From Seonamhaeicola sediminis (GTDB taxonomy: Bacteria > Bacteroidota > Bacteroidia > Flavobacteriales > Flavobacteriaceae): a stretch of DNA of 64,000 nucleotides. The translations under genes were made by a program, and so were the position numbers. Positions 1 to 64,000 of this stretch are shown one piece after another. Numbering within the stretch: position 1 is the first letter of the stretch; every line of letters begins with the position of its first letter. Location of the stretch: contig NZ_SMZJ02000001.1 of the NCBI RefSeq assembly GCF_004358095.2, positions 1 to 64,000 on the forward strand. The letters run 5' to 3'. Below the pieces are notes generated by a model. The model was not told where the DNA came from. It did not search any database and was given only the letters and a program-made list of their open reading frames with translations.

Positions 1-133
1 AAACCAAAGTCCCTCCCGACTCTTCGGTAAGAAGCTCTTTCCTATACTTCAAAGGAAAAACCAAATGATACAACAATAATGTCTTGTTATGGCTCTTGTA
101 TATATGCTCATCTTCCACAATCGAAATATACAC
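1..133 (-). CDS. tnpA: IS200/IS605-type TnpA transposase, N-terminal part, cut by window edge
   Basis: Reading leftward from GTG at 133 (or GTG at 118) gives an open frame to the window edge. It contains YKSHNKTLLLYHLVFPLKYR, which matches the first strand and helix of Y1-transposase TnpA proteins of the IS200/IS605 family. These are single-strand-specific tyrosine enzymes that move by peel-and-paste. An in-frame TAA lies a few codons upstream of 133, so the N-terminus is bounded. Only about 40 of the usual roughly 150 residues are visible; the catalytic HUH motif and tyrosine lie outside the window, so whether the gene is intact is unknown. Two hairpins lie between it and queD, as expected for an IS left end. 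Family assignment is from the N-terminal motif alone. Confidence 0.72.
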   Translation of the reverse strand, partial: MYISIVEDEHIYKSHNKTLLLYHLVFPLKYRKELLTEESGGTLV

Positions 134-147
134 TTTTTCAAAGCGTT

Positions 148-205
148 ATGAAAAACCAACCGTTTTTCATACTTTTCCTTTTCTACACCCGAGGCAAGCC
201 TCGGG
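148..205 (-). repeat. Two hairpins at the putative IS200 left end
   Basis: Seen directly: ATGAAAAAC (148-156) is the exact reverse complement of GTTTTTCAT (162-170), with a 5-nt loop. CCCGAGG (188-194) is the exact reverse complement of CCTCGGG (199-205), with loop CAAG. Both lie just upstream of the transposase start on its own strand. IS200/IS605 elements carry a subterminal hairpin recognised by TnpA at this position, and some also have a hairpin that hides the ribosome entry site. Which hairpin does what, and the exact IS boundary (somewhere in 206-245), cannot be fixed from one copy. Confidence 0.6.
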
Positions 206-245
206 GAATTCTATTGGATTAAATATAGAAAATAATTCTACAAAA

Positions 246-656
246 TTACTTCCCAGAATAGGTTACAAAATTTCTTGGTGTTTCATAAAGCGTTATTTCA
301 AGATCTAAATTGGCATCTATTTTTGGTCTCATTTTATTGTAGATTACCACCGAAATATTTTCAGCAGTTGGGTTTAAGTTTTCAAACTCTGGCACTTCAA
401 TATTCAGGTTTTTGTGATCAAAAGCGTCTTCAACTTCGTCTTTTATAATAGACTTGAGTACCTTCATATCAATAACATAACCCGTTTCTTTGTCAATCTC
501 TCCTGTTACACTCACTATTAGTTCATAATTGTGTCCATGAAAATTGGGATTATTACATTTATCAAAAATCAATTCGTTCTTTTCATTGCTCCATTCTTTT
601 CTGTATAACCTATGAGCCGCATTAAAGTGGGCTTTTCTACTTACTGTTACTCTCAT
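246..656 (-). CDS. queD: 6-carboxy-5,6,7,8-tetrahydropterin synthase (QueD/PTPS family)
   Basis: A 136-residue protein of the QueD/6-pyruvoyl-tetrahydropterin synthase family. It converts dihydroneopterin triphosphate to 6-carboxytetrahydropterin in the cytoplasm, the second step toward queuosine and other 7-deazapurines. The zinc ligands of the family are visible as His15 (AAHR) and His40/His42 (HGHNY), with the likely catalytic Cys34 just before them; length is normal. The ATG at 656 lies 20 nt inside the end of idi, so the two genes overlap and are probably cotranscribed and translationally coupled. No other queuosine gene is nearby, so a different pterin role cannot be excluded. Confidence 0.93.
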   Translation of the reverse strand: MRVTVSRKAHFNAAHRLYRKEWSNEKNELIFDKCNNPNFHGHNYELIVSVTGEIDKETGYVIDMKVLKSIIKDEVEDAFDHKNLNIEVPEFENLNPTAENISVVIYNKMRPKIDANLDLEITLYETPRNFVTYSGK

Positions 657-1179
657 TTGTAGTTACGTTTATATGTTCGTAGAATTTTTTAAAAATCACT
701 TTAAACCATGCCGTATAAAGTTCTGGTTTTTTAGCTATATGGGCTTTGACATCCTCCAAAGGCATCCACTTCCAATTGGCCACTTCATCTGGGTTAATAC
801 TTGGCTCTCCCTGATACTTTCCGAGTAAAATATGGTCATACTCATGCTCGGTCAATCCATTATCAAAAGAGGCCTTATAAATAAACGAAATAGATTCTTC
901 TAGTTCTGTCACAAACCCCATCTCCTCTTGCAAGCGCCTTTTTCCGGCTTCAATATTACTTTCACCTTCACGTTGATGGCTACAGCAGGTGTTGGTCCAA
1001 AGTCCTGGTGAGTGATATTTATCTAAAGCCCTTTGTTGCAGCATCAATTCATTTTTATGATTAAAAACAAAAACAGAAAACGCACGATGCAGCAGAGCTT
1101 TTTCATGAGCTTCCATTTTAGGCTTTAACCCAATTTGCTCGTCCTGTTCATTAACAAGAATTACTTTTTCTTCTTCCAT
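637..1179 (-). CDS. idi: Isopentenyl-diphosphate delta-isomerase, type I
   Basis: A 180-residue Nudix-fold isomerase that interconverts IPP and DMAPP, the starters for quinone, carotenoid and undecaprenyl synthesis. The active-site segment TNTCCSHQ holds the catalytic cysteine (about Cys66), and a Nudix-like helix with REGESNIEAG and RLQEEMG follows. Type I enzymes need Mg2+/Mn2+ and no flavin. Length and start (ATG at 1179) are typical. It is the first gene of an idi-queD pair whose ends overlap. A promoter box for it lies at 1187-1194, back to back with prfC. Confidence 0.95.
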   Translation of the reverse strand: MEEEKVILVNEQDEQIGLKPKMEAHEKALLHRAFSVFVFNHKNELMLQQRALDKYHSPGLWTNTCCSHQREGESNIEAGKRRLQEEMGFVTELEESISFIYKASFDNGLTEHEYDHILLGKYQGEPSINPDEVANWKWMPLEDVKAHIAKKPELYTAWFKVIFKKFYEHINVTTNESNSK

Positions 1180-1186
1180 AGTAAAA

Positions 1187-1194
1187 CAAAAATA
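1187..1194 (-). promoter_or_regulatory. -7 box (TATTTTTG) of the idi-queD promoter
   Basis: On the minus strand TATTTTTG fits the Bacteroidota -7 consensus TAnnTTTG. It ends 7 nt before the idi ATG, so the leader would be very short. A TTG lies 21 nt upstream as a plausible -33 element. Confidence 0.5.
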
Positions 1195-1269
1195 CCAAGT
1201 AATAATTAATATTTACAATGTTTACAAGAAAAACTAAAAATGCCAATTATGAAATACTAAATTATAAAG

Positions 1270-1277
1270 TATCTTTG
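1270..1277 (+). promoter_or_regulatory. -7 box (TATCTTTG) of the prfC promoter
   Basis: TATCTTTG followed by CA is a perfect TAnnTTTG box 21 nt upstream of the prfC ATG at 1299. It lies inside the longer open frame that begins at 1218, which argues that the true protein starts at 1299. Confidence 0.6.
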
Positions 1278-1298
1278 CAGCCATTCAAGAATATCAAC

Positions 1299-2888
1299 AT
1301 GAGTTTTTTAAAAGAAATTAAACGCAGACGTACTTTTGGGATTATTTCCCATCCAGATGCTGGTAAAACTACTTTAACAGAAAAATTATTGCTTTTTGGA
1401 GGTGCCATTCAAGAAGCTGGAGCTGTAAAAAGTAACAAGATAAAGAAAGGAGCTACTAGTGATTTTATGGAAATTGAAAGACAGCGTGGTATTTCGGTCG
1501 CAACATCTGTACTAGCATTTGAGTATAACAACATTAAAATTAATATTCTTGATACGCCTGGTCATAAAGATTTTGCTGAGGATACTTTTAGAACCTTAAC
1601 TGCTGTTGATAGTGTAATAGTGGTTATTGATGTTGCCAAAGGTGTCGAAGAACAAACTGAAAAACTGGTTGAAGTTTGTAGAATGCGAAATATTCCCATG
1701 ATTGTATTCATAAATAAATTGGATAGAGAAGGTAAAGATGCTTTTGATTTGTTAGATGAAGTTGAACAAAAGTTAGGTTTGAAAGTAACACCACTAAGTT
1801 TCCCAATAGGTATGGGTTATGAATTTAAGGGTATTTATAATATTTGGGAGAAAAACATAAACCTATTTAGTGGAGACAGCAGAAAAGATATTGAAGAAAC
1901 TATTCAAATATCAGATTTATCGTCTACTGAGTTAGATACTTTGGTAGGTAAAGATTCTGCTAACACCTTAAGAGATGAAATTGAATTGGTAGAGGGTATC
2001 TATCCAGAATTTGACAAAGAAGCCTATAGAAATGGTCATTTACAACCTGTATTTTTTGGTTCTGCACTAAACAACTTTGGTGTTAGAGAACTTTTAGATT
2101 GCTTTGTTGATATTGCACCTACCCCAAGAGCTAAACAAAGTGATACTAGATTGGTTACACCCGAAGAAAACAAATTTACAGGGTTTGTTTTTAAAATTCA
2201 TGCCAATATGGACCCCAATCATAGAAACCGATTGGCTTTTGTAAAAATTGTTTCTGGAGAGTTTAAACGAAATACCCCTTACCTTCATGTTAGACACAAT
2301 AAAAAGCTAAAATTCTCTAGCCCAAATGCTTTTTTTGCGGAGAAAAAAGAGATTGTAGATATATCTTATCCAGGTGATATTGTTGGTTTACAGGATACTG
2401 GAAGCTTTAAAATTGGAGACACACTTACAGAAGGTGAAGTTTTAAATTACAGAGGTATTCCAAGCTTTTCACCAGAACATTTTAGATATATTAATAATGC
2501 AGATCCTTTAAAATCTAAGCAATTAGCTAAAGGTATAGATCAATTAATGGATGAAGGTGTTGCTCAATTATTTACATTAGAATTAAACGGTAGAAAAGTA
2601 ATTGGTACTGTAGGAGCATTACAGTATGAAGTAATACAGTATAGATTAGAGCATGAATATGGAGCCAAATGCACCTATGAAAACTTAAATGTGGCCAAAG
2701 CTTGTTGGATTGATCCAGAAGATGATAAAAATGATCAATACAAAGAGTTCATCCAAGTTAAGCAGCGTTTTCTTGCAAAAGACAAAAAAGGTCAATTGGT
2801 CTTTTTTGCAGATTCACTATTTTCATTACAAATGACCCAGCAAAAATACCCGAGTATTAAATTTCATTTTACATCAGAATTTAATTAA
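1299..2888 (+). CDS. prfC: Peptide chain release factor 3 (RF3 GTPase)
   Basis: A 529-residue translational GTPase that recycles RF1/RF2 from the ribosome after peptide release. The G-domain motifs are complete: HPDAGKTT (residues 18-25), the GISVAT switch, DTPGH and NKLD. Domains II and III of the RF3 family follow. The length matches the E. coli protein. The frame is open from 1218, but I start at the ATG at 1299 ([14 protein letters not shown]). That is the conserved N-terminus, and a promoter box sits at 1270-1277. It is monocistronic and divergent from idi. Confidence 0.96.
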
Positions 2889-2970
2889 CCTACTATGTAT
2901 TTCATCGATAATTTCTGAAATAATTTGTTTTTAAACGATATTTTCATACATTTAATCGGCAATTTAAATC

Positions 2971-2992
2971 TGTAGAAAGATAGTTTTCTACA
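2971..2992 (+). repeat. Small hairpin between prfC and the ferredoxin-like gene
   Basis: TGTAGAAA (2971-2978) pairs with TTTCTACA (2985-2992) around a short loop. No U-run follows, so it is not a convincing terminator. It lies in the leader region of the gene starting at 3029 and may affect its mRNA. Confidence 0.3.
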
Positions 2993-3028
2993 TTTAATGA
3001 AGAATATAACCCCAAAAATGTTCTACCT

Positions 3029-3262
3029 ATGGAAGTTAAAGCTAACGAATTCAGTAATAAAGATATTACTGTCACCTACGATCCATGTAAATGTATTTTA
3101 TCTGGAACTTGTGCCAAAGAACTCTCTGATGTATTTAGTAATTCTATTATTCCTTGGGTGAATTTAGATCACACTGAAACTAAACGCATCATTGAACAAG
3201 TTAAGAGGTGCCCTTCGGGAGCCTTACATTATTTTAAAAACAAAAGCATGCAAGCTTCATAA
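3029..3262 (+). CDS. Divergent 4Fe-4S mono-cluster protein (YjdI-like, Fer4_19)
   Basis: A 77-residue protein of the small divergent ferredoxin-like family found in YjdI. Four cysteines fit one 4Fe-4S cluster: Cys20, Cys22, Cys28 and Cys61, the last in KRCPSGAL. The spacing differs from classical CxxCxxC ferredoxins, as is usual for this family. No signal peptide is visible, so it should be cytoplasmic. Its electron-transfer partner is unknown; the family often sits beside acetyltransferase domains, which are absent here. It ends at a bidirectional terminator shared with the convergent DUF3467 gene. Confidence 0.88.
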   Translation: MEVKANEFSNKDITVTYDPCKCILSGTCAKELSDVFSNSIIPWVNLDHTETKRIIEQVKRCPSGALHYFKNKSMQAS

Positions 3263-3298
3263 AAAAAGCCTTGAACTATGTAGTTCAAGGCTTTTTTT
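3262..3298 (+). terminator. Bidirectional intrinsic terminator
   Basis: AAAAAGCCTTGAACTA and TAGTTCAAGGCTTTTT form a near-perfect stem with an A-run on one side and a T-run on the other. It can stop transcription from both the ferredoxin-like gene (+) and the DUF3467 gene (-). Confidence 0.88.
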
Positions 3299-3301
3299 AT
3301 T

Positions 3302-3619
3302 TTATGCTTGCCCTGTTGGACCAAAATTCAATGGTATTGGTGGTTGCTCGTAATCTTTAATTTCACCATGTGCATTTTCAAATCTAGCCACATTATCGGC
3401 TAAAGCTTTTAATAACCGTTTTGCATGCTGTGGTGTTAGAATAATTCTAGATTTTACTTTGTTTTTAGGAACCCCAGGCATAATGTTTACAAAATCTACC
3501 ACAAATTCTGATACAGAATGATTAATAATTGCCAAGTTAGAATAAGTCCCTTCTGCAACTTTTTCATCTAACTCAATATTTATCTGACCTTGTTTTGGTT
3601 TATCAGTTTCGTCTGCCAT
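3302..3619 (-). CDS. DUF3467 domain-containing protein
   Basis: A 105-residue protein that I recognise as the DUF3467 family, a small acidic protein common in Bacteroidota and often encoded next to rpoC. The family core is seen in segments such as YSNLAIINHS, EFVVDFV and LTPQHAKRLLKAL. No enzyme motif, signal peptide or membrane segment is visible. It lies downstream of rpoC on the same strand, beyond a hairpin and a REP-like element. It could be read as the tail of the rpo operon or separately. Its function is not known. Confidence 0.85.
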   Translation of the reverse strand: MADETDKPKQGQINIELDEKVAEGTYSNLAIINHSVSEFVVDFVNIMPGVPKNKVKSRIILTPQHAKRLLKALADNVARFENAHGEIKDYEQPPIPLNFGPTGQA

Positions 3620-3636
3620 AATTTTATTTTTTAATT

Positions 3637-3675
3637 AAAAAGCCTCCAAGTAAATTATACATGAAGGCTTTTGTT
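3637..3675 (-). terminator. Hairpin with U-run after rpoC
   Basis: AAAAGCCT and AAGGCTTTT form an imperfect stem (about 3638-3671). On the minus strand it is followed by TTTTTAATT. It lies 85-125 nt past the rpoC stop and directly before the DUF3467 start, so it is either the operon terminator or an attenuator before the small gene. Confidence 0.55.
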
Positions 3676-3681
3676 TTTTTA

Positions 3682-3751
3682 GATTCCCGCATTACTCATC
3701 GATACTTACCTTCACAATAAGGTATTCGTGAATCTTCGATTTCGCGGGAAT
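3682..3751. repeat. REP-like palindrome with an enlarged loop
   Basis: GATTCCCGC at 3682-3690 and GCGGGAAT at 3744-3751, followed by AACAG, are the two arms of the same dispersed palindrome found at 16565, 54321, 57959 and 58013. Here the usual 4-nt centre is replaced by about 53 nt that themselves form weak internal pairs (GATACTTACC against GGTATTCGTG). It lies between rpoC and its downstream hairpin. Confidence 0.6.
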
Positions 3752-3760
3752 AACAGATAA

Positions 3761-6700
3761 TTAATTGTAATTCAACTCTTGTTTTACTTGCATCATTTCG
3801 TCAAATTCCTCTTTAGAACCTACAATAATATCAGAATAACTTCTCATACCTGTACCTGCTGGAATTCTATGCCCTACAATTACATTTTCTTTAAGTCCTT
3901 CTAAAGTATCTATTTTACCAGCTACAGCAGCTTCGTTAAGAACCTTTGTGGTTTCTTGGAAAGATGCAGCAGATATAAATGATTTTGTTTGAAGTGATGC
4001 TCTAGTAATACCTTGTAATATTGGCGTTGCAGTTGCTGGTTTAGCATCTCTTGCCTCAACAAGTTTTTTATCTTCTCTACGCAATAAAGAATTCTCATCT
4101 CTCAATTGGCGAGGTGTTACCATTTGCCCCGCTTTAAGATTTACAGAATCACCAGCGTCTTCAATAACTTTCATTCCGAAGATATCATCATTTTCTTTGA
4201 TAAAATCAGCTTTATGAACTAATTGATCTTCTAAGAAAATAGTATCTCCAGAGTCTATAATCTTAACCTTACGCATCATTTGTCTTACAACAACTTCAAA
4301 ATGCTTATCATTAATTTTCACACCTTGCAGACGATATACTTCTTGTACCTCATTCACTAAATATTGTTGTACAGCTGAAGGTCCTTTAATATTTAAGATA
4401 TCATCTGGAGTTACAGAACCATCAGATAAAGGCATACCAGCTTTTACATAATCATTTTCTTGAACAAGAATTTGATTAGATAACTTAACTAAGTACTTCT
4501 TAATATCTCCTGTTTTAGATTCTACTATAATCTCACGATTACCACGTTTGATTTTTCCAAAAGAAACAACGCCATCAATCTCACTAACAACAGCTGGGTT
4601 AGATGGATTACGAGCTTCAAACAACTCTGTAACACGTGGTAAACCTCCTGTTATATCACCGGCTTTGGCTGATTTTCTAGGAATCTTAACTAATACTTTA
4701 CCAACATTAATTTTCTCACCATCATCAATCATTAAGTGTGCACCTACTGGTAAATTGTATGAGCGTATAGTTTCACCTTTTGCATCTTCAATATGAATGG
4801 TAGGAATTAATTTCTTGTTTCTAGATTCTGAAATTACTTTTTCCTGGAATCCGGTTTGCTCATCAATTTCAACTTGATAGGTTATACCTTGCTCAATATT
4901 TTCATATTTAATCTTACCAGCAAATTCTGAAATAATAACACCGTTGTATGGATCCCAAGTACAAACAACATCTCCTTTACTTAATTTTTGTCCGTTCTTT
5001 ATTAAAAGATTTGAACCGTAAGGAATATTATTAGTACTTAAAGTTATGCCTGTTTTCTCATCAACTAACTTAACTTCAGAAGTACGAGAAATAACAATAT
5101 CAACGTCATTTCCTTCACTATCAACACCTTTAACAGTTTTTAAGTCTTCAATTTCAGCAATACCATTAAACTTAACAGCAAGCTTATTGTCCTCAGAAAT
5201 ATTACCTGCAATACCACCTACGTGGAATGTACGCAAGGTTAGCTGTGTTCCAGGTTCTCCAATAGACTGTGCAGCAACTACACCAACAGCCTCACCACGT
5301 TGTACCATTTTACCAGTAGCCAAGTTACGTCCGTAACATTTAGCACAAATACCTTGTAAAGCCTCACAAGTTAATGCTGAACGTACTTCAATACTTTCAA
5401 TTGGAGAATCTTCAATAGATTTTGCTATATCATCCTCAATTAATTGACCAGCAGATACCAATAACTCATCTGTTAATGGATTATGAACATCATTTAAAGA
5501 AACACGACCTACAATTCTTTCTTCTAAGGTTTCTACAACTTCATCGTTTTTCTTTAATGCTTCTACTTCAACACCTCTTAAAGTTCCACAATCTTCAGTA
5601 TTAATGATTACATCTTGAGACACATCAACTAATCTTCGCGTTAAATAACCTGCATCTGCTGTTTTAAGAGCGGTATCTGCAAGACCTTTACGTGCTCCGT
5701 GTGTAGAGATAAAGTACTCTAAAATTGAAAGTCCTTCTTTAAAGTTAGAAAGAATAGGGTTTTCAATAATCTCTCCACCACCAGCGTTAGATTTTTTTGG
5801 TTTTGCCATTAACCCACGCATACCGGTAAGCTGACGAATCTGTTCTTTAGAACCACGAGCTCCAGAATCAAGCATCATAAACACAGAGTTAAACCCTTGT
5901 TGGTCTTCTCGAATACGCTTCATAGACAACTCGGTTAATTCGGCATTGGTAGAAGTCCAAATATCAATAACCTGATTGTATCTCTCGTTATTGGTAATAA
6001 GTCCCATATTATAGTTACCTGTAATACCATCAACTAAACCATTAGCCTTGTCTATCATTCCTTGTTTTTCTGGTGGAATAATGATATCTCCTAAGCTAAA
6101 AGACAACCCTCCTTGAAAGGCGAATTTAAATCCTAGCGTTCTAATAGAATCTAAGAAATCTGCTGTTTCAGGAACTGAGGTAACTTTTAAGATATTTCCA
6201 ATAATATCTCTTAAAGACTTTTTAGTTAAAACTTGATTTATGTATCCAGCAGCTTGAGGAACGTGTTGGTTAAATAACACACGACCTACCGTGGTTTCAA
6301 CAATCATTCTATCAAGTTTCCCTTCTTCATTTAAATCAATTGTTCTTACCTTAATACCCGCATTTAAATCTACTCTTTTCTCGTTAAAAGCTATTACAAC
6401 CTCTTCTGGTGAATAGAAAGTTAATCCTTCTCCTTTGACTGGTATTTCGGGAGTTGATTTACGCTCTTTAGTCATATAGTATAACCCAAGAACCATATCC
6501 TGAGATGGTACCGTTACTGGTGATCCATTAGCAGGATTTAAGATATTATGGGATGCCAACATTAATAATTGACATTCTAAAATAGCCTCTGGCCCTAATG
6601 GTAAGTGAACTGCCATTTGGTCACCATCAAAATCTGCGTTAAATGCCGTACATACTAATGGGTGTAACTGAATTGCTTTACCCTCGATTAACTTAGGTTG

Positions 6701-8062
6701 AAAAGCTTGAATACCCAAACGGTGTAAGGTAGGAGCACGGTTTAGTAATACTGGATGTCCTTTAAGAACATTTTCCAAAATATCCCAAACCACAGGCTCT
6801 CTTTTGTCTATAATTTTCTTTGCAGATTTTACAGTTTTTACAATACCTCTTTCAATTAATTTTCTAATTACAAAAGGCTTATAAAGTTCTGCTGCCATGT
6901 TTTTAGGCAATCCACACTCATATAATTTTAATTCAGGACCTACAACAATTACAGAACGTGCTGAATAATCTACACGTTTACCAAGTAAGTTTTGACGAAA
7001 ACGCCCTTGCTTACCTTTTAATGAATCTGATAATGATTTTAATGGTCTGTTAGAATCTGTTTTTACTGCTGATGACTTACGTGTATTGTCAAACAAAGAA
7101 TCTACTGATTCTTGTAACATTCGTTTTTCGTTACGTAAAATTACCTCAGGAGCTTTTATTTCAACTAAGCGTTTTAAGCGATTGTTTCTTATAATTACTC
7201 TTCGGTACAAATCATTTAAATCTGAAGTAGCAAAACGACCACCATCTAATGGTACTAACGGACGTAATTCTGGTGGAATTACTGGAATAACCTTCATAAT
7301 CATCCACTCAGGACGATTTTCACGATTATTGTTAGATTCACGTAAAGCTTCAACAACTTGTAAACGTTTTAAAGCTTCTGTTTTACGCTGTTTAGACGTT
7401 TCAGTATTTGCTTTATGACGTAATTCATATGATAAAGATTCTAAATCTATTCTAGCTAAAAGCTCAATTAAACATTCAGCTCCCATTTTAGCAATAAACT
7501 TCTCTGGGTCTGAATCATCTAAATATTGGTTTTCTTGTGGAAGCGTTTCAAGAATATTTAAGTATTCTTCTTCTGTTAAGAAATCCATTTTTTGTAATGG
7601 TTCACCTTCTTCATTTTTAGCATTACCAGGTTGAATTACTACGTAACGTTCGTAGTAAATGATCATATCTAATTTCTTAGACGGTAAGCCTAATAAATAA
7701 CCTATTTTGTTTGGTAAAGAACGGAAGTACCAGATATGTGCTACAGGCACCACTAAGTTTATGTGTCCTACTCTATCTCTACGTACTTTTTTCTCAGTAA
7801 CTTCAACACCACAACGGTCACAAACAATACCTTTATATCGAATTCTTTTATACTTTCCACAAGCACATTCGTAGTCTTTTACAGGACCAAAAATACGCTC
7901 ACAAAACAAACCATCACGTTCTGGTTTGTGTGTTCGATAATTAATAGTTTCTGGTTTTAAAACCTCACCTCTAGACTCTGCTAAAATAGATTCTGGTGAT
8001 GCTAAACCAATTGAGATTTTATTGAATCTCTTAACTGCATTTTTATCTTGTTTTCTTGCCAT
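3761..8062 (-). CDS. rpoC: DNA-directed RNA polymerase subunit beta'
   Basis: A 1433-residue protein of normal Bacteroidota length. The N-terminal zinc site is visible (Cys66, Cys68, Cys81, Cys84), as is the catalytic NADFDGDQM motif that binds the active-site Mg2+. A second cysteine group (about [11 protein letters not shown]) and the bridge-helix/trigger-loop region are also present. It forms the catalytic core with RpoB, which lies 30 nt upstream in the same operon. The start ATG at 8062 gives the conserved [21 protein letters not shown]-terminus. No truncation or insertion is apparent. Confidence 0.98.
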
Positions 8063-8092
8063 AATATATGGATGAAATGATTTTTTTATTTA

Positions 8093-11000
8093 CTACTCCT
8101 CTAATCTGATATCTAATCCTAAACCTTTTAATTCATGCATTAATACATTGAATGACTCAGGTAAACCTGGATCAGGCATTGGCTCTCCTTTAACAATACT
8201 TTCGTAGGTTTTAGCTCTACCAATTACATCATCAGATTTTACAGTTAAAATCTCACGTAAGGTGCTTGATGCTCCATAAGCTTCAAGTGCCCAAACTTCC
8301 ATCTCACCAAAACGCTGACCACCAAATTGTGCTTTACCACCAAGCGGCTGTTGTGTAATTAATGAGTAAGGACCTATAGAACGTGCATGCATTTTATCAT
8401 CAACCATGTGTCCTAATTTCAACATGTAGATAACACCTACAGTTGCTGGCTGATCAAAACGTTCACCTGTTCCACCATCATATAAATAAGTATGTCCATA
8501 TCTTGGGATACCTGCTTCATCAGTTAATTCATTAATCTGATCAATTGTAGCTCCATCAAAAATAGGCGTTGCGTACTTTCTACCTAACTTTTGACCTGCC
8601 CACCCTAAAACAGTTTCATAAATCTGACCAATATTCATACGAGATGGTACTCCTAACGGATTCAGTACAATGTCAACAGGTGTTCCATCTTCTAAGAATG
8701 GCATATCTTCTTGACGTACAATACGTGCAACAATACCTTTGTTACCGTGACGTCCCGCCATCTTATCACCTACTTTTAATTTACGCTTTTTAGCAATGTA
8801 AACTTTAGCAAGCTTAATAATTCCAGCAGGTAACTCATCTCCTACAGAAATGGTGAACTTCTCACGTCTTAATGCTCCTTGAAGATCGTTTTCTTTTATT
8901 TTGTAGTTGTGGATTAAATCGTCAACCAATTTATTAGTGTGGTCATCCGTAGTCCATTTTCCTGCAACTAAATGTGCATAATCATCAACAGCATTTAACA
9001 TTTTTAAAGTGAATTTTTTACCTTTTGGTAATACTTCTTCACCTAAATCGTTAAAGATACCTTGTGCTGTTTTACCATTTACAATGGCAAATAACTTATC
9101 AACTAAAACAGCTTTTAAGTCATCAAACTTTCTGTCGTATTCTGCTTCTAATGCTAAAATATCGTCTTTATCTTGAGCTCTCTTACGCTTATCTTTAACA
9201 GCTCTTGCAAATAATTTCTTATCAATTACAACACCGTTCAATGAAGGTGAAGCCTTTAAAGATGCGTCTTTTACATCTCCAGCTTTATCACCAAAAATAG
9301 CACGTAGTAATTTCTCCTCTGGCGTTGGATCAGACTCTCCTTTTGGAGTAATCTTACCTATTAATATATCGCCAGGTTTTACTTCGGCACCAATTCGAAT
9401 CATACCATGTTCGTCCAAGTCTTTTGTTGCCTCTTCCGATACATTTGGAATGTCGTTTGTTAACTCCTCATTACCTAATTTGGTGTCTCTAACTTCTAAA
9501 GAATATTCATCAATATGAATGGATGTAAATATATCTTCGCGAACAACTTTTTCAGAAATAACAATAGCATCCTCAAAGTTGTAACCTTTCCATGGCATGA
9601 AAGCAACTTTCATATTTCTACCAAGCGCTAACTCACCTTGTTGGGTAGCATATCCTTCACAAAGTACTTGACCTTTAATAACTTTATCCCCTTTTTTAAC
9701 AATAGGTTTAAGGTTGATTGAAGTCCCTTGGTTAGTTTTTCTAAACTTAACTAATTGATATGTTTTTACGTCTGAATCGAAACTTACTTTTGCTTCATCT
9801 TCAGTACGATCATATCTAATTTGAATTTCATTAGCATCAACATAAAGTACTTCTCCAGAACCCTCAGCATTAACTAAAACACGTGAATCTGAAGCTACTT
9901 GACGCTCAAGACCAGTGCCTACTATAGGCGCATCTACTCTTAATAATGGTACCGCTTGACGCATCATGTTTGATCCCATCAAAGCACGGTTTGCATCATC
10001 ATGCTCTAAGAAAGGAATTAATGATGCTGAAATAGATGAAATTTGATTTGGAGCAACATCTGTATAGTGTAATTCACTTGGATCAATTACTGGGAAATCT
10101 CCTTCTTGACGTGCAATAACCTTATCATGAAGAATTTTTCCAGATTCATCAACCTCTACAGTTGCTTGGGCAATTAGTTTTTCTTCCTCCTCCTCGGCAC
10201 TTAAATATGTTGGCTTATTTTTGATATCTACAACACCATCTGTAACTTTTCTATAGGGTGTTTCAATGAATCCCATAGAATTTACTTTGGCGTATACTGA
10301 TAGTGAAGAAATCAATCCTATATTTGGTCCCTCAGGAGTTTCTATCGGACAAAGTCTTCCATAATGTGTGTAGTGAACGTCACGTACCTCAAAACCTGCT
10401 CTTTCTCTTGAAAGACCTCCAGGTCCTAGAGCTGATAAACGACGCTTATGAGTAATCTCTGCTAATGGATTGGTTTGATCCATAAACTGAGACAACTGGT
10501 TTGTACCAAAAAATGAATTGATAACTGAAGATAAAGTCTTCGCGTTAATCAAATCAATAGGAGTAAACACCTCGTTATCACGAACATTCATACGCTCACG
10601 AATGGTACGTGCCATACGTGCTAAACCAACTCCAAATTGAGATGACAACTGCTCACCAACGGTACGTACACGACGGTTTGATAAGTGATCAATATCATCA
10701 ATCTCTGCCTTAGAGTTGATTAGCTCAATTAAATATTTTATAATGGTAATAATATCATCTTTAGAAAGCACTTGCTTATCCATGCCAATATCAAGACCTA
10801 ATTTTTTGTTCATTCTGTAACGCCCAACTTCACCAAGAGAGTAACGTTGGTCTGAAAAGAATAATTTATCAATTATTCCACGAGCCGTTTCCTCATCTGG
10901 TGGTTCAGCATTACGTAATTGGCGGTAAATATGCTCAACAGCTTCCTTTTCAGAATTTGTTGGATCTTTTTGAAGCGTATTGTGAATAATAGCGTAATCA

Positions 11001-11905
11001 CCTTGCTCAGAAGTTTCTTTATGTAATAGGATAGTCTTGACTTCTGCTTCTAAAATCTCTTCTATGTTATCTTTATCAAGAACAGTATCTCGGTCAAGCA
11101 CAATTTCATTACGCTCGATAGATACAACTTCCCCAGTATCTTCATCAACAAAATCCTCATGCCATGTATTAAGTACACGTGCTGCTAATTTTCTTCCTAA
11201 GTATTTTTTTAATCCCGTTTTTGACACTTTAACTTCTTCAGCTAAATCAAAAATCTCTAAAATATCTTTATCACGTTCAAAACCTATAGCTCTGAATAAC
11301 GTTGTTACAGGTAATTTTTTCTTTCTATCAATATAGGCATACATTACCTGATTGATGTCTGTGGCAAACTCAATCCAAGAACCTTTAAATGGAATTACCC
11401 TTGCTGAGTATAATTTAGTTCCATTTGCATGGAAAGATTGCCCGAAAAACACCCCTGGAGAACGGTGTAACTGAGACACTACAACACGTTCTGCACCATT
11501 AATTACAAAAGTTCCGCTAGGCGTCATGTAAGGAATAGTTCCTAGGTACACATCCTGAACAATAGTTTCGAAATCCTCATGCTCTGGATCTGTACAGTAT
11601 AACTTTAACCTTGCCTTTAAGGGTACACTGTAAGTAAGTCCTCTTTCAATACACTCTTCGATGGTGTATCTTGGTGGATCTATGAAGTAATCTAAAAATT
11701 CTAAAACAAATTGATTTCGAGAATCTGTGATTGGAAAGTTTTCCATGAAGGTATTATATAAACCTTCGTCACCTCTTTCATCTGATTTTGTTTCTAATTG
11801 GAAAAAATCCTGGAAGGATTTAATTTGAATATCCAAGAAATCTGGATATTCTGTTCTATTTACAATAGACGAGAAATTTAATCTTTCAGCTTGTGTTGAC
11901 AACAT
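8093..11905 (-). CDS. rpoB: DNA-directed RNA polymerase subunit beta
   Basis: A 1270-residue protein of normal Bacteroidota length. The rifampicin-binding cluster reads as wild type in this stretch ([22 protein letters not shown]), so no classical resistance change is visible. The catalytic and clamp motifs GRHGNKG and [19 protein letters not shown] are intact. The frame extends one codon further to a TTG at 11908, but the ATG at 11905 ([11 protein letters not shown]) is the family start. It follows rplL after about 125 nt that contain two strong hairpins and precedes rpoC by 30 nt. Confidence 0.98.
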
Positions 11906-11941
11906 CAATGAACGGAATTTTGATTAAAAAATAAAATAATA

Positions 11942-12007
11942 GCGTATGTACTCTTTATATACGCAAAATGGTTTAGGTCTTAGAGATCGTCTCTCCAGAC
12001 CTAAACC
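11942..12007 (-). promoter_or_regulatory. Tandem hairpins between rplL and rpoB (attenuator or processing site)
   Basis: GGTTTAGGTCT (11970-11980) pairs exactly with AGACCTAAACC (11997-12007), and inner AGAGA/TCTCT lengthens the stem. A second smaller hairpin, GCGTAT with ATACGC, lies at 11942-11964. No long U-run follows either. In E. coli the equivalent spacer holds a partial terminator and an RNase III site that lower rpoBC expression relative to rplJL. The same role is inferred here from position and structure. Confidence 0.6.
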
Positions 12008-12030
12008 TTTGAGTTTTTAGGTTGTTTAGC

Positions 12031-12411
12031 TTACTTAAGCTCAACCTCAGCTCCAGCTTCTTCTAATGAAGCTTTTAAGCCTTCTGCTTCGTCTTTAGAA
12101 ACACCTTCTTTAATAGCGCTAGGTGCCTCATCAACTAATCCTTTAGCTTCTTTAAGACCTAAACCAGTTAATTCCTTAACTAACTTAACTACAGCTAATT
12201 TAGAAGCTCCAGCTGCTTTAAGGATTACGTCAAATTCAGTTTTTTCTTCTGCAGCTTCTCCGCCAGCAGCAGCACCTCCACCAGCAGCAACAGCTACAGC
12301 TGCAGCAGCAGGCTCGATACCATACTCATCTTTTAATATAGTAGCTAACTCATTAACTTCTTTTACTGTTAAGTTAACTAATTGTTCTGCGAAATCTTTT
12401 AAATCTGCCAT
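12031..12411 (-). CDS. rplL: Large ribosomal subunit protein bL12 (L7/L12)
   Basis: A 126-residue stalk protein, acidic and alanine-rich, that recruits translational GTPases to the ribosome. The N-terminal dimerisation helix, an alanine/glycine hinge (about residues 35-55) and the conserved C-terminal domain with [11 protein letters not shown] are all visible. It is last in the rplKAJL group. The codon pattern is repetitive in the hinge (many GCA/GCT), as usual. Confidence 0.98.
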
Positions 12412-12475
12412 TTTTCTATCGTTTTAAAATGTTTTTTTAATAATTTATTTTGTAAAAAGTGCGTACTGTTTTATA

Positions 12476-12997
12476 CTATCCTTCTTTTTCAGATAGTGTT
12501 TTAATAATACCAGCAAGTTTTCCACCACTTGATTGGAGTGCTGAAACAACATTTTTAGCAGGCGACTGTAAAATCGTAATGATTTCACCAATCAATTCCT
12601 CTCTAGATTTGATATCTACTAAGGCATCTAACTGCTCATCACCAATGTAAATAGCTTCCTCAATAAAAGCTCCTTTTAATAAAGGTTTATCTGATTTCTT
12701 GCGGAAGGTTTTAATTAACTTTGCTGGTGCATTACCTGTTTCAGAATACATCACAGATGTGTTTCCTTTTAAAACAGTAGGAAGATCTCCAAAATCTTTA
12801 TCTGAAGCTTCCATTGCTTTTTCAAGTAATGTGTTTTTAACTACAGCCATCTTTACGTTTGCTTTAAAACAAGCACGACGTAAATCTGAGGTTGTTCCTG
12901 CATTTAACCCTGAAATATCTGTTAAATAGATATTTGTATTGTTAGCTAATTCTACAGTTAACTCCTCAATTACTTGTGATTTCTCTTCTCTTGTCAT
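12476..12997 (-). CDS. rplJ: Large ribosomal subunit protein uL10
   Basis: A 173-residue base of the L7/L12 stalk; it binds 23S rRNA near L11 and holds bL12 dimers with its C-terminal helix. The N-terminal MTREEKSQVIEELTVEL and the VVKNTLLEKA segment are typical. It lies 23 nt after rplA and 64 nt before rplL. L10 or the L10-L12 complex often represses its own mRNA; no clear binding site can be assigned by eye here. Confidence 0.98.
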   Translation of the reverse strand: MTREEKSQVIEELTVELANNTNIYLTDISGLNAGTTSDLRRACFKANVKMAVVKNTLLEKAMEASDKDFGDLPTVLKGNTSVMYSETGNAPAKLIKTFRKKSDKPLLKGAFIEEAIYIGDEQLDALVDIKSREELIGEIITILQSPAKNVVSALQSSGGKLAGIIKTLSEKEG

Positions 12998-13020
12998 AAT
13001 AAAAGTTTTAACTATTTAAA

Positions 13021-13710
13021 TTAACCAACTTTAGGGTCAATTGCTACACTAGGACTCATTGTAGAAGACATAAAAATACTCTTCACGTAAGTTCCTTTTG
13101 CTGCAGTTGGCTTAAGTTTTATTAATGTTTGAATCAATTCATTTGCATTACCTGCAATTTTATCAGCACTAAATGATGCTTTACCAATAGCAGCATGAAC
13201 TATACCTGTTTTGTCAACTTTAAAGTCAATTTTACCAGCTTTTACTTCACTTACTGCTTTTGCAACATCCATAGTTACTGTGCCAGTTTTTGGATTAGGC
13301 ATTAAACCACGAGGACCTAAAACACGTCCTAGAGGACCTAATTTACCCATTACACTAGGCATAGTAATAATAACGTCTACGTCAGTCCAACCACCTTTAA
13401 TTTTATCAAGGTATTCATCTAAACCTACATAATCTGCACCTGCTTCTTGAGCTTCGGCTTCTTTATCTGGCGTTACTAATGCTAATACTTTCATATCTTT
13501 ACCAGTACCATGAGGAAGTGATACAACCCCTCTTACCATTTGATTTGCTTTTCTGGGATCTACTCCTAAACGCACAGCAATATCAACTGATGCATCAAAC
13601 TTAGTATTGGTAATTTCTTTAATTAATGCTGAAGCTTCATCTAATGAATAAAGTCTTCCTTTTTCAATTTTCGCTGCAGCTTCTTTTTGCTTTTTTGTTA
13701 ATCTTGCCAT
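13021..13710 (-). CDS. rplA: Large ribosomal subunit protein uL1
   Basis: A 229-residue L1-stalk protein. Signature segments are [36 protein letters not shown] and the C-terminal [11 protein letters not shown]. It binds 23S rRNA helices 76-78 and helps move tRNA through the E site. L1 commonly represses the rplKA mRNA; the site would lie near rplK and was not identified. It is spaced 17 nt after rplK. Confidence 0.98.
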
Positions 13711-13727
13711 TTCTAATGTTTTAAAGA

Positions 13728-14165
13728 TTAATTGGGGAATTTCCCTGTTACAGTGATTCCCATAGATCTTGCTGTACCAGCAACCATTTTCATAGCAGAT
13801 TCTACAGTAAATGCATTTAAATCTTGCATCTTGTCTTCTGCAATGGTTTTAACCTGTTCCCAAGAAACTTTAGCTACTTTTTTACGATTTGGTTCACCAG
13901 AACCCTTTTTCACCTTGGCCGCTTCTAATAATTGTACTGCAGCCGGAGGGGTTTTAATAACAAAGTCAAAAGACTTGTCCTTATAAACCGAAATTACAAC
14001 TGGTAATACTTTTCCAGCTTTATCTTGGGTTCTAGCATTAAACTGCTTACAAAACTCCATGATATTAACTCCAGCAGCACCTAGAGCGGGTCCAACCGGT
14101 GGCGATGGATTCGCTGCACCTCCCCTAACTTGTAGCTTAACTACTTTACTTAACTCTTTTGCCAT
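13728..14165 (-). CDS. rplK: Large ribosomal subunit protein uL11
   Basis: A 145-residue protein of the GTPase-associated centre. The proline-rich N-terminal turn ([20 protein letters not shown]) and the C-terminal rRNA-binding domain are complete. It is the first ribosomal gene after nusG, 73 nt downstream, in the usual rplK-rplA-rplJ-rplL order. Confidence 0.98.
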
Positions 14166-14238
14166 TTTTAATAATTTAGTTTGATACGATTCTTTTTATT
14201 TGGAAGCAAAAGAACGTACCTATATAATGTAACAATTA

Positions 14239-14793
14239 TTATACTTTTTCTACTTGCATATAGCTTAATTCTAATGGGGTTTTTCTTCCAAAAATCTTAA
14301 CCATTACTTCTAGCTTACGCTTTTCTTCATTTATTTTCTCAATAGTACCATCAAAACCGTTAAATGGACCATCAATTACTTTTACCGTTTCTCCTTTAGT
14401 AAACGGAATAGCTACATTTGCCGTTTCTTCTATAGATAATTCATCAACCTTTCCTAACATTCTATTCACTTCAGACTGTCTTAAAGGCACCGGATCACCT
14501 CCTTTTGTTTCACCCAAGAATCCGATAACGTTAGTAACCGACTTAATGATGTGAGGAATCTCTCCAGACAAATTAGCTTGAATCATTATATATCCTGGGA
14601 AGTAAACCTTTTCTTTACTTATTTTTTTCCCATTACGTATTTGAATCACTTTTTCTGTAGGCACCAATACTTGATCAACATAATCTTGTAAACCTAAACG
14701 AGCAATTTCATTCTCTATATAAGTTTTGATTTTGTTTTCTTGACCACTTACAGCCCTAACAACGTACCATTTTTTTTCACTCACTTCAGACAT
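14239..14793 (-). CDS. nusG: Transcription termination/antitermination factor NusG
   Basis: A 184-residue NusG with an N-terminal NGN domain (KKWYVVRAVSGQE, then the VYFPGYIMIQ segment) and a C-terminal KOW domain (KGETVKVIDGPFNGFDGTI). It binds RNA polymerase and couples it to Rho or to the ribosome. It lies 11 nt after secE and ahead of rplK, the classical order. Confidence 0.98.
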   Translation of the reverse strand: MSEVSEKKWYVVRAVSGQENKIKTYIENEIARLGLQDYVDQVLVPTEKVIQIRNGKKISKEKVYFPGYIMIQANLSGEIPHIIKSVTNVIGFLGETKGGDPVPLRQSEVNRMLGKVDELSIEETANVAIPFTKGETVKVIDGPFNGFDGTIEKINEEKRKLEVMVKIFGRKTPLELSYMQVEKV

Positions 14794-14804
14794 ACCTTTT
14801 TTTA

Positions 14805-14999
14805 TTATTTAAGCAAGTCATAGTAATACCCAATAACCGTAGCAAAAACTTCATCTACTCCCCATATTGCTAATGAGAAAATAATTGAAAATACGGCAAC
14901 CAACACTGTTAAACTTTGAGCTTCTGCCCAAGTAGGCCAACTTACGTTAGTTTTAAGTTCGTTAAATGATTCTTTTATATAATTTACAAATCCTGCCAT
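14805..14999 (-). CDS. secE: Preprotein translocase subunit SecE
   Basis: A 64-residue single-spanning membrane subunit of the SecYEG channel. The conserved amphipathic helix (FVNYIKESFNELK..VSWPTWAEA) is followed by one transmembrane segment (about residues 31-55). The open frame continues upstream into tRNA-Trp, so the ATG at 14999 is chosen; it gives the typical MAGFVNYIKES start. It sits between tRNA-Trp and nusG. Confidence 0.96.
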   Translation of the reverse strand: MAGFVNYIKESFNELKTNVSWPTWAEAQSLTVLVAVFSIIFSLAIWGVDEVFATVIGYYYDLLK

Positions 15000-15013
15000 T
15001 ATAATTCTATTTG

Positions 15014-15086
15014 CACGGGTTGAGAGACTCGAACTCCCGACACCTGGTTTTGGAGACCAGTGCTCTACCAACTGAGCTAAACCCGT
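15014..15086 (-). tRNA. tRNA-Trp (anticodon CCA)
   Basis: The minus strand folds into a 73-nt cloverleaf. ACGGGTT pairs with AACCCGT in the acceptor, the D-arm is AGCTCAGTTGGTAGAGC, the anticodon loop is CTCCAAA and the T-arm holds GTTCGAGTC. The discriminator is G and the CCA end is not encoded. It lies between tuf and secE, a widely conserved place for this tRNA. Confidence 0.96.
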
Positions 15087-15124
15087 TTTTGAGTTTTGCT
15101 CTTGCCTCCTGATAGTATTCAGGA

Positions 15125-15138
15125 TGAGCTAAACCCGT
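15125..15138 (-). repeat. Duplicated 5' fragment of tRNA-Trp
   Basis: The 14 bases TGAGCTAAACCCGT here exactly repeat the 5' end of tRNA-Trp (15073-15086) in the same orientation, 52 nt upstream of the gene. Nothing else of the tRNA is present. It may be a scar of recombination or of an element that used the tRNA, or a partial duplication. Confidence 0.6.
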
Positions 15139-15149
15139 AAATATAAGTC

Positions 15150-15177
15150 AAGGTATTCCGAAAAAACGGAATACCTT
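15150..15177 (-). terminator. Strong hairpin downstream of tuf
   Basis: AAGGTATTCCG (15150-15160) pairs perfectly with CGGAATACCTT (15167-15177) around an A6 loop. It begins 25 nt past the tuf stop. No U-run follows on the minus strand, so it may be a partial terminator or an mRNA 3'-end stabiliser or processing point before tRNA-Trp rather than a full stop. Confidence 0.55.
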
Positions 15178-15201
15178 AAGCTTACACTATGTTTAACTGT
15201 A

Positions 15202-16389
15202 TTAGTCTAAAATTTCAGTTACCTGACCTGCACCTACAGTTCTACCACCTTCACGGATAGCGAAACGTAGACCAATATTCATTGCAATTGGTTGAATTAA
15301 CTCAACAGTAATAGTTAAGTTATCTCCAGGCATTACCATTTCAACTCCATCAGGAAGCGCAATGTTTCCAGTTACGTCAGTTGTACGAACGTAGAACTGC
15401 GGACGATAGTTGTTATGGAATGGCGTGTGACGCCCACCTTCTTCTTTTTTAAGGATATAAACCTCAGCTTTAAACTTAGCATGTGGTGTTACAGAACCTG
15501 GCTTAGTAATAACCATACCTCTTGAGATTTGAGTTTTCTCAATACCTCTTAACAAGATACCAGCATTATCTCCAGCTTCACCTCTATCTAATATTTGACG
15601 GAACATCTCAATACCAGTAATAGTAGAAGTTAATTTTTCAGCTCCCATACCGATAATCTCTACAGGATCTCCTGTTTTAGCAATACCTGTTTCAATTCTA
15701 CCAGTAGCAACAGTACCACGACCTGTAATAGAGAATACATCTTCAATAGGCATTAAGAAAGGCTTATCCATATCACGAACAGGCTCTTCAATCCAAGTAT
15801 CACAAGCTTCCATTAATTCTAATACGGTATCTACCCATTTTTGCTCACCATTAAGAGCTCCTAAAGCAGAACCTGAAATTACTGGACCATTATCTCCATC
15901 ATATTCGTAGAAACTTAATAAATCTCTAACCTCCATATCAACAAGCTCTAAAAGCTCCTCATCGTCAACCATATCAACTTTGTTTAAGAAAACAACGATA
16001 CGAGGAATACCTACTTGACGACCTAATAAGATGTGCTCACGAGTTTGTGGCATAGGACCATCAGTAGCCGCAACCACTAAAATAGCACCATCCATTTGAG
16101 CTGCACCAGTAACCATGTTCTTTACATAATCCGCGTGACCTGGACAGTCAACGTGTGCATAGTGACGATTAGCTGTTTGATATTCTACGTGAGAAGTATT
16201 AATTGTAATACCTCTTTCTTTTTCTTCTGGAGCATTATCGATTTGGTCAAACGATTTTGCTTCTGAAAATCCAGCATCAGCCAAAACTTTAGTAATAGCT
16301 GCTGTCAAAGTTGTTTTACCGTGATCTACGTGTCCAATAGTACCTATATTTAAATGTGGTTTTGAACGATCAAAAGTTCCTTTTGCCAT
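15202..16389 (-). CDS. tuf: Translation elongation factor Tu
   Basis: A 395-residue EF-Tu with intact GTPase motifs: GHVDHGKTT (G1), DCPGHADYV (G3) and [10 protein letters not shown] (G4). Domains II and III follow and end in [14 protein letters not shown]. It delivers aminoacyl-tRNA to the ribosome. It lies downstream of four tRNA genes and upstream of tRNA-Trp/secE, the same layout as tufB in Proteobacteria. Only one tuf is visible here. Confidence 0.98.
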
Positions 16390-16457
16390 GTTAAAATAAT
16401 TTAATCTTAGTTATATAATAATATTAGTGTATTCTAAATTCTTTTTCCAAAAAATTG

Positions 16458-16529
16458 AGCCAACGACGGGATTTGAACCCGTGGCCTCTTCCTTACCAAG
16501 GAAACGCTCTACCCCTGAGCTACGCCGGC
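16458..16529 (-). tRNA. tRNA-Thr (anticodon GGT)
   Basis: A 72-nt cloverleaf on the minus strand: acceptor GCCGGCG with CGTTGGC (two G-U pairs), D-arm AGCTCAGGGGTAGAGC, anticodon loop TTGGTAA and T-arm GGGTTCAAATCCC. CCA is not encoded. It is the last of four tRNAs before tuf. Confidence 0.95.
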
Positions 16530-16564
16530 GTAAAGTGTTTACATCCTCATTTATAATTAAATGA

Positions 16565-16585
16565 GATTCCTGCCTTCGCAGGAAT
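16565..16585. repeat. REP-like palindrome between tRNA-Thr and tRNA-Gly
   Basis: GATTCCTGCCTTCGCAGGAAT is a perfect-arm palindrome (ATTCCTGC/GCAGGAAT with centre CTTC), the same family as at 54321, 57959 and 58013. It lies inside the tRNA transcript and may act as a processing or stability hairpin. Confidence 0.8.
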
Positions 16586-16589
16586 TTAG

Positions 16590-16662
16590 AGCGGGAGACC
16601 GGGTTCGAACCGGCGACATTCAGCTTGGAAGGCTGACGCTCTACCAACTGAGCTACTCCCGC
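16590..16662 (-). tRNA. tRNA-Gly (anticodon TCC)
   Basis: A 73-nt cloverleaf: acceptor GCGGGAG with CTCCCGC, D-arm AGCTCAGTTGGTAGAGC, anticodon loop CTTCCAA and T-arm CCGGTTCGAACCCGG. Discriminator T; CCA is not encoded. It lies between tRNA-Tyr and tRNA-Thr(GGT). Confidence 0.96.
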
Positions 16663-16808
16663 ATTTTGCAAGTTTAAAACTTGCTTGGTTTTATTTAGGA
16701 TTATCTCACCATGCTCGATGATCCTGAATTGGTGACCCTATCCAAATAATTTCTAAACACAGCTTTACAAAAGTGAACTTTTGACAGCTCTTTATCAGAA
16801 ATTATATG

Positions 16809-16891
16809 TGGGAAGAGCAGGATTCGAACCTGCGAAGGTGAAAACCAACAGATTTACAGTCTGTCCTCGTTGGCCGCTTGAGTATCTTCCC
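16809..16891 (-). tRNA. tRNA-Tyr (anticodon GTA)
   Basis: An 83-nt class II tRNA with a long variable arm: acceptor GGGAAGA with TCTTCCC, anticodon stem-loop CAGACTGTAAATCTG, and T-arm GCAGGTTCGAATCCTGC. CCA is not encoded. About 145 nt separate it from tRNA-Gly; that spacer holds only a small hairpin (GCAAGTTT/AAACTTGC, 16668-16684). Confidence 0.96.
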
Positions 16892-16936
16892 TTGTTAAGT
16901 TTGTCAATATTTTAAAGAACTTTTTTTCTTCTTTTG

Positions 16937-17010
16937 AGCCGATAGAGGGACTCGAACCCACGACCTGCTGATTACAAATCAGCTGCTCTAGCCAGCTGAG
17001 CTATATCGGC
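16937..17010 (-). tRNA. tRNA-Thr (anticodon TGT)
   Basis: A 74-nt cloverleaf: acceptor GCCGATA with TATCGGC, D-arm AGCTCAGCTGGCTAGAGC, anticodon stem-loop CTGATTTGTAATCAG, and T-arm GTGGGTTCGAGTCCC. CCA is not encoded. It is the first gene of the tRNA-tuf transcript. Confidence 0.96.
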
Positions 17011-17031
17011 TTTTTATACATTTTTGTGCAT

Positions 17032-17059
17032 AAAAAAAGTCCGCTATTTCTAACGGACT
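17032..17059 (-). terminator. Intrinsic terminator at the start of the tRNA-tuf transcript
   Basis: On the minus strand AGTCCG pairs with CGGACT (17054-17059 with 17038-17043) and seven Ts follow. It can end the rpsU-xerC-hpf transcript. It starts within a few bases of the predicted initiation site of the promoter at 17061-17091, so the tRNA transcript would begin with the same hairpin. Confidence 0.7.
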
Positions 17060-17060
17060 G

Positions 17061-17091
17061 CAAATGTATTGATTTATTTTTGTATTCAAAA
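17061..17091 (-). promoter_or_regulatory. Promoter of the tRNA-tuf-secE-nusG-rpl-rpo block
   Basis: On the minus strand TTTTG (17091-17087) is followed after 18 nt by TACATTTG (17068-17061), a good match to the Bacteroidota TTTG/TAnnTTTG promoter. Initiation should fall about 17055-17058, some 45 nt before the first tRNA. Confidence 0.7.
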
Positions 17092-17119
17092 CATTTTTTA
17101 AAAAATTTTACCTAATTAT

Positions 17120-17425
17120 TTACTTCAAATGTGCTCTTAATTTTTCTTTTCGTTTTTTAAGTTGTCTTTCTAGCGATGAAGTTGCCATATCAACACCTTC
17201 TTCAAAGGTTTTGCATTGCTTTTTAACAACAAGACTATCTCCTGGAACACTAAGCCTAGCTTCAAAAATTTTGTTCTCTTTATCACTTGTGTTTTCCACC
17301 TTTAAATAAACATCTGATTTAATTACTTTGTCATAAAATAAATCTAACTTATCCATTCTTTTTTGAATGAAATCTAAAAGCTTTTTGTCTGCATTGAAAT
17401 TAACTGATTGCATGTTTACCTTCAT
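17120..17425 (-). CDS. hpf: Ribosome hibernation-promoting factor, short form
   Basis: A 101-residue protein of the HPF/RaiA family that binds the small subunit decoding region and inactivates ribosomes in stationary phase. The sigma-54-modulation fold is recognisable (VNFNADKKLLDFIQKRMDKL at the N-terminus, a lysine-rich C-terminus). It lacks the C-terminal dimerisation domain of long HPF. The open frame extends to a TTG at 17449, but ATG at 17425 (MKVNMQSVNF) is the family start. It lies downstream of xerC and upstream of the tRNA promoter. Confidence 0.93.
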   Translation of the reverse strand: MKVNMQSVNFNADKKLLDFIQKRMDKLDLFYDKVIKSDVYLKVENTSDKENKIFEARLSVPGDSLVVKKQCKTFEEGVDMATSSLERQLKKRKEKLRAHLK

Positions 17426-17462
17426 ACGTTTCTTTTTTTGGTTAGACAATAATTTCTTGCTG

Positions 17463-18350
17463 CTATTTTTTGCTTCTAGGATGCGATTTAATATGCACTT
17501 TTTTTAATTCGGCTATACTATTGTGGGTGTATATTTGTGTGGCAGCCAAACTGGAATGTCCTAAAAGTTCTTTAACAGCATTAATATCGGCACCTTGGTT
17601 TAGCAAATGTGTTGCAAAAGAATGTCGCAAAATATGCGGACTCCTTTTGACTTTAGAAGATGCCTTACTAAAATAGTTATTTATTATTCTGTAAACAAGT
17701 GTTTCGTATATTTTTACTCCCTTTTTTGTTAGAAATAAGTTATTTCTGTCTTTAATATTTTCCAGCTTTTTTCTTTCTGCTAAATAGTTTAGCAATGTAC
17801 TATGTACTGAGCCTAATAATGGCACTAGACGTTCCTTATTTCTTTTACCCAAGACTTTTAACATTTTATTATTTAAATCTATACTTGACAGACCTAAATT
17901 TACCAACTCAATTCTTCTAATTCCGGTAGAATAGAACAACTCTATTATTAATTTATCTCTAAGGCTCTCAAAGTCGTTTTCTTGAAATTCATCTAAAACA
18001 TTAATTATTTCAGTTTCTGAAAAGGGTACTTGTACTTTTTTACTTGTTTTTAAGGCTTTGTGTTTTGCCAGTGGGTTTGTTTTTAAGTCACCTATTTTTA
18101 ATAAAAATTTATAGAACGTGTTTAGTGCTGATATTTTCCTATTAATACTTTGATTTGTAATACCACTTTCTACCATATAAACAATCCAACTTCTTATTTG
18201 TGGGTAGATTACACTTTCTAAGTTAGTATTTTGATATTCCTTACTCACAAATTCTGAAAAGCTTTCTAAATCTTTCTTATATGCATTTACAGTTAACTGA
18301 GAATACTTTTTCTCTAGTAGTAGATAATCTATAAATGATTTAAGAGGCAT
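17463..18350 (-). CDS. xerC: Site-specific tyrosine recombinase XerC
   Basis: A 295-residue tyrosine recombinase that resolves chromosome dimers at dif with a partner recombinase. The N-terminal SAM-like core-binding domain (about residues 1-85) and the catalytic domain are complete. The catalytic residues are visible in GIRRIEL (Arg), HILRHSFATHLL (His-x-x-Arg), LLGHSSLAATQIYTH (His and nucleophile Tyr). The open frame reaches a TTG at 18398, but ATG at 18350 (MPLKSFIDYLLLEKKYS) matches the family. Its place between rpsU and hpf, with no attachment sites, supports a housekeeping Xer role rather than an integrase. Confidence 0.95.
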   Translation of the reverse strand: MPLKSFIDYLLLEKKYSQLTVNAYKKDLESFSEFVSKEYQNTNLESVIYPQIRSWIVYMVESGITNQSINRKISALNTFYKFLLKIGDLKTNPLAKHKALKTSKKVQVPFSETEIINVLDEFQENDFESLRDKLIIELFYSTGIRRIELVNLGLSSIDLNNKMLKVLGKRNKERLVPLLGSVHSTLLNYLAERKKLENIKDRNNLFLTKKGVKIYETLVYRIINNYFSKASSKVKRSPHILRHSFATHLLNQGADINAVKELLGHSSLAATQIYTHNSIAELKKVHIKSHPRSKK

Positions 18351-18395
18351 GTTGTGAATGAAATGAATAATGTTAAAAATACGAAGTTTTAAGAA

Positions 18396-18423
18396 CAAAA
18401 AAAATCCCGCTTGATGCGGGATT
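18396..18423 (-). terminator. Terminator after rpsU
   Basis: AATCCCGC (18403-18410) pairs with GCGGGATT (18416-18423) around TTGAT, with eight Ts following on the minus strand. It separates rpsU from xerC and lies before the chosen xerC start; readthrough would be needed for cotranscription. Confidence 0.85.
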
Positions 18424-18446
18424 CAATTTTATAAAGCTGCATGAAA

Positions 18447-18641
18447 TTAAATTTCTTCTGCGTCTCTTAATCTTTGGATGTATTGCGCTTTTTGTATTTG
18501 TGCTCTACGAGCTACTGAAGGCTTAGTAAACTGCTTACGAGTTTGTAATGCTCTTTTTGTACCAGTTCTATCAAACTTTCTTTTGTAACGCTTTAGCGCT
18601 CTATCTATATTTTCTCCTTCTTTTATTGGTATAATTAACAT
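18447..18641 (-). CDS. rpsU: Small ribosomal subunit protein bS21
   Basis: A 64-residue basic protein (MLIIPIKEGENIDRALKRYK at the start). In Bacteroidota ribosomes bS21 helps to hold the 3' tail of 16S rRNA so that the anti-Shine-Dalgarno is hidden, which explains why most mRNAs here lack such sites. This gene, unlike its neighbours, has a strong AGGAGG before its ATG. It has its own promoter and a strong terminator, so it can be expressed alone. Confidence 0.97.
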   Translation of the reverse strand: MLIIPIKEGENIDRALKRYKRKFDRTGTKRALQTRKQFTKPSVARRAQIQKAQYIQRLRDAEEI

Positions 18642-18650
18642 AGTTCTTAA

Positions 18651-18656
18651 CCTCCT
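18651..18656 (-). promoter_or_regulatory. Strong Shine-Dalgarno of rpsU (AGGAGG)
   Basis: The minus strand reads AGAGAGGAGGTTAAGAACT then ATG. AGGAGG is a full match to the anti-Shine-Dalgarno with 9 nt to the start codon. The other starts I inspected in this window lack it. It fits the model that ribosomes short of bS21 expose the anti-SD and preferentially translate rpsU. Confidence 0.85.
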
Positions 18657-18692
18657 CTCTTTTAGTATTCCGCCTATTTCCTAAACGGGCTG

Positions 18693-18722
18693 CAAATATA
18701 AAAACTAATTAATAATTAACAA
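18693..18722 (-). promoter_or_regulatory. rpsU promoter
   Basis: TTG (18722-18720) and TATATTTG (18700-18693) on the minus strand are separated by exactly 19 nt, a textbook Bacteroidota promoter. The leader to the ATG is about 45 nt and contains the Shine-Dalgarno. Confidence 0.75.
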
Positions 18723-18795
18723 TTAAAAACCAATTTTATTTATTGGTTTACAAAAGTGCGATTATCATCATATACATAATTTGCCCAAAGTAAAA

Positions 18796-19965
18796 TTATA
18801 TTTGGGGTCTATATTCCTTTTTATCAATAACCATCTTAGATAAGATTTCTTTTAGAATCTCAGAAGTTCCGCCTCCTATTGGTCCTAATCTACTATCTCT
18901 TAACATTCTTGCTAATGGGTAATCTTCCATGTAACCATAGCCCCCTAAAAATTGTAGGCATTCATAAATGACTGCATCAGCCATTTTAGTAGATTTCAGT
19001 TTTGATATTGAAGCTTCTTTTACCACATACTCACCTTTATCTAATCTAGCCGCAATTGAGTAATTGTATGCTTTACAAATTTCCATATCGGCATACATAT
19101 CTACATATCTGTGGCGTAACGCCTGAAACTTATTCAATTCTTTACCAAAAGCAGTTCTTTCAGACATATAATTTAAAGTATATTCTAAAGCAAATTCTGC
19201 TCTGGCATGTGCATTAATACCCATTACCAAACGTTCTATAGAAAAATGCTGCATTATATACGAAAAACCTTGATTTTCTTCACCTAACAAATTAATCGCT
19301 GGTACTTTTACGTTATCAAAAGCAATTTCAGCGGTATCTGAGGCTCTCCATCCTAACTTATTTAATTTTGTTGCAGATATTCCAGGTGTATCTCTATCTA
19401 TAACAAAAATGCTTATCCCTTTATTACCTATCTCTGGGTTTGTTTTCGCAGCTAATACCAAATAGTCACTATAAAACCCATTAGTTATAAAAGTCTTTGA
19501 ACCATTTATTATATAAGAGTCTCCATCTTTAACAGCAGTAGTTCTCATTCCTGCCACATCACTTCCTCCAGAAGGTTCTGTGATACAAAGACAACCTAAC
19601 TTGTCTCCAGTAATACTTGGTACTAAATAGTTTTGCTTTATTGCTTCACTTCCCTCAGCGTTAAGATGAGTCATTGCTAAATAAACATGCGCCCAAACAG
19701 CGGCTGCAAACCCTCCTGAATTTATTCTTTGTAGTTCTTCTTGAAGTATTACTGTGTAAAAGATATCAAGGTCTGACCCCCCATAAGCTTCTGGATAATG
19801 AATACCAAAAAAGCCCATATTTCCTATTTTTTTCCAAATAGTTTTAAAGTCAATTTCACCTTTGTTTTCCCACTCATCTATGTGTGGAACAACTTCCTTT
19901 TTTAAAAAATTACGCAGGCTTTCTCTAAAAAGTTGATGTTCTTCAGTGAAGTACATACTGCTCAT
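18796..19965 (-). CDS. Acyl-CoA dehydrogenase family protein
   Basis: A 389-residue FAD flavoprotein with the complete family fold: N-terminal helical domain, middle beta domain (CITEPSGGSDVAGM, FITNGFYSDY), and C-terminal helices (QFLGGYGYMEDYP, RDSRLGPIGGGTSEI). The position of the medium-chain catalytic Glu, just before GTS, is a Gly. This resembles long-chain and isovaleryl-type members, whose base lies in an earlier helix; a candidate Glu is in RAEFALEYT. The substrate is not predictable. It follows the HHH gene by 12 nt, so they are likely cotranscribed, with no obvious functional link. Confidence 0.92.
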   Translation of the reverse strand: MSSMYFTEEHQLFRESLRNFLKKEVVPHIDEWENKGEIDFKTIWKKIGNMGFFGIHYPEAYGGSDLDIFYTVILQEELQRINSGGFAAAVWAHVYLAMTHLNAEGSEAIKQNYLVPSITGDKLGCLCITEPSGGSDVAGMRTTAVKDGDSYIINGSKTFITNGFYSDYLVLAAKTNPEIGNKGISIFVIDRDTPGISATKLNKLGWRASDTAEIAFDNVKVPAINLLGEENQGFSYIMQHFSIERLVMGINAHARAEFALEYTLNYMSERTAFGKELNKFQALRHRYVDMYADMEICKAYNYSIAARLDKGEYVVKEASISKLKSTKMADAVIYECLQFLGGYGYMEDYPLARMLRDSRLGPIGGGTSEILKEILSKMVIDKKEYRPQI

Positions 19966-19977
19966 AACAATTGTTTT

Positions 19978-20850
19978 TTATTCAAGCAACAAATATAATT
20001 TAATTATCTCTAATTTATTTGAGGGAAAGTCTTTAACTTTTGTTAAATCGTTAATGGACTCAAAGCCTTCTCTTAACACACGCTGTTCAACTATATTGTG
20101 GGCAATCTCGTAGTCTATATGCTGAATGGTTACAAGTTCATCAACCGTAGCTTTATTTAAATTTATTTTTTTTATTTGCCTTGGTGTTTTTACTGTAAAC
20201 TCATTGGTTAATTGCTCAATAACTTCAGGAGTTAAACCATAAACATCTTGTAATTGTTCATCCGCAATAAAACCGCCAATAAACTTGTTTCTGTACTTTA
20301 TAATTCTTTCAGAAAGAATCGCTCCAATACCACTTATTTTCTGAAGCTGAAGAGCTGTGACTTTATTCAAATCTTGCTTTTGAGCGAACGTCCGAGGTCT
20401 GTTTTCATTTATTTCACCATTCCAACTTGAAGCTCTAACTGGATTTAAGACCCAATCCGGAAATTTAAAGTAAGGTGCAATAATATTTAATAGTGAATCT
20501 GAAACTTTGGTTACTTGTTGAAATTGTTCTGCAGAATTTATCCAGTTACCATGATTTCTAAACGTGATTAATCTATCAATTTCTTCAGTACTCATTCCTA
20601 AATTAGCACCTTTATAGTCTGTAATATAATTTGGATTAAAAGGGAATACTTTTGGCTTTCTCGCCTCTATTTCAATTTTTTTAAGCGAATCTATCTCCTC
20701 TTGGAATCTTGCTAATTCTTCTTTATTTATTACAATATCATTGGAAGCAAAATCTATAAAAAAATAAGCACATTGACACAAAACAATAATTAATAGCAAA
20801 AATAAAATCCCTTTTCGTTGCTCTTTAGTAAACGTGAAATGGGATTTCAT
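19978..20850 (-). CDS. ComEA-like membrane-anchored helix-hairpin-helix protein
   Basis: A 290-residue protein with one N-terminal transmembrane helix (about residues 14-34). After a linker come three helix-hairpin-helix units: about 80-145, 165-230 (LNKVTALQLQKISGIGAILS) and 235-290 (LNKATVDELVTIQHIDYEIA). Such units bind DNA without sequence preference, as in the ComEA DNA-uptake receptor. The architecture fits a periplasmic DNA-binding protein, but no competence genes lie nearby. The frame reaches a TTG at 20859; ATG at 20850 is preferred. Confidence 0.85.
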   Translation of the reverse strand: MKSHFTFTKEQRKGILFLLLIIVLCQCAYFFIDFASNDIVINKEELARFQEEIDSLKKIEIEARKPKVFPFNPNYITDYKGANLGMSTEEIDRLITFRNHGNWINSAEQFQQVTKVSDSLLNIIAPYFKFPDWVLNPVRASSWNGEINENRPRTFAQKQDLNKVTALQLQKISGIGAILSERIIKYRNKFIGGFIADEQLQDVYGLTPEVIEQLTNEFTVKTPRQIKKINLNKATVDELVTIQHIDYEIAHNIVEQRVLREGFESINDLTKVKDFPSNKLEIIKLYLLLE

Positions 20851-20867
20851 AGCCTTCAAAATTATTG

Positions 20868-22490
20868 TTACATATGTTTGGTAAGATCCTCAGCACCTTC
20901 ATCTAGAGCATCATGCTTTACATTTATGGCTTTCATATATTTTTTGAGTTCTTTGCTAATAATTGGAGACAAGACAATTACCCCAATTATGTTTGGAACT
21001 ACCATAGCAAAAATCATGGCATCAGAGAAATCTATAACTGCACCAAGACTAATGGATGAACCCACAACAACAAAAAACAAGAACAATATTTTATAAATTA
21101 AATCGCTCACTTTTCCTTTACCAAACAAAAACACCCAACCTTGCATACCATAATAAGACCATGAAATCATTGTTGAAAATGCAAACAATATTACAGCTAT
21201 GGTCAAAATGATTGAAAAATGAGGAATTACACTATCAAAAGCGATTGCTGTAAGTTCTACACCTTCTTTAATTGGCACACCGTATTCCATAAAACTACCA
21301 TCAAAATTAGTTATCACTATTACCAAAGCTGTCATAGTACAAATAACCACAGTATCAACAAAAGGTTCTAGTAGAGCAACAATACCCTCGCTAGCAGGAT
21401 ACTTTGTACGTACCGCAGAGTGCGCAATGGCAGCACTACCTACCCCCGCTTCATTGGAAAAAGCGCCTCTTCTTATACCTTGAATCATTACACCTACTAA
21501 ACCTCCAGCTATTCCCAATCCTGAAAAAGCTCCCTCATATATCAGTTTGAAAGCATCATCAATCAGGCTCCAATTAGCTCCAAGAATTATTAAAGCTGCT
21601 AAAACATAAATCCCTGCCATAAACGGAACAATTTTTTCGGTTACCGAAGCTATACGTTTGATACCCCCAATGATGACAATTGCAACAATTATTGCCATTA
21701 CAATTCCGAAATACATACCAGCATTATCACTTTCAAAATTAAAAAGTTTTATAAACTGAGCTGCTGCCTGATTAGCTTGGAACATATTTCCACCACCAAA
21801 TGATCCTCCAATTACAAAAATGGCAAACAACACGGCAAGCACTTTGCCAAGAGGCTTTATTCCTTTTTCAGCAAAACCTTTTGTTAAATAATACATAGGT
21901 CCTCCGTAAACCGTCCCATCCTCACCAACATCTCTATATTTTACACCTAAAGTACATTCAGCAAACTTTGAAGCCATACCTAAAAGTCCTGCTAATATCA
22001 TCCAAAATGTAGCTCCAGGCCCACCAATAGAAAGAGCAACAGCTACACCAGCAATATTACCTAGGCCAACAGTTGCAGACAAAGCTGCAGTTAAAGCCTG
22101 AAAATGTGAAACTTCTCCATGAGCACTATCATCTCTTAATGTTTCAATAATATTATGATCAACATTATCTGTAGGGTCTCCATACAAGGTATCGGCTCCG
22201 TGTTTTTCAATATCTTCATATTTACCCTGAACCACTCTTAAAGCAGTTCTAAAACCCGAAACATTTATAAAACGAAAATATATTGTAAAATATATAGCAC
22301 CTCCAATTAACACAATTAGTACCCATGGTATTTGATACTCTTCAGAAAATGGGATTTCGTAAAAAATTGCATCAACAAACCACCCAGTATAATCTTTGAA
22401 AGTTCTATCAATTTTTTCGGAAGTTGTTTCCTGAGCATAAGTTAAAAGTGGCAAAATGAGTGTTAAAACAGAAAGAATATATTTCTTCAT
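20868..22490 (-). CDS. Alanine/glycine:cation symporter (AGCS family)
   Basis: A 540-residue polytopic inner-membrane protein that imports alanine or glycine with Na+. The family signatures are present: ALTAALSATVGLGNIAGVA near the first helices and GAFSNEAGVGSAAIAHSA. The N-terminus starts with a hydrophobic segment ending in YAQE, which looks like a signal peptide, as is common in Bacteroidota members. It is followed after 17 nt by the HHH gene. Which amino acid it carries is not determinable. Confidence 0.93.
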   Translation of the reverse strand: MKKYILSVLTLILPLLTYAQETTSEKIDRTFKDYTGWFVDAIFYEIPFSEEYQIPWVLIVLIGGAIYFTIYFRFINVSGFRTALRVVQGKYEDIEKHGADTLYGDPTDNVDHNIIETLRDDSAHGEVSHFQALTAALSATVGLGNIAGVAVALSIGGPGATFWMILAGLLGMASKFAECTLGVKYRDVGEDGTVYGGPMYYLTKGFAEKGIKPLGKVLAVLFAIFVIGGSFGGGNMFQANQAAAQFIKLFNFESDNAGMYFGIVMAIIVAIVIIGGIKRIASVTEKIVPFMAGIYVLAALIILGANWSLIDDAFKLIYEGAFSGLGIAGGLVGVMIQGIRRGAFSNEAGVGSAAIAHSAVRTKYPASEGIVALLEPFVDTVVICTMTALVIVITNFDGSFMEYGVPIKEGVELTAIAFDSVIPHFSIILTIAVILFAFSTMISWSYYGMQGWVFLFGKGKVSDLIYKILFLFFVVVGSSISLGAVIDFSDAMIFAMVVPNIIGVIVLSPIISKELKKYMKAINVKHDALDEGAEDLTKHM

Positions 22491-22584
22491 AATATTTAAG
22501 GTTCTGTAATTTTCTTTTAAAAAGTTATTGGTAAAACTAGCAAGATGCTAAAAATAATTGACTATATAAAATTAGGTTGGAAAA

Positions 22585-23619
22585 TTAACCTTTTTCAATA
22601 TCGATATCGAAGGCAGTATTTAACTCTTCTATTTGCTCGGGGCGACCCAAAACAATAATTTTTGAATTAGTTTCTAAAATAATATCTGGTTCTGGATTAA
22701 CTATGTATTCTCCTTTTGAGTCTTTATACCCAATTATTGTACATCCAGTTCTTCTTCTTAAATCTAGATCCTTAATGGTTCTAGCTCTTCTAGAGTTATA
22801 CAACTTTTCAACAGCTACCTCCTCAATATTAATGTTGGACTCCCCAACAATGGATAAATTATCAATAAACTCCATTAATCCAGGAACAACAACCAATGAG
22901 GCCATATGGTCTCCTCCAATCATATCAGGCAAAATAACATTATTGGCACCAGCAAACTTCAATTTTTTATACGACGATTCTTGAGATGCCCTACTTATTA
23001 TATTTATTTTATTGTTTATCTGTCTTGCAGATAATACTACAAATAAGTTATCGGCATCATTAGGTAAGGCTGAGATAAAACTAGAAGCCCTGTCTACACC
23101 AGCCAACAACAAAGTTTCATCTTCATTGGCATTTCCAATTACGTAAGGTACATCATCAGAACGTAAACGCTCTTCAACTTCCTTATCTCTTTCTATTACT
23201 ACAAAAGATTTTTTATGTGCCGTAAGTTTTCTTGCAGCTTGTTTGCCGTTTCTTCCATAACCACAAATTATCACGTGATTATTAAAACCATCAATTTGTT
23301 TTTGCATCTTTTTTTGTTTTATTTCTTCTATATCATTTTTACTCAAAATGTATTCTGTAATGATTGATATGGCATAACCTACAATAACGACACTTGCTAG
23401 AATTAAGAATATGGTAAATATTTTAGCCTGTTCATCTAGTGGTTCTACTTCACCAAAACCAACAGTAGTCATTGTTATTACGGTCATGTAAAGGGCGTCA
23501 ATCCATGAATAATCTGATATTACCATAAAACCCACAATGCCAATCAGCATCAAAACAACTAATAGTGTTAGAGCTGCATATATTTTTGACCTAAAAAGTC
23601 TTATTAACGGATTATTCAT
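22585..23619 (-). CDS. Potassium channel with RCK (TrkA-N/TrkA-C) domains
   Basis: A 344-residue two-helix K+ channel of the MthK/Kch type. TM1 (about residues 12-34), the pore loop with selectivity filter TVGFGE, and TM2 (about 65-90) are followed by a Rossmann RCK-N domain (IICGYGRNGKQAA) and an RCK-C domain. It would gate K+ flux in response to a ligand or nucleotide. It ends 95 nt before the AGCS gene and begins 3 nt after the PspC gene, so it belongs to the DUF2851-pspC-channel group. Confidence 0.93.
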   Translation of the reverse strand: MNNPLIRLFRSKIYAALTLLVVLMLIGIVGFMVISDYSWIDALYMTVITMTTVGFGEVEPLDEQAKIFTIFLILASVVIVGYAISIITEYILSKNDIEEIKQKKMQKQIDGFNNHVIICGYGRNGKQAARKLTAHKKSFVVIERDKEVEERLRSDDVPYVIGNANEDETLLLAGVDRASSFISALPNDADNLFVVLSARQINNKINIISRASQESSYKKLKFAGANNVILPDMIGGDHMASLVVVPGLMEFIDNLSIVGESNINIEEVAVEKLYNSRRARTIKDLDLRRRTGCTIIGYKDSKGEYIVNPEPDIILETNSKIIVLGRPEQIEELNTAFDIDIEKG

Positions 23620-23622
23620 AAA

Positions 23623-23847
23623 TTATAAATCGAAAACTGATGAACGCTTTGTATAAATCAAATCTTTAATACGCATCCAAAACGCCAAAAACAAATACAA
23701 AGCAAATCCAAAACCAACTGTAACAAAAGTTAAATACATGAAAGTAGTACGCACCACTTTTGCTCTAATTCCTAACCTATCTGCTATTCGCTGACATACG
23801 TAATACCCATGTTTTTGAAAAAAATATAATGGTCTGTAAACATTCAT
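23623..23847 (-). CDS. PspC domain-containing small membrane protein
   Basis: A 74-residue protein with the PspC signature (YYVCQRIADRLGIRAKVVRT) and one transmembrane helix (about residues 38-58). PspC domains occur in membrane stress sensors. This is a minimal version with a short positively charged tail. It ends 3 nt before the K+ channel start and begins 36 nt after DUF2851, indicating one transcript; a role tied to membrane potential or envelope stress is an inference from context. Confidence 0.85.
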   Translation of the reverse strand: MNVYRPLYFFQKHGYYVCQRIADRLGIRAKVVRTTFMYLTFVTVGFGFALYLFLAFWMRIKDLIYTKRSSVFDL

Positions 23848-23883
23848 GCTGCAATTTAAACTTTACTTCACAAGTTTAAAAGT

Positions 23884-25155
23884 TTATTTATTTAAAATTG
23901 TATTTCCTACAGCACATTGAAGACACTTATTATTATTACAGTACTGACTTTTAAGTTGAATAAGGGCTTGCGATTGTAATGCGGTTTTTGAAACTTGTTT
24001 TAGGCTATTAAATGTTGAAACAATACTATTTTTTTCTGATTTTATAGCGTTAGAAATATCAATAATAATATTTTCGGTATTGCCGCCCTTTTGTTTTGAA
24101 TAGGCAAATTTTACTGGCAAAATGGTATTTATTAAAAGTAAGTCTATAAAGGGTTTTGTTAGACACTTTGTACTTGGTTTAGATTCCTTTTGAAAAGTAT
24201 AATGATTTTTCCAATACTCTGAAGTTGCTACATTAAACAACTCATAAAAATCATCAAGAGCTTGGGTTTCTATAATTTTTGAAAACAGTCCTTGTTGCTT
24301 ATGGTATAAACTTGCTATTTGAGACAACCTAATGGTGGGAAAGTTTAACGGACGTAACCTAAAAAACTTTAAAGGTATAATACCATGATTTTTTAAAGTG
24401 AACTTTTGTTTTAAAAAGTGATACTCTTTTTTTAAACTTAAAAAGTAAGTGGCTTCAATGTCTTCATTTAATAAACCTGCTTGTCCAAATAATAAGGCCT
24501 CTAAAGTTGGTTGATGGGATTGCACTTTTCTTATAATTGAAAAATCGATAGACTGCGCTACACTTAAAAAGGATTCGCCATTAACATTCAATCCAAAGTT
24601 TTTTACTAACATTTTAAACAACACAGATTCCCAATCATTTTTAGATTGTAGAAGTAATTGGTCTATCTCTTTGGATTTTCTTTCCAAACGTTCAAGATAC
24701 AAACGCTCTAACCAATTGCTTAAAATAAAATTTTCTACTTTGGCAAAGTCATTTTCACAGTTAATCCATTTGTTTTGCTTTGAAAATAGCCTTCCATAAT
24801 TATTTAAAACATCGTTTTTTACCAATCCTTTTAGTTCTAGAGTTGGAATAACCGTGTTATCTTTTCTGAATATTTCGGTATCATCTTCCCAAACTACGTG
24901 CAAAATAACGTTGTCATAAGCTTTATCGGTTTCATGGTTATGTAAAAACCAATCAGATGATTTTATATGTACCTCAACATTACCGGCCCACAACTGGTCG
25001 TTTATCTTTATTTGAGCATTAAAAAAATCTGGTCCAGAATTTTGATTTGGATGTCCAACCGAGTTAATCTGTATTAATTCTCCCTGAGTTGTTTTTAAAT
25101 TATTGAATTGAAACTTTTTGTATTTCCAGATATAATGTAAAAAGTCTTCTTGCAT
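23884..25155 (-). CDS. DUF2851 family protein
   Basis: A 423-residue protein recognised as DUF2851, a Bacteroidota-specific family of unknown function. Typical segments are LHYIWKYKKF, GHPNQNSGPDFFNAQI, GNVEVHIKSSDW and a C-terminal cysteine cluster (CNNNKCLQCAVGN). The N-terminal half contains acidic and His residues (VEVH, NVILHVVW) that could form a metal or nuclease-like site; this is only a suggestion. No signal peptide. It heads the group with the PspC protein and K+ channel. Confidence 0.88.
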   Translation of the reverse strand: MQEDFLHYIWKYKKFQFNNLKTTQGELIQINSVGHPNQNSGPDFFNAQIKINDQLWAGNVEVHIKSSDWFLHNHETDKAYDNVILHVVWEDDTEIFRKDNTVIPTLELKGLVKNDVLNNYGRLFSKQNKWINCENDFAKVENFILSNWLERLYLERLERKSKEIDQLLLQSKNDWESVLFKMLVKNFGLNVNGESFLSVAQSIDFSIIRKVQSHQPTLEALLFGQAGLLNEDIEATYFLSLKKEYHFLKQKFTLKNHGIIPLKFFRLRPLNFPTIRLSQIASLYHKQQGLFSKIIETQALDDFYELFNVATSEYWKNHYTFQKESKPSTKCLTKPFIDLLLINTILPVKFAYSKQKGGNTENIIIDISNAIKSEKNSIVSTFNSLKQVSKTALQSQALIQLKSQYCNNNKCLQCAVGNTILNK

Positions 25156-25281
25156 AAACTAAAGGTAGTAAATTCTTACTAAAGTCCTTAAAAACATATG
25201 ATTTGATTTAACTCCATTTTTCAACTATATTAGTTGTAATATTGCATTCTTCTGTATAACAGATTTTTGCATACAACAATC

Positions 25282-25289
25282 TACCTTTG
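25282..25289 (+). promoter_or_regulatory. -7 box (TACCTTTG) upstream of the DUF6268-like gene
   Basis: TACCTTTGCA fits TAnnTTTG and lies 27 nt before the ATG at 25317. No good -33 TTG is seen at 19 nt. A palindrome CAACTA/TAGTTG at 25222-25236 lies further upstream in the divergent spacer. Confidence 0.45.
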
Positions 25290-25316
25290 CAACATAATTA
25301 AAGTAACTAATTTTAA

Positions 25317-26189
25317 ATGCTTAAAATTGTGACTTTCAGAAAATATTGGTTAAGACAAAATATACTATTACCGGCTCTGTTTCTAGTATTAATTACTTCG
25401 GAGGTTTTTGCGCAACCCTATGTTGATCCACTACAATTACGATACAACTATGCTTTGAAAAACAGGAATGCAGAAGCAACGCCTTTTACACATATATGGG
25501 TAGGAAGCGATATTCCTATTGAGATTAAAAAAAACACCTACTTGGTTTTTAGTCCCTTTTTTGAATTTTGGCAAATTGAATCTGACACCAATAATGAAAT
25601 TTCAACAAACTTAGAATCCCTTGCTCTAGCTGCTGGTATCGTATTTCCTTTAAAAAACCAGAAATGGTCTATAACTGTGCTACCAATCTTACGATGGAAT
25701 GGTGAGTATTTTTTTCAAAGTGATAGCATGCAATTTGGTAGCGTTGCTTTTGCTTCATATACGTTAAATCCCAAACAAAAATTTCGTTTAGGCATATACG
25801 CTAATAAAGAATTTTTTGGCCTTTTTGTTGTTCCACTTATAGGAATTGACTGGAAGATTAAAGAGAAGCATTATCTTTTTGGAATTTTACCAGGAAGACT
25901 TAGTTATGAATATCAATACAATAGTAAGATTTATATAGGTGCAACATTTAGGTCTTTAACAAATAGTTACAAACTTATTAATTCAGAATTCATTAGGCTT
26001 GACGATAACCAAATTTCACTGTATTTAGATTACTATCTCACTAAAACAATCTGTATCTCCTTTGAACCTGGTTATGGACTTTTTAGACAAATGCGAAAAG
26101 GTATTAATAACAAAGACTATTTTTCTACTATAAATTGGGGAGACGGACCTTTTGTAAAACTAAGTGCATCTTACCGAATTCGTCTTTAA
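25317..26189 (+). CDS. Putative outer-membrane beta-barrel protein (DUF6268-like)
   Basis: A 290-residue protein with an N-terminal signal peptide (hydrophobic segment to about residue 32, cleavage near VFAQ). Alternating short beta-strands follow and end in SASYRIRL, typical of small outer-membrane barrels. Phrases such as FGLFVVPLIGIDWKI and LFGILPGRLSYEY resemble the DUF6268 family of Bacteroidota. Function unknown. It is transcribed alone, divergent from DUF2851. Confidence 0.78.
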   Translation: MLKIVTFRKYWLRQNILLPALFLVLITSEVFAQPYVDPLQLRYNYALKNRNAEATPFTHIWVGSDIPIEIKKNTYLVFSPFFEFWQIESDTNNEISTNLESLALAAGIVFPLKNQKWSITVLPILRWNGEYFFQSDSMQFGSVAFASYTLNPKQKFRLGIYANKEFFGLFVVPLIGIDWKIKEKHYLFGILPGRLSYEYQYNSKIYIGATFRSLTNSYKLINSEFIRLDDNQISLYLDYYLTKTICISFEPGYGLFRQMRKGINNKDYFSTINWGDGPFVKLSASYRIRL

Positions 26190-26331
26190 ACTAATACTCT
26201 ATTTCTTTTTCAAAAAAAATAATAACTAATAATGTTTTAAGTTTTATAGTTATGGAAATGAAAAGAAAACAATTCAAAAATCAAAAAAAAAAAAAAGAGA
26301 CTCAACTATTGAAATACACAAATTTCAAAAC

Positions 26332-28965
26332 TTACTTCAAACTCGCCAAACTAGCTTTCAAAGTTTCAATTTTAGCTAAAGCATCTATTTCTTTTTTCTT
26401 TTCACTAGCAACAACTTGTTCTGGTGCGTTGTTTACAAAACGTTCATTGGATAGTTTTTTCTGTACCGATTTTAAGAAACCTTCAGTATAAATTAATTCA
26501 TCTTTAAGTTTTTCAATTTCGGCATCTACATCAATGGCACCAGCCATGGGTATAAAATACTCGTTAGATTTTACTCTAAAAGTCAACGCTCCATCAATAG
26601 GGCTGTTTATATTTTGAATACTTTCAAGGTTGCCCAGTTTTATTATTACCTCATTAAAAGTATTAGTAGTATTTTCATTATTGACAACTGAAAAAGCAAT
26701 AGTATCTTTAAACGCAATATTTTTCTCTTTTCTGATGGTTCTAATACCAGATACCACTTCGGAAGCAAAATCAAATTCAGAAATCAAAATTTCATTAACT
26801 GGTTTTAATTCAGGCCACTTAGAAACTATTAAGGCCTCTTCTGATGTTCTTTCTGAAATATATTGCCAAATTTCTTCGGTTAAAAAAGGCATGAACGGAT
26901 GTAAAATCTTTAGGTTATCTTCTAATAAACCAATAACCGCATTGTAGGTAGTTTTATCTATTGGTTGTTGGTAGCCTGGTTTTACCATTTCTAATAGCCA
27001 AGAACAGAAGTCGTTCCAAATTAATTTGTAAGTTTCCATTAAAGCATCGCTAATGCGGTACTTGCTATAATGATCTTCTATAAGCGCTAAACTTTGTTGA
27101 AATTTATTGGTATACCAGTCAACACTAACTTTGGCATATTTTGGTTGTGCTACATCTGCTACTTCCCAGCCATTAATTAGTCTAAAGGCATTCCATACTT
27201 TATTACCAAAGGCTTTACCTTGCTGACATAAAGCCTCATCAAACAATAAATCATTCCCTGCTGCAGAACTCAATAACAAACCAACACGAACACCACCCGC
27301 GCCAAAATCACTTATTAATTTTAGGGCATCGGGAGAATTTCCTAAAGATTTACTCATTTTTCTACGTTGCTTATCACGAACTAAACCTGTTAAATACACA
27401 TTTTTAAAAGGTTCTTTACCTTTATATTCGTAGCCAGCAATAATCATTCGGGCTACCCAGAAAAATAAAATATCTGGACCTGTAACCAAATCGTTGGTAG
27501 GGTAGTAGTATTGAATATCTTTGTTTTCTGGATTTCTAATACCATCAAATACGCTCATAGGCCATAACCATGAAGAGAACCATGTATCTAGAGCATCTGT
27601 TTCTTGAATTAAATCTGAAGATTGAAGCTGTGGATTAGAGGTTTTCTCTTGAGCTAGTTTTACTGCGTCCTCAATATTTTCTGCAACCACAAAATCTTCT
27701 TTTCCATCACCGTAATAGTAAGCTGGTATTTGTTGCCCCCAAAGCAACTGACGGGAAATATTCCAATCGCGGATGTTTTCCATCCAATGGCGATAGGTGT
27801 TTTCAAACTTCTTTGGAAATAACTGAATATCTTTTTCTTTACCTAACACTGCTTTAATAGCTGGTTTTACCAAATCTTCCATTTTAAGAAACCATTGATC
27901 TGATAACCTTGGCTCAATGATAGCTTTTGTTCTCTCAGAAATACCAACACGGTTGTTGTAATCTTCAATTTTGGCAATTAATCCTAAACCTTCTAGTTCT
28001 TTTACAATAGCTTTTCTAACTTCAAAACGATCTAGACCTTCATAATGCAGTCCGTAACTATTTAGTGTTGCATCTTCATTAAAAATATCAATCACTTCAA
28101 GATTGTGCTTATCACCTAAAATCTTGTCATTTTCGTCGTGTGCTGGCGTTACTTTTAAGCACCCTGTACCAAATTCTACATCAACATAATCATCCTCAAT
28201 AATAGGAATAACTCTATTACAAATAGGAACTATGGCTTTTTTACCTTTTAGGCTAAAATGACGGTTATCATTGGGGTTAATACAGATTGCGGTATCACCC
28301 AAAATTGTTTCTGGTCTTGTTGTAGCAATGGTCAATAATTCATTAGAATCTTCAACCTGATATTTTATGTGATATAATTTACCCTGTTTATCAACATATT
28401 CAACCTCTTCATCAGATAAAGTGGTTTTAGCCTCTGGATCCCAATTCACCATTCTATAGCCACGATAAATTAAGCCCTTATTATACAAATCAACAAACAC
28501 CTTAATAACCGCTTCACTCATATCGTCATCCATAGTGAACTTAGTACGTTCCCAGTCGCATGAGCACCCTAACTTTTTTAATTGCTCAAGGATTACCCCG
28601 CCATACTCATGCGTCCAATCCCAAGCGTGTTTTAAAAACTCGTCTCGAGTTAAGTCATTTTTATCAATTCCCTGTTCCTTTAATTTGGCTACTACTTTTG
28701 CTTCAGTGGCGATGGAAGCGTGATCTGTTCCTGGTACCCAACAAGCATTTTTACCCTGTAAACGGGCCCTACGAATTAACACATCCTGAATAGTATTATT
28801 GAGCATATGCCCCATATGTAGCACCCCAGTAACATTTGGAGGTGGGATTACTATGGTATAAGGCTCTCTTTCATCTGGTTCTGAATGAAAATAATTATGT
28901 TTCATCCAGTAATCATACCACTTGCTTTCTACCTTACTGGCATCATATTTAGACGGAATTTGCAT
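26332..28965 (-). CDS. valS: Valine--tRNA ligase
   Basis: An 877-residue class Ia synthetase. The HIGH motif appears as HMGHM in PPNVTGVLHMGHML, the KMSKS motif as KMSKSLG, and an editing domain lies between. The C-terminal coiled coil that grips tRNA-Val is present (DAEIEKLKDELIYTEGFL to the end). The open frame extends to a TTG at 28998, but that codon lies in a -7 promoter box (28996-29003). The ATG at 28965 (MQIPSKYDASKVESKWY) is the conserved start. Confidence 0.97.
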   Translation of the reverse strand: MQIPSKYDASKVESKWYDYWMKHNYFHSEPDEREPYTIVIPPPNVTGVLHMGHMLNNTIQDVLIRRARLQGKNACWVPGTDHASIATEAKVVAKLKEQGIDKNDLTRDEFLKHAWDWTHEYGGVILEQLKKLGCSCDWERTKFTMDDDMSEAVIKVFVDLYNKGLIYRGYRMVNWDPEAKTTLSDEEVEYVDKQGKLYHIKYQVEDSNELLTIATTRPETILGDTAICINPNDNRHFSLKGKKAIVPICNRVIPIIEDDYVDVEFGTGCLKVTPAHDENDKILGDKHNLEVIDIFNEDATLNSYGLHYEGLDRFEVRKAIVKELEGLGLIAKIEDYNNRVGISERTKAIIEPRLSDQWFLKMEDLVKPAIKAVLGKEKDIQLFPKKFENTYRHWMENIRDWNISRQLLWGQQIPAYYYGDGKEDFVVAENIEDAVKLAQEKTSNPQLQSSDLIQETDALDTWFSSWLWPMSVFDGIRNPENKDIQYYYPTNDLVTGPDILFFWVARMIIAGYEYKGKEPFKNVYLTGLVRDKQRRKMSKSLGNSPDALKLISDFGAGGVRVGLLLSSAAGNDLLFDEALCQQGKAFGNKVWNAFRLINGWEVADVAQPKYAKVSVDWYTNKFQQSLALIEDHYSKYRISDALMETYKLIWNDFCSWLLEMVKPGYQQPIDKTTYNAVIGLLEDNLKILHPFMPFLTEEIWQYISERTSEEALIVSKWPELKPVNEILISEFDFASEVVSGIRTIRKEKNIAFKDTIAFSVVNNENTTNTFNEVIIKLGNLESIQNINSPIDGALTFRVKSNEYFIPMAGAIDVDAEIEKLKDELIYTEGFLKSVQKKLSNERFVNNAPEQVVASEKKKEIDALAKIETLKASLASLK

Positions 28966-28995
28966 ACTTTGGAACAGTTTTTGAACTTTGATGTG

Positions 28996-29003
28996 CAAAA
29001 GTA
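28996..29003 (-). promoter_or_regulatory. -7 box (TACTTTTG) of the valS promoter
   Basis: On the minus strand TACTTTTGCA fits TAnnTTTG and lies 30 nt before the valS ATG at 28965. Confidence 0.5.
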
Positions 29004-29229
29004 CTTATATTTCTTTTTCTGTGAAAACTATATATTAATTGGTTTTTTTATAAAAATGAAGCGTTTATTTGATACTTTAATTAAGTTTACTATGTTAACA
29101 TGTGTGCATTACGTCTAATTTTTTTGTCAATTGTACAAAAAGTGAGTATGTTTGACATAGATTTATGACAAATAGTTTTATTATTTGTTCATTTTTAAAT
29201 TGTAAAAACAGTAATTAAAAAATAAAACC

Positions 29230-29655
29230 ATGAAACAATTAATTACAATTTTATTTATAGGATTAATCAGTTTTTCTGTAAATGCCCAAGAAAAAATAGC
29301 TAAAATAGAGTTTAAAACTGAAACCATAGACTACGGAACCATAGAAAAGGGATCGGATGGTGTAAGAGTTTTTGAGTTTACTAACACAGGTGATGCCCCT
29401 CTTATAATTTCTGATGTTAAATCATCTTGCGGATGTACCATACCTTCAAAACCAAAGGAGCCAATTTTACCCGGTAAAACTGGAGAAATTAAGGTAAAAT
29501 ATGATACTAACAGAGTAAATCCTATTAGAAAGACTATTACTGTGATTTCCAATGCTGATACGCCAACTATAGCTCTTAAAATCAAAGGCTTGGTAGTAGA
29601 CTCAAGTAAAGCTAGTGTTCTTGAAAAAAAGGACAAAAGTATAGTACAAAAATAA
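29230..29655 (+). CDS. Secreted DUF1573 domain protein
   Basis: A 141-residue protein with a signal peptide (to about NAQ, residue 20) and one DUF1573 domain. DUF1573 is an immunoglobulin-like fold; IDYGTIEKG, FTNTGDAPLII, SSCGCT and PGKTGEI are diagnostic. The family is abundant in Bacteroidota periplasm or cell surface, and its function is unknown. The 264 nt upstream hold no gene that I can support. Its 3' end abuts a nested inverted-repeat element. Confidence 0.9.
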   Translation: MKQLITILFIGLISFSVNAQEKIAKIEFKTETIDYGTIEKGSDGVRVFEFTNTGDAPLIISDVKSSCGCTIPSKPKEPILPGKTGEIKVKYDTNRVNPIRKTITVISNADTPTIALKIKGLVVDSSKASVLEKKDKSIVQK

Positions 29656-29679
29656 AGAAGAAACACTTTGTAAAAAATT

Positions 29680-29795
29680 AAAGAGGCTGTCTGAAAAGTT
29701 TTTTTAAGTCCTTGAGAATCGGGTATTTGAAAAATCTCTCCTACACCTACCCGAATAAAAAAGAGGCTGTCTTGACTTTTCAGACAGCCTCTTTT
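29680..29795. repeat. MITE-like nested inverted repeat, also a bidirectional terminator
   Basis: AAAGAGGCTGTCTGAAAAGT at the left is the exact reverse complement of ACTTTTCAGACAGCCTCTTT at the right. A second direct copy of AAAGAGGCTGTCT lies at 29760, so the right arm can pair with either the near copy (a compact terminator) or the far copy (a long hairpin). Between them CGGGTA and TACCCG form an inner pair. GAGGCTGTCT-type ends are common among IS termini. The element lies between two convergent genes. Confidence 0.6.
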
Positions 29796-29798
29796 TTA

Positions 29799-31139
29799 TT
29801 ATAATAAATTTTCTAGTTTAAAACTATAATTAAAAACTTGTTCATTTCTTTCAATTTTCAACTTAATTTGTTTGCCAGCGTTACCATAAAACATAGACAT
29901 TATTTGCTCTAATTTAAGATGGTGAGTTGGTTTACCATTTATAGTTAAAATGATATCTCCTTTTTTTAATCCAGCTTTTTCTGCAGGAGAGTCATTTCTT
30001 AACTCTACAATAGCATAAGCTGGTTTTAAACTCATTTTATATTTTTTATCAAAAACTAGTTTTATTCCTCCTTTACTATTAATATTATTGCCTTCATTTT
30101 CATTCAACCTATACATAAAATGTTCATACTCCTTTACAAATCTAACACCATCGTGAGCTAACTCAATACCACTTTTGTTATAATTGAACTTTTCTTTGAA
30201 ATACTTATTTTTTTTTAATGTGATTAACGAGTTTTTATAATCTATTGTAAGGTTAAATCGTTTTAAAATATTACCTGCCACAGTGCCGTTTCTATCTTTT
30301 ACTTTTTTGGCAAAAAACACAGAGTTGGCATCTGGATAAGCCACGTTGGCTTTTTTTAAAGTAAAACTTTTTAAGGAAAATGACTCTGTCTTTCCTCGCT
30401 TTCCATATACACTACCACTTAAACCATGCCCAAGAAAATCTCTAAAAAAATTATCTCCTGAAATTATCCCCAGAGAATCATCTTCAAAAAGCCATAAACT
30501 ATCACTACCCCCTGAGTCTATGAGTAATTTTACAGGAATCTTTTTATTGTTTAAGCTAACTTGAGCATTTATGTAAGGCTTATCATTATAAAATTCTAAC
30601 CTAAAACGCTCACAACTTTTACATTTTTTGTAATTATAATATGTTGGCTCTGTTAATTTGATAAACTTAGACGAATAATGAATCTCTACAACAAAATCTC
30701 TAAACAAGTCTAATCCTATAATCCCATTTACCAACACCCCCAATCGAGGAGCAAAATTTAAACCAAGTTCATGAATTGCATATAAGTCTTGATTTAACTT
30801 TATAGCATCTCCTATTTTAAAAATATTATTAGATGATTTTAAAGCCTCTATAGGCTCCCCTTCTCCCAAACCTCGAATAAAGATTTTTTCAGTGTTCTTT
30901 ATTTTTAGACTATCAGAGATGTTTAAGAAGTTAAAAATAATTGGTTTACTTACACCTGTATCTAAAATAAATGAAAGTTCCACTCCATTCACTTCAACTG
31001 GGATTACCACTAAATTGTTAATTAACCTGAAGTTAATTTTATCAGTCTTACGTTTGTTTTGAATTAGAAATTTATTTTGGGCACCTAAAAAATAAAATCC
31101 ATAGAAAAGTAATAATAAAAAAATGAAGAACTTTTTCAT
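29799..31139 (-). CDS. Secreted retropepsin-like aspartyl protease with C-terminal PDZ domain
   Basis: A 446-residue protein: signal peptide (about residues 1-20, ending FLGAQ), two aspartyl-protease halves with FILDTGVS and LLIDSGGS as the two catalytic Asp motifs, and a C-terminal PDZ domain (about 360-440, DSPAEKAGLKKGDIILTINGKP). The domain order is common in Bacteroidota. Substrate unknown; it should act in the periplasm or at the surface. The frame extends to a TTG at 31169, but ATG at 31139 gives a clean signal peptide. Two cysteines in KKCKSCERF could form a disulfide. Confidence 0.87.
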   Translation of the reverse strand: MKKFFIFLLLLFYGFYFLGAQNKFLIQNKRKTDKINFRLINNLVVIPVEVNGVELSFILDTGVSKPIIFNFLNISDSLKIKNTEKIFIRGLGEGEPIEALKSSNNIFKIGDAIKLNQDLYAIHELGLNFAPRLGVLVNGIIGLDLFRDFVVEIHYSSKFIKLTEPTYYNYKKCKSCERFRLEFYNDKPYINAQVSLNNKKIPVKLLIDSGGSDSLWLFEDDSLGIISGDNFFRDFLGHGLSGSVYGKRGKTESFSLKSFTLKKANVAYPDANSVFFAKKVKDRNGTVAGNILKRFNLTIDYKNSLITLKKNKYFKEKFNYNKSGIELAHDGVRFVKEYEHFMYRLNENEGNNINSKGGIKLVFDKKYKMSLKPAYAIVELRNDSPAEKAGLKKGDIILTINGKPTHHLKLEQIMSMFYGNAGKQIKLKIERNEQVFNYSFKLENLL

Positions 31140-31237
31140 CAAGAAATACTTACTATTTATATTAATCAATTTACAAATCTTTTAATTGGTAAAAGTATTT
31201 AAGGGTGTTTTTTAAAAAAACTTTAAGATAATTTTCT

Positions 31238-31245
31238 CAACTTTG
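31238..31245 (+). promoter_or_regulatory. Near-consensus -7 box (CAACTTTG) before the aminotransferase
   Basis: CAACTTTGCA differs from TAnnTTTG at the first base and lies 19 nt before the ATG at 31265. Confidence 0.4.
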
Positions 31246-31264
31246 CACCCTAATTTTATATTTG

Positions 31265-32455
31265 ATGCCTACTATATCTAAAAAGGGACAATTAATGCCG
31301 GAATCTCCTATTAGAAAATTGGTTCCGTATGCCGAAGAAGCTATGAAAAATGGTAAACACATTTATCATTTAAATATTGGTCAGCCTGATATCAAAACTC
31401 CAGAGGTAGCGTTAAAAGCAGTAAAAGAGAATGACGTAGAGGTTTTGTCTTATTCGCGTTCTGAAGGTTCAGAAACTTACAGAAAAAAGCTTGCCGCTTA
31501 TTACAATTATCATAATATTAATGTATCTCACACAGATATTGTTGTTACCACTGGTGCCAGTGAAGCCATAGCTTTTATTTTTGGAAGTATTATGGATGTT
31601 AATGATGAAGTTATTATTTGTGAACCTTTTTACGCTAACTATATTGCTTTTGCCACAGCAGCTAGTGTAAAAGTGGTGCCAATTGTTTCAAAAATAGATG
31701 ATAATTTTTCATTACCACCTATTAAAGAGTTTGAAAAACTAATTACACCAAAAACAAAAGCTATTATGATTTGTAATCCGGGAAACCCTACCGGATGTCT
31801 ATATACTGAAGAAGAAATTAAACAATTGGCAGATATTGTAAAACGCCATGATTTATTTTTAATTTCAGATGAAGTATATCGTGAGTTCACCTATGATGGT
31901 AATTCTCATTACTCCATACTTGAGTTAAAGGGATTAGATGAGCATACTATCATGATAGACTCTGTTTCTAAACGTTATAGCATGTGTGGAGCCAGAGTAG
32001 GTTGCCTGGTTACAAGAAATGAGACCGTGAGACATACCGTTTTAAAGTTTGCACAAGCACGGTTGAGTCCGCCAACTTATGCCCAAATAGCTAGTGAAGC
32101 GGCTTTAGAAACGCCACAAAGTTATTTTAACAAAGTAAAGAAAATGTATATTAACAGACGTGATGTGTTAATTGCAGAGTTAAATAAAATTGATGGTGTT
32201 AAAATAGCTACACCTAAGGGAGCATTTTACTGCATTGCAGAATTACCCGTCAAAAATGCCGATCATTTTGCGCAATGGCTTTTAGAATCTTTTGATGTAA
32301 ATAACGAAACAGTCATGGTAGCTCCTGCTAGTGGATTTTATTCTACTGAAGGAATAGGTTCAAACCAAATAAGAATTGCTTACGTACTTAATAAGGAAAG
32401 CTTAGTAAAGGCGGCCAACATATTAAAAGAAGCTTTAAAAGTTTATAAATACTAG
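31265..32455 (+). CDS. Pyridoxal-phosphate aminotransferase, class I/II (aspartate aminotransferase-like)
   Basis: A 396-residue fold-type I aminotransferase. The PLP lysine lies in SVSKRYSMCGARVG, the cofactor-binding Asp and Tyr in ISDEVYREF, and the substrate Arg near the C-terminus. NIGQPDI and NPGNPTG are class marks. Substrate is probably aspartate, alanine or a related amino acid; the exact one is not determinable. A TTG precedes the ATG by one codon; I use ATG at 31265. Its TAG stop shares one base with the murB GTG start, which suggests coupling. Confidence 0.93.
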   Translation: MPTISKKGQLMPESPIRKLVPYAEEAMKNGKHIYHLNIGQPDIKTPEVALKAVKENDVEVLSYSRSEGSETYRKKLAAYYNYHNINVSHTDIVVTTGASEAIAFIFGSIMDVNDEVIICEPFYANYIAFATAASVKVVPIVSKIDDNFSLPPIKEFEKLITPKTKAIMICNPGNPTGCLYTEEEIKQLADIVKRHDLFLISDEVYREFTYDGNSHYSILELKGLDEHTIMIDSVSKRYSMCGARVGCLVTRNETVRHTVLKFAQARLSPPTYAQIASEAALETPQSYFNKVKKMYINRRDVLIAELNKIDGVKIATPKGAFYCIAELPVKNADHFAQWLLESFDVNNETVMVAPASGFYSTEGIGSNQIRIAYVLNKESLVKAANILKEALKVYKY

Positions 32456-33468
32456 TGCATATTGATCAAAACATATCTTTAAAACCATACAATACATTTG
32501 GTATTGATGTTAATGCCAAATTTTTCGTTTCAGTTTCTAGTATTGATGATTTAAAATATGTTTTAACGCTTCAAGATTTCCCAAATAAATTAATACTTGG
32601 TGGTGGCAGTAATATACTACTTACAAAAGATTTTGATGGACTAGTAGTACATATAAATTTAAAAGGAATTACAATAATTTCTGAAACATCCCAACACGTA
32701 ATCGTTAGGGCCAATGCAGGTGAAAATTGGCACGAGTTTGTACTTTGGTGTTTAGAAAACAATTTTGGTGGTATTGAAAATTTATCGCTCATTCCTGGTA
32801 ATGTAGGAACAGCTCCCATTCAAAATATTGGAGCTTATGGTGTTGAGCTAAAAGATGCATTTGTGTCTTGTGATTCCATGTGCATACAAAGCCAGGCAAT
32901 GAAAACTTTTACTAAGTTAGATTGCAACTTTGGATATAGAAATTCTATTTTTAAAACCGAAGCCAAAGGAAAGTATGTTATCACAAGTGTAGATTTTAAA
33001 TTAACTAAACAAAATCACAAACTAAACACCAATTATGGTGCTATAACATCAGAATTACAAAACATGGGGGTTAAGAGTCCAACAATAAAAGATGTGTCAA
33101 AGGTTGTTATAGCTATTCGCGAAAGCAAATTACCTAACCCCAAAGAAATTGGTAATAGTGGTAGTTTCTTTAAAAACCCAGTCATATCAAAGGAATTATA
33201 TGTAACACTGCAAGAAAACTTCCGTGATATCCCAAGTTATCCTGTTTCAGAAAATGACGTAAAAATTCCTGCAGGTTGGCTTATTGAAAAAGCAGGTTTT
33301 AAGGGTAAGCGTTTTAATGATTATGGTGTTCATAAAAATCAAGCTTTAGTTTTGGTGAACTATGGCAATGCTAAAGGAGAAGACATTTTAAGGCTATCTA
33401 AGTTAATACAAAAGACCATAAAGAGATTATTCAGTATTACAATTGAAGCCGAAGTAAATATCTTATAA
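32455..33468 (+). CDS. murB: UDP-N-acetylenolpyruvoylglucosamine reductase
   Basis: A 337-residue FAD enzyme that makes UDP-MurNAc for peptidoglycan. The flavin loop GGGSNILLTKDFDG, IPGNVGTAPIQNIGAYG, the YRNSIFK segment and the catalytic Ser in GNSGSFFKNP mark a type I MurB of E. coli length. The only sensible start is GTG at 32455; the conserved motif SLKPYNTFGID follows and no ATG intervenes. That GTG shares one base with the upstream stop codon. Confidence 0.96.
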   Translation: MHIDQNISLKPYNTFGIDVNAKFFVSVSSIDDLKYVLTLQDFPNKLILGGGSNILLTKDFDGLVVHINLKGITIISETSQHVIVRANAGENWHEFVLWCLENNFGGIENLSLIPGNVGTAPIQNIGAYGVELKDAFVSCDSMCIQSQAMKTFTKLDCNFGYRNSIFKTEAKGKYVITSVDFKLTKQNHKLNTNYGAITSELQNMGVKSPTIKDVSKVVIAIRESKLPNPKEIGNSGSFFKNPVISKELYVTLQENFRDIPSYPVSENDVKIPAGWLIEKAGFKGKRFNDYGVHKNQALVLVNYGNAKGEDILRLSKLIQKTIKRLFSITIEAEVNIL

Positions 33469-33483
33469 TCTCGGAGAAATTTC

Positions 33484-33491
33484 TAACTTTG
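33484..33491 (+). promoter_or_regulatory. -7 box (TAACTTTG) of the sigma/anti-sigma pair
   Basis: TAACTTTGACA fits TAnnTTTG and lies 26 nt before the TTG start at 33517. This supports an independent transcript just after murB. Confidence 0.5.
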
Positions 33492-33516
33492 ACATCATAT
33501 TTAAATCTAACCATCC

Positions 33517-34047
33517 TTGATAGCACCCATTGAAAAAGAAATAGTAAAACTTCTGGAGTTAGGCGATAAAAAGGCTATTTCTTTGCTTTATGAGAATTAT
33601 GCAGATGCTCTGTATGGTGTTATAAAAAAGGTAATTAGTGATGACGAAACCGCACAAGATGTACTTCAAGAAAGTTTTGTGAAAATTTGGAGATACGCCA
33701 AGAAATATGATGCTACAAAAGCTAAGTTATTTACTTGGTTATACAGAATTGCATATAATACTGCTATTGACAAAGTAAGATCATTAAAAAACAAAAGCGG
33801 TAAAGAAGTCCAAATTGAGACTTCAGTCGTATATACATTTACAGCAGATAGTATAAATCAAGATGTATTAGATATAAAAAAACATCTAAAAACACTTGAT
33901 GAAAAATATCAGATTGTTATTAATGCGCTCTTTTTTGAGGGCATGACCCAACAAGAAGCTAGTGATGAATTAGATATTCCACTAGGAACTATAAAATCGA
34001 GATTAAAAATTGGATTGCGTGAATTAAAAAAGATTTACAATCCTTAA
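33517..34047 (+). CDS. ECF-type RNA polymerase sigma factor (SigK-like)
   Basis: A 176-residue sigma-70 family factor with regions 2 (DETAQDVLQESFVKIWRYAKKY) and 4 (GMTQQEASDELDIPLGTIKSRL) and a helix-turn-helix at the C-terminus. It is paired with an RskA-type anti-sigma 11 nt downstream, the usual SigK/RskA arrangement. The start must be TTG at 33517; no ATG lies before region 2. The signal sensed is unknown; some related pairs respond to redox state through the anti-sigma. Confidence 0.92.
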   Translation: MIAPIEKEIVKLLELGDKKAISLLYENYADALYGVIKKVISDDETAQDVLQESFVKIWRYAKKYDATKAKLFTWLYRIAYNTAIDKVRSLKNKSGKEVQIETSVVYTFTADSINQDVLDIKKHLKTLDEKYQIVINALFFEGMTQQEASDELDIPLGTIKSRLKIGLRELKKIYNP

Positions 34048-34058
34048 TAAACAAAGTC

Positions 34059-34847
34059 ATGAATGAGAAAACAACTACTTTTTTAAATTCTGGCCTTTTA
34101 GAAAAATATCTAATAGGAGAAACTACTTCTGTAGAAACAGAAATGGTTGAGACTTATATTTCAAAATACCCAGAAGTACAGAATGCTTATAACACTTTAC
34201 AGCATAACCTGGAAATTGTAGCCAAAAGTAATGCTACTGAAGCTCCAAAACATATTTTAAATAATATTTTAGAAGAATTAGATGATACTCCTGTAATAAG
34301 AATGAGTAGCTCTAAAAAATATCAAAAGTGGTACAAGTATAGTATTGCAGCAAGTGTTGCCGCATTAATTTTTGCATGTACAGCATATCTTTTCTATAAT
34401 CAAAACCAGAAATTAGCTGAAGAAAATCAAGTGGTTGTTGATGAAATATTTGATTTGAGAAGTGATATAGCGCAAAACAATAAAATGCTTGATAATGTAA
34501 TGCGTCAATTATTAAAGCTTAATAACCCTGAAACAGCAAAATACATCATTAATGGTAATGAAAGAGCAAAAGACCTAAAAACGGTTGCATATATTAACCC
34601 CAAGGAAAAAACATCCATGATAGATGTGGTGTCTTTACCAAAATTACCAGAGGAACAATGCTACCAGATTTGGGCTGAATTACAAGGTAAAATGGTTAGT
34701 TTGGGTATTTTAAATGAAGCTGATAGGCAGCTGATAAACATCCCTTATGCAGAAGATGCTTTAGCATTAAACATCACCATTGAGCCTAAAGGAGGTAATG
34801 AAATAGCCTCGTTAGAGAATAAAGTAGCAGAAGTTAGCCTGCAATAA
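34059..34847 (+). CDS. Anti-sigma factor, RskA family
   Basis: A 262-residue single-pass membrane protein. An N-terminal cytoplasmic sigma-binding part (about 1-90), a transmembrane helix (about 98-117), then a short coiled coil and an extracytoplasmic RskA domain (YQIWAELQGKMVSLGIL) are seen. It should hold the ECF sigma encoded just upstream until a signal triggers release. It ends before a strong bidirectional terminator. Confidence 0.9.
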   Translation: MNEKTTTFLNSGLLEKYLIGETTSVETEMVETYISKYPEVQNAYNTLQHNLEIVAKSNATEAPKHILNNILEELDDTPVIRMSSSKKYQKWYKYSIAASVAALIFACTAYLFYNQNQKLAEENQVVVDEIFDLRSDIAQNNKMLDNVMRQLLKLNNPETAKYIINGNERAKDLKTVAYINPKEKTSMIDVVSLPKLPEEQCYQIWAELQGKMVSLGILNEADRQLINIPYAEDALALNITIEPKGGNEIASLENKVAEVSLQ

Positions 34848-34867
34848 ATCATAAATCTATTGATTCT

Positions 34868-34906
34868 AAAAAGCCTCGTTTCAACTTTAGAAACGAGGCT
34901 TTTTTT
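34868..34906 (+). terminator. Bidirectional intrinsic terminator
   Basis: AAAAAGCCTCGTTTC and GAAACGAGGCTTTTT pair perfectly around a 7-nt loop, with a T-run on each exit strand. It serves the anti-sigma gene (+) and aqpZ (-). Confidence 0.92.
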
Positions 34907-34922
34907 ACGTATTTAACAAAAG

Positions 34923-35609
34923 TTATTCTTTATCAAATAAAGCTTTATGAATAATTCCTGCAACAATGGCTCCAGCAATTGGTGCTACCCAAAACAACCA
35001 CAACTGTACAGTATATTCTCCTCCAGCGAATAATGCTTGACTTGTTGAACGAGCTGGGTTAACCGACGTATTAGTAATTGGGATACTAATTAAGTGTATT
35101 AGTGTTAAACCTAAACCAATAGCTATTGGAGCAAACCCCTTGGGCGCTCTTTCATTGGTACTTCCTAAAATGATTAAAAGAAAGAAAGCTGTTAATAAAA
35201 ACTCAGCAATTAAAGCAGCCGGCATAGAATAACCTCCAGGAGAAAGGTTCTCATATCCATTAGCTGCAAAACCTCCAACAGAATCAAAATCTGCTTTGTT
35301 TGTTATTATTAAATATAAACATCCTGCTGCAGCCAAAGCCCCTATTAACTGTGCAATGACATAACCTAATAAATCTTTAGCTTCAAACTTTCCACCTGCC
35401 CATAAGCCAAAAGATACTGCTGGATTAAAATGTCCACCCGAAATATGACCAACAGCATATGCCATTGTAAGTACTGTAAGTCCAAAAGCCAGTGCAACAC
35501 CAGCAAATCCAATACCCAATTCTGGAAATGCAGCAGCAAAAACAGCACTACCACATCCACCAAAAACGAGCCAAAAAGTTCCAAAAAATTCTGCGAATAA
35601 TTTTTTCAT
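34923..35609 (-). CDS. aqpZ: Aquaporin Z
   Basis: A 228-residue water channel with both NPA boxes: [11 protein letters not shown] and [12 protein letters not shown]. The His in [11 protein letters not shown] and the Arg after the second NPA fit the narrow water-selective filter rather than a glycerol channel. Six transmembrane helices are apparent. It is monocistronic, convergent with the anti-sigma gene. Confidence 0.95.
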
Positions 35610-35727
35610 GATTTTAATTTAATTGGTTAACAAATCAATTTAAGAATTATTTATGTGACACAGAAATAAATACTTAGTCACTTTTGTTTTGTTACAAGTA
35701 ATTAGCTTATAAAATTGATAAAAGTGT

Positions 35728-35735
35728 TAACTTTG
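35728..35735 (+). promoter_or_regulatory. -7 box (TAACTTTG) before the small membrane protein
   Basis: TAACTTTGTA fits TAnnTTTG and lies 15 nt before the ATG at 35751. It overlaps an upstream TTG-initiated extension of the frame, which favours the ATG. Confidence 0.45.
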
Positions 35736-35750
35736 TACAAAATAATTCGC

Positions 35751-35954
35751 ATGAAACTTTTTTTAATTACAATTCTTATTTTGGGGCTTGCCATTGCTGG
35801 AATAGCTATTAAAATTTGGGCAAAAAAAGATGGTAAATTTGCTGGTACTTGCGCAAGCCAAAATCCCATGTTAAACAAGGAAGGTGAAACTTGTGGATTT
35901 TGTGGCAGAACTCCAGACCAATATGCCGATTGTAACGAACCTCAACACTCATAA
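35751..35954 (+). CDS. Small membrane/secretory protein with Cys motifs
   Basis: A 67-residue protein: N-terminal membrane helix (about residues 1-23), a KIWAKKDG linker and a C-terminal part with four cysteines (GTCASQNP, ETCGFCGR, ADCNEP). The CGFCG pair could bind metal or form disulfides. It is recognised as a small conserved Flavobacteria-type protein but has no known function. The ATG at 35751 is preferred over TTG at 35715, which precedes the promoter box. The gene ends 6 nt before the glycosyltransferase gene, so they are probably cotranscribed. Confidence 0.78.
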   Translation: MKLFLITILILGLAIAGIAIKIWAKKDGKFAGTCASQNPMLNKEGETCGFCGRTPDQYADCNEPQHS

Positions 35955-35960
35955 ACCTGT

Positions 35961-37073
35961 ATGAGCTTACTTGATTTTGTATACTATGCATTTTTTAGTG
36001 TAGTTAGTATTCAAGTAGTTATTTATATTGTTCTCTTTGGAAAGTTCTCGTTTTCAAAACAAAAAAAGCAATCTGCTAAAAAAATTGCTGTCTCAGTGAT
36101 TGTTTGTGCTAAAAACGAAGCAAAAAACTTAAAAACCTTTCTTCCGTCAATAATTTCACAAGAGTATCCAGATTTTGAAATTGTCCTTATAAATGATGCT
36201 TCTACAGACAATACCTTAAAGGTCATGGAAGCTTTCAAAAAAGAATACAACAATATTAAAATAGTTGATGTAAAAAATGTGGAAGCTTTTTGGGGTAATA
36301 AAAAATACGCTTTAACACTTGGCATTAAAGCTTCTAAAAATGATTATCTTTTATTCACGGATGCAGATTGTAAACCTGTTTCTAAATACTGGATTAAAGA
36401 TATGACAGCTCATTTTAGCAATCAGAGGACTATTGTGTTAGGGTATGGAGCATATTCAAAAATTAAAAATTCGTTACTTAATAAATTAGTTAGATTTGAA
36501 ACTTTGGTGACGGCCATTCAATATTTTTCATTTGCCAAATTAGGTATACCATATATGGGAGTTGGCAGGAATCTGGCTTATGCCAAAAAAGAGTTTTTTG
36601 ATGCTAATGGTTTCATCAATCACATTCAAGTGCGTTCTGGTGATGATGATTTGTTTATTAATCAGGTTGCCTCAAAAAACAATACAGCTATTTGTTACTC
36701 AAAACATAGTTTTACTGAATCTATCCCCAAAACTACATTTAAAGACTGGTTTAAACAGAAAAGAAGGCACATTTCTACCGCAAAACTTTACAAAGTAAAA
36801 CACAAATTACTTCTCAGTATTATTTATACTTTTACACTACTATTTTGGGTATTAGCCTTAATATTGCTACCTACTTTATTCAATTGGAGGATTGTAATAA
36901 TACTGTTTTTTTCTAGAATTTTTGTCCAGTATTTGGTTTATGGTTTTTCAGCTAAAAAATTAGATGAGAAAGATTTACTACGGATATTACCTTTTTTGGA
37001 ATTTTTTTTAGTTTTTACACAATTAGTTATATTTATAAATAATCTTATTTCAAAACCAAACCATTGGAAATAA
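35961..37073 (+). CDS. Family 2 glycosyltransferase, membrane-bound
   Basis: A 370-residue GT-A-fold enzyme. An N-terminal transmembrane helix (about 8-28) precedes the catalytic domain with SVIVCAKNEAKNL, LFTDADCKP (the metal-binding DxD), SGDDDLF and QKRRH. Two or three C-terminal transmembrane helices follow (about 275-365). The layout resembles processive or lipid-linked sugar transferases; substrate unknown. Its last 10 nt overlap the start of the next gene, an ECF sigma, so the two are likely coupled. Confidence 0.9.
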   Translation: MSLLDFVYYAFFSVVSIQVVIYIVLFGKFSFSKQKKQSAKKIAVSVIVCAKNEAKNLKTFLPSIISQEYPDFEIVLINDASTDNTLKVMEAFKKEYNNIKIVDVKNVEAFWGNKKYALTLGIKASKNDYLLFTDADCKPVSKYWIKDMTAHFSNQRTIVLGYGAYSKIKNSLLNKLVRFETLVTAIQYFSFAKLGIPYMGVGRNLAYAKKEFFDANGFINHIQVRSGDDDLFINQVASKNNTAICYSKHSFTESIPKTTFKDWFKQKRRHISTAKLYKVKHKLLLSIIYTFTLLFWVLALILLPTLFNWRIVIILFFSRIFVQYLVYGFSAKKLDEKDLLRILPFLEFFLVFTQLVIFINNLISKPNHWK

Positions 37074-37612
37074 ACGAAGCTATTAAGCGCGCCAGAGAAA
37101 ACGACCAGAAGGCGTTTAACTTCTTGCTAGATACTTTTTGGGATGATGTTTATGGATTTCAGTTAAAACGAATTGAAAACGAAAATGATGCTGAAGATAT
37201 TACTATCCAAACATTTTCTCGGGCTTTTGACAGAATTGAAACCTTTGATGATTCTTATAAATTTAAAACCTGGCTAATTACTATTTCTAAAAATATTCAT
37301 ATTGATTTATTACGAAAAGAGAAAAAATCTATTAGGCAAACTATTACTAATGATGAAAAGTCAGTGCTTCAAATTTTAGATGAATCTCCTTCTGCCGAAG
37401 ATAAATTAATTACAGAACAGCATTTGGTAAAACTTTTACGCGATATAAAAAAACTAAAACCACACTATCAAAAAGTTATAAATCTACGTTACTTTCAAGA
37501 ATTGAGCTATAAAGAAATTTCAGATGAGCTTAATGAACCCATTAACAATGTGAAGGTGAAATTGTTGCGAGCTAAAAAATTATTAGCTGAAATCATTCAG
37601 AAATCAAAATGA
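37064..37612 (+). CDS. ECF-type RNA polymerase sigma factor without a neighbouring anti-sigma
   Basis: A 182-residue sigma-70 family protein with region 2 (AEDITIQTFSRAFDRIETF, FKTWLITISKN) and region 4 (YQKVINLRYFQELSYKEISDEL). It starts with TTG at 37064 inside the glycosyltransferase gene; no ATG fits. Its stop overlaps the ATG of the Nramp-like gene by ATGA. No anti-sigma gene is adjacent, so control may come from the operon promoter or a distant partner. Confidence 0.9.
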   Translation: MEINEAIKRARENDQKAFNFLLDTFWDDVYGFQLKRIENENDAEDITIQTFSRAFDRIETFDDSYKFKTWLITISKNIHIDLLRKEKKSIRQTITNDEKSVLQILDESPSAEDKLITEQHLVKLLRDIKKLKPHYQKVINLRYFQELSYKEISDELNEPINNVKVKLLRAKKLLAEIIQKSK

Positions 37613-38838
37613 TAGCTAAACTAAAAAACTTAGGCCCTGGATTATTATTTGCTGGAGCCGCCATAGGAGTGTCTCATTTGGTACAATCCACAAGAGCTGG
37701 AGCTGATTTTGGTCTAGGTTTGCTATGGGCTTTATTATTAGCTAATTTGTTTAAATATCCTTTCTTTCAATATGGCCCCAGATATGCAGCTGCAACAGGA
37801 GAAAGTTTGTTAGATGGTTATAAAAAAATGGGTAAAGTAGTATTGGCAACATATTTTATTCTAACATTTGCCACTATGTTTACCATTCAAACGGCAGTCA
37901 CCATAGTCACAGCAGGTTTAGCGTCTTCTATCTTTGGGAATTTAGGTTTTGATTCTGTTTTAGCTTTAAAGATATGGACGATAATAGTATTAGTTATTTG
38001 TTTAGGATTGCTTGTTGTTGGAAAATATAAGTTACTGGATAACCTAATAAAACTTATAATTATTTTGTTATCCATTAGTACAATTTCTGCTGTAGTTATG
38101 GCTCTTTACGGAAATAATACTCGTATTTCACTAACGCAAGTTTTGCCCAAGGAAACAACTCAAATTGCTTTTCTAATTGCTTTTATGGGTTGGATGCCAG
38201 CACCGTTAGATATTTCTATTTGGCATTCGTTATGGTCGGTTGAAAAGCAAAAAGGTGATAAAAAGTATAAATCTAAATCGGCATTATTCGATTTTAATGT
38301 TGGCTATATTGGCACTATTATTTTAGGTATTGGTTTTGTGTTATTAGGTTGTCTGGTCATGTTTGGAAGTGGGGAAACATTTAGTGATTCTGCAGGAGGT
38401 TTTTCAAGTCAGCTTATACAAATGTACACTAGCAGCTTAGGTGATTGGGCTTACATTTTAATTGGTATTGCGGCTTTTACAACCATGTTCAGTACTACGC
38501 TTACCTGCTTAGATGCCTCTCCAAGAGCTATGGACAAAACTTTGGAGCTTATATTCAACAAAAGCTATAAACGTGGCTATTTAGCGTGGATACTCCTCTT
38601 GACTGTTGGAACTGTTTGTATTTTTTTCTTCTTCGCATCAGAAATGGGTTTATTAATAGAAATTGCTACCATTCTTTCATTCATAACAGCGCCCTTTTAT
38701 GCCATAATTAATTATAAATTAATTTCTGGAAAGCATACACCCAAAGAATGGCATCCTAATAAAAAAATGCATATTTTAAGTTGGAGTGGCATTATCTTTT
38801 TAATAGGTTTTAGTGTTTGGTATCTCTATACTTTATAA
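37609..38838 (+). CDS. Nramp-family transporter with non-canonical metal site
   Basis: A 409-residue, about 11-helix inner-membrane protein of the Nramp (SLC11) fold. The opening GPGLLFAGAAIGVSHLVQST aligns with the first helix of Nramp, but the metal-binding DPGN is replaced (GVSH). The sixth helix reads GWMPAPLDISIW where MPH is expected. These positions coordinate Mn2+/Fe2+ in classical members, so this clade may carry another substrate, for example Mg2+, or use protons differently. It overlaps the sigma gene by 4 nt. Confidence 0.85.
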   Translation: MIAKLKNLGPGLLFAGAAIGVSHLVQSTRAGADFGLGLLWALLLANLFKYPFFQYGPRYAAATGESLLDGYKKMGKVVLATYFILTFATMFTIQTAVTIVTAGLASSIFGNLGFDSVLALKIWTIIVLVICLGLLVVGKYKLLDNLIKLIIILLSISTISAVVMALYGNNTRISLTQVLPKETTQIAFLIAFMGWMPAPLDISIWHSLWSVEKQKGDKKYKSKSALFDFNVGYIGTIILGIGFVLLGCLVMFGSGETFSDSAGGFSSQLIQMYTSSLGDWAYILIGIAAFTTMFSTTLTCLDASPRAMDKTLELIFNKSYKRGYLAWILLLTVGTVCIFFFFASEMGLLIEIATILSFITAPFYAIINYKLISGKHTPKEWHPNKKMHILSWSGIIFLIGFSVWYLYTL

Positions 38839-38875
38839 AAGAATACTTTATATCTTTCTTCTGAAAAAAATCACG

Positions 38876-38883
38876 TATTTTTG
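38876..38883 (+). promoter_or_regulatory. -7 box (TATTTTTG) of the lipA-gap promoter
   Basis: TATTTTTGCG fits TAnnTTTG and lies 18 nt before the lipA ATG at 38902. It contains the TTG at 38881 that would otherwise look like a start codon. Confidence 0.55.
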
Positions 38884-38901
38884 CGTTTGATTTTTTTGAC
38901 T

Positions 38902-39780
38902 ATGCAAAAGGAAACCGCTTCTAATATATTACCTGAAAGAAAACCGAAACCAAAATGGCTTCGTGTAAAACTTCCTACGGGTAAAAAGTATACCGAATTA
39001 AGAGGATTAGTAGATAAATACAAATTAAACACTATTTGTACTTCGGGTAGTTGCCCTAATATGGGCGAGTGCTGGGGTGAGGGAACGGCTACCTTTATGA
39101 TTTTAGGTAATATTTGTACACGTTCATGTGGTTTTTGTGGTGTTAAAACCGGTAGACCAGAATCTGTAGATTGGGACGAGCCCGAAAAGGTGGCTCGTTC
39201 TATTAAAATCATGAATATTAAGCATGCTGTTTTAACCAGTGTTGATAGAGATGATTTAAAGGATATGGGAAGTATCCTATGGGCTGAAACTGTTAAAGCA
39301 GTAAGAAGAATGAATCCTGAAACAACACTTGAGACGCTAATACCAGACTTTCAAGGTATAGAACAGCATATAGATAGGATTGTAGATGTTGCTCCTGAAG
39401 TAGTATCGCATAATATTGAAACGGTTAGACGATTAACCAGAGAAGTTAGAATTCAAGCACAATATGATAGAAGTCTAGGAGTTCTTAAATATTTAAAACA
39501 GTCAGGACAAAGGCGTACCAAATCTGGTATCATGCTTGGTTTAGGAGAAACTAGAGAAGAAGTTATAGAAACACTTCATGATTTAAAAGATAATGACGTG
39601 GATGTTGTTACTATAGGTCAATACCTACAACCTAGTAAAAAACATTTACCTGTTAAGCAATTTATAAATCCGGATCAGTTTAAAGAGTACGAAGAAATTG
39701 GCTTAAAACTAGGTTTCCGTCATGTAGAAAGTAGCGCTCTAGTGCGTTCATCGTATAGAGCTCAAAAACATATTCATTAA
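38902..39780 (+). CDS. lipA: Lipoyl synthase
   Basis: A 292-residue radical-SAM enzyme that inserts two sulfurs into octanoyl groups on lipoyl domains. Both clusters are visible: the auxiliary one in [12 protein letters not shown] and the radical-SAM CxxxCxxC in CTRSCGFC. The C-terminal RSSYRA motif is present. The ATG at 38902 ([20 protein letters not shown]) is chosen because the upstream TTG at 38881 lies in the promoter box. gap follows after 2 nt. Confidence 0.97.
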
Positions 39781-39782
39781 AA

Positions 39783-40799
39783 ATGATTACGGTTGCCATT
39801 AATGGTTTTGGTAGAATTGGTAGACGTGTTTTTAGATTACTACAAGACTATAAAAACATAAAAGTGGTTGCTATAAATGATTTAGCAGACGCTAGAACAT
39901 TGAGCTATTTACTTAAATACGACAGTGTTCATGGGCTTTTTAACGGTACTGTTTCGTTTGGTGACAATCATATTATTGTTAATACTGAAAACATTCCGCT
40001 TTTAAACCAAAAACATCCAAAAGATATTGATTGGTCTCCTTACAATGTTGATTTTGTTATAGAATCTACTGGGAAATTTAAAACAAAATTAGACTTAAAT
40101 CATCATTTAGCAAATGGCGCAAAACAGATTATTTTAAGTGTTCCTCCTCTTGATGATGATATTAAAACGATTGTTTTAGGGGTTAATGATGAGAGTCTTG
40201 ATGGCTCTGAAACAATCATTTCAAACGCATCATGTACTACTAATAATGCGGCCCCCATGATTGATATTATCAATAAACTTTGTGGTATTGATCAAGCCTA
40301 TATTACAACGGTACATTCCTACACCACAGATCAAAGTTTACACGATCAACCCCATAGAGATTTACGTAGGTCTCGTGCTGCAGGGCAATCTATTGTTCCA
40401 ACTACCACTGGTGCCGCCAAGGCTTTAACTAAAATTTTTCCAGAATTATCTGATGTTATTGGTGGCTGTGGGATTAGAGTTCCTGTAATTAATGGATCGT
40501 TAACTGATATTACATTCAATGTAAAAAAAACAGTTACAATTAAAGATATAAACAAAGCCTTTAAAGAAGCTGCTCAAAATAGTTATAAGAATATTTTAGA
40601 ATACACTGAAGATTCTATTGTATCTATCGATATTATTGGCAATACAAATTCTTGTGTGTTTGATTCTCAAATGACTTCAGTGATTGGAAATATGGTAAAA
40701 ATTATTGGTTGGTACGATAATGAAACTGGATATTCTAAACGAATTATTGATTTATTATGCAATTTATCGGTAAAAAAACGTATTTTATCGATAAAATAA
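39783..40799 (+). CDS. gap: Glyceraldehyde-3-phosphate dehydrogenase, type I
   Basis: A 338-residue NAD-dependent enzyme with NGFGRIGRR, the cofactor-selecting Asp in INDLAD, catalytic Cys in SNASCTTNN and catalytic His in TTVHSYTTDQ. The C-terminus ends GWYDNETGYSKRIIDL plus a short basic tail. It lies 2 nt after lipA. It may be a second GAPDH rather than the main glycolytic one; this cannot be told from the window. The last codons overlap a perfect palindrome that may be an operator for the next gene. Confidence 0.95.
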   Translation: MITVAINGFGRIGRRVFRLLQDYKNIKVVAINDLADARTLSYLLKYDSVHGLFNGTVSFGDNHIIVNTENIPLLNQKHPKDIDWSPYNVDFVIESTGKFKTKLDLNHHLANGAKQIILSVPPLDDDIKTIVLGVNDESLDGSETIISNASCTTNNAAPMIDIINKLCGIDQAYITTVHSYTTDQSLHDQPHRDLRRSRAAGQSIVPTTTGAAKALTKIFPELSDVIGGCGIRVPVINGSLTDITFNVKKTVTIKDINKAFKEAAQNSYKNILEYTEDSIVSIDIIGNTNSCVFDSQMTSVIGNMVKIIGWYDNETGYSKRIIDLLCNLSVKKRILSIK

Positions 40800-40808
40800 T
40801 TATATTTG
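40763..40808 (+). promoter_or_regulatory. Tandem TTTATCGnTAAAA sites and -7 box before the hybrid kinase gene
   Basis: TTTATCGGTAAAA (40763-40775) and TTTATCGATAAAA (40784-40796) are direct repeats with start-to-start spacing of 21 bp, two helical turns. The second lies in an 18-bp perfect palindrome, TATTTTATCGATAAAATA (40781-40798). The -7 box TATATTTG follows at 40801-40808 and ATG at 40828. A regulator bound here would cover the -33 to -7 region. The sites lie in the 3' end of gap. Confidence 0.5.
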
Positions 40809-40827
40809 TCAGTAATATTGAATTAAA

Positions 40828-43065
40828 ATGTCCCAAATAAAGCAATATATATTAACATGTACTTTGTTATTAAATGTCTTAGCATGGTCTCAAAAAACCA
40901 TGGAAGATGACCCTGAGATTCAGCAAAATAACATAAACTTTCGTATTGAACAATCCCAGACTGCCTTAGAAAAATTCGATTATTACGAAGCTCAAAATCA
41001 GCTTGATGAAGCTTTAAAACTCGCGCTAAAAACAGATAATAAAAAGAGTATAGGCATTATTTGTGCAAGAAAAGGTAAACTTCAACTTATTATTGAAGAA
41101 GAAGATAACGCCATAACTTCATTAAGAAAAGCTATAAAAATACAAACCGAGACTAATGATAACCTTAATTTAGCTTACTCGTATAAAACCTTGGGTGAAG
41201 TTTTCATTGCCAAAGAAGATTACTTCCAAGCTTCTGATTATTTTAAATCTGCAAAAAGCCTTTTCGAACAAGAAGAATTAGATGAAGGTATTGCTGAAAC
41301 CCTCTTATTAGAAGGTAAAACCTTTATGTTGTTAAAAAACTACAGGAAAGCCAGATCTGTATTAGAACAAGCATCTGCTTTGGCAAAAAAAACTGGGTTG
41401 CTAAAAACTCAAAGTGAAGCCTTTGTAAATCAGGGCTTGGTTTATCATAAATTAGGAGACAAAGAAAAAGCCATAGAGTTATCTGAGCAAGGTTTAATAA
41501 TTGCAAAACAGAACAACTTTACTTCTATTTTAAATAATGCCTATTTAGTGTTAAGTGAATTACATAATAAGATTGGTAATTACCAACTCTCCAGAGAGTA
41601 TTTACAAAGTCATTTAACGCTATCAGATTCTATAAGAAATCTAACAAGAGTAAGCTATACAAAAGACCAAGAGATAGAATTTCTTTTAAATAAAGCCAAT
41701 GAAGAAATTAAAATATTAAAAGAAAAAGCTCAAGAAGAAAAAGAAGATGATGGTGTAAGAAATTTGATTTCTATATTAAGTGTAGCCTTAATTACAATTC
41801 TATCACTTCTAACCTTATCACTATACAAAAACAACAATATAAGATTAAAATCCAATAATATGCTTCACAAAAAAAACAGTGAACTTATTGTTGCAAAAGA
41901 AAAGGCTGAATTAGCATCCAAAACAAAAGCCAATTTCCTGTCTACAGTAACACATGAACTCCGTACGCCGCTTTATGCAGTTACTGGCCTAAGTAATATG
42001 TTATTAGAAGAAGATCCTAAACCTTCCCAAATTCAGCATTTAAAATCATTAAAATTTTCTGGAGACTATCTACTAACTTTTATTAATGACATTCTTCAAA
42101 TTAATAAGATTGAAGCCAATAAAGTTGATTTAGAACCAGAACCTTTCAATCTTAAGAAAAAAATAAACAACATTATTTTAGCTTTAAATAATTCAGCAGA
42201 AGATAATAATGTTAAAATTCATTTTGAGTTTGATAAAGATTTACCAGAGAACTTCATAGCAGATCAAATTAAGATATCACAGATTTTAATAAATTTAATA
42301 GGTAACTCCATTAAGTTTACTAAGGATGGTGATATTTGGATTAGGATATACAAACTAGAAGTAAAAGACAATATATATAAAGTTAGATTTGAAGTTGAAG
42401 ATAATGGTATTGGCATAAGTCAGGAAAAGCAAGACAAAATGTTTGAGAGTTTCTCTCAAGGTTCTATTCAAATAAACAGAAAATATGGTGGTACTGGATT
42501 AGGGCTTTCAATTGTTAAAGGACTTATTGATATTCTTAAAGGACAGATTCATGTAAAAAGTGAATTAGAAAAAGGGACTACTTTCTTCTTTGAAATACCA
42601 ATGGAACACACGACTGTTAAAGAAGCTACCAAAGCTGAATCTAAAGTGTCTTATTTTGATAAAAAAACCAACAAATTAGACTTAACCAACGTTAAGATTT
42701 TGGTAGTTGAAGACAACAAAATTAACCAGATGATTACCAAAAAGATCCTCACTAAAATGGATCTAAAATGTGATATTATAGACAATGGAACTGATGCTGT
42801 GGATATGATTAAAACTAACAACTACAATATTGTTTTAATGGATATTCATATGCCAGGCATAAGTGGTATTGAGGCAACTAAAATTGTTAGAACATTTGAT
42901 AAAGAACTTACCATATTTGCGTTAACGGCCGTAACCATTGAAGATAAAATGCATGAGTTTGAAGAAGCTGGGTTTACAGATATCATCCCAAAACCATTCA
43001 AGCAAGAAGAATTTGAGAAAAAATTATACAATGCATTAGTTTCAAAAGAAGAGCAATCTGCTTAA
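40828..43065 (+). CDS. Hybrid histidine kinase with TPR sensor region and receiver domain
   Basis: A 745-residue sensor: N-terminal signal or anchor segment, TPR repeats (about 45-290), coiled coil, one transmembrane helix (about 312-333), then a HisKA domain with phospho-acceptor His376 (VTHELRTPL). A HATPase domain (N box NLIGNSIKFT, DNGIGI, GGTGLGLSI) and a C-terminal receiver domain with Asp672 (VLMDIHMPG) follow. No DNA-binding output domain is present, so it probably passes phosphate to a separate regulator. The TPR region should face the periplasm. It overlaps the convergent lpxK by 4 nt. Confidence 0.93.
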   Translation: MSQIKQYILTCTLLLNVLAWSQKTMEDDPEIQQNNINFRIEQSQTALEKFDYYEAQNQLDEALKLALKTDNKKSIGIICARKGKLQLIIEEEDNAITSLRKAIKIQTETNDNLNLAYSYKTLGEVFIAKEDYFQASDYFKSAKSLFEQEELDEGIAETLLLEGKTFMLLKNYRKARSVLEQASALAKKTGLLKTQSEAFVNQGLVYHKLGDKEKAIELSEQGLIIAKQNNFTSILNNAYLVLSELHNKIGNYQLSREYLQSHLTLSDSIRNLTRVSYTKDQEIEFLLNKANEEIKILKEKAQEEKEDDGVRNLISILSVALITILSLLTLSLYKNNNIRLKSNNMLHKKNSELIVAKEKAELASKTKANFLSTVTHELRTPLYAVTGLSNMLLEEDPKPSQIQHLKSLKFSGDYLLTFINDILQINKIEANKVDLEPEPFNLKKKINNIILALNNSAEDNNVKIHFEFDKDLPENFIADQIKISQILINLIGNSIKFTKDGDIWIRIYKLEVKDNIYKVRFEVEDNGIGISQEKQDKMFESFSQGSIQINRKYGGTGLGLSIVKGLIDILKGQIHVKSELEKGTTFFFEIPMEHTTVKEATKAESKVSYFDKKTNKLDLTNVKILVVEDNKINQMITKKILTKMDLKCDIIDNGTDAVDMIKTNNYNIVLMDIHMPGISGIEATKIVRTFDKELTIFALTAVTIEDKMHEFEEAGFTDIIPKPFKQEEFEKKLYNALVSKEEQSA

Positions 43066-44069
43066 GCGTTTTGTAAAAAGTTTTTTATTTTATTATTAAA
43101 TAACGTTTCTTTATCAATACTAACTTCAATTGGTAAAAAGTACAATTTCCTTTTTAAGGGTTCATATTGCTTTAAACGCATAAAATCTTTCTCTGTAGTT
43201 ATAATTAGCGCTTTATTGTTAAGTTCGTCAATATCATTCTGAGTGAAGTTATAATGGTCTTTAAAATTTAAGTGTTCAAAGTCTAGGTTTTTGTATTTTA
43301 AAAATTTCACCAGTGGTAATGCGTTTGCAATTCCAGTAACCAAAGTAAATTTTGGTAACTCCTTAATATTCTTTGAGTCAGTTTCAGAAAAAACTCTATT
43401 TGAATATTCAATAGAGCTAAAAAACACTTGCTGATGTTTTTTGGGATGTATTTTCTTTATGAAAGCCTGCTTTTTTTCATCACTTAAATTATGTGGACAC
43501 TTACTTATAATAATAATATCAGCACGTGTTGCACCACTTTTAGGTTCTCTTAAATTACCTGTTGGTAGGGTAAAATCACTAAAATAAGGGTTACTATAAG
43601 TGCTCAGTAAAATATTAATACCTGCCTTTACTTTTCTATGCTGAAAGGCATCGTCTAGCAAAATAACTTCTGGTGGATTTTTAATAGACTCAAGAGTTTT
43701 AATACCATTATTTCTATCAGCATCTACAGACACAAGAATGTCATTTTTAAATTTACTGTAGAACTGAAAAGGTTCATCTCCTATTGTTTCAGCATTTGAA
43801 GTTTTATTAGCTAATTGAAAACCTTCTGTTTTTCGCTTATAACCTCGGCTCAAGGTTGCCACTTTATAGTCCTTTTTCAACAAATTTATTAGGTATTCTA
43901 TCATTGGGGTTTTACCAGTACCTCCAACACTTAAATTTCCAACACAGATAACAGGAAACGGATAAGAACTTGATTTTTTAACACCCAAATCATATAACTT
44001 ATTTCTCAACCAAGTGATAAAATGGTATAAGGGTACAAATGGAAAAAGAATGTATCTAATTAAATTCAT
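43062..44069 (-). CDS. lpxK: Tetraacyldisaccharide 4'-kinase
   Basis: A 335-residue lipid A kinase that phosphorylates the 4' position of the disaccharide precursor at the inner membrane. The Walker A motif is NLSVGGTGKTP, with an N-terminal membrane-associated helix (MNLIRYILFPFVPLYHFITW). LLDDAFQHRKVK and ATRADIIIISK are typical. It shows that the organism makes lipopolysaccharide. It is monocistronic and divergent from the nif3-like gene. Confidence 0.95.
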   Translation of the reverse strand: MNLIRYILFPFVPLYHFITWLRNKLYDLGVKKSSSYPFPVICVGNLSVGGTGKTPMIEYLINLLKKDYKVATLSRGYKRKTEGFQLANKTSNAETIGDEPFQFYSKFKNDILVSVDADRNNGIKTLESIKNPPEVILLDDAFQHRKVKAGINILLSTYSNPYFSDFTLPTGNLREPKSGATRADIIIISKCPHNLSDEKKQAFIKKIHPKKHQQVFFSSIEYSNRVFSETDSKNIKELPKFTLVTGIANALPLVKFLKYKNLDFEHLNFKDHYNFTQNDIDELNNKALIITTEKDFMRLKQYEPLKRKLYFLPIEVSIDKETLFNNKIKNFLQNA

Positions 44070-44088
44070 TACAGCAAAGTAAATATTT

Positions 44089-44096
44089 TATATTTG
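44089..44096 (+). promoter_or_regulatory. -7 box (TATATTTG) of the nif3-like gene
   Basis: TATATTTG fits TAnnTTTG and lies 26 nt before the ATG at 44123. Confidence 0.5.
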
Positions 44097-44122
44097 TTTA
44101 ATAATCAAATACAGTAAATATT

Positions 44123-45217
44123 ATGATTATTCAAGATGTCATTAATCATTTAGAGGAATTAGCACCATTGGCTTACGCCGAAGATTTTGATAACGTTGGA
44201 CTTTTGGTTGGGGATAAAAAACAAAAGTTAACAGGGGTTTTAGTTACTATAGATACGCTTGAAAGTGTGGTAGATGAGGCCATTACAAAAAAATGTAATC
44301 TAATAGTGAGTTTTCATCCTATTATCTTTAAAGGACTAAAAAAAATAACGGGTAATACTTATGTTGAGCGTGTAGTTCTTAAGGCTATTCAGCACAATAT
44401 TGCCATTTATGCTATCCATACTGCCTTAGATAATGCCTCACAAGGAGTAAATGATATGATATGCAATCAACTTGATTTAGTAAATAAAAAGATTTTAATA
44501 CCTCAATCTAAAACTATAAAAAAATTAACTACATACGTTCCAAAAAATGAAGCAGAACAATTAAGAAATGCTTTATTTAATGCTGGTGCTGGTAATATAG
44601 GTAATTATAGTAACTGCAGCTTTAATACAGATGGAATTGGAACATATCAAGGAAATGAAAATTCTAATCCAACACTTGGTGAAAAAGGAAAAACCCATCA
44701 AGAAGCAGAAACACAAGTATCAGTTATTTTTTCAAAACATTTAGAACATGATGTTATTAAAGCGCTTATTGATACACATAGCTATGAAGAAGTTGCCTAT
44801 GAAGTGGTGACTATAGAAAACAAGAACCAAAATATTGGTATAGGAATGATTGGAGAGTTCAAAGACCCAATGAGTGAAGAAGACTTTTTAGCTTACATAA
44901 AGTTACAAATGAAATCAGAATGTATTAGGCACTCGTCGTTTTTAAATAAAACCATAAAAAAAGTAGCTGTTTTAGGCGGTTCTGGTAGCTTTGCAATAAA
45001 TGCAGCAAAAGCTGCAGGTGCAGATGCTTATGTGACTTCTGATTTAAAGTATCACGACTTTTTTATGGCAGAAAACACCATATTTTTGGCAGATATTGGA
45101 CATTATGAAAGTGAACAATTCACAAAAAATCTTTTAGTAACGTATCTTACAAAAAAAATTACTAATTTTGCAGTCGTTTTATCAAACACCAATACCAATC
45201 CCGTTAAGTATTTTTAA
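44123..45217 (+). CDS. Nif3-like dinuclear metal centre protein
   Basis: A 364-residue member of the YbgI/NIF3 family (GTP cyclohydrolase I type 2-like). Metal ligands of the toroid family are seen in SFHPIIFKG, YAIHTALDNA and, near the end, DIGHYESEQF. A central insert (about 130-230, with GNYSNCSF and THQEAE) is the PII/CutA-like domain of longer members. The true substrate is uncertain despite the cyclohydrolase label. It is followed after 3 nt by the zinc-ribbon-family gene, a pairing common in Bacteroidota. Confidence 0.92.
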   Translation: MIIQDVINHLEELAPLAYAEDFDNVGLLVGDKKQKLTGVLVTIDTLESVVDEAITKKCNLIVSFHPIIFKGLKKITGNTYVERVVLKAIQHNIAIYAIHTALDNASQGVNDMICNQLDLVNKKILIPQSKTIKKLTTYVPKNEAEQLRNALFNAGAGNIGNYSNCSFNTDGIGTYQGNENSNPTLGEKGKTHQEAETQVSVIFSKHLEHDVIKALIDTHSYEEVAYEVVTIENKNQNIGIGMIGEFKDPMSEEDFLAYIKLQMKSECIRHSSFLNKTIKKVAVLGGSGSFAINAAKAAGADAYVTSDLKYHDFFMAENTIFLADIGHYESEQFTKNLLVTYLTKKITNFAVVLSNTNTNPVKYF

Positions 45218-45220
45218 AGT

Positions 45221-46000
45221 ATGGCTAAAAAGAAAGAAGTAACTGTAGAAGAGCGCTTAAGAGCTTTATACGATTTACAACTTATAGATTCTCGCATAGA
45301 TGAGATTAGAAATGTAAGAGGTGAACTTCCTTTAGAAGTTCGCGATTTAGAAGATGAAGTAGCAGGGTTAAACATCAGACTTGAAAAACTTGTTGCAAGT
45401 TTAGAGGTTATTGATAATGATATTAATGCCAAGAAAAATCTTATTGAAGAGTCTAAAGCTTTAATAAAAAAGTACAACGAGCAACAGAAAAATGTTAGGA
45501 ATAACAGGGAATACAATTCTTTATCAAAAGAAATTGAGTTTCAAGAGTTAGAGATAGAGTTAGCTGAAAAGCACATTAAAGAGTTTAAAGCACAAATTGA
45601 GCAGAAAAAAGAAGTTATTTCTGAAACTAAAGAGCGTTTAAAAGAACGTGAAACACATTTAAAACATAAAAAGGGTGAGTTAGATGCTATTTTAGCAGAA
45701 ACAGAAAAAGAAGAACAAGTGCTTATTGAGAAATCTGAGGCTTATAAAGAGCAGATAGAAGACCGTCTAGTAGCTGCTTACACTAGAATTAGAAGCAGTG
45801 TTAAAAACGGTTTAGCGGTTGTTCCTATTGAACGTGGAGCTTCAGGAGGTTCTTTTTTCACTATACCACCTCAGGTACAGGTTGAAATAGCCTCTCGTAA
45901 AAAAGTGATAACAGATGAGCATAGTGGAAGAATTTTAGTAGATGCTGTTCTTGCTGAAGAACAAAAAACTAAAATGGAAAAACTGTTTGCAAAACTATAA
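45221..46000 (+). CDS. DUF164/CdsZ-type coiled-coil protein with a degenerate zinc ribbon
   Basis: A 259-residue protein, almost entirely a long charged coiled coil (about 30-185) followed by a C-terminal knuckle. Family members end in a C4 zinc ribbon around CxxCGRIL. Here the same place reads DEHSGRILVD and the whole protein has no cysteine, so it cannot bind zinc that way. The rest, including IPPQVQVEIA, is conserved. The family is linked to translation or secretion chaperoning in other phyla, but its role here is not known. It is cotranscribed with the Nif3-like gene. Confidence 0.88.
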   Translation: MAKKKEVTVEERLRALYDLQLIDSRIDEIRNVRGELPLEVRDLEDEVAGLNIRLEKLVASLEVIDNDINAKKNLIEESKALIKKYNEQQKNVRNNREYNSLSKEIEFQELEIELAEKHIKEFKAQIEQKKEVISETKERLKERETHLKHKKGELDAILAETEKEEQVLIEKSEAYKEQIEDRLVAAYTRIRSSVKNGLAVVPIERGASGGSFFTIPPQVQVEIASRKKVITDEHSGRILVDAVLAEEQKTKMEKLFAKL

Positions 46001-46022
46001 ATCTATTTAAGTAAATATTTTG

Positions 46023-46054
46023 AAAGCCTTTACAAATGTTGTGAAGGCTTTTTT
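46023..46054 (+). terminator. Intrinsic terminator after the nif3/zinc-ribbon pair
   Basis: AAAGCCTTTACA and TGTGAAGGCTTT pair around AATGT with one mismatch, followed by a T-run. Confidence 0.82.
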
Positions 46055-46105
46055 ATTTTATAAATTAAGGTTTCATATTTTTATACGTCTTAATAATAAA
46101 ACACT

Positions 46106-46762
46106 ATGAGAAATATCATTACACTTTTATTTATTACTTTATTATTTAGTTGTCAAAACTCAGCGCAATCAAAACAACAAGAAAACATTAAAAACGCTAG
46201 GGCTACCCAAGTACCTTTAGAAAATGGTAAAGCTAGAGCCTATTTTGCAAGCGGTTGTTTTTGGTGTGTTGAAGCTATATATGAAAGTGTTAGAGGTGTA
46301 GACGAAGTTATTAATGGCTATTCTGGTGGATATACGAAAAATCCAACCTATGAAGCCAGTAATACAGGACGCACAGGTCATGCCGAAGCGGTTGAGGTTA
46401 TTTATGACCCAAAAGTTGTAAATTTTGAAACCTTGGTTGATGTATATTTTGCCTCGCAAAACCCAACTCAGATAAATGGCCAAGGTCCAGATCACGGCTC
46501 ACAGTACCGTTCCATAATTTTTTATCAAAACGATGAGCAAAAGCAAATCATTTTAGAGAAAAAAGCAGCTTTAGCAAAACAGTTAAAAGCTAAAATCGCA
46601 GCCGAAGTATATCCTTTTCAAAAGTTCTGGATTGCCGAAGATTACCATCAAAATTATGAAAGACTACACCCCAATCACCCCTATATTCAGCGTATCTCCA
46701 TTCCAAGATTAAATAGGTTTAAGACTAAATTTTCTGAGGAGTTACTTAAAAAAAGTCACTAA
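46106..46762 (+). CDS. msrA: Peptide-methionine (S)-S-oxide reductase, lipoprotein form
   Basis: A 218-residue MsrA with the active-site GCFWC (in YFASGCFWCVEA) and the typical GYSGGYTKNPTYE and GHAEAVEV segments. An N-terminal lipobox (LLFSC, Cys16) marks it as a lipoprotein, so it should repair oxidised methionines in the periplasm or at the cell surface. No MsrB domain is fused. The gene is flanked by a terminator and a 200-nt spacer that contains the dyad AACAATTCAATTGTT (46916-46930). Confidence 0.95.
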   Translation: MRNIITLLFITLLFSCQNSAQSKQQENIKNARATQVPLENGKARAYFASGCFWCVEAIYESVRGVDEVINGYSGGYTKNPTYEASNTGRTGHAEAVEVIYDPKVVNFETLVDVYFASQNPTQINGQGPDHGSQYRSIIFYQNDEQKQIILEKKAALAKQLKAKIAAEVYPFQKFWIAEDYHQNYERLHPNHPYIQRISIPRLNRFKTKFSEELLKKSH

Positions 46763-46963
46763 CGCACATTTTGTCTACAAAAATTTTCTATTACTATAGT
46801 TTAGATTGGATAAATGACGCTTATCCCTAAGTTGGCTGTAATTTGAAGAACGATAATATAACATACTGATTAACTGAATTTTAAAAATATTTTATCTTTA
46901 CAAACTGGGAATTATAACAATTCAATTGTTTCATCTTAGAATTATTAACATAAATTATTTACA

Positions 46964-47392
46964 ATGAAAACCCCAAATTTTAAATTACTTACAATTCTAG
47001 CCGCAATGGTATTGTTTGTTGGAACATTTACATCCTGTTCTGATGATAACGGACCAAATGCGAGCATAACTGTTAACGAAGGACCATCAGGCGATATTGG
47101 TGGTGATTTTACTGGAAATGGTGGAAATTCTTCCCGAACAGTTAATTGGACTAATAATTTAGCAACTGCCGATTATAATGCAGACATTACTGCCACAGCA
47201 ACTGGAACATTTAATATAGAAATTGCTGATTCCGAAGGAACTGTAGTACTAGACAGAACTTTGAATGGCGGAACTGAACCTGACAGTATTGACGGAGTTA
47301 CACAAGCTGGAGAACCTGGGAATTGGACTGTAACAATTACAATTACTTCATTTAACGGGGATGGAAGTTATTCTTTAAGCGCTGGCAACTAA
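46964..47392 (+). CDS. Hypothetical surface lipoprotein
   Basis: A 142-residue protein with a signal peptide and lipobox FTSC (Cys25), followed by SDDNGPN. Acidic residues right after the lipid Cys resemble the Bacteroidota lipoprotein export signal for surface display. The remainder is Thr/Gly/Asp-rich with beta-strand character (TVNWTNNLATADYNADIT, WTVTITITSF), like a small Ig or jelly-roll domain. I recognise no family. It stands alone. Confidence 0.8.
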   Translation: MKTPNFKLLTILAAMVLFVGTFTSCSDDNGPNASITVNEGPSGDIGGDFTGNGGNSSRTVNWTNNLATADYNADITATATGTFNIEIADSEGTVVLDRTLNGGTEPDSIDGVTQAGEPGNWTVTITITSFNGDGSYSLSAGN

Positions 47393-47470
47393 TAACGAAT
47401 TGACAAATAAAGTATTGTAAAGGCCAGAATTGATAGCTTTTTCTATTTGAAAATAAATAAAAACTACAGC

Positions 47471-47597
47471 TAACAACGTGTAAGCACAATAACGGCTGAA
47501 TTTACTAATCAGAAAGTCCTCGAAAATTTGCTATCTTCAGTTTACTGAAGAAAATTCTTGTGGATTTTCGCGTAACAAAACCATACACAAATCGTTA
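47471..47597. repeat. Possible MITE-like/palindromic intergenic element
   Basis: TAACAACGTGTA at the left and TACACAAATCGTTA at the right are imperfect inverted repeats. Inside are CGAAAAT/ATTTTCG arms and a TTCAGT/ACTGAA palindrome that together can form a long stem-loop (about 47518-47571). The TAACAACGTGT start resembles a widespread Bacteroidota intergenic sequence (my impression, not searched). No gene lies in this 218-nt gap. Confidence 0.4.
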
Positions 47598-47610
47598 AAC
47601 AAATCACCTT

Positions 47611-47843
47611 TTATAACTTTACTACCTTTACCTCAAAAATAAGTGGAGATAATTTAGCTTTAGTTTCAAAAAGGCCATTTTCGGTTTTAATTAATCTAGG
47701 CAATACGTTATAAGGTGTTTCATGATGTTCTTTTAAGTATTCAATGTGCAAACCTGCTTCAGTTAGCGCCGATATTATTTCCCCCCATGCCATGGTTTCC
47801 AGGTAACCTTGTTGGTATTAAAATAGATTTTGTTACTACTCAT
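47611..47843 (-). pseudogene. Decayed C-terminal fragment of a class I SAM-dependent methyltransferase
   Basis: The frame from about 47793 reads GEIISALTEAGLHIEYLKEH, then YNVLPRLIKTENGLF and SPLIFEVKVVKL. This is the usual C-terminus of small Bacteroidota methyltransferases. The part just before it (47843 to about 47800, with NKVTW) joins only if two single-base excesses are removed, at an A-run near 47795 and a G-run near 47785; corrected, it reads VTWNHGMGEII. The SAM-binding domain is absent, displaced by the lipoprotein gene at 47879. Confidence 0.6.
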
Positions 47844-47855
47844 TTTTAAGTTACC

Positions 47856-47863
47856 TATCTTTG
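47856..47863 (+). promoter_or_regulatory. -7 box (TATCTTTG) of the lipoprotein gene at 47879
   Basis: TATCTTTG fits TAnnTTTG and lies 15 nt before the ATG. It contains the TTG at 47861 that extends the frame upstream, so ATG at 47879 is the better start. Confidence 0.55.
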
Positions 47864-47878
47864 TTAAAACTTCAATGT

Positions 47879-48523
47879 ATGAAAAAATCAGTATTTTCTT
47901 TATGTCTCTTAGTACTTTGTTTCTCATGCAAACAAATAGATGAAAAAGCTAAAGAAACATCTAAATTATCTATTGCCAAACAAATTGCTAACGCCCATGG
48001 TTTTGAAAATTGGGATAAGGTTAAAGAAATTCAATTTAAATTTGGGAAAAACCGACTTTGGAACTGGAATCCCAAAACCGATGATATTAAGCTTATTACA
48101 GATAAGGATACCATAATTTATAATAGAAAGTCCATAGATATTAATTATATAAAAACAGACCGTGCTTTTATTAATGATAAGTTTTGGTTATTAATCCCTT
48201 TTCAATTGGTTTGGGATACTTCAGCTTCTATCTCAGAACCTATTAAAGAATTAGCTCCAATTAGTAAAAATATGATGAATAAAATTACTATTACATATCC
48301 AAAAGAAGGTGGTTATACACCAGGAGATGCTTATGATATTTATTTTGACAAAGACCTAATAATAAAAGAATGGGTATTTAGAAAAGGCAACAAACAAGAG
48401 CCCTCTTTAATTAATACTTTTGAAAACTACCAAGATTTCAAAGGTATTAAACTAGCCTTAGACCATAAAAGAATTAATGGTAAAGGGGGTGTAAAATTTA
48501 CAAGTGTTCAGCTAAAGTTTTAA
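47879..48523 (+). CDS. Uncharacterised lipoprotein, possibly LolA-like fold
   Basis: A 214-residue protein with a lipobox (LCFSC, about Cys17) after a short signal peptide. The mature part alternates beta-strands (KEIQFKFGKNRLWNWNP, KITITYPKEGGYTPGD, GIKLALDHKRI), which suggests an open beta-barrel such as that of LolA-type proteins. I recognise similar Flavobacteria proteins beginning AHGFENWDKVKEI but know no function. It is monocistronic and convergent with the small membrane protein gene. Confidence 0.85.
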   Translation: MKKSVFSLCLLVLCFSCKQIDEKAKETSKLSIAKQIANAHGFENWDKVKEIQFKFGKNRLWNWNPKTDDIKLITDKDTIIYNRKSIDINYIKTDRAFINDKFWLLIPFQLVWDTSASISEPIKELAPISKNMMNKITITYPKEGGYTPGDAYDIYFDKDLIIKEWVFRKGNKQEPSLINTFENYQDFKGIKLALDHKRINGKGGVKFTSVQLKF

Positions 48524-48535
48524 ATAAAAAACAGA

Positions 48536-48823
48536 CTAATTAATGTTGTGCTCTTTAGCTATATTTTTATTCATTTGTTCTAGCCATTTAAGCTGCGCTT
48601 TTATTTCTTTACTACGCGTTTTTAGCTTATCAAATTTAGCTGCTCTAAGTTCTTCTTTCTTAACTTTTTCCTGAAGTTCTATTTCTGCTCTTTTAGCTTC
48701 TCGTTTTTTAAACTTTTTGTTTTTAATTTTTTCGAAATACACAAAAATATAAGCATAAATATACATGCTTAAAAAAAGCAAAGCAACTATACTCAAAATG
48801 AGCCAACCATTCATCATATTCAT
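48536..48823 (-). CDS. Small membrane-anchored coiled-coil protein
   Basis: A 95-residue protein: one N-terminal membrane helix (about residues 6-30), then a highly charged Lys/Glu-rich helix to the end (KKFKKREAKRAEIELQEK and onward), likely a coiled coil. No known domain is recognised. A second ATG three codons in (MNGW) is possible. A TATATTTG box at 49003-49010 on the same strand could drive it with a leader of about 175 nt. Confidence 0.72.
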   Translation of the reverse strand: MNMMNGWLILSIVALLFLSMYIYAYIFVYFEKIKNKKFKKREAKRAEIELQEKVKKEELRAAKFDKLKTRSKEIKAQLKWLEQMNKNIAKEHNIN

Positions 48824-49305
48824 AATTCAAAAGTTTTAATATTAACAGTTTAGTTAGTATAAACTTAAAGAAAAGACTATTACTCTTAAAAATTCTAAGT
48901 TAAATAACTCAAAAACAAGACAAAGGATAAAAAACTGAAATAATCATCGACAAGCGGTTAAGTATCCTTTATTTCTTTTTACAAACCTTTTAATTTCCAC
49001 TTATGCAAATATAGTAGGCTTACTCCTCTTGTACAATGGCTTTGAAAAAGTGGCTTTGACCATATCTAGAAAAGATTATCAATTATCTTCTCCTCCTCCC
49101 ATTTCAAATGTTTTTAATAAAGTTTTCTACAGCATCAAAATCTACTCAATTTTTGCTCGCTATGTATCTTCCAAGTCACCTTGTCTACATGCATTATAAA
49201 AACTTCCTAAGACAGAAGCTTAATTATTTGGACCCTATCAAATATAAGAATTTTTAAACAATACTGAAAATGAAGCTAATAAACTATTATTTGAATAAGG
49301 TCATA
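48824..49305. other. Gene-poor 480-nt stretch with possible decayed coding remnants
   Basis: No gene is supported. On the minus strand a promoter-like pair is visible: TTG about 20 nt before TATATTTG (49010-49003). Two short frames look partly coding: one on the plus strand from ATG 49108 of about 48 codons (ends PIKYKNF), and one on the minus strand with MVKATFSKPLYKRSKPTIFA then a stop then VEIKRFVKRNKGYL. These may be remnants of a lost gene; I cannot identify it. Confidence 0.4.
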
Positions 49306-49306
49306 A

Positions 49307-49333
49307 AAAAAGCTCTCAAAATTGAGAGCTTTT
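49307..49333 (-). terminator. Intrinsic terminator after the rhodanese genes
   Basis: AAAAGCTCTCAA and TTGAGAGCTTTT pair directly, with seven Ts following on the minus strand. It begins next to the stop codon of the gene at 49334. Confidence 0.88.
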
Positions 49334-49720
49334 CTATTTTATAAGTTTAAAACCTTTTTTCTTCCACTCTATAATACCGCCTTCAAGATCATACACTTTT
49401 TTAAAACCTATCTCTTGAAGTATTTTAGCAGTTTTACCACTTCTTCCTCCACTTCTGCAATACAATAAGAGGGTTTCATTTGGGTCTAGTTTTGCCATTT
49501 CTTCTTTAAATGTCTCTGAATAAAAATCTATATTCTTAGCATTTTTAATATGACCTTCTTCAAACTCTTTTGGTGTTCTAACATCAATTAATAAAGGGGT
49601 TTCTTTTTCTATCATTGTTTTCATCTCTTCAGCAGAAATAAGTGCTTTACTCTGCGAAGTATTATTACATGCTAAAAAAGCCGCAAAAACTAAAAAACCA
49701 ATAATTAAAAAATGTTTCAT
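49334..49720 (-). CDS. Rhodanese-like lipoprotein
   Basis: A 128-residue single-domain rhodanese with a lipobox (AFLAC, about Cys18), so it is predicted to sit in the periplasm or outer membrane. The active-site loop is CRSGGRSG, with LLIDVRTPKEFEEGHI at the N-terminal end of the fold. It may carry persulfide sulfur or act in redox sensing. It starts 4 nt after the cytoplasmic rhodanese gene. Confidence 0.92.
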   Translation of the reverse strand: MKHFLIIGFLVFAAFLACNNTSQSKALISAEEMKTMIEKETPLLIDVRTPKEFEEGHIKNAKNIDFYSETFKEEMAKLDPNETLLLYCRSGGRSGKTAKILQEIGFKKVYDLEGGIIEWKKKGFKLIK

Positions 49721-49724
49721 AATT

Positions 49725-50042
49725 TTATTCTATGTCAACCACATCACCTGTCCAATCCAACATGCCACCTTCAAGGTTATAGGCATTATCAAACCCTAAT
49801 TCTTCCATAATCACACAAGCTTTATGGCTTCTATTACCTGAACGACAATACACATAATAGTTTTTACTTTTATCAAGCTCGTCAACTTTATCTATAAATT
49901 CTTCGCCTAAATAAAAATCAATTTGTATCGCGTTTGGGATTATTCCGTCTGCTACTTCGGCATCAGTTCTTACATCTAGTATAATGGCATTATCATCATT
50001 AGCCAACTGTTCTGCCCACTCTTCTTGTGTTAAATCTTCCAT
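49725..50042 (-). CDS. Rhodanese-like domain protein, cytoplasmic
   Basis: A 105-residue single-domain rhodanese without signal peptide. Active-site Cys lies in CRSGNRSHKA; ILDVRTDAEVADGII is the substrate-side motif. The pairing of a cytoplasmic and an exported rhodanese in one transcript is notable. The gene follows two thioredoxin-fold genes after 113 nt. Confidence 0.92.
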   Translation of the reverse strand: MEDLTQEEWAEQLANDDNAIILDVRTDAEVADGIIPNAIQIDFYLGEEFIDKVDELDKSKNYYVYCRSGNRSHKACVIMEELGFDNAYNLEGGMLDWTGDVVDIE

Positions 50043-50155
50043 TTAAAAAATTAAATTAATTATGATTACAAAGTTAGTGCTTAAATAATTTATAGACGAA
50101 AAAAATCTGAAGCATTACACCTCAGATTTAATAAAATTTACTTGAGAAATATCTA

Positions 50156-50776
50156 TTAAACTTTTATGGTGCATCCAATGGCTTTAGTCTCTTTTTGCAG
50201 CACCTCATTTCCTTCAATTAAAGCATCAACTGCGTTTTCTACATACTTTGTATTTACTGCAGAAGCATCTTTGTAATTATCATCAATAGCGCCAATGTAT
50301 TCAACAATTAATCCGCTTTCTGTTTTATCAAGCACAAAAATATGTGGTGTTTTTGTTGCTCCAAATTTTGGAAACACTTCTTGTTTAGCATCAATTAAAT
50401 AAGGAAAAGTAAAGCCCTTACTTTTTGCTCTTTCTTTCATAGCATCCATATTATCTCCTGGTTTAATAGAGGTGTTATTGGGCATAATGGCAATAACTGG
50501 ATATCCTTTTGGCGCGTACTTTTTATCTAATGCAATAATTCTGTCTTCATACATCACTGCATAAGGGCATGTATTACAAGTAAAGGTAACAATGAAACCT
50601 TTAGCGTCTTTATAATCAGATAAGGACACCATGTTACCATCAATATTTTCAAGTGAAAAATCTTCTGCGATATCACCAATTTTATAACCCTCTCCCAAAT
50701 TATTTTCAGGAGTGGTAAATGCTCCAATAATTAGCACCAAACATGCTACAGTAAATAATTTAATTGTTTTACTCAT
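50156..50776 (-). CDS. Thioredoxin-fold redoxin (AhpC/TSA-like), exported
   Basis: A 206-residue protein: signal peptide or anchor (about residues 6-22), then a redoxin domain with DFSLENIDGNMVSLSDYK and the redox motif CNTCPY, and a C-terminal Cys (GCTIKV). It resembles peroxiredoxin/TlpA-like proteins of Bacteroidota annotated as thioredoxin-family proteins. It follows the TlpA-like gene by 6 nt and likely shares its transcript. Substrate unknown. Confidence 0.9.
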   Translation of the reverse strand: MSKTIKLFTVACLVLIIGAFTTPENNLGEGYKIGDIAEDFSLENIDGNMVSLSDYKDAKGFIVTFTCNTCPYAVMYEDRIIALDKKYAPKGYPVIAIMPNNTSIKPGDNMDAMKERAKSKGFTFPYLIDAKQEVFPKFGATKTPHIFVLDKTESGLIVEYIGAIDDNYKDASAVNTKYVENAVDALIEGNEVLQKETKAIGCTIKV

Positions 50777-50782
50777 TTTATT

Positions 50783-51307
50783 TTAGTTTAAAAATTTCTT
50801 TAACGCTTCCTCTAACTCATTATATGTAAATGATTGCTCATAAAACTGTCGTTTGTTCTTATTGTATATAATGGTTGCCGGTATTGAACCAGACCAATCT
50901 TTGTTTACTCTAGGAATCCAGCTATTAGAATCTACATCATCTAAAACCACTATTTTAGATTTTAAATCATGTTCTTTAATAAACGGTTTAAGTTTAGATT
51001 CATATTGATGTGGAAAATCTAAACTCACCAAAATAACTTCAACATTTTTATGTTTATAACTAGCATATAAATCTTCAAAATAAGGTAACTCTTTAACACA
51101 AGGCGCACACCACGTAGCCCAAAAGTTTATAACATAAACGGTATTATCCTCTTTTTTTAAAATAGGTTCTAGGCCATCAAAATCATAAATTTCCAATTGG
51201 GTCTTTTGTTCAGCAACATCAATAAGCTGTGCTTTCTTTTTGTTTAAACAACCAAAAACTAACAACATTCCAACTAAAAATACTATTCTAATGGTTGATA
51301 ATTTCAT
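50783..51307 (-). CDS. TlpA-like thioredoxin lipoprotein
   Basis: A 174-residue lipoprotein (lipobox LVFGC, about Cys20) with one thioredoxin domain and redox motif WCAPC in INFWATWCAPCVKELP; the cis-Pro lies in GSIPATII. It should reduce periplasmic disulfides or receive electrons from a membrane reductase. A TTG lies directly before the ATG at 51307; the ATG is used. It is the first gene of the redox/rhodanese cluster, divergent from marR. Confidence 0.92.
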   Translation of the reverse strand: MKLSTIRIVFLVGMLLVFGCLNKKKAQLIDVAEQKTQLEIYDFDGLEPILKKEDNTVYVINFWATWCAPCVKELPYFEDLYASYKHKNVEVILVSLDFPHQYESKLKPFIKEHDLKSKIVVLDDVDSNSWIPRVNKDWSGSIPATIIYNKNKRQFYEQSFTYNELEEALKKFLN

Positions 51308-51404
51308 CAAGTTTATAATTCAATATTATTTAAGATATAAATTTAGTTAATCAATAATATATAGCCTTTTATTTAACAATTATTTAAATATTAGATATTT
51401 TTTA

Positions 51405-51421
51405 TATATTTGTATATACAA
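51405..51421 (+). promoter_or_regulatory. marR -7 box with overlapping palindromic operator
   Basis: TATATTTG (51405-51412) is a TAnnTTTG box 18 nt before the ATG at 51431. TTGTATATACAA (51410-51421) is a perfect 12-bp palindrome over the expected start of transcription. MarR proteins commonly bind TTG-n-CAA dyads and repress themselves, so this is a likely autoregulatory operator. It might also control the divergent redox genes, whose start is 100 nt away. Confidence 0.55.
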
Positions 51422-51430
51422 CAGTGGTGT

Positions 51431-51895
51431 ATGGAAATTAAGAAGGTTCTTAAAGTAAATAGCAATCTTCCAGTATCTAAAGAAGTTGTAATAAACCTTA
51501 TTTATACTACTTGTATAGTAAATAGTAAGTTAAATAACGTTCTTAAACCATATGGTATTTCTTTACAACAGTTCAATGTCTTAAGGATTTTAAGAGGACA
51601 AAAGCAAGTTCCAGTCACTCTTGCTACGGTGCAAGAAAGAATGATTGCAAAAATGAGTAATACAACTAGGTTGATTGATAAGCTGGCTAAAAAAGGATAC
51701 GTTGAAAAGAAAATAAATAAAGACAACAGAAGAAAAATTGATATTTCAATAACCAATGAAGGTTTATTGTTTTTAGAAGAAATAAGTAAATTGATTGATA
51801 GCACCGAAAAAGACATTATAAGTTCTTTAACTAAAGATGAGGCTTATAATATGATTAGATTATTAGACAAGATTAGGTTAATAGCAAACAAATAA
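51431..51895 (+). CDS. MarR family transcriptional regulator
   Basis: A 154-residue winged-helix repressor. The family fold is seen in YGISLQQFNVLRILRG, the recognition region VQERMIAKMSNTTRLIDKL, and the wing KKGYVEKKINKDNRRK. It probably dimerises and responds to a small ligand or to oxidation; one Cys (TTCIVNS) lies in the N-terminal dimer part. The frame extends to TTG 51410 but that codon lies in the promoter/operator, so ATG 51431 is chosen. It is divergent from a thiol-redox cluster that it may control. Confidence 0.92.
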   Translation: MEIKKVLKVNSNLPVSKEVVINLIYTTCIVNSKLNNVLKPYGISLQQFNVLRILRGQKQVPVTLATVQERMIAKMSNTTRLIDKLAKKGYVEKKINKDNRRKIDISITNEGLLFLEEISKLIDSTEKDIISSLTKDEAYNMIRLLDKIRLIANK

Positions 51896-51922
51896 TTCTC
51901 TTAAAACTAATAATCGTACAAG

Positions 51923-51955
51923 ACTGCCATATAAATTATATGGCAGTTTTTTTTA
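51923..51955 (+). terminator. Intrinsic terminator after marR
   Basis: ACTGCCATATAA and TTATATGGCAGT form a perfect stem followed by eight Ts. Confidence 0.92.
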
Positions 51956-51972
51956 ATTTATAATCTAAACTG

Positions 51973-52003
51973 TTGTATAATTATTTTTTCATTTTTATAT
52001 TTG
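51973..52003 (+). promoter_or_regulatory. Promoter of the trp operon
   Basis: TTG (51973-51975) and TATATTTG (51996-52003) are separated by 20 nt, a good Bacteroidota promoter. The transcript would start about 52008, 15-20 nt before the leader peptide ATG. Confidence 0.7.
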
Positions 52004-52024
52004 ACCCATCAGAATTAAAAATCA

Positions 52025-52072
52025 ATGAATAATTTTTTAAACAATACTTGGTGGTGGTGCTCTCGAAACTAA
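52025..52072 (+). CDS. trpL: trp operon leader peptide
   Basis: A 15-codon open frame encoding MNNFLNNTWWWCSRN, with three consecutive Trp codons (TGG TGG TGG, 52049-52057) and a TAA stop. It lies between a good promoter and an intrinsic terminator directly upstream of trpE. This is the hallmark of ribosome-mediated attenuation: the ribosome stalls at the Trp codons when charged tRNA-Trp is scarce. The peptide itself probably has no function. No Shine-Dalgarno is seen, as is normal here. Confidence 0.88.
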   Translation: MNNFLNNTWWWCSRN

Positions 52073-52152
52073 AATTCGTGAAGTAAAATCCTAGTATATT
52101 TAAAATTTAAAAAAATATCAAAAAGGCTTGTCATTCACGACAAGCCTTTTTT
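52061..52152 (+). promoter_or_regulatory. trp attenuator: alternative pairings and intrinsic terminator
   Basis: Region 1 TCTCGAA (52061-52067, just past the Trp codons) can pair with region 2 TTCGTGA (52075-52081, one mismatch). Region 2 TCGTGAA (52076-52082) can instead pair exactly with TTCACGA (52134-52140) of the terminator. The terminator itself is AAAAGGCTTGTC/GACAAGCCTTTT with loop ATTCAC and a T-run (52120-52152). A ribosome stalled on the Trp codons would cover region 1, free region 2 and break the terminator. It ends 10 nt before trpE. Confidence 0.82.
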
Positions 52153-52161
52153 CTGTTAACA

Positions 52162-53568
52162 ATGAAAAAATTTAACCTTTTTACCCATTATAAGCGTATC
52201 CTAACAGATACCATAACACCTGTTACGGTATATTATAAGATTAGAGACAAATACCCAAATAGTATTTTACTAGAAAGTGGTGATTATCACAGAAATCATA
52301 AAAACTTTTCTTATATCTGTTTTAATCCTATTGCATCTATTAAAATTGAAAATGAAGTTATCGATAAAACATTTCCTGATGGCTCTTCAACAAAATTAGA
52401 TATCACTAACAATGTTGATGTTGTTGATGAAATCTTCAAGTTTACCAAGCAATTTGAAGTATCATCAGAAGAAAACTTTAAGTTTATCAACAACGGAATT
52501 TTTGGTTACACAGCTTATGATGCGGTACGTTATTTTGAAGATATAGAAATTGGTAAAAAGGAAAACTCGGTTGAAATACCAGATGTTTATTATGCAGTTT
52601 ATCAAAATATCATTGCTATCAATCATTTTAAAAATGAAGCTTACATATTTGCTCATTGCTTTGAAGGTATTGAAAGTAATATTGATGAGATAGATAAGTT
52701 AATTAACGTCCAAAACTTTGCTTCATTCAGTTTTAGTTCCAAAGGAGAAATAGTGTCTAACCTAACCGATAATGAATTTCTTCAACATGTAGATTACGCT
52801 AAAAAACATTGCGCCAGAGGTGATGTTTTCCAGTTGGTATTATCTAGAGGTTTTTCTCAAGAATTTACAGGTGATGATTTTAATGTTTACCGTGCTTTAA
52901 GAAGCATCAATCCATCACCCTACTTATTCTATTTTGATTATGGCAATTTTAAAATTATGGGAAGTTCACCTGAGGCTCAGTTGATAGTTAGCAATGGTTT
53001 AGCTGAAATCCACCCTATTGCAGGAACATTTAAAAGAACAGGAGACGATGAAAAGGATGCCATTTTAGCTGATAAATTGGTTAAAGACGAAAAAGAAAAT
53101 GCAGAACATGTTATGCTTGTTGATTTAGCAAGAAATGACTTAAGTCGTCATGGTAGCAATGTAAAAGTAGAAACCTACAGAGAAGTTCAGTTCTTTTCAC
53201 ATGTTATCCATTTGGTAAGTAAGGTAACAGGACAAAAACATGACACTACCTCAACTATGCAGGTGGTTGCAGATACATTTCCTGCCGGAACTTTAAGTGG
53301 CGCCCCTAAACATAGAGCTATGCAACTTATTGAACAATATGAGAAGACAAGCAGAGGTTTTTACGGCGGTGCCATTGGTTTTATGGATTTTGAAGGTAAT
53401 TTTAATCATGCCATTATGATTAGAACATTTTTAAGTAAAGATTACAAACTTAACTGGCAAGCTGGAGCAGGATTGGTATCAAAATCAAATCCTGAAAGTG
53501 AAAAACAAGAAGTGTACAACAAATTAGGAGCGTTAAACAAAGCTATTCAATTAGCAGAAGATATTTAG
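52162..53568 (+). CDS. trpE: Anthranilate synthase component I
   Basis: A 468-residue chorismate-utilising enzyme that, with TrpG, makes anthranilate. LLES at residues 36-39 is the tryptophan feedback-inhibition element. The catalytic core has PSPYLFYFD, HPIAGTFKRTG, DLARNDLSRH and TFPAGTLSGAPKHRA. It is the first structural gene of the trp operon, directly after the attenuator terminator, so expression depends on antitermination. trpG follows after 2 nt. Confidence 0.97.
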   Translation: MKKFNLFTHYKRILTDTITPVTVYYKIRDKYPNSILLESGDYHRNHKNFSYICFNPIASIKIENEVIDKTFPDGSSTKLDITNNVDVVDEIFKFTKQFEVSSEENFKFINNGIFGYTAYDAVRYFEDIEIGKKENSVEIPDVYYAVYQNIIAINHFKNEAYIFAHCFEGIESNIDEIDKLINVQNFASFSFSSKGEIVSNLTDNEFLQHVDYAKKHCARGDVFQLVLSRGFSQEFTGDDFNVYRALRSINPSPYLFYFDYGNFKIMGSSPEAQLIVSNGLAEIHPIAGTFKRTGDDEKDAILADKLVKDEKENAEHVMLVDLARNDLSRHGSNVKVETYREVQFFSHVIHLVSKVTGQKHDTTSTMQVVADTFPAGTLSGAPKHRAMQLIEQYEKTSRGFYGGAIGFMDFEGNFNHAIMIRTFLSKDYKLNWQAGAGLVSKSNPESEKQEVYNKLGALNKAIQLAEDI

Positions 53569-53570
53569 TG

Positions 53571-54137
53571 ATGAAAAGAGTTTTAGTAATAGATAATTAC
53601 GATAGTTTTACATATAATCTAGTTCATTATTTAGAGGATTTAAACTGTGATGTAACGGTTTACAGAAATGATAAATTAGAATTGGAAGATGTAGAACCTT
53701 TTGATAAAATAGTATTATCTCCAGGACCAGGTATACCAGATGAAGCAGGTTTGTTGAAAGCCATTATAGAAAAATATGCACCAACTAAAAGTATTTTAGG
53801 CGTTTGTTTAGGCCAACAAGCTATTGGTGAAGTATTTGGAGGTACTTTAGTAAACCTTGATGAAGTTTACCATGGTGTAGCCACCAAAGTTGAAATATGT
53901 GTAGATGATGAACCTATTTTTAAAAATCTAGACAAAGAAATTCTGGTTGGTCGTTATCACTCTTGGGTTGTTAATGCTGCTCTACCTGAAAGTCTAGAAG
54001 CCACATCTTTTGATCACAACGGACAAGTAATGTCTTTAAGACACAAACTATATGATGTAAAAGGTGTTCAATATCACCCCGAATCTGTTTTAACACCAGA
54101 CGGAAAGAAAATATTAGAAAATTGGGTTAATAGTTAG
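53571..54137 (+). CDS. trpG: Anthranilate synthase component II (glutamine amidotransferase)
   Basis: A 188-residue class I amidotransferase. The catalytic triad is visible: Cys in GVCLGQQAIGE, and His/Glu in VQYHPESVLTPDG. NYDSFTYNLVHYLE marks the N-terminus. A GTG precedes the ATG; the ATG at 53571 is used. It supplies ammonia to TrpE; some TrpG proteins also serve p-aminobenzoate synthesis, which this could do too. Confidence 0.96.
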   Translation: MKRVLVIDNYDSFTYNLVHYLEDLNCDVTVYRNDKLELEDVEPFDKIVLSPGPGIPDEAGLLKAIIEKYAPTKSILGVCLGQQAIGEVFGGTLVNLDEVYHGVATKVEICVDDEPIFKNLDKEILVGRYHSWVVNAALPESLEATSFDHNGQVMSLRHKLYDVKGVQYHPESVLTPDGKKILENWVNS

Positions 54138-54161
54138 CTGAAGAAAGTTTAAATAGTTTGA

Positions 54162-54301
54162 ATGAAAAATAAACTTACAGAAAGTCAACTCCCAATTCAA
54201 TTCGTAGAATTGATAGCCAAGGCGAAGAATAGATGAAGAAAAGCTCCGAAATCAGGAGAACAAAGTTAGATTTTGACAAGCAAAAAATGAATGGGAAGTA
54301 A
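54162..54301. other. Insertion-like sequence between trpG and trpD
   Basis: The 211-nt spacer between trpG and trpD is unlike the tight joins elsewhere in the operon. It starts with a 24-codon frame (54162-54236, ending IAKAKNR). It contains TCAATTC/GAATTGA, a small palindrome, and has imperfect inverted ends ACTCCCAATTCA (from about 54187) and TGAATGGGAAGT (to about 54301). This suggests a small mobile or repeated element. A REP-like palindrome follows. Confidence 0.4.
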
Positions 54302-54320
54302 TAAAGTGTAATTTAAAATA

Positions 54321-54345
54321 GATTCCTGTCTTTACAGGAATAACA
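54321..54345. repeat. REP-like palindrome directly before trpD
   Basis: GATTCCTGTCTTTACAGGAA followed by TAACA is a variant of the family, with compensating changes in both arms (CCTGT/ACAGG). The trpD ATG is 4 nt beyond it, so the hairpin lies in the ribosome-landing region of trpD mRNA. Confidence 0.75.
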
Positions 54346-54348
54346 AGA

Positions 54349-55341
54349 ATGAAAGATATACTTAATAGATTAATAAACCATGAGACCATCTCTACAGAGG
54401 AGGCTAAACAGGTTATTTTCAACATATCAAATGATATGTGTAACCCAAGTCAAATTGCATGCTTCCTTTCTGTTTACATGATGCGCAGTATTACTATTGA
54501 GGAATTGCAAGGTTTCAGGGATGCCCTTTTGGAGTTGTGTGTTGCTGTTGACTTGAAAGACTTTAATGCTATTGATATTGTTGGAACTGGTGGAGACGGA
54601 AAAAATACATTCAACATATCTACTTTGTCCTCATTCATTACCGCAGGAGCTGGCGTTAACGTCTCAAAACATGGAAATTACGGAGTATCTTCAACATCGG
54701 GTTCATCTAATGTGATGGAAAAATTGGGTGTAAAGTTTTCAAATGATGAAGATTTTTTAAAGCGTTGTTTAGACAAAGCTGGCATATGTATTTTACACGC
54801 GCCGTTATTTCACCCCGCTATGAAGAATGTAGCCCCAATAAGAAGAGAATTAGGCGTTAAAACTTTTTTCAATATGCTTGGCCCCATGGTAAACCCTTCA
54901 TTTCCAAAAAGCCAATCACTTGGTGTTTTTAATTTAGAAGTATTACGCTTGTATAGCTTTCTATATCAAAATACTAACAAAAATTACAGTATTGTATATG
55001 CATTAGATGGCTACGATGAAATCTCATTAACTGGTGAAGCTAAAATAGTTTCTAATAATTCAGAAAAACTATTTTCTCCTGAAGACTTAGGACTTAACAA
55101 AATAAAACAAGAAGCCATCTATGGCGGTGACACCATTGAAGATGCAGCCAAAATTTTTATGGATATTATTAGTGGTAACGGAACCCAGGCTCAGAACAAT
55201 GTAGTTTGTGCCAATGCTGGTTTAGCTATTGCAACATCTAAGCAAATATCTCACAAAGAAGGATTTGAAATGGCCAAAGAATCCTTATTCTCTGGTAAAG
55301 CAAAACAAAGTTTAGACACCTTAATTAAATTGAGTAAATGA
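54349..55341 (+). CDS. trpD: Anthranilate phosphoribosyltransferase
   Basis: A 330-residue enzyme that adds the PRPP-derived ribose phosphate to anthranilate. Motifs are GTGGDGKNTFNIST (PRPP loop), KHGNYGVSSTSGSSNVME, and FHPAMKNVAPIRRELG. It is separated from trpG by a 211-nt spacer containing repeats. Its stop overlaps the trpC ATG as ATGA. Confidence 0.96.
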   Translation: MKDILNRLINHETISTEEAKQVIFNISNDMCNPSQIACFLSVYMMRSITIEELQGFRDALLELCVAVDLKDFNAIDIVGTGGDGKNTFNISTLSSFITAGAGVNVSKHGNYGVSSTSGSSNVMEKLGVKFSNDEDFLKRCLDKAGICILHAPLFHPAMKNVAPIRRELGVKTFFNMLGPMVNPSFPKSQSLGVFNLEVLRLYSFLYQNTNKNYSIVYALDGYDEISLTGEAKIVSNNSEKLFSPEDLGLNKIKQEAIYGGDTIEDAAKIFMDIISGNGTQAQNNVVCANAGLAIATSKQISHKEGFEMAKESLFSGKAKQSLDTLIKLSK

Positions 55342-56123
55342 ATATTTTAGATAAAATTGTATTTGATAAACGCAAAGAAGTTGATTTAAGAAAAGGGTTA
55401 ATACCCACTTCTCAATTGGAGCAATCAATTTTATTTTCAAGAGAAACAGTATCTCTAGCAGAAAAATTAAAAAATAGTAAATCTGGAATTATAGCAGAGC
55501 ATAAAAGACGCTCCCCTTCAAAATCTGTAATAAACAACAACTTAAATACCCAAGATGTTGCCGCCGGTTATGAAAATGCTGGGGTCTGTGGCATGTCTGT
55601 TTTAACAGACGGAAAATATTTTGGAGGTTCTTTAGATGATTTATTGACTGCTCGTGCTAGTTGTAATTTGCCTTTGCTTAGAAAGGAGTTCATTATTGAT
55701 GAATATCAAATTCTTGAAGCTAAGGCTTATGGAGCTGATGTTATTTTATTAATTGCTGCTATTCTAACTAGAGAAGAAATAAAGCAATTTTCAGAATTTG
55801 CACAAAACTTAAACCTTAATGTTCTTTTAGAGGTTCATAACGAAGAAGAATTACATAAATCTATCATGCCAAGTTTAGATATGTTAGGTGTGAACAATAG
55901 AAATCTCAAGACTTTTGAGGTTAGTTTGGAAACCAGCAAATCATTAAGCAGCATAATTCCAGATGACTTCGTTAAAGTATCAGAAAGCGGTATTAGTAAT
56001 ATAGATGCCATTAAAGAATTACAACCCTATGGATACAAAGGTTTTTTAATTGGAGAAAACTTCATGAAAACAGATAACCCAGGTGCAAGCGCCAAAAAAT
56101 TTATAAAAGAATTAGAGCTATGA
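55338..56123 (+). CDS. trpC: Indole-3-glycerol phosphate synthase
   Basis: A 261-residue (beta/alpha)8 barrel that closes the indole ring. IIAEHKRRSPSKSVI, LLRKEFIIDEYQI, LLEVHNEEELH and GVNNRNLKTFEV carry the catalytic Lys and Glu residues of the family. It starts within the trpD stop and its own stop overlaps the trpFB start, again as ATGA, so the three are tightly coupled. Confidence 0.97.
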   Translation: MNILDKIVFDKRKEVDLRKGLIPTSQLEQSILFSRETVSLAEKLKNSKSGIIAEHKRRSPSKSVINNNLNTQDVAAGYENAGVCGMSVLTDGKYFGGSLDDLLTARASCNLPLLRKEFIIDEYQILEAKAYGADVILLIAAILTREEIKQFSEFAQNLNLNVLLEVHNEEELHKSIMPSLDMLGVNNRNLKTFEVSLETSKSLSSIIPDDFVKVSESGISNIDAIKELQPYGYKGFLIGENFMKTDNPGASAKKFIKELEL

Positions 56124-57946
56124 AAATAAAGGTTTGTGGAATGAAATATCAAGATAATATTGAGCAAGTTGCTGCACTGCAACCAGATTATCTTGGTTTT
56201 ATTTTTTATGATAAAACACCACGGCATTTTGATACTGAAATTCCTGAAATTTCCAATGATATTAAAAAAACGGGGGTTTTTGTTAATGAGGATCTAAATA
56301 CGGTTATTCAAAAAATAAACGAATTCAATTTACAAGCTGTTCAACTACATGGTGAAGAAGCTCCTTTCTACTGCAATATGCTTAGAACCACAACACTTCT
56401 AAAAAAGCCTATAGAAGTTATAAAAGTATTTTCAGTAATGGATGGTTTCAATTTTAAGGTATTGAATGAATATGAAGACGTTTGTGATTACTATCTGTTT
56501 GATACCAAAGGAAAACTTCCCGGTGGTAATGGCTATGCTTTTGATTGGAGTCTTTTAAATGATTACCCATCAACAAAACCTTTCTTTTTAAGTGGAGGTA
56601 TTGGCATAGACCAAATAAATGATATTAAGAAGTTCAAGGAAAGTGAAGTTTCAAAATATTGCTACGCTTTAGATGTAAATAGTAAATTTGAATTAGAACC
56701 TGGACTTAAAAATGTAGGAGTTTTAAGAGAGTTTATAAATAAACTTAGTAATAACAAAGAAATGCAAAAATATAACGTAGACGAAAGAGGGTATTACGGT
56801 GATTTTGGTGGAGCATTTATCCCCGAAATGTTATACCCAAATGTAGAAGAATTAAGGGAAAACTACCTTAAGGTCATGGCTGAACCTAAATTTAAAAAAG
56901 AGTTTGACCAACTTTTAAAAGACTATGTAGGTAGACCGTCACCTTTATACTTTGCCAAAAGACTTTCGGAAAAATATAACACAAAAATATACCTTAAGCG
57001 AGAGGATTTAAATCATACAGGAGCTCATAAAATTAATAATACCATTGGGCAAATATTGATGGCAAAACGTTTAGGAAAGAACAGAATTATTGCCGAAACG
57101 GGAGCAGGACAACATGGTGTTGCTACGGCTACCGTTTGTGCTTTAATGGGGCTGGAGTGCATTGTATATATGGGTGAAATTGACATTGCTCGTCAAGCAC
57201 CCAATGTAGCTAGAATGAAAATGTTAGGCGCTAAAGTTATTCCTGCGTTGTCAGGAAGTCGTACTTTAAAAGATGCTACCAATGAAGCTATTCGCGATTG
57301 GATTAACAACCCTGTAAATACACACTATATTATTGGATCTGCTATCGGGCCACACCCCTATCCGGATATGGTAACAAGATTTCAATCGGTGATTTCAGAA
57401 GAAATAAAATGGCAATTAAAAGAACATGAAGGTAGAGAAAACCCAGATTATGTTGCTGCTTGTATTGGCGGTGGTAGTAATGCAGCAGGAACCTATTATC
57501 ATTTTCTTCATGAAGAAGATGTAAAAATTATTGCGGTTGAAGCGGCTGGTCTTGGTGTTGACTCAGGTGAAAGTGCCGCTACTTCTGTTTTAGGTAAAGA
57601 AGGTATCATTCACGGATGTAAAACCTTATTAATGCAAACAGCCGATGGTCAAATTACAGAACCCTATTCTATTTCGGCTGGATTAGATTACCCTGGAGTA
57701 GGCCCCATGCATGCGCATTTAGCCAAAACAGGACGTGCTGAATTTATGTCTATTACGGATGATGAAGCTATGAAAGCAGGGTTAGAATTGTGCGAATTGG
57801 AAGGTATTATTCCAGCCATTGAAACTTCACATGCCCTAGCTATTTTTAAACAAAAACAGTTTAAACCAAACGATGTCATTGTGATGAGCCTTTCTGGTCG
57901 TGGTGATAAAGATTTACAGAATTATATTGATTATTTTAAAATTTAA
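56120..57946 (+). CDS. trpFB: Fused phosphoribosylanthranilate isomerase / tryptophan synthase beta chain
   Basis: A 608-residue single frame joining TrpF (about 1-210) and TrpB (about 215-608). TrpF has catalytic Cys6 in KVCGMK and the DTKGKLPGGNG loop. TrpB has the PLP lysine in HTGAHKINNT (about Lys304), GGGSNAAG and the C-terminal SGRGDKD. The join, LSNNKEMQKYN, has only a few linker residues before the usual TrpB Met (ATG 56762). In most relatives I know of, these are two genes. A frame change near the end of trpF, real or a sequencing artefact, could have made the fusion; the internal ATG could still yield free TrpB. Confidence 0.9.
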   Translation: MKIKVCGMKYQDNIEQVAALQPDYLGFIFYDKTPRHFDTEIPEISNDIKKTGVFVNEDLNTVIQKINEFNLQAVQLHGEEAPFYCNMLRTTTLLKKPIEVIKVFSVMDGFNFKVLNEYEDVCDYYLFDTKGKLPGGNGYAFDWSLLNDYPSTKPFFLSGGIGIDQINDIKKFKESEVSKYCYALDVNSKFELEPGLKNVGVLREFINKLSNNKEMQKYNVDERGYYGDFGGAFIPEMLYPNVEELRENYLKVMAEPKFKKEFDQLLKDYVGRPSPLYFAKRLSEKYNTKIYLKREDLNHTGAHKINNTIGQILMAKRLGKNRIIAETGAGQHGVATATVCALMGLECIVYMGEIDIARQAPNVARMKMLGAKVIPALSGSRTLKDATNEAIRDWINNPVNTHYIIGSAIGPHPYPDMVTRFQSVISEEIKWQLKEHEGRENPDYVAACIGGGSNAAGTYYHFLHEEDVKIIAVEAAGLGVDSGESAATSVLGKEGIIHGCKTLLMQTADGQITEPYSISAGLDYPGVGPMHAHLAKTGRAEFMSITDDEAMKAGLELCELEGIIPAIETSHALAIFKQKQFKPNDVIVMSLSGRGDKDLQNYIDYFKI

Positions 57947-57958
57947 GTGACCGTTAGC

Positions 57959-57984
57959 TGTCATTCCGCACTTGATGCGGAATC
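57959..57984. repeat. REP-like palindrome, inverted orientation
   Basis: ATTCCGCACTTGATGCGGAAT is a palindrome (ATTCCGCA/TGCGGAAT), preceded by TGTC. It is the same family as at 58013 but in the opposite orientation, giving a facing pair between trpFB and trpA. Confidence 0.75.
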
Positions 57985-58012
57985 CACTAAAAACTAAGTA
58001 TAACTAAAAATA

Positions 58013-58037
58013 GATTCCTGCCTTCGCAGGAATGACA
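58013..58037. repeat. REP-like palindrome overlapping the trpA upstream ATG
   Basis: GATTCCTGCCTTCGCAGGAA followed by TGACA is the consensus member of this family in the window. The ATG at 58032 is part of the repeat (GGAATGACA), which is why the trpA start is placed 12 nt further on. Confidence 0.8.
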
Positions 58038-58043
58038 GAAAAA

Positions 58044-58808
58044 ATGAATCGCATTCAAGAAAAGTTAAAGGAAGACAAAAAACTTCTTTCTATATATTTT
58101 ACGGCGGGATATCCTAATTTAGATGATACTGTTAAAATTATTCAAGAGTTAGAGAATAATGGTGTAGACATGATTGAAATTGGCCTGCCCTTTAGTGACC
58201 CCTTAGCAGATGGTCCAACCATACAGGATAGCTCAACAAAGGCTTTAAAAAATGGCATGACTACCGAAGTTCTTTTTAATCAGTTAAGAAATATCAGAGA
58301 AACGGTTAATATCCCTTTAATTATTATGGGGTATTTCAATCCTATGCTACAATATGGTGTTGAAGATTTTTGTAAAAAATGTCAGGATATAGGCATTGAT
58401 GGCTTAATTATCCCAGACTTACCTGTAGATGTTTATCATGAAGAATACAAAGCAATATTTGACAGCTACGGACTTATAAACGTATTTTTAATAACACCAC
58501 AAACTAGTGATGAGCGAATCAAATACATCGATTCAGTTTCAGACGGTTTTATTTATATGGTAAGTAGCGCTAGTACAACCGGTGCAAAATCTGGTTTTGG
58601 TGAGGAACAAAGTGAATATTTCAAGCGTATTAATGATTTAAATTTGAAAAACCCGCAAATTGTTGGTTTCGGAATTAGTAACAATAGTACTTTTAAAGTA
58701 GCAACCACATACGCCAAGGGAGCTATTATTGGTAGTGCTTTTGTTAAACATGTTACCAATGAAGGCATTGAAACCATCCCCAATTTTGTTAATTCAATTT
58801 TAAAATAG
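58044..58808 (+). CDS. trpA: Tryptophan synthase alpha chain
   Basis: A 254-residue TIM barrel that cleaves indole-3-glycerol phosphate and passes indole to TrpB. The catalytic Glu is in MIEIGLPFSDPLADGP and the catalytic Asp in GLIIPDLPVDVY; the phosphate loop SSASTTGAKSGF is present. The open frame includes an ATG at 58032, but that codon belongs to a repeat. ATG 58044 (MNRIQEKLKEDKKLL) matches relatives. It is the last trp gene; a DUF805 gene follows after 46 nt. Confidence 0.96.
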   Translation: MNRIQEKLKEDKKLLSIYFTAGYPNLDDTVKIIQELENNGVDMIEIGLPFSDPLADGPTIQDSSTKALKNGMTTEVLFNQLRNIRETVNIPLIIMGYFNPMLQYGVEDFCKKCQDIGIDGLIIPDLPVDVYHEEYKAIFDSYGLINVFLITPQTSDERIKYIDSVSDGFIYMVSSASTTGAKSGFGEEQSEYFKRINDLNLKNPQIVGFGISNNSTFKVATTYAKGAIIGSAFVKHVTNEGIETIPNFVNSILK

Positions 58809-58854
58809 ATATTTATTTTGTATTAAAATTCTAACCTATTAACACTAACATAAT

Positions 58855-59265
58855 ATGAATTGGTATTTAAAAGTAATTAAAGACAACTACGCCAACTTTA
58901 ACGGCAGAGCAAGAAGAAAAGAGTTTTGGATGTTTTACCTATTTCACATAATAATTATATTTATTCTAGCATTTATTTCTGGTTTCTTATCTGGCAGTTC
59001 AGAATCTTTTACAGGCATGATTCCTTTAATCATCTATGGATTGGGCACGTTCATCCCTTACATTGCTGTCTGTGTTAGAAGATTACATGATACTGGAAAA
59101 AGTGGATGGTTTTTCCTTATTTCTTTTATCCCTTACATAGGAGGTCTAATTATATTAATCTTTATGGCTCAAAACGGAAATATTGGTCCTAACAAATATG
59201 GGCCAGACCCTAAAGCTCCTGATATGGATGAAATTAATGATATAGGAAAACCTATACTAGAATAA
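58855..59265 (+). CDS. DUF805 family membrane protein
   Basis: A 136-residue protein with three or four membrane helices. The family signatures are NFNGRARRKEFWMF at the N-terminus, VRRLHDTGKSGWF in the middle and GPNKYGPDP at the C-terminus. Function unknown. It is separated from trpA by 46 nt without a terminator, so it may be read through from the trp operon. Confidence 0.92.
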   Translation: MNWYLKVIKDNYANFNGRARRKEFWMFYLFHIIIIFILAFISGFLSGSSESFTGMIPLIIYGLGTFIPYIAVCVRRLHDTGKSGWFFLISFIPYIGGLIILIFMAQNGNIGPNKYGPDPKAPDMDEINDIGKPILE

Positions 59266-59282
59266 TAGTAAATTCTAATAGC

Positions 59283-59318
59283 AAAAAAAAGCTGCAATTC
59301 AATTGCAGCTTTTTTTTT
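59283..59318 (+). terminator. Bidirectional intrinsic terminator
   Basis: GCTGCAATT and AATTGCAGC pair, with an A8 run before and a T8 run after. It serves the DUF805/trp transcript (+) and guaB (-). Confidence 0.92.
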
Positions 59319-59327
59319 ATCTTAAAT

Positions 59328-60800
59328 CTACCTTGAATAATTAGGTGATTCTTTGGTAATGGTAACATCGTGTGGATGACTCTCATTAATACCACTGGCT
59401 GTAATTTTAACAAACTGTCCAGATTCTTTTAATGTTTCGATATCTTTCGCTCCACAATATCCCATACCAGCACGTAAGCCCCCTACAAACTGATGAATAC
59501 TTTCATTCAATTCACCTTTATAAGGTACTCTACCAACAATGCCTTCTGGTACTAACTTTTTAATATCATCTTCAACATCCTGGAAATAACGGTCTTTACT
59601 ACCGTGCTTCATAGCTTCTACAGACCCCATACCACGATAAGATTTAAACTTTCTCCCTTCATAAATAATAGTCTCACCAGGGGATTCTTTAGTTCCCGCC
59701 AACAACGAACCTAACATTACAGTATCGGCTCCAGCAGCAATAGCTTTAGGAATATCTCCCGTGTAACGAATACCACCATCTGCAATTACAGGCACACCTG
59801 TTCCTTTGATAGCTGCAGCAACTTCTAAAACGGCAGAAAATTGTGGAAATCCAACACCTGCAACCACACGTGTAGTACAAATAGAACCAGGTCCTATACC
59901 AACTTTAACGGCATCTGCTCCAGCTTCTACTAAATACTTTGCTGCAGCACCAGTTGCAATGTTTCCAACAACTACATCTAATTTAGGGAATTTAGCTTTT
60001 ACTTCTTTTAAAATGGTCACTACCCCTTTAGTATGTCCGTGAGCTGTGTCAATAACCACCGCGTCTACTCCTGCTTTTACAAGTGCCTCGGCACGTTCAA
60101 CAGCGTCACCAGTAACTCCTAAAGCTGCAGCTACTCGTAAACGTCCGTACTGATCTTTATTGGCTATTGGTTTCTGACTTAATTTAGTAATATCTCTAAA
60201 AGTAATTAAACCTGATAGTTTATAGTTGTCATCAACTATAAGTAATTTTTCAATTTTATGTTCTTGAAGTATAGCTTCCGCATCTTTTAATGAAGTACCA
60301 ACCGCTGATGTTACCAAATTTTCACTTGTCATAACCTCAACGATAGGTTTTTTACTATCATGTTCAAAACGCAAATCCCTGTTGGTCACAATTCCTTTTA
60401 AAGTACCTTCCTCATCAACAATAGGAATGCCTCCAATACCATGCTCTTTCATAGCGCGTTTAGCATCTTCAACAAAAGCCGTTAAAGGTAAAGTAACTGG
60501 ATCTATAATCATTCCGCTTTCGGCACGTTTTACCCGCCTTACTTTATCTGCTTGTGCTTTAATGGTCATGTTTTTATGAAGAACTCCAATGCCACCCTCT
60601 TGTGCCATAGCAATAGCCATTTTACTTTCAGTAACGGTATCCATTGCTGCCGAAATAATAGGTACGTTAATGGTTATGTTACGCGTAAACTTGGTTTGAA
60701 TATTTACTTCACGCGGAAGTACTTCTGAAAATGCTGGAACTAGAAGGACGTCATCGTAGGTAAGACCTTCACCTACTATCTTGTTTTCATGTGCAGTCAT
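59328..60800 (-). CDS. guaB: Inosine-5'-monophosphate dehydrogenase
   Basis: A 490-residue enzyme, the committed step of GMP synthesis. A (beta/alpha)8 barrel holds two CBS domains (about 100-215, an allosteric nucleotide site). The catalytic Cys is in [11 protein letters not shown], and the flap has DRYFQ. A TTG lies two codons upstream; the ATG at 60800 is used. The short leader contains a 19-bp dyad that overlaps the region just before the ATG. Confidence 0.97.
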
Positions 60801-60802
60801 GT

Positions 60803-60832
60803 GCAATTACGTTATAATTGCGTGCAAATATA
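60803..60832 (-). promoter_or_regulatory. guaB promoter box and leader dyad
   Basis: On the minus strand TATATTTG (60832-60825) is a TAnnTTTG box. Directly after it GCAATTA and TAATTGC (60821-60803) form a perfect 7-bp inverted repeat that ends 2 nt before the guaB ATG. The whole leader would be one small hairpin or an operator. Confidence 0.5.
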
Positions 60833-60887
60833 CAATTTATTAATGAATTAAAACCTCAAAAAAATGTTAAGTATGCTAAAGAGAATT

Positions 60888-63671
60888 TTAGCGTCTACGC
60901 ATACCCCCACCAGAACGTCTACCACCTCCAAATCCTTGTCCTTGTCCTTGCCCCATTCCTCTGGGTCTTTTATTCATATTTTGACCGGCAATTCTACCAA
61001 ATTTAAAAACAAAGGTTACCATAAAGTACTGTTCTAAAATTCTGTTTTCTACATCTTGAATATACGTTTCTGTAACGGATCTATTAAAACCATTATTTTT
61101 TCCTAAAACATCATAGCCCACCAGTGTTAAGGTTCCTTTATCATCCCATAGTTGCACACCCAAACCAGCATTCCAAAAAACAGCATCTCCATCAAATTCG
61201 TCTCCAACCCTACTATTGTATCTATAAGATAATTTGTTAGCAAAAAATGCATTTTTTAAAAAGAAAATAGTGGCATCAACATTAACATTTTGAACAAAAA
61301 AGTGGTTATCGTTAAATATATCGGTATCAAAAACATTATCATTCTTAGAATAACTATATGTTGCGCTTAAATCTAATTTATTGTCATAGGAATATCGAAA
61401 GGAAGCTGAAGGTCTTAAAGTGGTATTTTTTGACACAAACCTTATACCATTTTGTAACGAAATATTATTTCTGTAAGATGCAAAAAACCTTAAATTGAAA
61501 TTTAAATTGGTCTTTTTATTAAAATAAGATTTTGATATAGCTGTATTACCACTTAAAGTATAATCACCATTAACATTAGTATAGGTTGTATTTCGTATTA
61601 AATCTTCATCAGTAACGGTTGAATTAACAATTTTATCTTCCACAAATTGCGCTCTTGCGTTTCCAGTAATATTTATATTGTGAAATGCTAAATTATTTTG
61701 ATACTCAAAACCCAAAATATGATTAACCTCTGGTTTTAAAAATGGATTTCCAATTTTAATATGAATTTGATTACTCACATCTTCAACGGGTTGTAGTTGT
61801 GTTGCCGATGGTAAGTCTACGTTTTGCCTGTAATTTAAATTTACATTTTTATACCCATTTTTATCTCTATATCTAATTCTACCAGAATATGTAAAATATT
61901 CAAAATCTGCTTTAAAATTACGAGCCTCAATTAGTTGGTCTGTATATTTTCTATAAGTGTTGGTATATGCGCCTTCAATTTCAAAACGTAGGTTATTATA
62001 ATCATATCTTAGCCTTAGGGCTGGTTTAATAGTGGTGGTTACATATTCGCTATCAAAACTTTGCAAATCATTAAAGTTAGTATAATCGCCTTCCGCTTCA
62101 TTAAAATCATAAACATACTTTTCATTGCTATTATGATTTATATTAGCGTTATACTTTGGAATTAATCTGAAATTATCAAACAATTGTTTAAACCACATAC
62201 CGTTAAAATTAATATTGGTATTCGTGTTTTCTGTCAATCTTATTTGGTCTTGAATTCTAGTTCTATTTCTATCGTAAAGTATATTTTCAGAATAATTTTG
62301 GGATTCTATGTTAGACTTACTAAAGTTTGTATTTAGATTTAAGGTGAAGAAATCAGTCCCCTTACCTGTTCTAGATATAATTCCAATTTGGTTTTTTATC
62401 TCATTATTACCCGAAGTAGATTGATTGTTAGAGTTTACATCGCTTATTAAATCGCCATTATTAGATCTTGAACTTGTGCTTGATTGTGAAAAAGCATCAG
62501 CGTTACTAGAGTTGAAATCAAACTCATTAGAGAGTTGCACTTTATTTTTTGAGAATTCGTTCTTGGAATCTATAATATATTTCAAATCGAAATTACCTAT
62601 ATGATTATCTGTATCCCTAAAACTTTCACTCTCAGTCTCTGATGTGTAATTTAAATTGGGTAAGAAGTTTTGCCTTACACGCTTTTGAGCATTATCTACA
62701 TTACTTGAATTAAAACGATAGTTCCCATTTACTCTAGTTTCGTTCCACCTACCTTTAGTGTAATTAGTACCCAAAAAATCAGATTCTATATAACCAATAC
62801 TTGATTGAGCGTTGGGAAGCGCATTAAAACCTCTCCTCATATTGATGTTATTAGAGCCAGAGACAAAACCCAATTGTTTACCGTCAATTAACTTAAATAA
62901 ATTAACATTGGCTTGGTATTTTTCATCGGTACCATAACCCCCATTTAAATCACCAAAAAACGCCGTATTTTTTCCTTTCTTGATTTTTAAATTTATTTCC
63001 TTGGTACCAGAATCTGATTCTTCTCCCGTAAACTTCTGCATATTCGTTTTAAAATCGGTAACCTGAACTTTACTTATAACACTACTTGGTAAGTTTTTTA
63101 ATGCTATGTCTCCTTTTTTCTCTCCAAAAAAGCGCATACCGTCCACATTAACAGCTTCAACATCTACCCCGTTAACTGTAATATTACCATCAATATCTAT
63201 TTCTACCCCTGGAAGTTTTTTAAGCAGGTCTTCGGCCCTATCGTTTGGTAAGGTTTTAAAGCTATCGGCATTATACTCTATGGTATCTTTTTTTATAACA
63301 ATGGGTGCTGCCCTAGCAATTACAGAAACTGTGTTTAGCTCTTCAATTTGTTCATCAAGTGTTACAAACCCTACATTCCAAGTATCAGATTTGGGAACCT
63401 CTATTTTTTTTGAATAAGGTTTATACCCTAAATACCCTACATTTAATATCACTGCAGATGCTTCTTCGGTACTTACCTTAATAGAGAACTGCCCATCCTT
63501 ATTGGTAATGCCATAAGCTAGTACAAGACTATCTTGAACACTCTGTAAAAATACCGTAGCTGCTTCTAATTTATTCTCCTCATTATCTACAACAACACCT
63601 TCTAAAGTAAACTTTTGTGCAAATATTGATATTGAGAATGATAGTACTACTAAAAGAGTTAGAGCTTTCAA
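60888..63671 (-). CDS. TonB-type outer-membrane receptor with carboxypeptidase-like N-domain and Gly/Arg-rich tail
   Basis: A 927-residue outer-membrane protein. Signal peptide (about 1-18, FAQ), a CarboxypepD-regulatory-like domain (about 20-105), a plug-like domain (about 110-220, DLLKKLPGVEIDIDGNITVNG) and a large beta-barrel to about residue 893. After the last barrel strand a 30-residue tail follows (starting NMNKRPRG, ending GGGMRRR) with a GQGQGQG run. The start codon is TTG at 63671; no ATG fits the signal peptide. Substrate unknown. It could be a transporter or a surface adhesin-like barrel; no SusD partner is adjacent. Confidence 0.88.
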   Translation of the reverse strand: MKALTLLVVLSFSISIFAQKFTLEGVVVDNEENKLEAATVFLQSVQDSLVLAYGITNKDGQFSIKVSTEEASAVILNVGYLGYKPYSKKIEVPKSDTWNVGFVTLDEQIEELNTVSVIARAAPIVIKKDTIEYNADSFKTLPNDRAEDLLKKLPGVEIDIDGNITVNGVDVEAVNVDGMRFFGEKKGDIALKNLPSSVISKVQVTDFKTNMQKFTGEESDSGTKEINLKIKKGKNTAFFGDLNGGYGTDEKYQANVNLFKLIDGKQLGFVSGSNNINMRRGFNALPNAQSSIGYIESDFLGTNYTKGRWNETRVNGNYRFNSSNVDNAQKRVRQNFLPNLNYTSETESESFRDTDNHIGNFDLKYIIDSKNEFSKNKVQLSNEFDFNSSNADAFSQSSTSSRSNNGDLISDVNSNNQSTSGNNEIKNQIGIISRTGKGTDFFTLNLNTNFSKSNIESQNYSENILYDRNRTRIQDQIRLTENTNTNINFNGMWFKQLFDNFRLIPKYNANINHNSNEKYVYDFNEAEGDYTNFNDLQSFDSEYVTTTIKPALRLRYDYNNLRFEIEGAYTNTYRKYTDQLIEARNFKADFEYFTYSGRIRYRDKNGYKNVNLNYRQNVDLPSATQLQPVEDVSNQIHIKIGNPFLKPEVNHILGFEYQNNLAFHNINITGNARAQFVEDKIVNSTVTDEDLIRNTTYTNVNGDYTLSGNTAISKSYFNKKTNLNFNLRFFASYRNNISLQNGIRFVSKNTTLRPSASFRYSYDNKLDLSATYSYSKNDNVFDTDIFNDNHFFVQNVNVDATIFFLKNAFFANKLSYRYNSRVGDEFDGDAVFWNAGLGVQLWDDKGTLTLVGYDVLGKNNGFNRSVTETYIQDVENRILEQYFMVTFVFKFGRIAGQNMNKRPRGMGQGQGQGFGGGRRSGGGMRRR

Positions 63672-63812
63672 TCTTAATCTGTTTGGGTTAGTTGTGATTT
63701 AGACTAAAAGAACAGTAAAAAGTTTAATGAAAATATAGAAAAGTTATAGTAGTCTTTATACATCTATAAATCAATATATTAAAAATTTTATTTTTATTTA
63801 TTCTAAATAAAG

Positions 63813-63843
63813 TTTGTAAAAGTGTTTCTAGTTACTATTTTTG
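63813..63843 (+). promoter_or_regulatory. Promoter of the second receptor gene
   Basis: TTTG (63813-63816) and TATTTTTG (63836-63843) are separated by exactly 19 nt, a strong Bacteroidota promoter. The leader to the ATG at 63884 is about 35 nt. Confidence 0.72.
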
Positions 63844-63883
63844 CTTCGTAAATAAAATATTATTTTTAATAAGTCTAAATAAA

Positions 63884-64000
63884 ATGAAAGCCAGATTTCT
63901 TTTAATTCTACTAATCTTCTCTCCTGCTATTTACGCACAGAAAAAAGTAAAAACTAACGATTCGATTCAAAAACTTGACCAGGTACTTATAAGCACAAAA
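63884..64000 (+). CDS. Probable TonB-dependent receptor, N-terminal part, cut by window edge
   Basis: The first 39 residues are visible. A signal peptide (MKARFLLILLIFSPAIYAQ) is followed by a linker and QKLDQVLISTK, which resembles the TonB-box/plug entry of BtuB-like receptors (typically LDEVVIS). The rest of the gene is outside the window, so the assignment is tentative. It has its own promoter and is divergent from the other receptor. Confidence 0.65.
   Translation, partial: MKARFLLILLIFSPAIYAQKKVKTNDSIQKLDQVLISTK

Follow-up and report, generated by a model that had tools for sequence, protein, structure and literature searches.

A probable ribosome-mediated transcription attenuator of the RF01692 family before the trp operon of Seonamhaeicola sediminis

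The trp operon and its leader

The window (the whole stretch of DNA analysed, 64,000 nucleotides of Seonamhaeicola sediminis, contig NZ_SMZJ02000001.1) carries a trpEGDCFBA operon on the forward strand. The product of the first gene, trpE, is 95% identical to TrpE of Seonamhaeicola aphaedonensis; its best NCBIfam match is TIGR00564 (trpE_most) at 421.8 bits, under the curated cut-off of 517.7. The genes trpF and trpB form a single 608-aa frame (56120-57946), whose top hit in NCBIfam is the model NF010376 for bifunctional TrpF/TrpB (780.3 bits; cut-off 819). Just upstream of the trp leader, on the same strand, lies a gene for a MarR-family regulator (51410-51895). It is followed by a terminator-like site (51920-51950), an indication that transcription of the trp operon depends on the operon's own promoter. 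The elements of the leader and the operon are as follows.

51973..51975 (+): -33 TTG of a Bacteroidota-type promoter, with a 20-nt spacer to the -7 box
51996..52003 (+): -7 box, TATATTTG (TAnnTTTG)
52025..52072 (+): leader peptide MNNFLNNTWWWCSRN, 15 codons and stop (ATG at 52025, TAA at 52070-52072)
52044..52051 (+): outer stem of the anti-antiterminator, 5' side, at the codons around Asn-Thr-Trp; pairs with 52090-52097 in the Rfam structure and in the fold
52049..52057 (+): three tandem Trp codons, TGGTGGTGG, also present in relatives
52058..52067 (+): region 1 (UGCUC.CGAA), pairs with region 2
52075..52082 (+): region 2 (TTCGTGAA; as RNA UUCGUGAA), whose partner is region 1 or region 3
52090..52097 (+): outer stem, 3' side (CCUAGUAU), in the Rfam structure and in the fold
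52120..52132 (+): terminator, 5' arm
52134..52140 (+): region 3 (UUCACGA; as DNA TTCACGA), the terminator loop together with 2 nt at the start of the 3' arm; pairs with region 2 as the antiterminator
52139..52151 (+): terminator, 3' arm, then a short T run; the hairpin 52120-52151 has 13 pairs
52162..53568 (+): trpE, first gene of the operon
53568..58808 (+): trpG, trpD, trpC, trpF-trpB and trpA

The promoter, the 15-codon leader with Trp-Trp-Trp, the alternative pairings, the terminator and the trpE ATG had all been recognized in the initial annotation and were found where it had placed them. The existence of its region 1 is borne out, with limits better set at 52058-52067 than at 52061-52067; the outer stem 52044-52051:52090-52097 also pairs.

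The -33 element follows the Bacteroidota promoter consensus. The promoter is of this type, not of the sigma-70 consensus, and a scan for sigma-70-type promoters did not list it. The TAnnTTTG promoter motif is quoted in a passage of PMC6414381. Among 2699 short ORFs in the window (8-40 aa, starting with ATG, TTG or GTG, both strands), Trp-Trp-Trp is held by one, the leader. The fold of the RNA 52005-52155 has an energy of -32.8 kcal/mol (z -4.57), a value reached by none of 200 shuffled sequences. Region 1 and region 2 pair at -4.6 kcal/mol as an inner stem and at -12.0 kcal/mol with the outer stem included. The overlap between region 3 and the 3' arm of the terminator is only 2 nt (52139-52140).

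Membership in a known RNA family

The leader matches Rfam family RF01692 ("Bacteroid-trp") at window positions 52005-52132 on the forward strand with 64.4 bits, over the gathering cut-off of 49, and the match (cmscan) spans the model from position 1 to 131 of 131. A short ORF with tandem Trp codons lies inside it, and it stands upstream of Trp biosynthesis genes of a Bacteroidota. When 4227 Rfam families were scanned, only RF01692 and tRNA attained their cut-offs in the window. RF00513, the proteobacterial Trp_leader, is absent among the six Rfam matches in the window and among the 14 matches at E<=1 in 51900-52250. The 13 other matches at E<=1 (GibS, Phe_leader, Thr_leader and others) all lie under their own cut-offs and were set aside as chance.

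Position 131, the last of the RF01692 model, lies in the 5' arm of the terminator, and the only fold that the model depicts is region 1:2. As the Rfam alignment stops there, the antiterminator, made of region 2 and the terminator loop, falls outside the model, as does the 3' arm of the terminator. An intrinsic terminator (52120-52151, -18.3 kcal/mol, covarying) precedes the first structural gene, as in transcription attenuators generally. A competing antiterminator is indicated by sequence, the 2-nt overlap, spacing and relatives; it would be freed by a stalled ribosome.

Leaders of relatives

The starting sample comprised 116 RF01692 loci, including the window, of which 113 passed a leader filter (ATG start and Trp-Trp). 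The three that were dropped (L081, L091, L100) have leader ORFs that start with TTG and hold Trp-Trp-Trp. The terminators of L048, L104, L105 and L111 were missed by the same leader/terminator script. Nine loci from genomes without an RF01692 match (L125, L127 and L128 not among them) bring the alignment to 122 rows, a sample that leans toward high-scoring RF01692 matches.

The Trp run is Trp-Trp-Trp in 115 of the 122 leaders and Trp-Trp in seven; at least two Trp codons are found in every row partly by choice, because the filter demanded them and the RF01692 model itself holds Trp codons. Leader peptides are 13-24 aa long and vary around the run. In 121/122 leaders the motif TAnnTTTG occurs no more than 60 nt before the leader start; in 24 of these 121 it begins just 12-14 nt before the ATG, and such leaders may be nearly leaderless. 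The initial annotation was right that translation here starts without a Shine-Dalgarno, a feature that is normal in this group (a Shine-Dalgarno-like string occurs in 1/122 leaders). The core of region 2 was found in 120 leaders, and in 110 of them it begins 18 or 19 nt past the Trp codons.

At E<=0.01, 194 of the 249 family genomes carry RF01692, 156 of them with a score over the cut-off; in a phylum sample of 296 genomes the corresponding numbers are 35 and 28. Twenty family genomes, drawn from the 55 without a match, were searched, and 15 have trpE. Two of these loci (L119, L132) end at a contig end, leaving 13 for the leader count; 12 of the 13, including L125, L127 and L128, have both a Trp leader and a terminator-like hairpin. 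The remaining trpE locus, L131, has no leader.

Given that the RF01692 model holds Trp codons, loci picked by TrpE alone are the independent evidence for Trp runs. A Trp-Trp-Trp leader lies no more than 320 nt upstream of trpE in 71 of 80 such loci and farther upstream in eight of the other nine, making 79/80 near relatives; the set is not fully separate from the alignment, 18 of its 80 leaders recurring without change among the 122 rows. L193 has no leader within 700 nt before trpE and has a 121-aa ORF there. An ORF of 98-104 aa lies between attenuator and trpE in L134, L140, L161, L162, L166, L167 and L173; that of L140, the sole one tested, encodes a GIY-YIG domain (Pfam PF01541, 2.4e-16). 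In L203 the leader is farther upstream and no ORF longer than 50 aa intervenes.

Conservation of the pairings

Across the 122 leaders, 99.3% of cells are paired in the terminator and 10 of its 13 pairs are changed on both sides. For the region 2:3 helix, 85.2% of cells pair, compared with 19-52% for partners slid along the sequence. Standard base pairs occupy its six core positions in 116-120 of 122 rows and its two end positions in 55/122 and 62/114. Because this core hardly varies, shuffled partners still pair in 83.7% of cells. Changes on both sides are found in five of the eight pairs, against a shuffled mean of 1.7 and against three to four in the slid versions. The duplex has a mean energy of -10.25 kcal/mol vs -4.5 for shuffles (109 leaders). 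With the 3' arm held open in the fold, at least five bases of the loop or top of the arm pair upstream in 106 of 109 leaders.

The compensated changes in region 2:3 rest on a minority of divergent rows. In L036 and L109 (the latter with GUCGCAAU:AUUGCGAC) the own pairing ranks 0-1 of 108. Region 2 fits its own loop better than all 109 others in L121, L124 (GCGAUGA:UCAUCGC), L129 (GCGAG:CUCGC) and L130 (GGAUUCAG:CUGAAUCC), and L125 has the compensated pair UCGCGA:UCGCGA. Other rows count against the pairing: region 2 of L012, L028, L055, L069, L118 and L122 prefers most other species' loops over its own, and that of L120 pairs at least as well with 59 of 109 foreign loops. The loops of L031, L052 and L056 pair equally or better with the region 2 of many other species, and the loop of L129 does so with 69 of 109 others. 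In L054 the antiterminator fold contains no region 2:3 pairing.

The region 1:2 stem lies at or below 5% of its own shuffles in 80/120 leaders, and the outer stem beats its own shuffles at the 5% level in only 49/122. A consensus fold of the 122 rows by RNAalifold recovers the terminator only (10 pairs), likely because the register of region 1:2 shifts between builds of the leader and because region 2:3 crosses the terminator.

Energetics and a proposed switch

The antiterminator of the window has -10.3 kcal/mol and its terminator -18.3 kcal/mol, a difference of 8 kcal/mol that favors the terminator at equilibrium. The mean gap in 109 leaders is 5.6 kcal/mol. The same program gives -15.6 and -20.3 kcal/mol for E. 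coli. The antiterminator of the window is thus weaker than that of E. coli both absolutely and relative to its own terminator, and the concern raised earlier about a short antiterminator of seven pairs was fair. Being weaker than the terminator, it would have to act by being first, that is, kinetically. In a step-wise fold that places a ribosome on the Trp codons and leaves the RNA free from 52068 onward, transcripts ending at 52138-52144 fold best as region 2:3; from 52146 on the terminator is preferred.

With ample Trp-tRNA, the ribosome would reach the stop codon at 52070, where it would cover region 1 as well as region 2, and the terminator 52120-52151 would form. With scarce Trp-tRNA, it would stall on UGGUGGUGG and cover region 1, leaving region 2 (52075-52082) free; region 3 (52134-52140), once made, would pair with it and hold the terminator loop, and the polymerase would be past the U tract by the time the more stable hairpin could displace region 2:3. 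If the leader were not translated, region 1:2 would form and then the terminator. The behavior of the ribosome, the kinetic trap and the dependence on Trp are what we infer from the parts and their conservation. By geometry, the full terminator and the full region 2:3 helix could scarcely exist side by side as a pseudoknot, since there would be no nucleotide over to bridge the helix.

Two possible builds of the leader

It is possible, as a tentative generalization, that the trp attenuators of the Bacteroidota work by a loop-capture antiterminator, in which region 2 takes the loop and only about 2-3 bases of the arm and acts purely kinetically, and that two builds of it occur in the family. One has a G before UCGUGA (47/122 leaders) and a mean energy gap of 3.7 kcal/mol; the other, to which the window belongs, has a T there (51/122 leaders) and a gap of 6.8 kcal/mol (47 scored). 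A second helix of at least five pairs to the 5' arm of the terminator is possible in 25 of the 47 G leaders vs about 13% of shuffles, and in five of 63 non-G leaders vs about 11% of shuffles; in the T build such a helix is rare.

The stop codon falls inside the region 2 core in 41/47 G leaders. Among the 51 T leaders it lies before the core in 23, inside it in 19 and after it in nine. A ribosome at a stop before or inside the core would cover region 2, given the general size of its footprint; where the stop lies after the core, ribosomes would run through region 2.

Alternative explanations

The leader RNA or its Trp-rich peptide might also regulate in trans, a function that would keep the sequence nearly invariant beside attenuation. 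Trans-acting trp leader RNAs exist in Proteobacteria, and UCGUGA, GGCUUGUC and UCACGACA are at least 90% conserved per column in the 122 leaders, perhaps beyond the needs of pairing. Shared partners could explain the invariance as well, however, since region 2 must fit both region 1 and region 3, and region 3 must fit region 2 and partly the 5' arm; the peptides, variable in length and in sequence around the Trp run, also speak against such a role, which we consider unlikely. A second alternative holds that the terminator merely lowers trp expression, the antiterminator being too weak and control by Trp slight or absent in this species. Its appeal lies in the energy gap described above, which exceeds that of E. 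coli, but region 2:3 and its spacing are kept in relatives and in some the pairing is restored by compensated changes. A pairing of no use would be expected to decay, and the alternative has a slim chance. A structured leader and a terminator ahead of a biosynthetic operon would suit a ligand- or tRNA-binding element (a T-box, a TRAP target or a riboswitch) in place of control by translation; the outcome of the Rfam scan, and the in-frame Trp runs that recur in loci picked by TrpE alone, make such an element highly improbable.

Ribosome-mediated transcription attenuation of the trp operon, by a member of RF01692, remains the best reading of the element, with a probability of about 0.92 on the sequence evidence. 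It had been put forward in the initial annotation together with an alignment check, which was run here and finds the Trp codons and the pairings kept in relatives.

Comparison with known systems

Three further leaders with terminator-like hairpins were seen on other contigs of the same genome: a His-rich one, MTFIQTHHHFHICSQAK (HHHFH), ahead of hisG (L213); a Phe/Tyr-rich one, MRTTVVYTYFSFYYFFFS (YFSFYYFFF), ahead of a prephenate dehydratase gene (L214); and a Val/Ile-rich one, MKNLCSNIVPVIVIVIIS (VPVIVIVII), ahead of ilvD (L215). Complementarity between the stretch after the codons and the hairpin goes beyond shuffles for his (3/500 as low) and ilv (2/500), and not for phe (80/500). The exact motif TAnnTTTG is absent from the 60 nt before the his, phe and ilv leaders. 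To judge from their sequences, these leaders likely make up a set of amino-acid attenuators.

The novelty implied for the trp element in the initial annotation does not hold. The kind is already known, because RF01692 was listed as Bacteroid-trp in 2010 (Weinberg et al., Table 1; PMC2864571), the trp leader of Flavobacterium psychrophilum was discussed in 2019 as a likely Trp attenuator (PMC6414381), and a 2021 transcriptome paper reports signs of attenuation by leader peptides ahead of amino-acid operons (PMC9723704). The available passages of the latter describe five Rfam-predicted leaders as expressed and do not name the trp leader. The F. psychrophilum leader belongs to the same RNA family and precedes the same operon in a different genus; the passages available from PMC6414381 and PMC9723704 do not contain the pairing of region 2 with the loop. 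More widely, no description of this pairing was met in the accessible portions of the open-licence main texts PMC2864571, PMC6414381, PMC9723704, PMC4833913 and PMC2395257.

The element is an ordinary representative of a known leader family, though one with good support, alike to other members in its full-length match over the cut-off, its phylum, its position before trp genes and its leader with Trp codons. What the analysis contributes is that the antiterminator was tested across relatives and that the leader was found beyond the reach of the Rfam model. It supplies the terminator and the antiterminator, the half that had been missing from a catalogued RNA family, and finds the switch nearly always present in the trpE loci examined, even in genomes missed by the model. 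It also offers a clean test of the shortest antiterminator that still functions with coupled ribosome and polymerase, in a phylum that initiates translation without a Shine-Dalgarno.

The E. coli trpL leader (L057) resembles the element in its tandem Trp codons, its competing pairings, its terminator before trpE and an antiterminator weaker than the terminator. It differs in being of the RF00513 type, which is unmatched here, and in the strength of its antiterminator (-15.6 vs -10.3 kcal/mol). The two also differ in what the antiterminator takes: region 3 of E. coli is the 5' arm of the terminator, whereas that of the window is the loop and 2 nt of the 3' arm.
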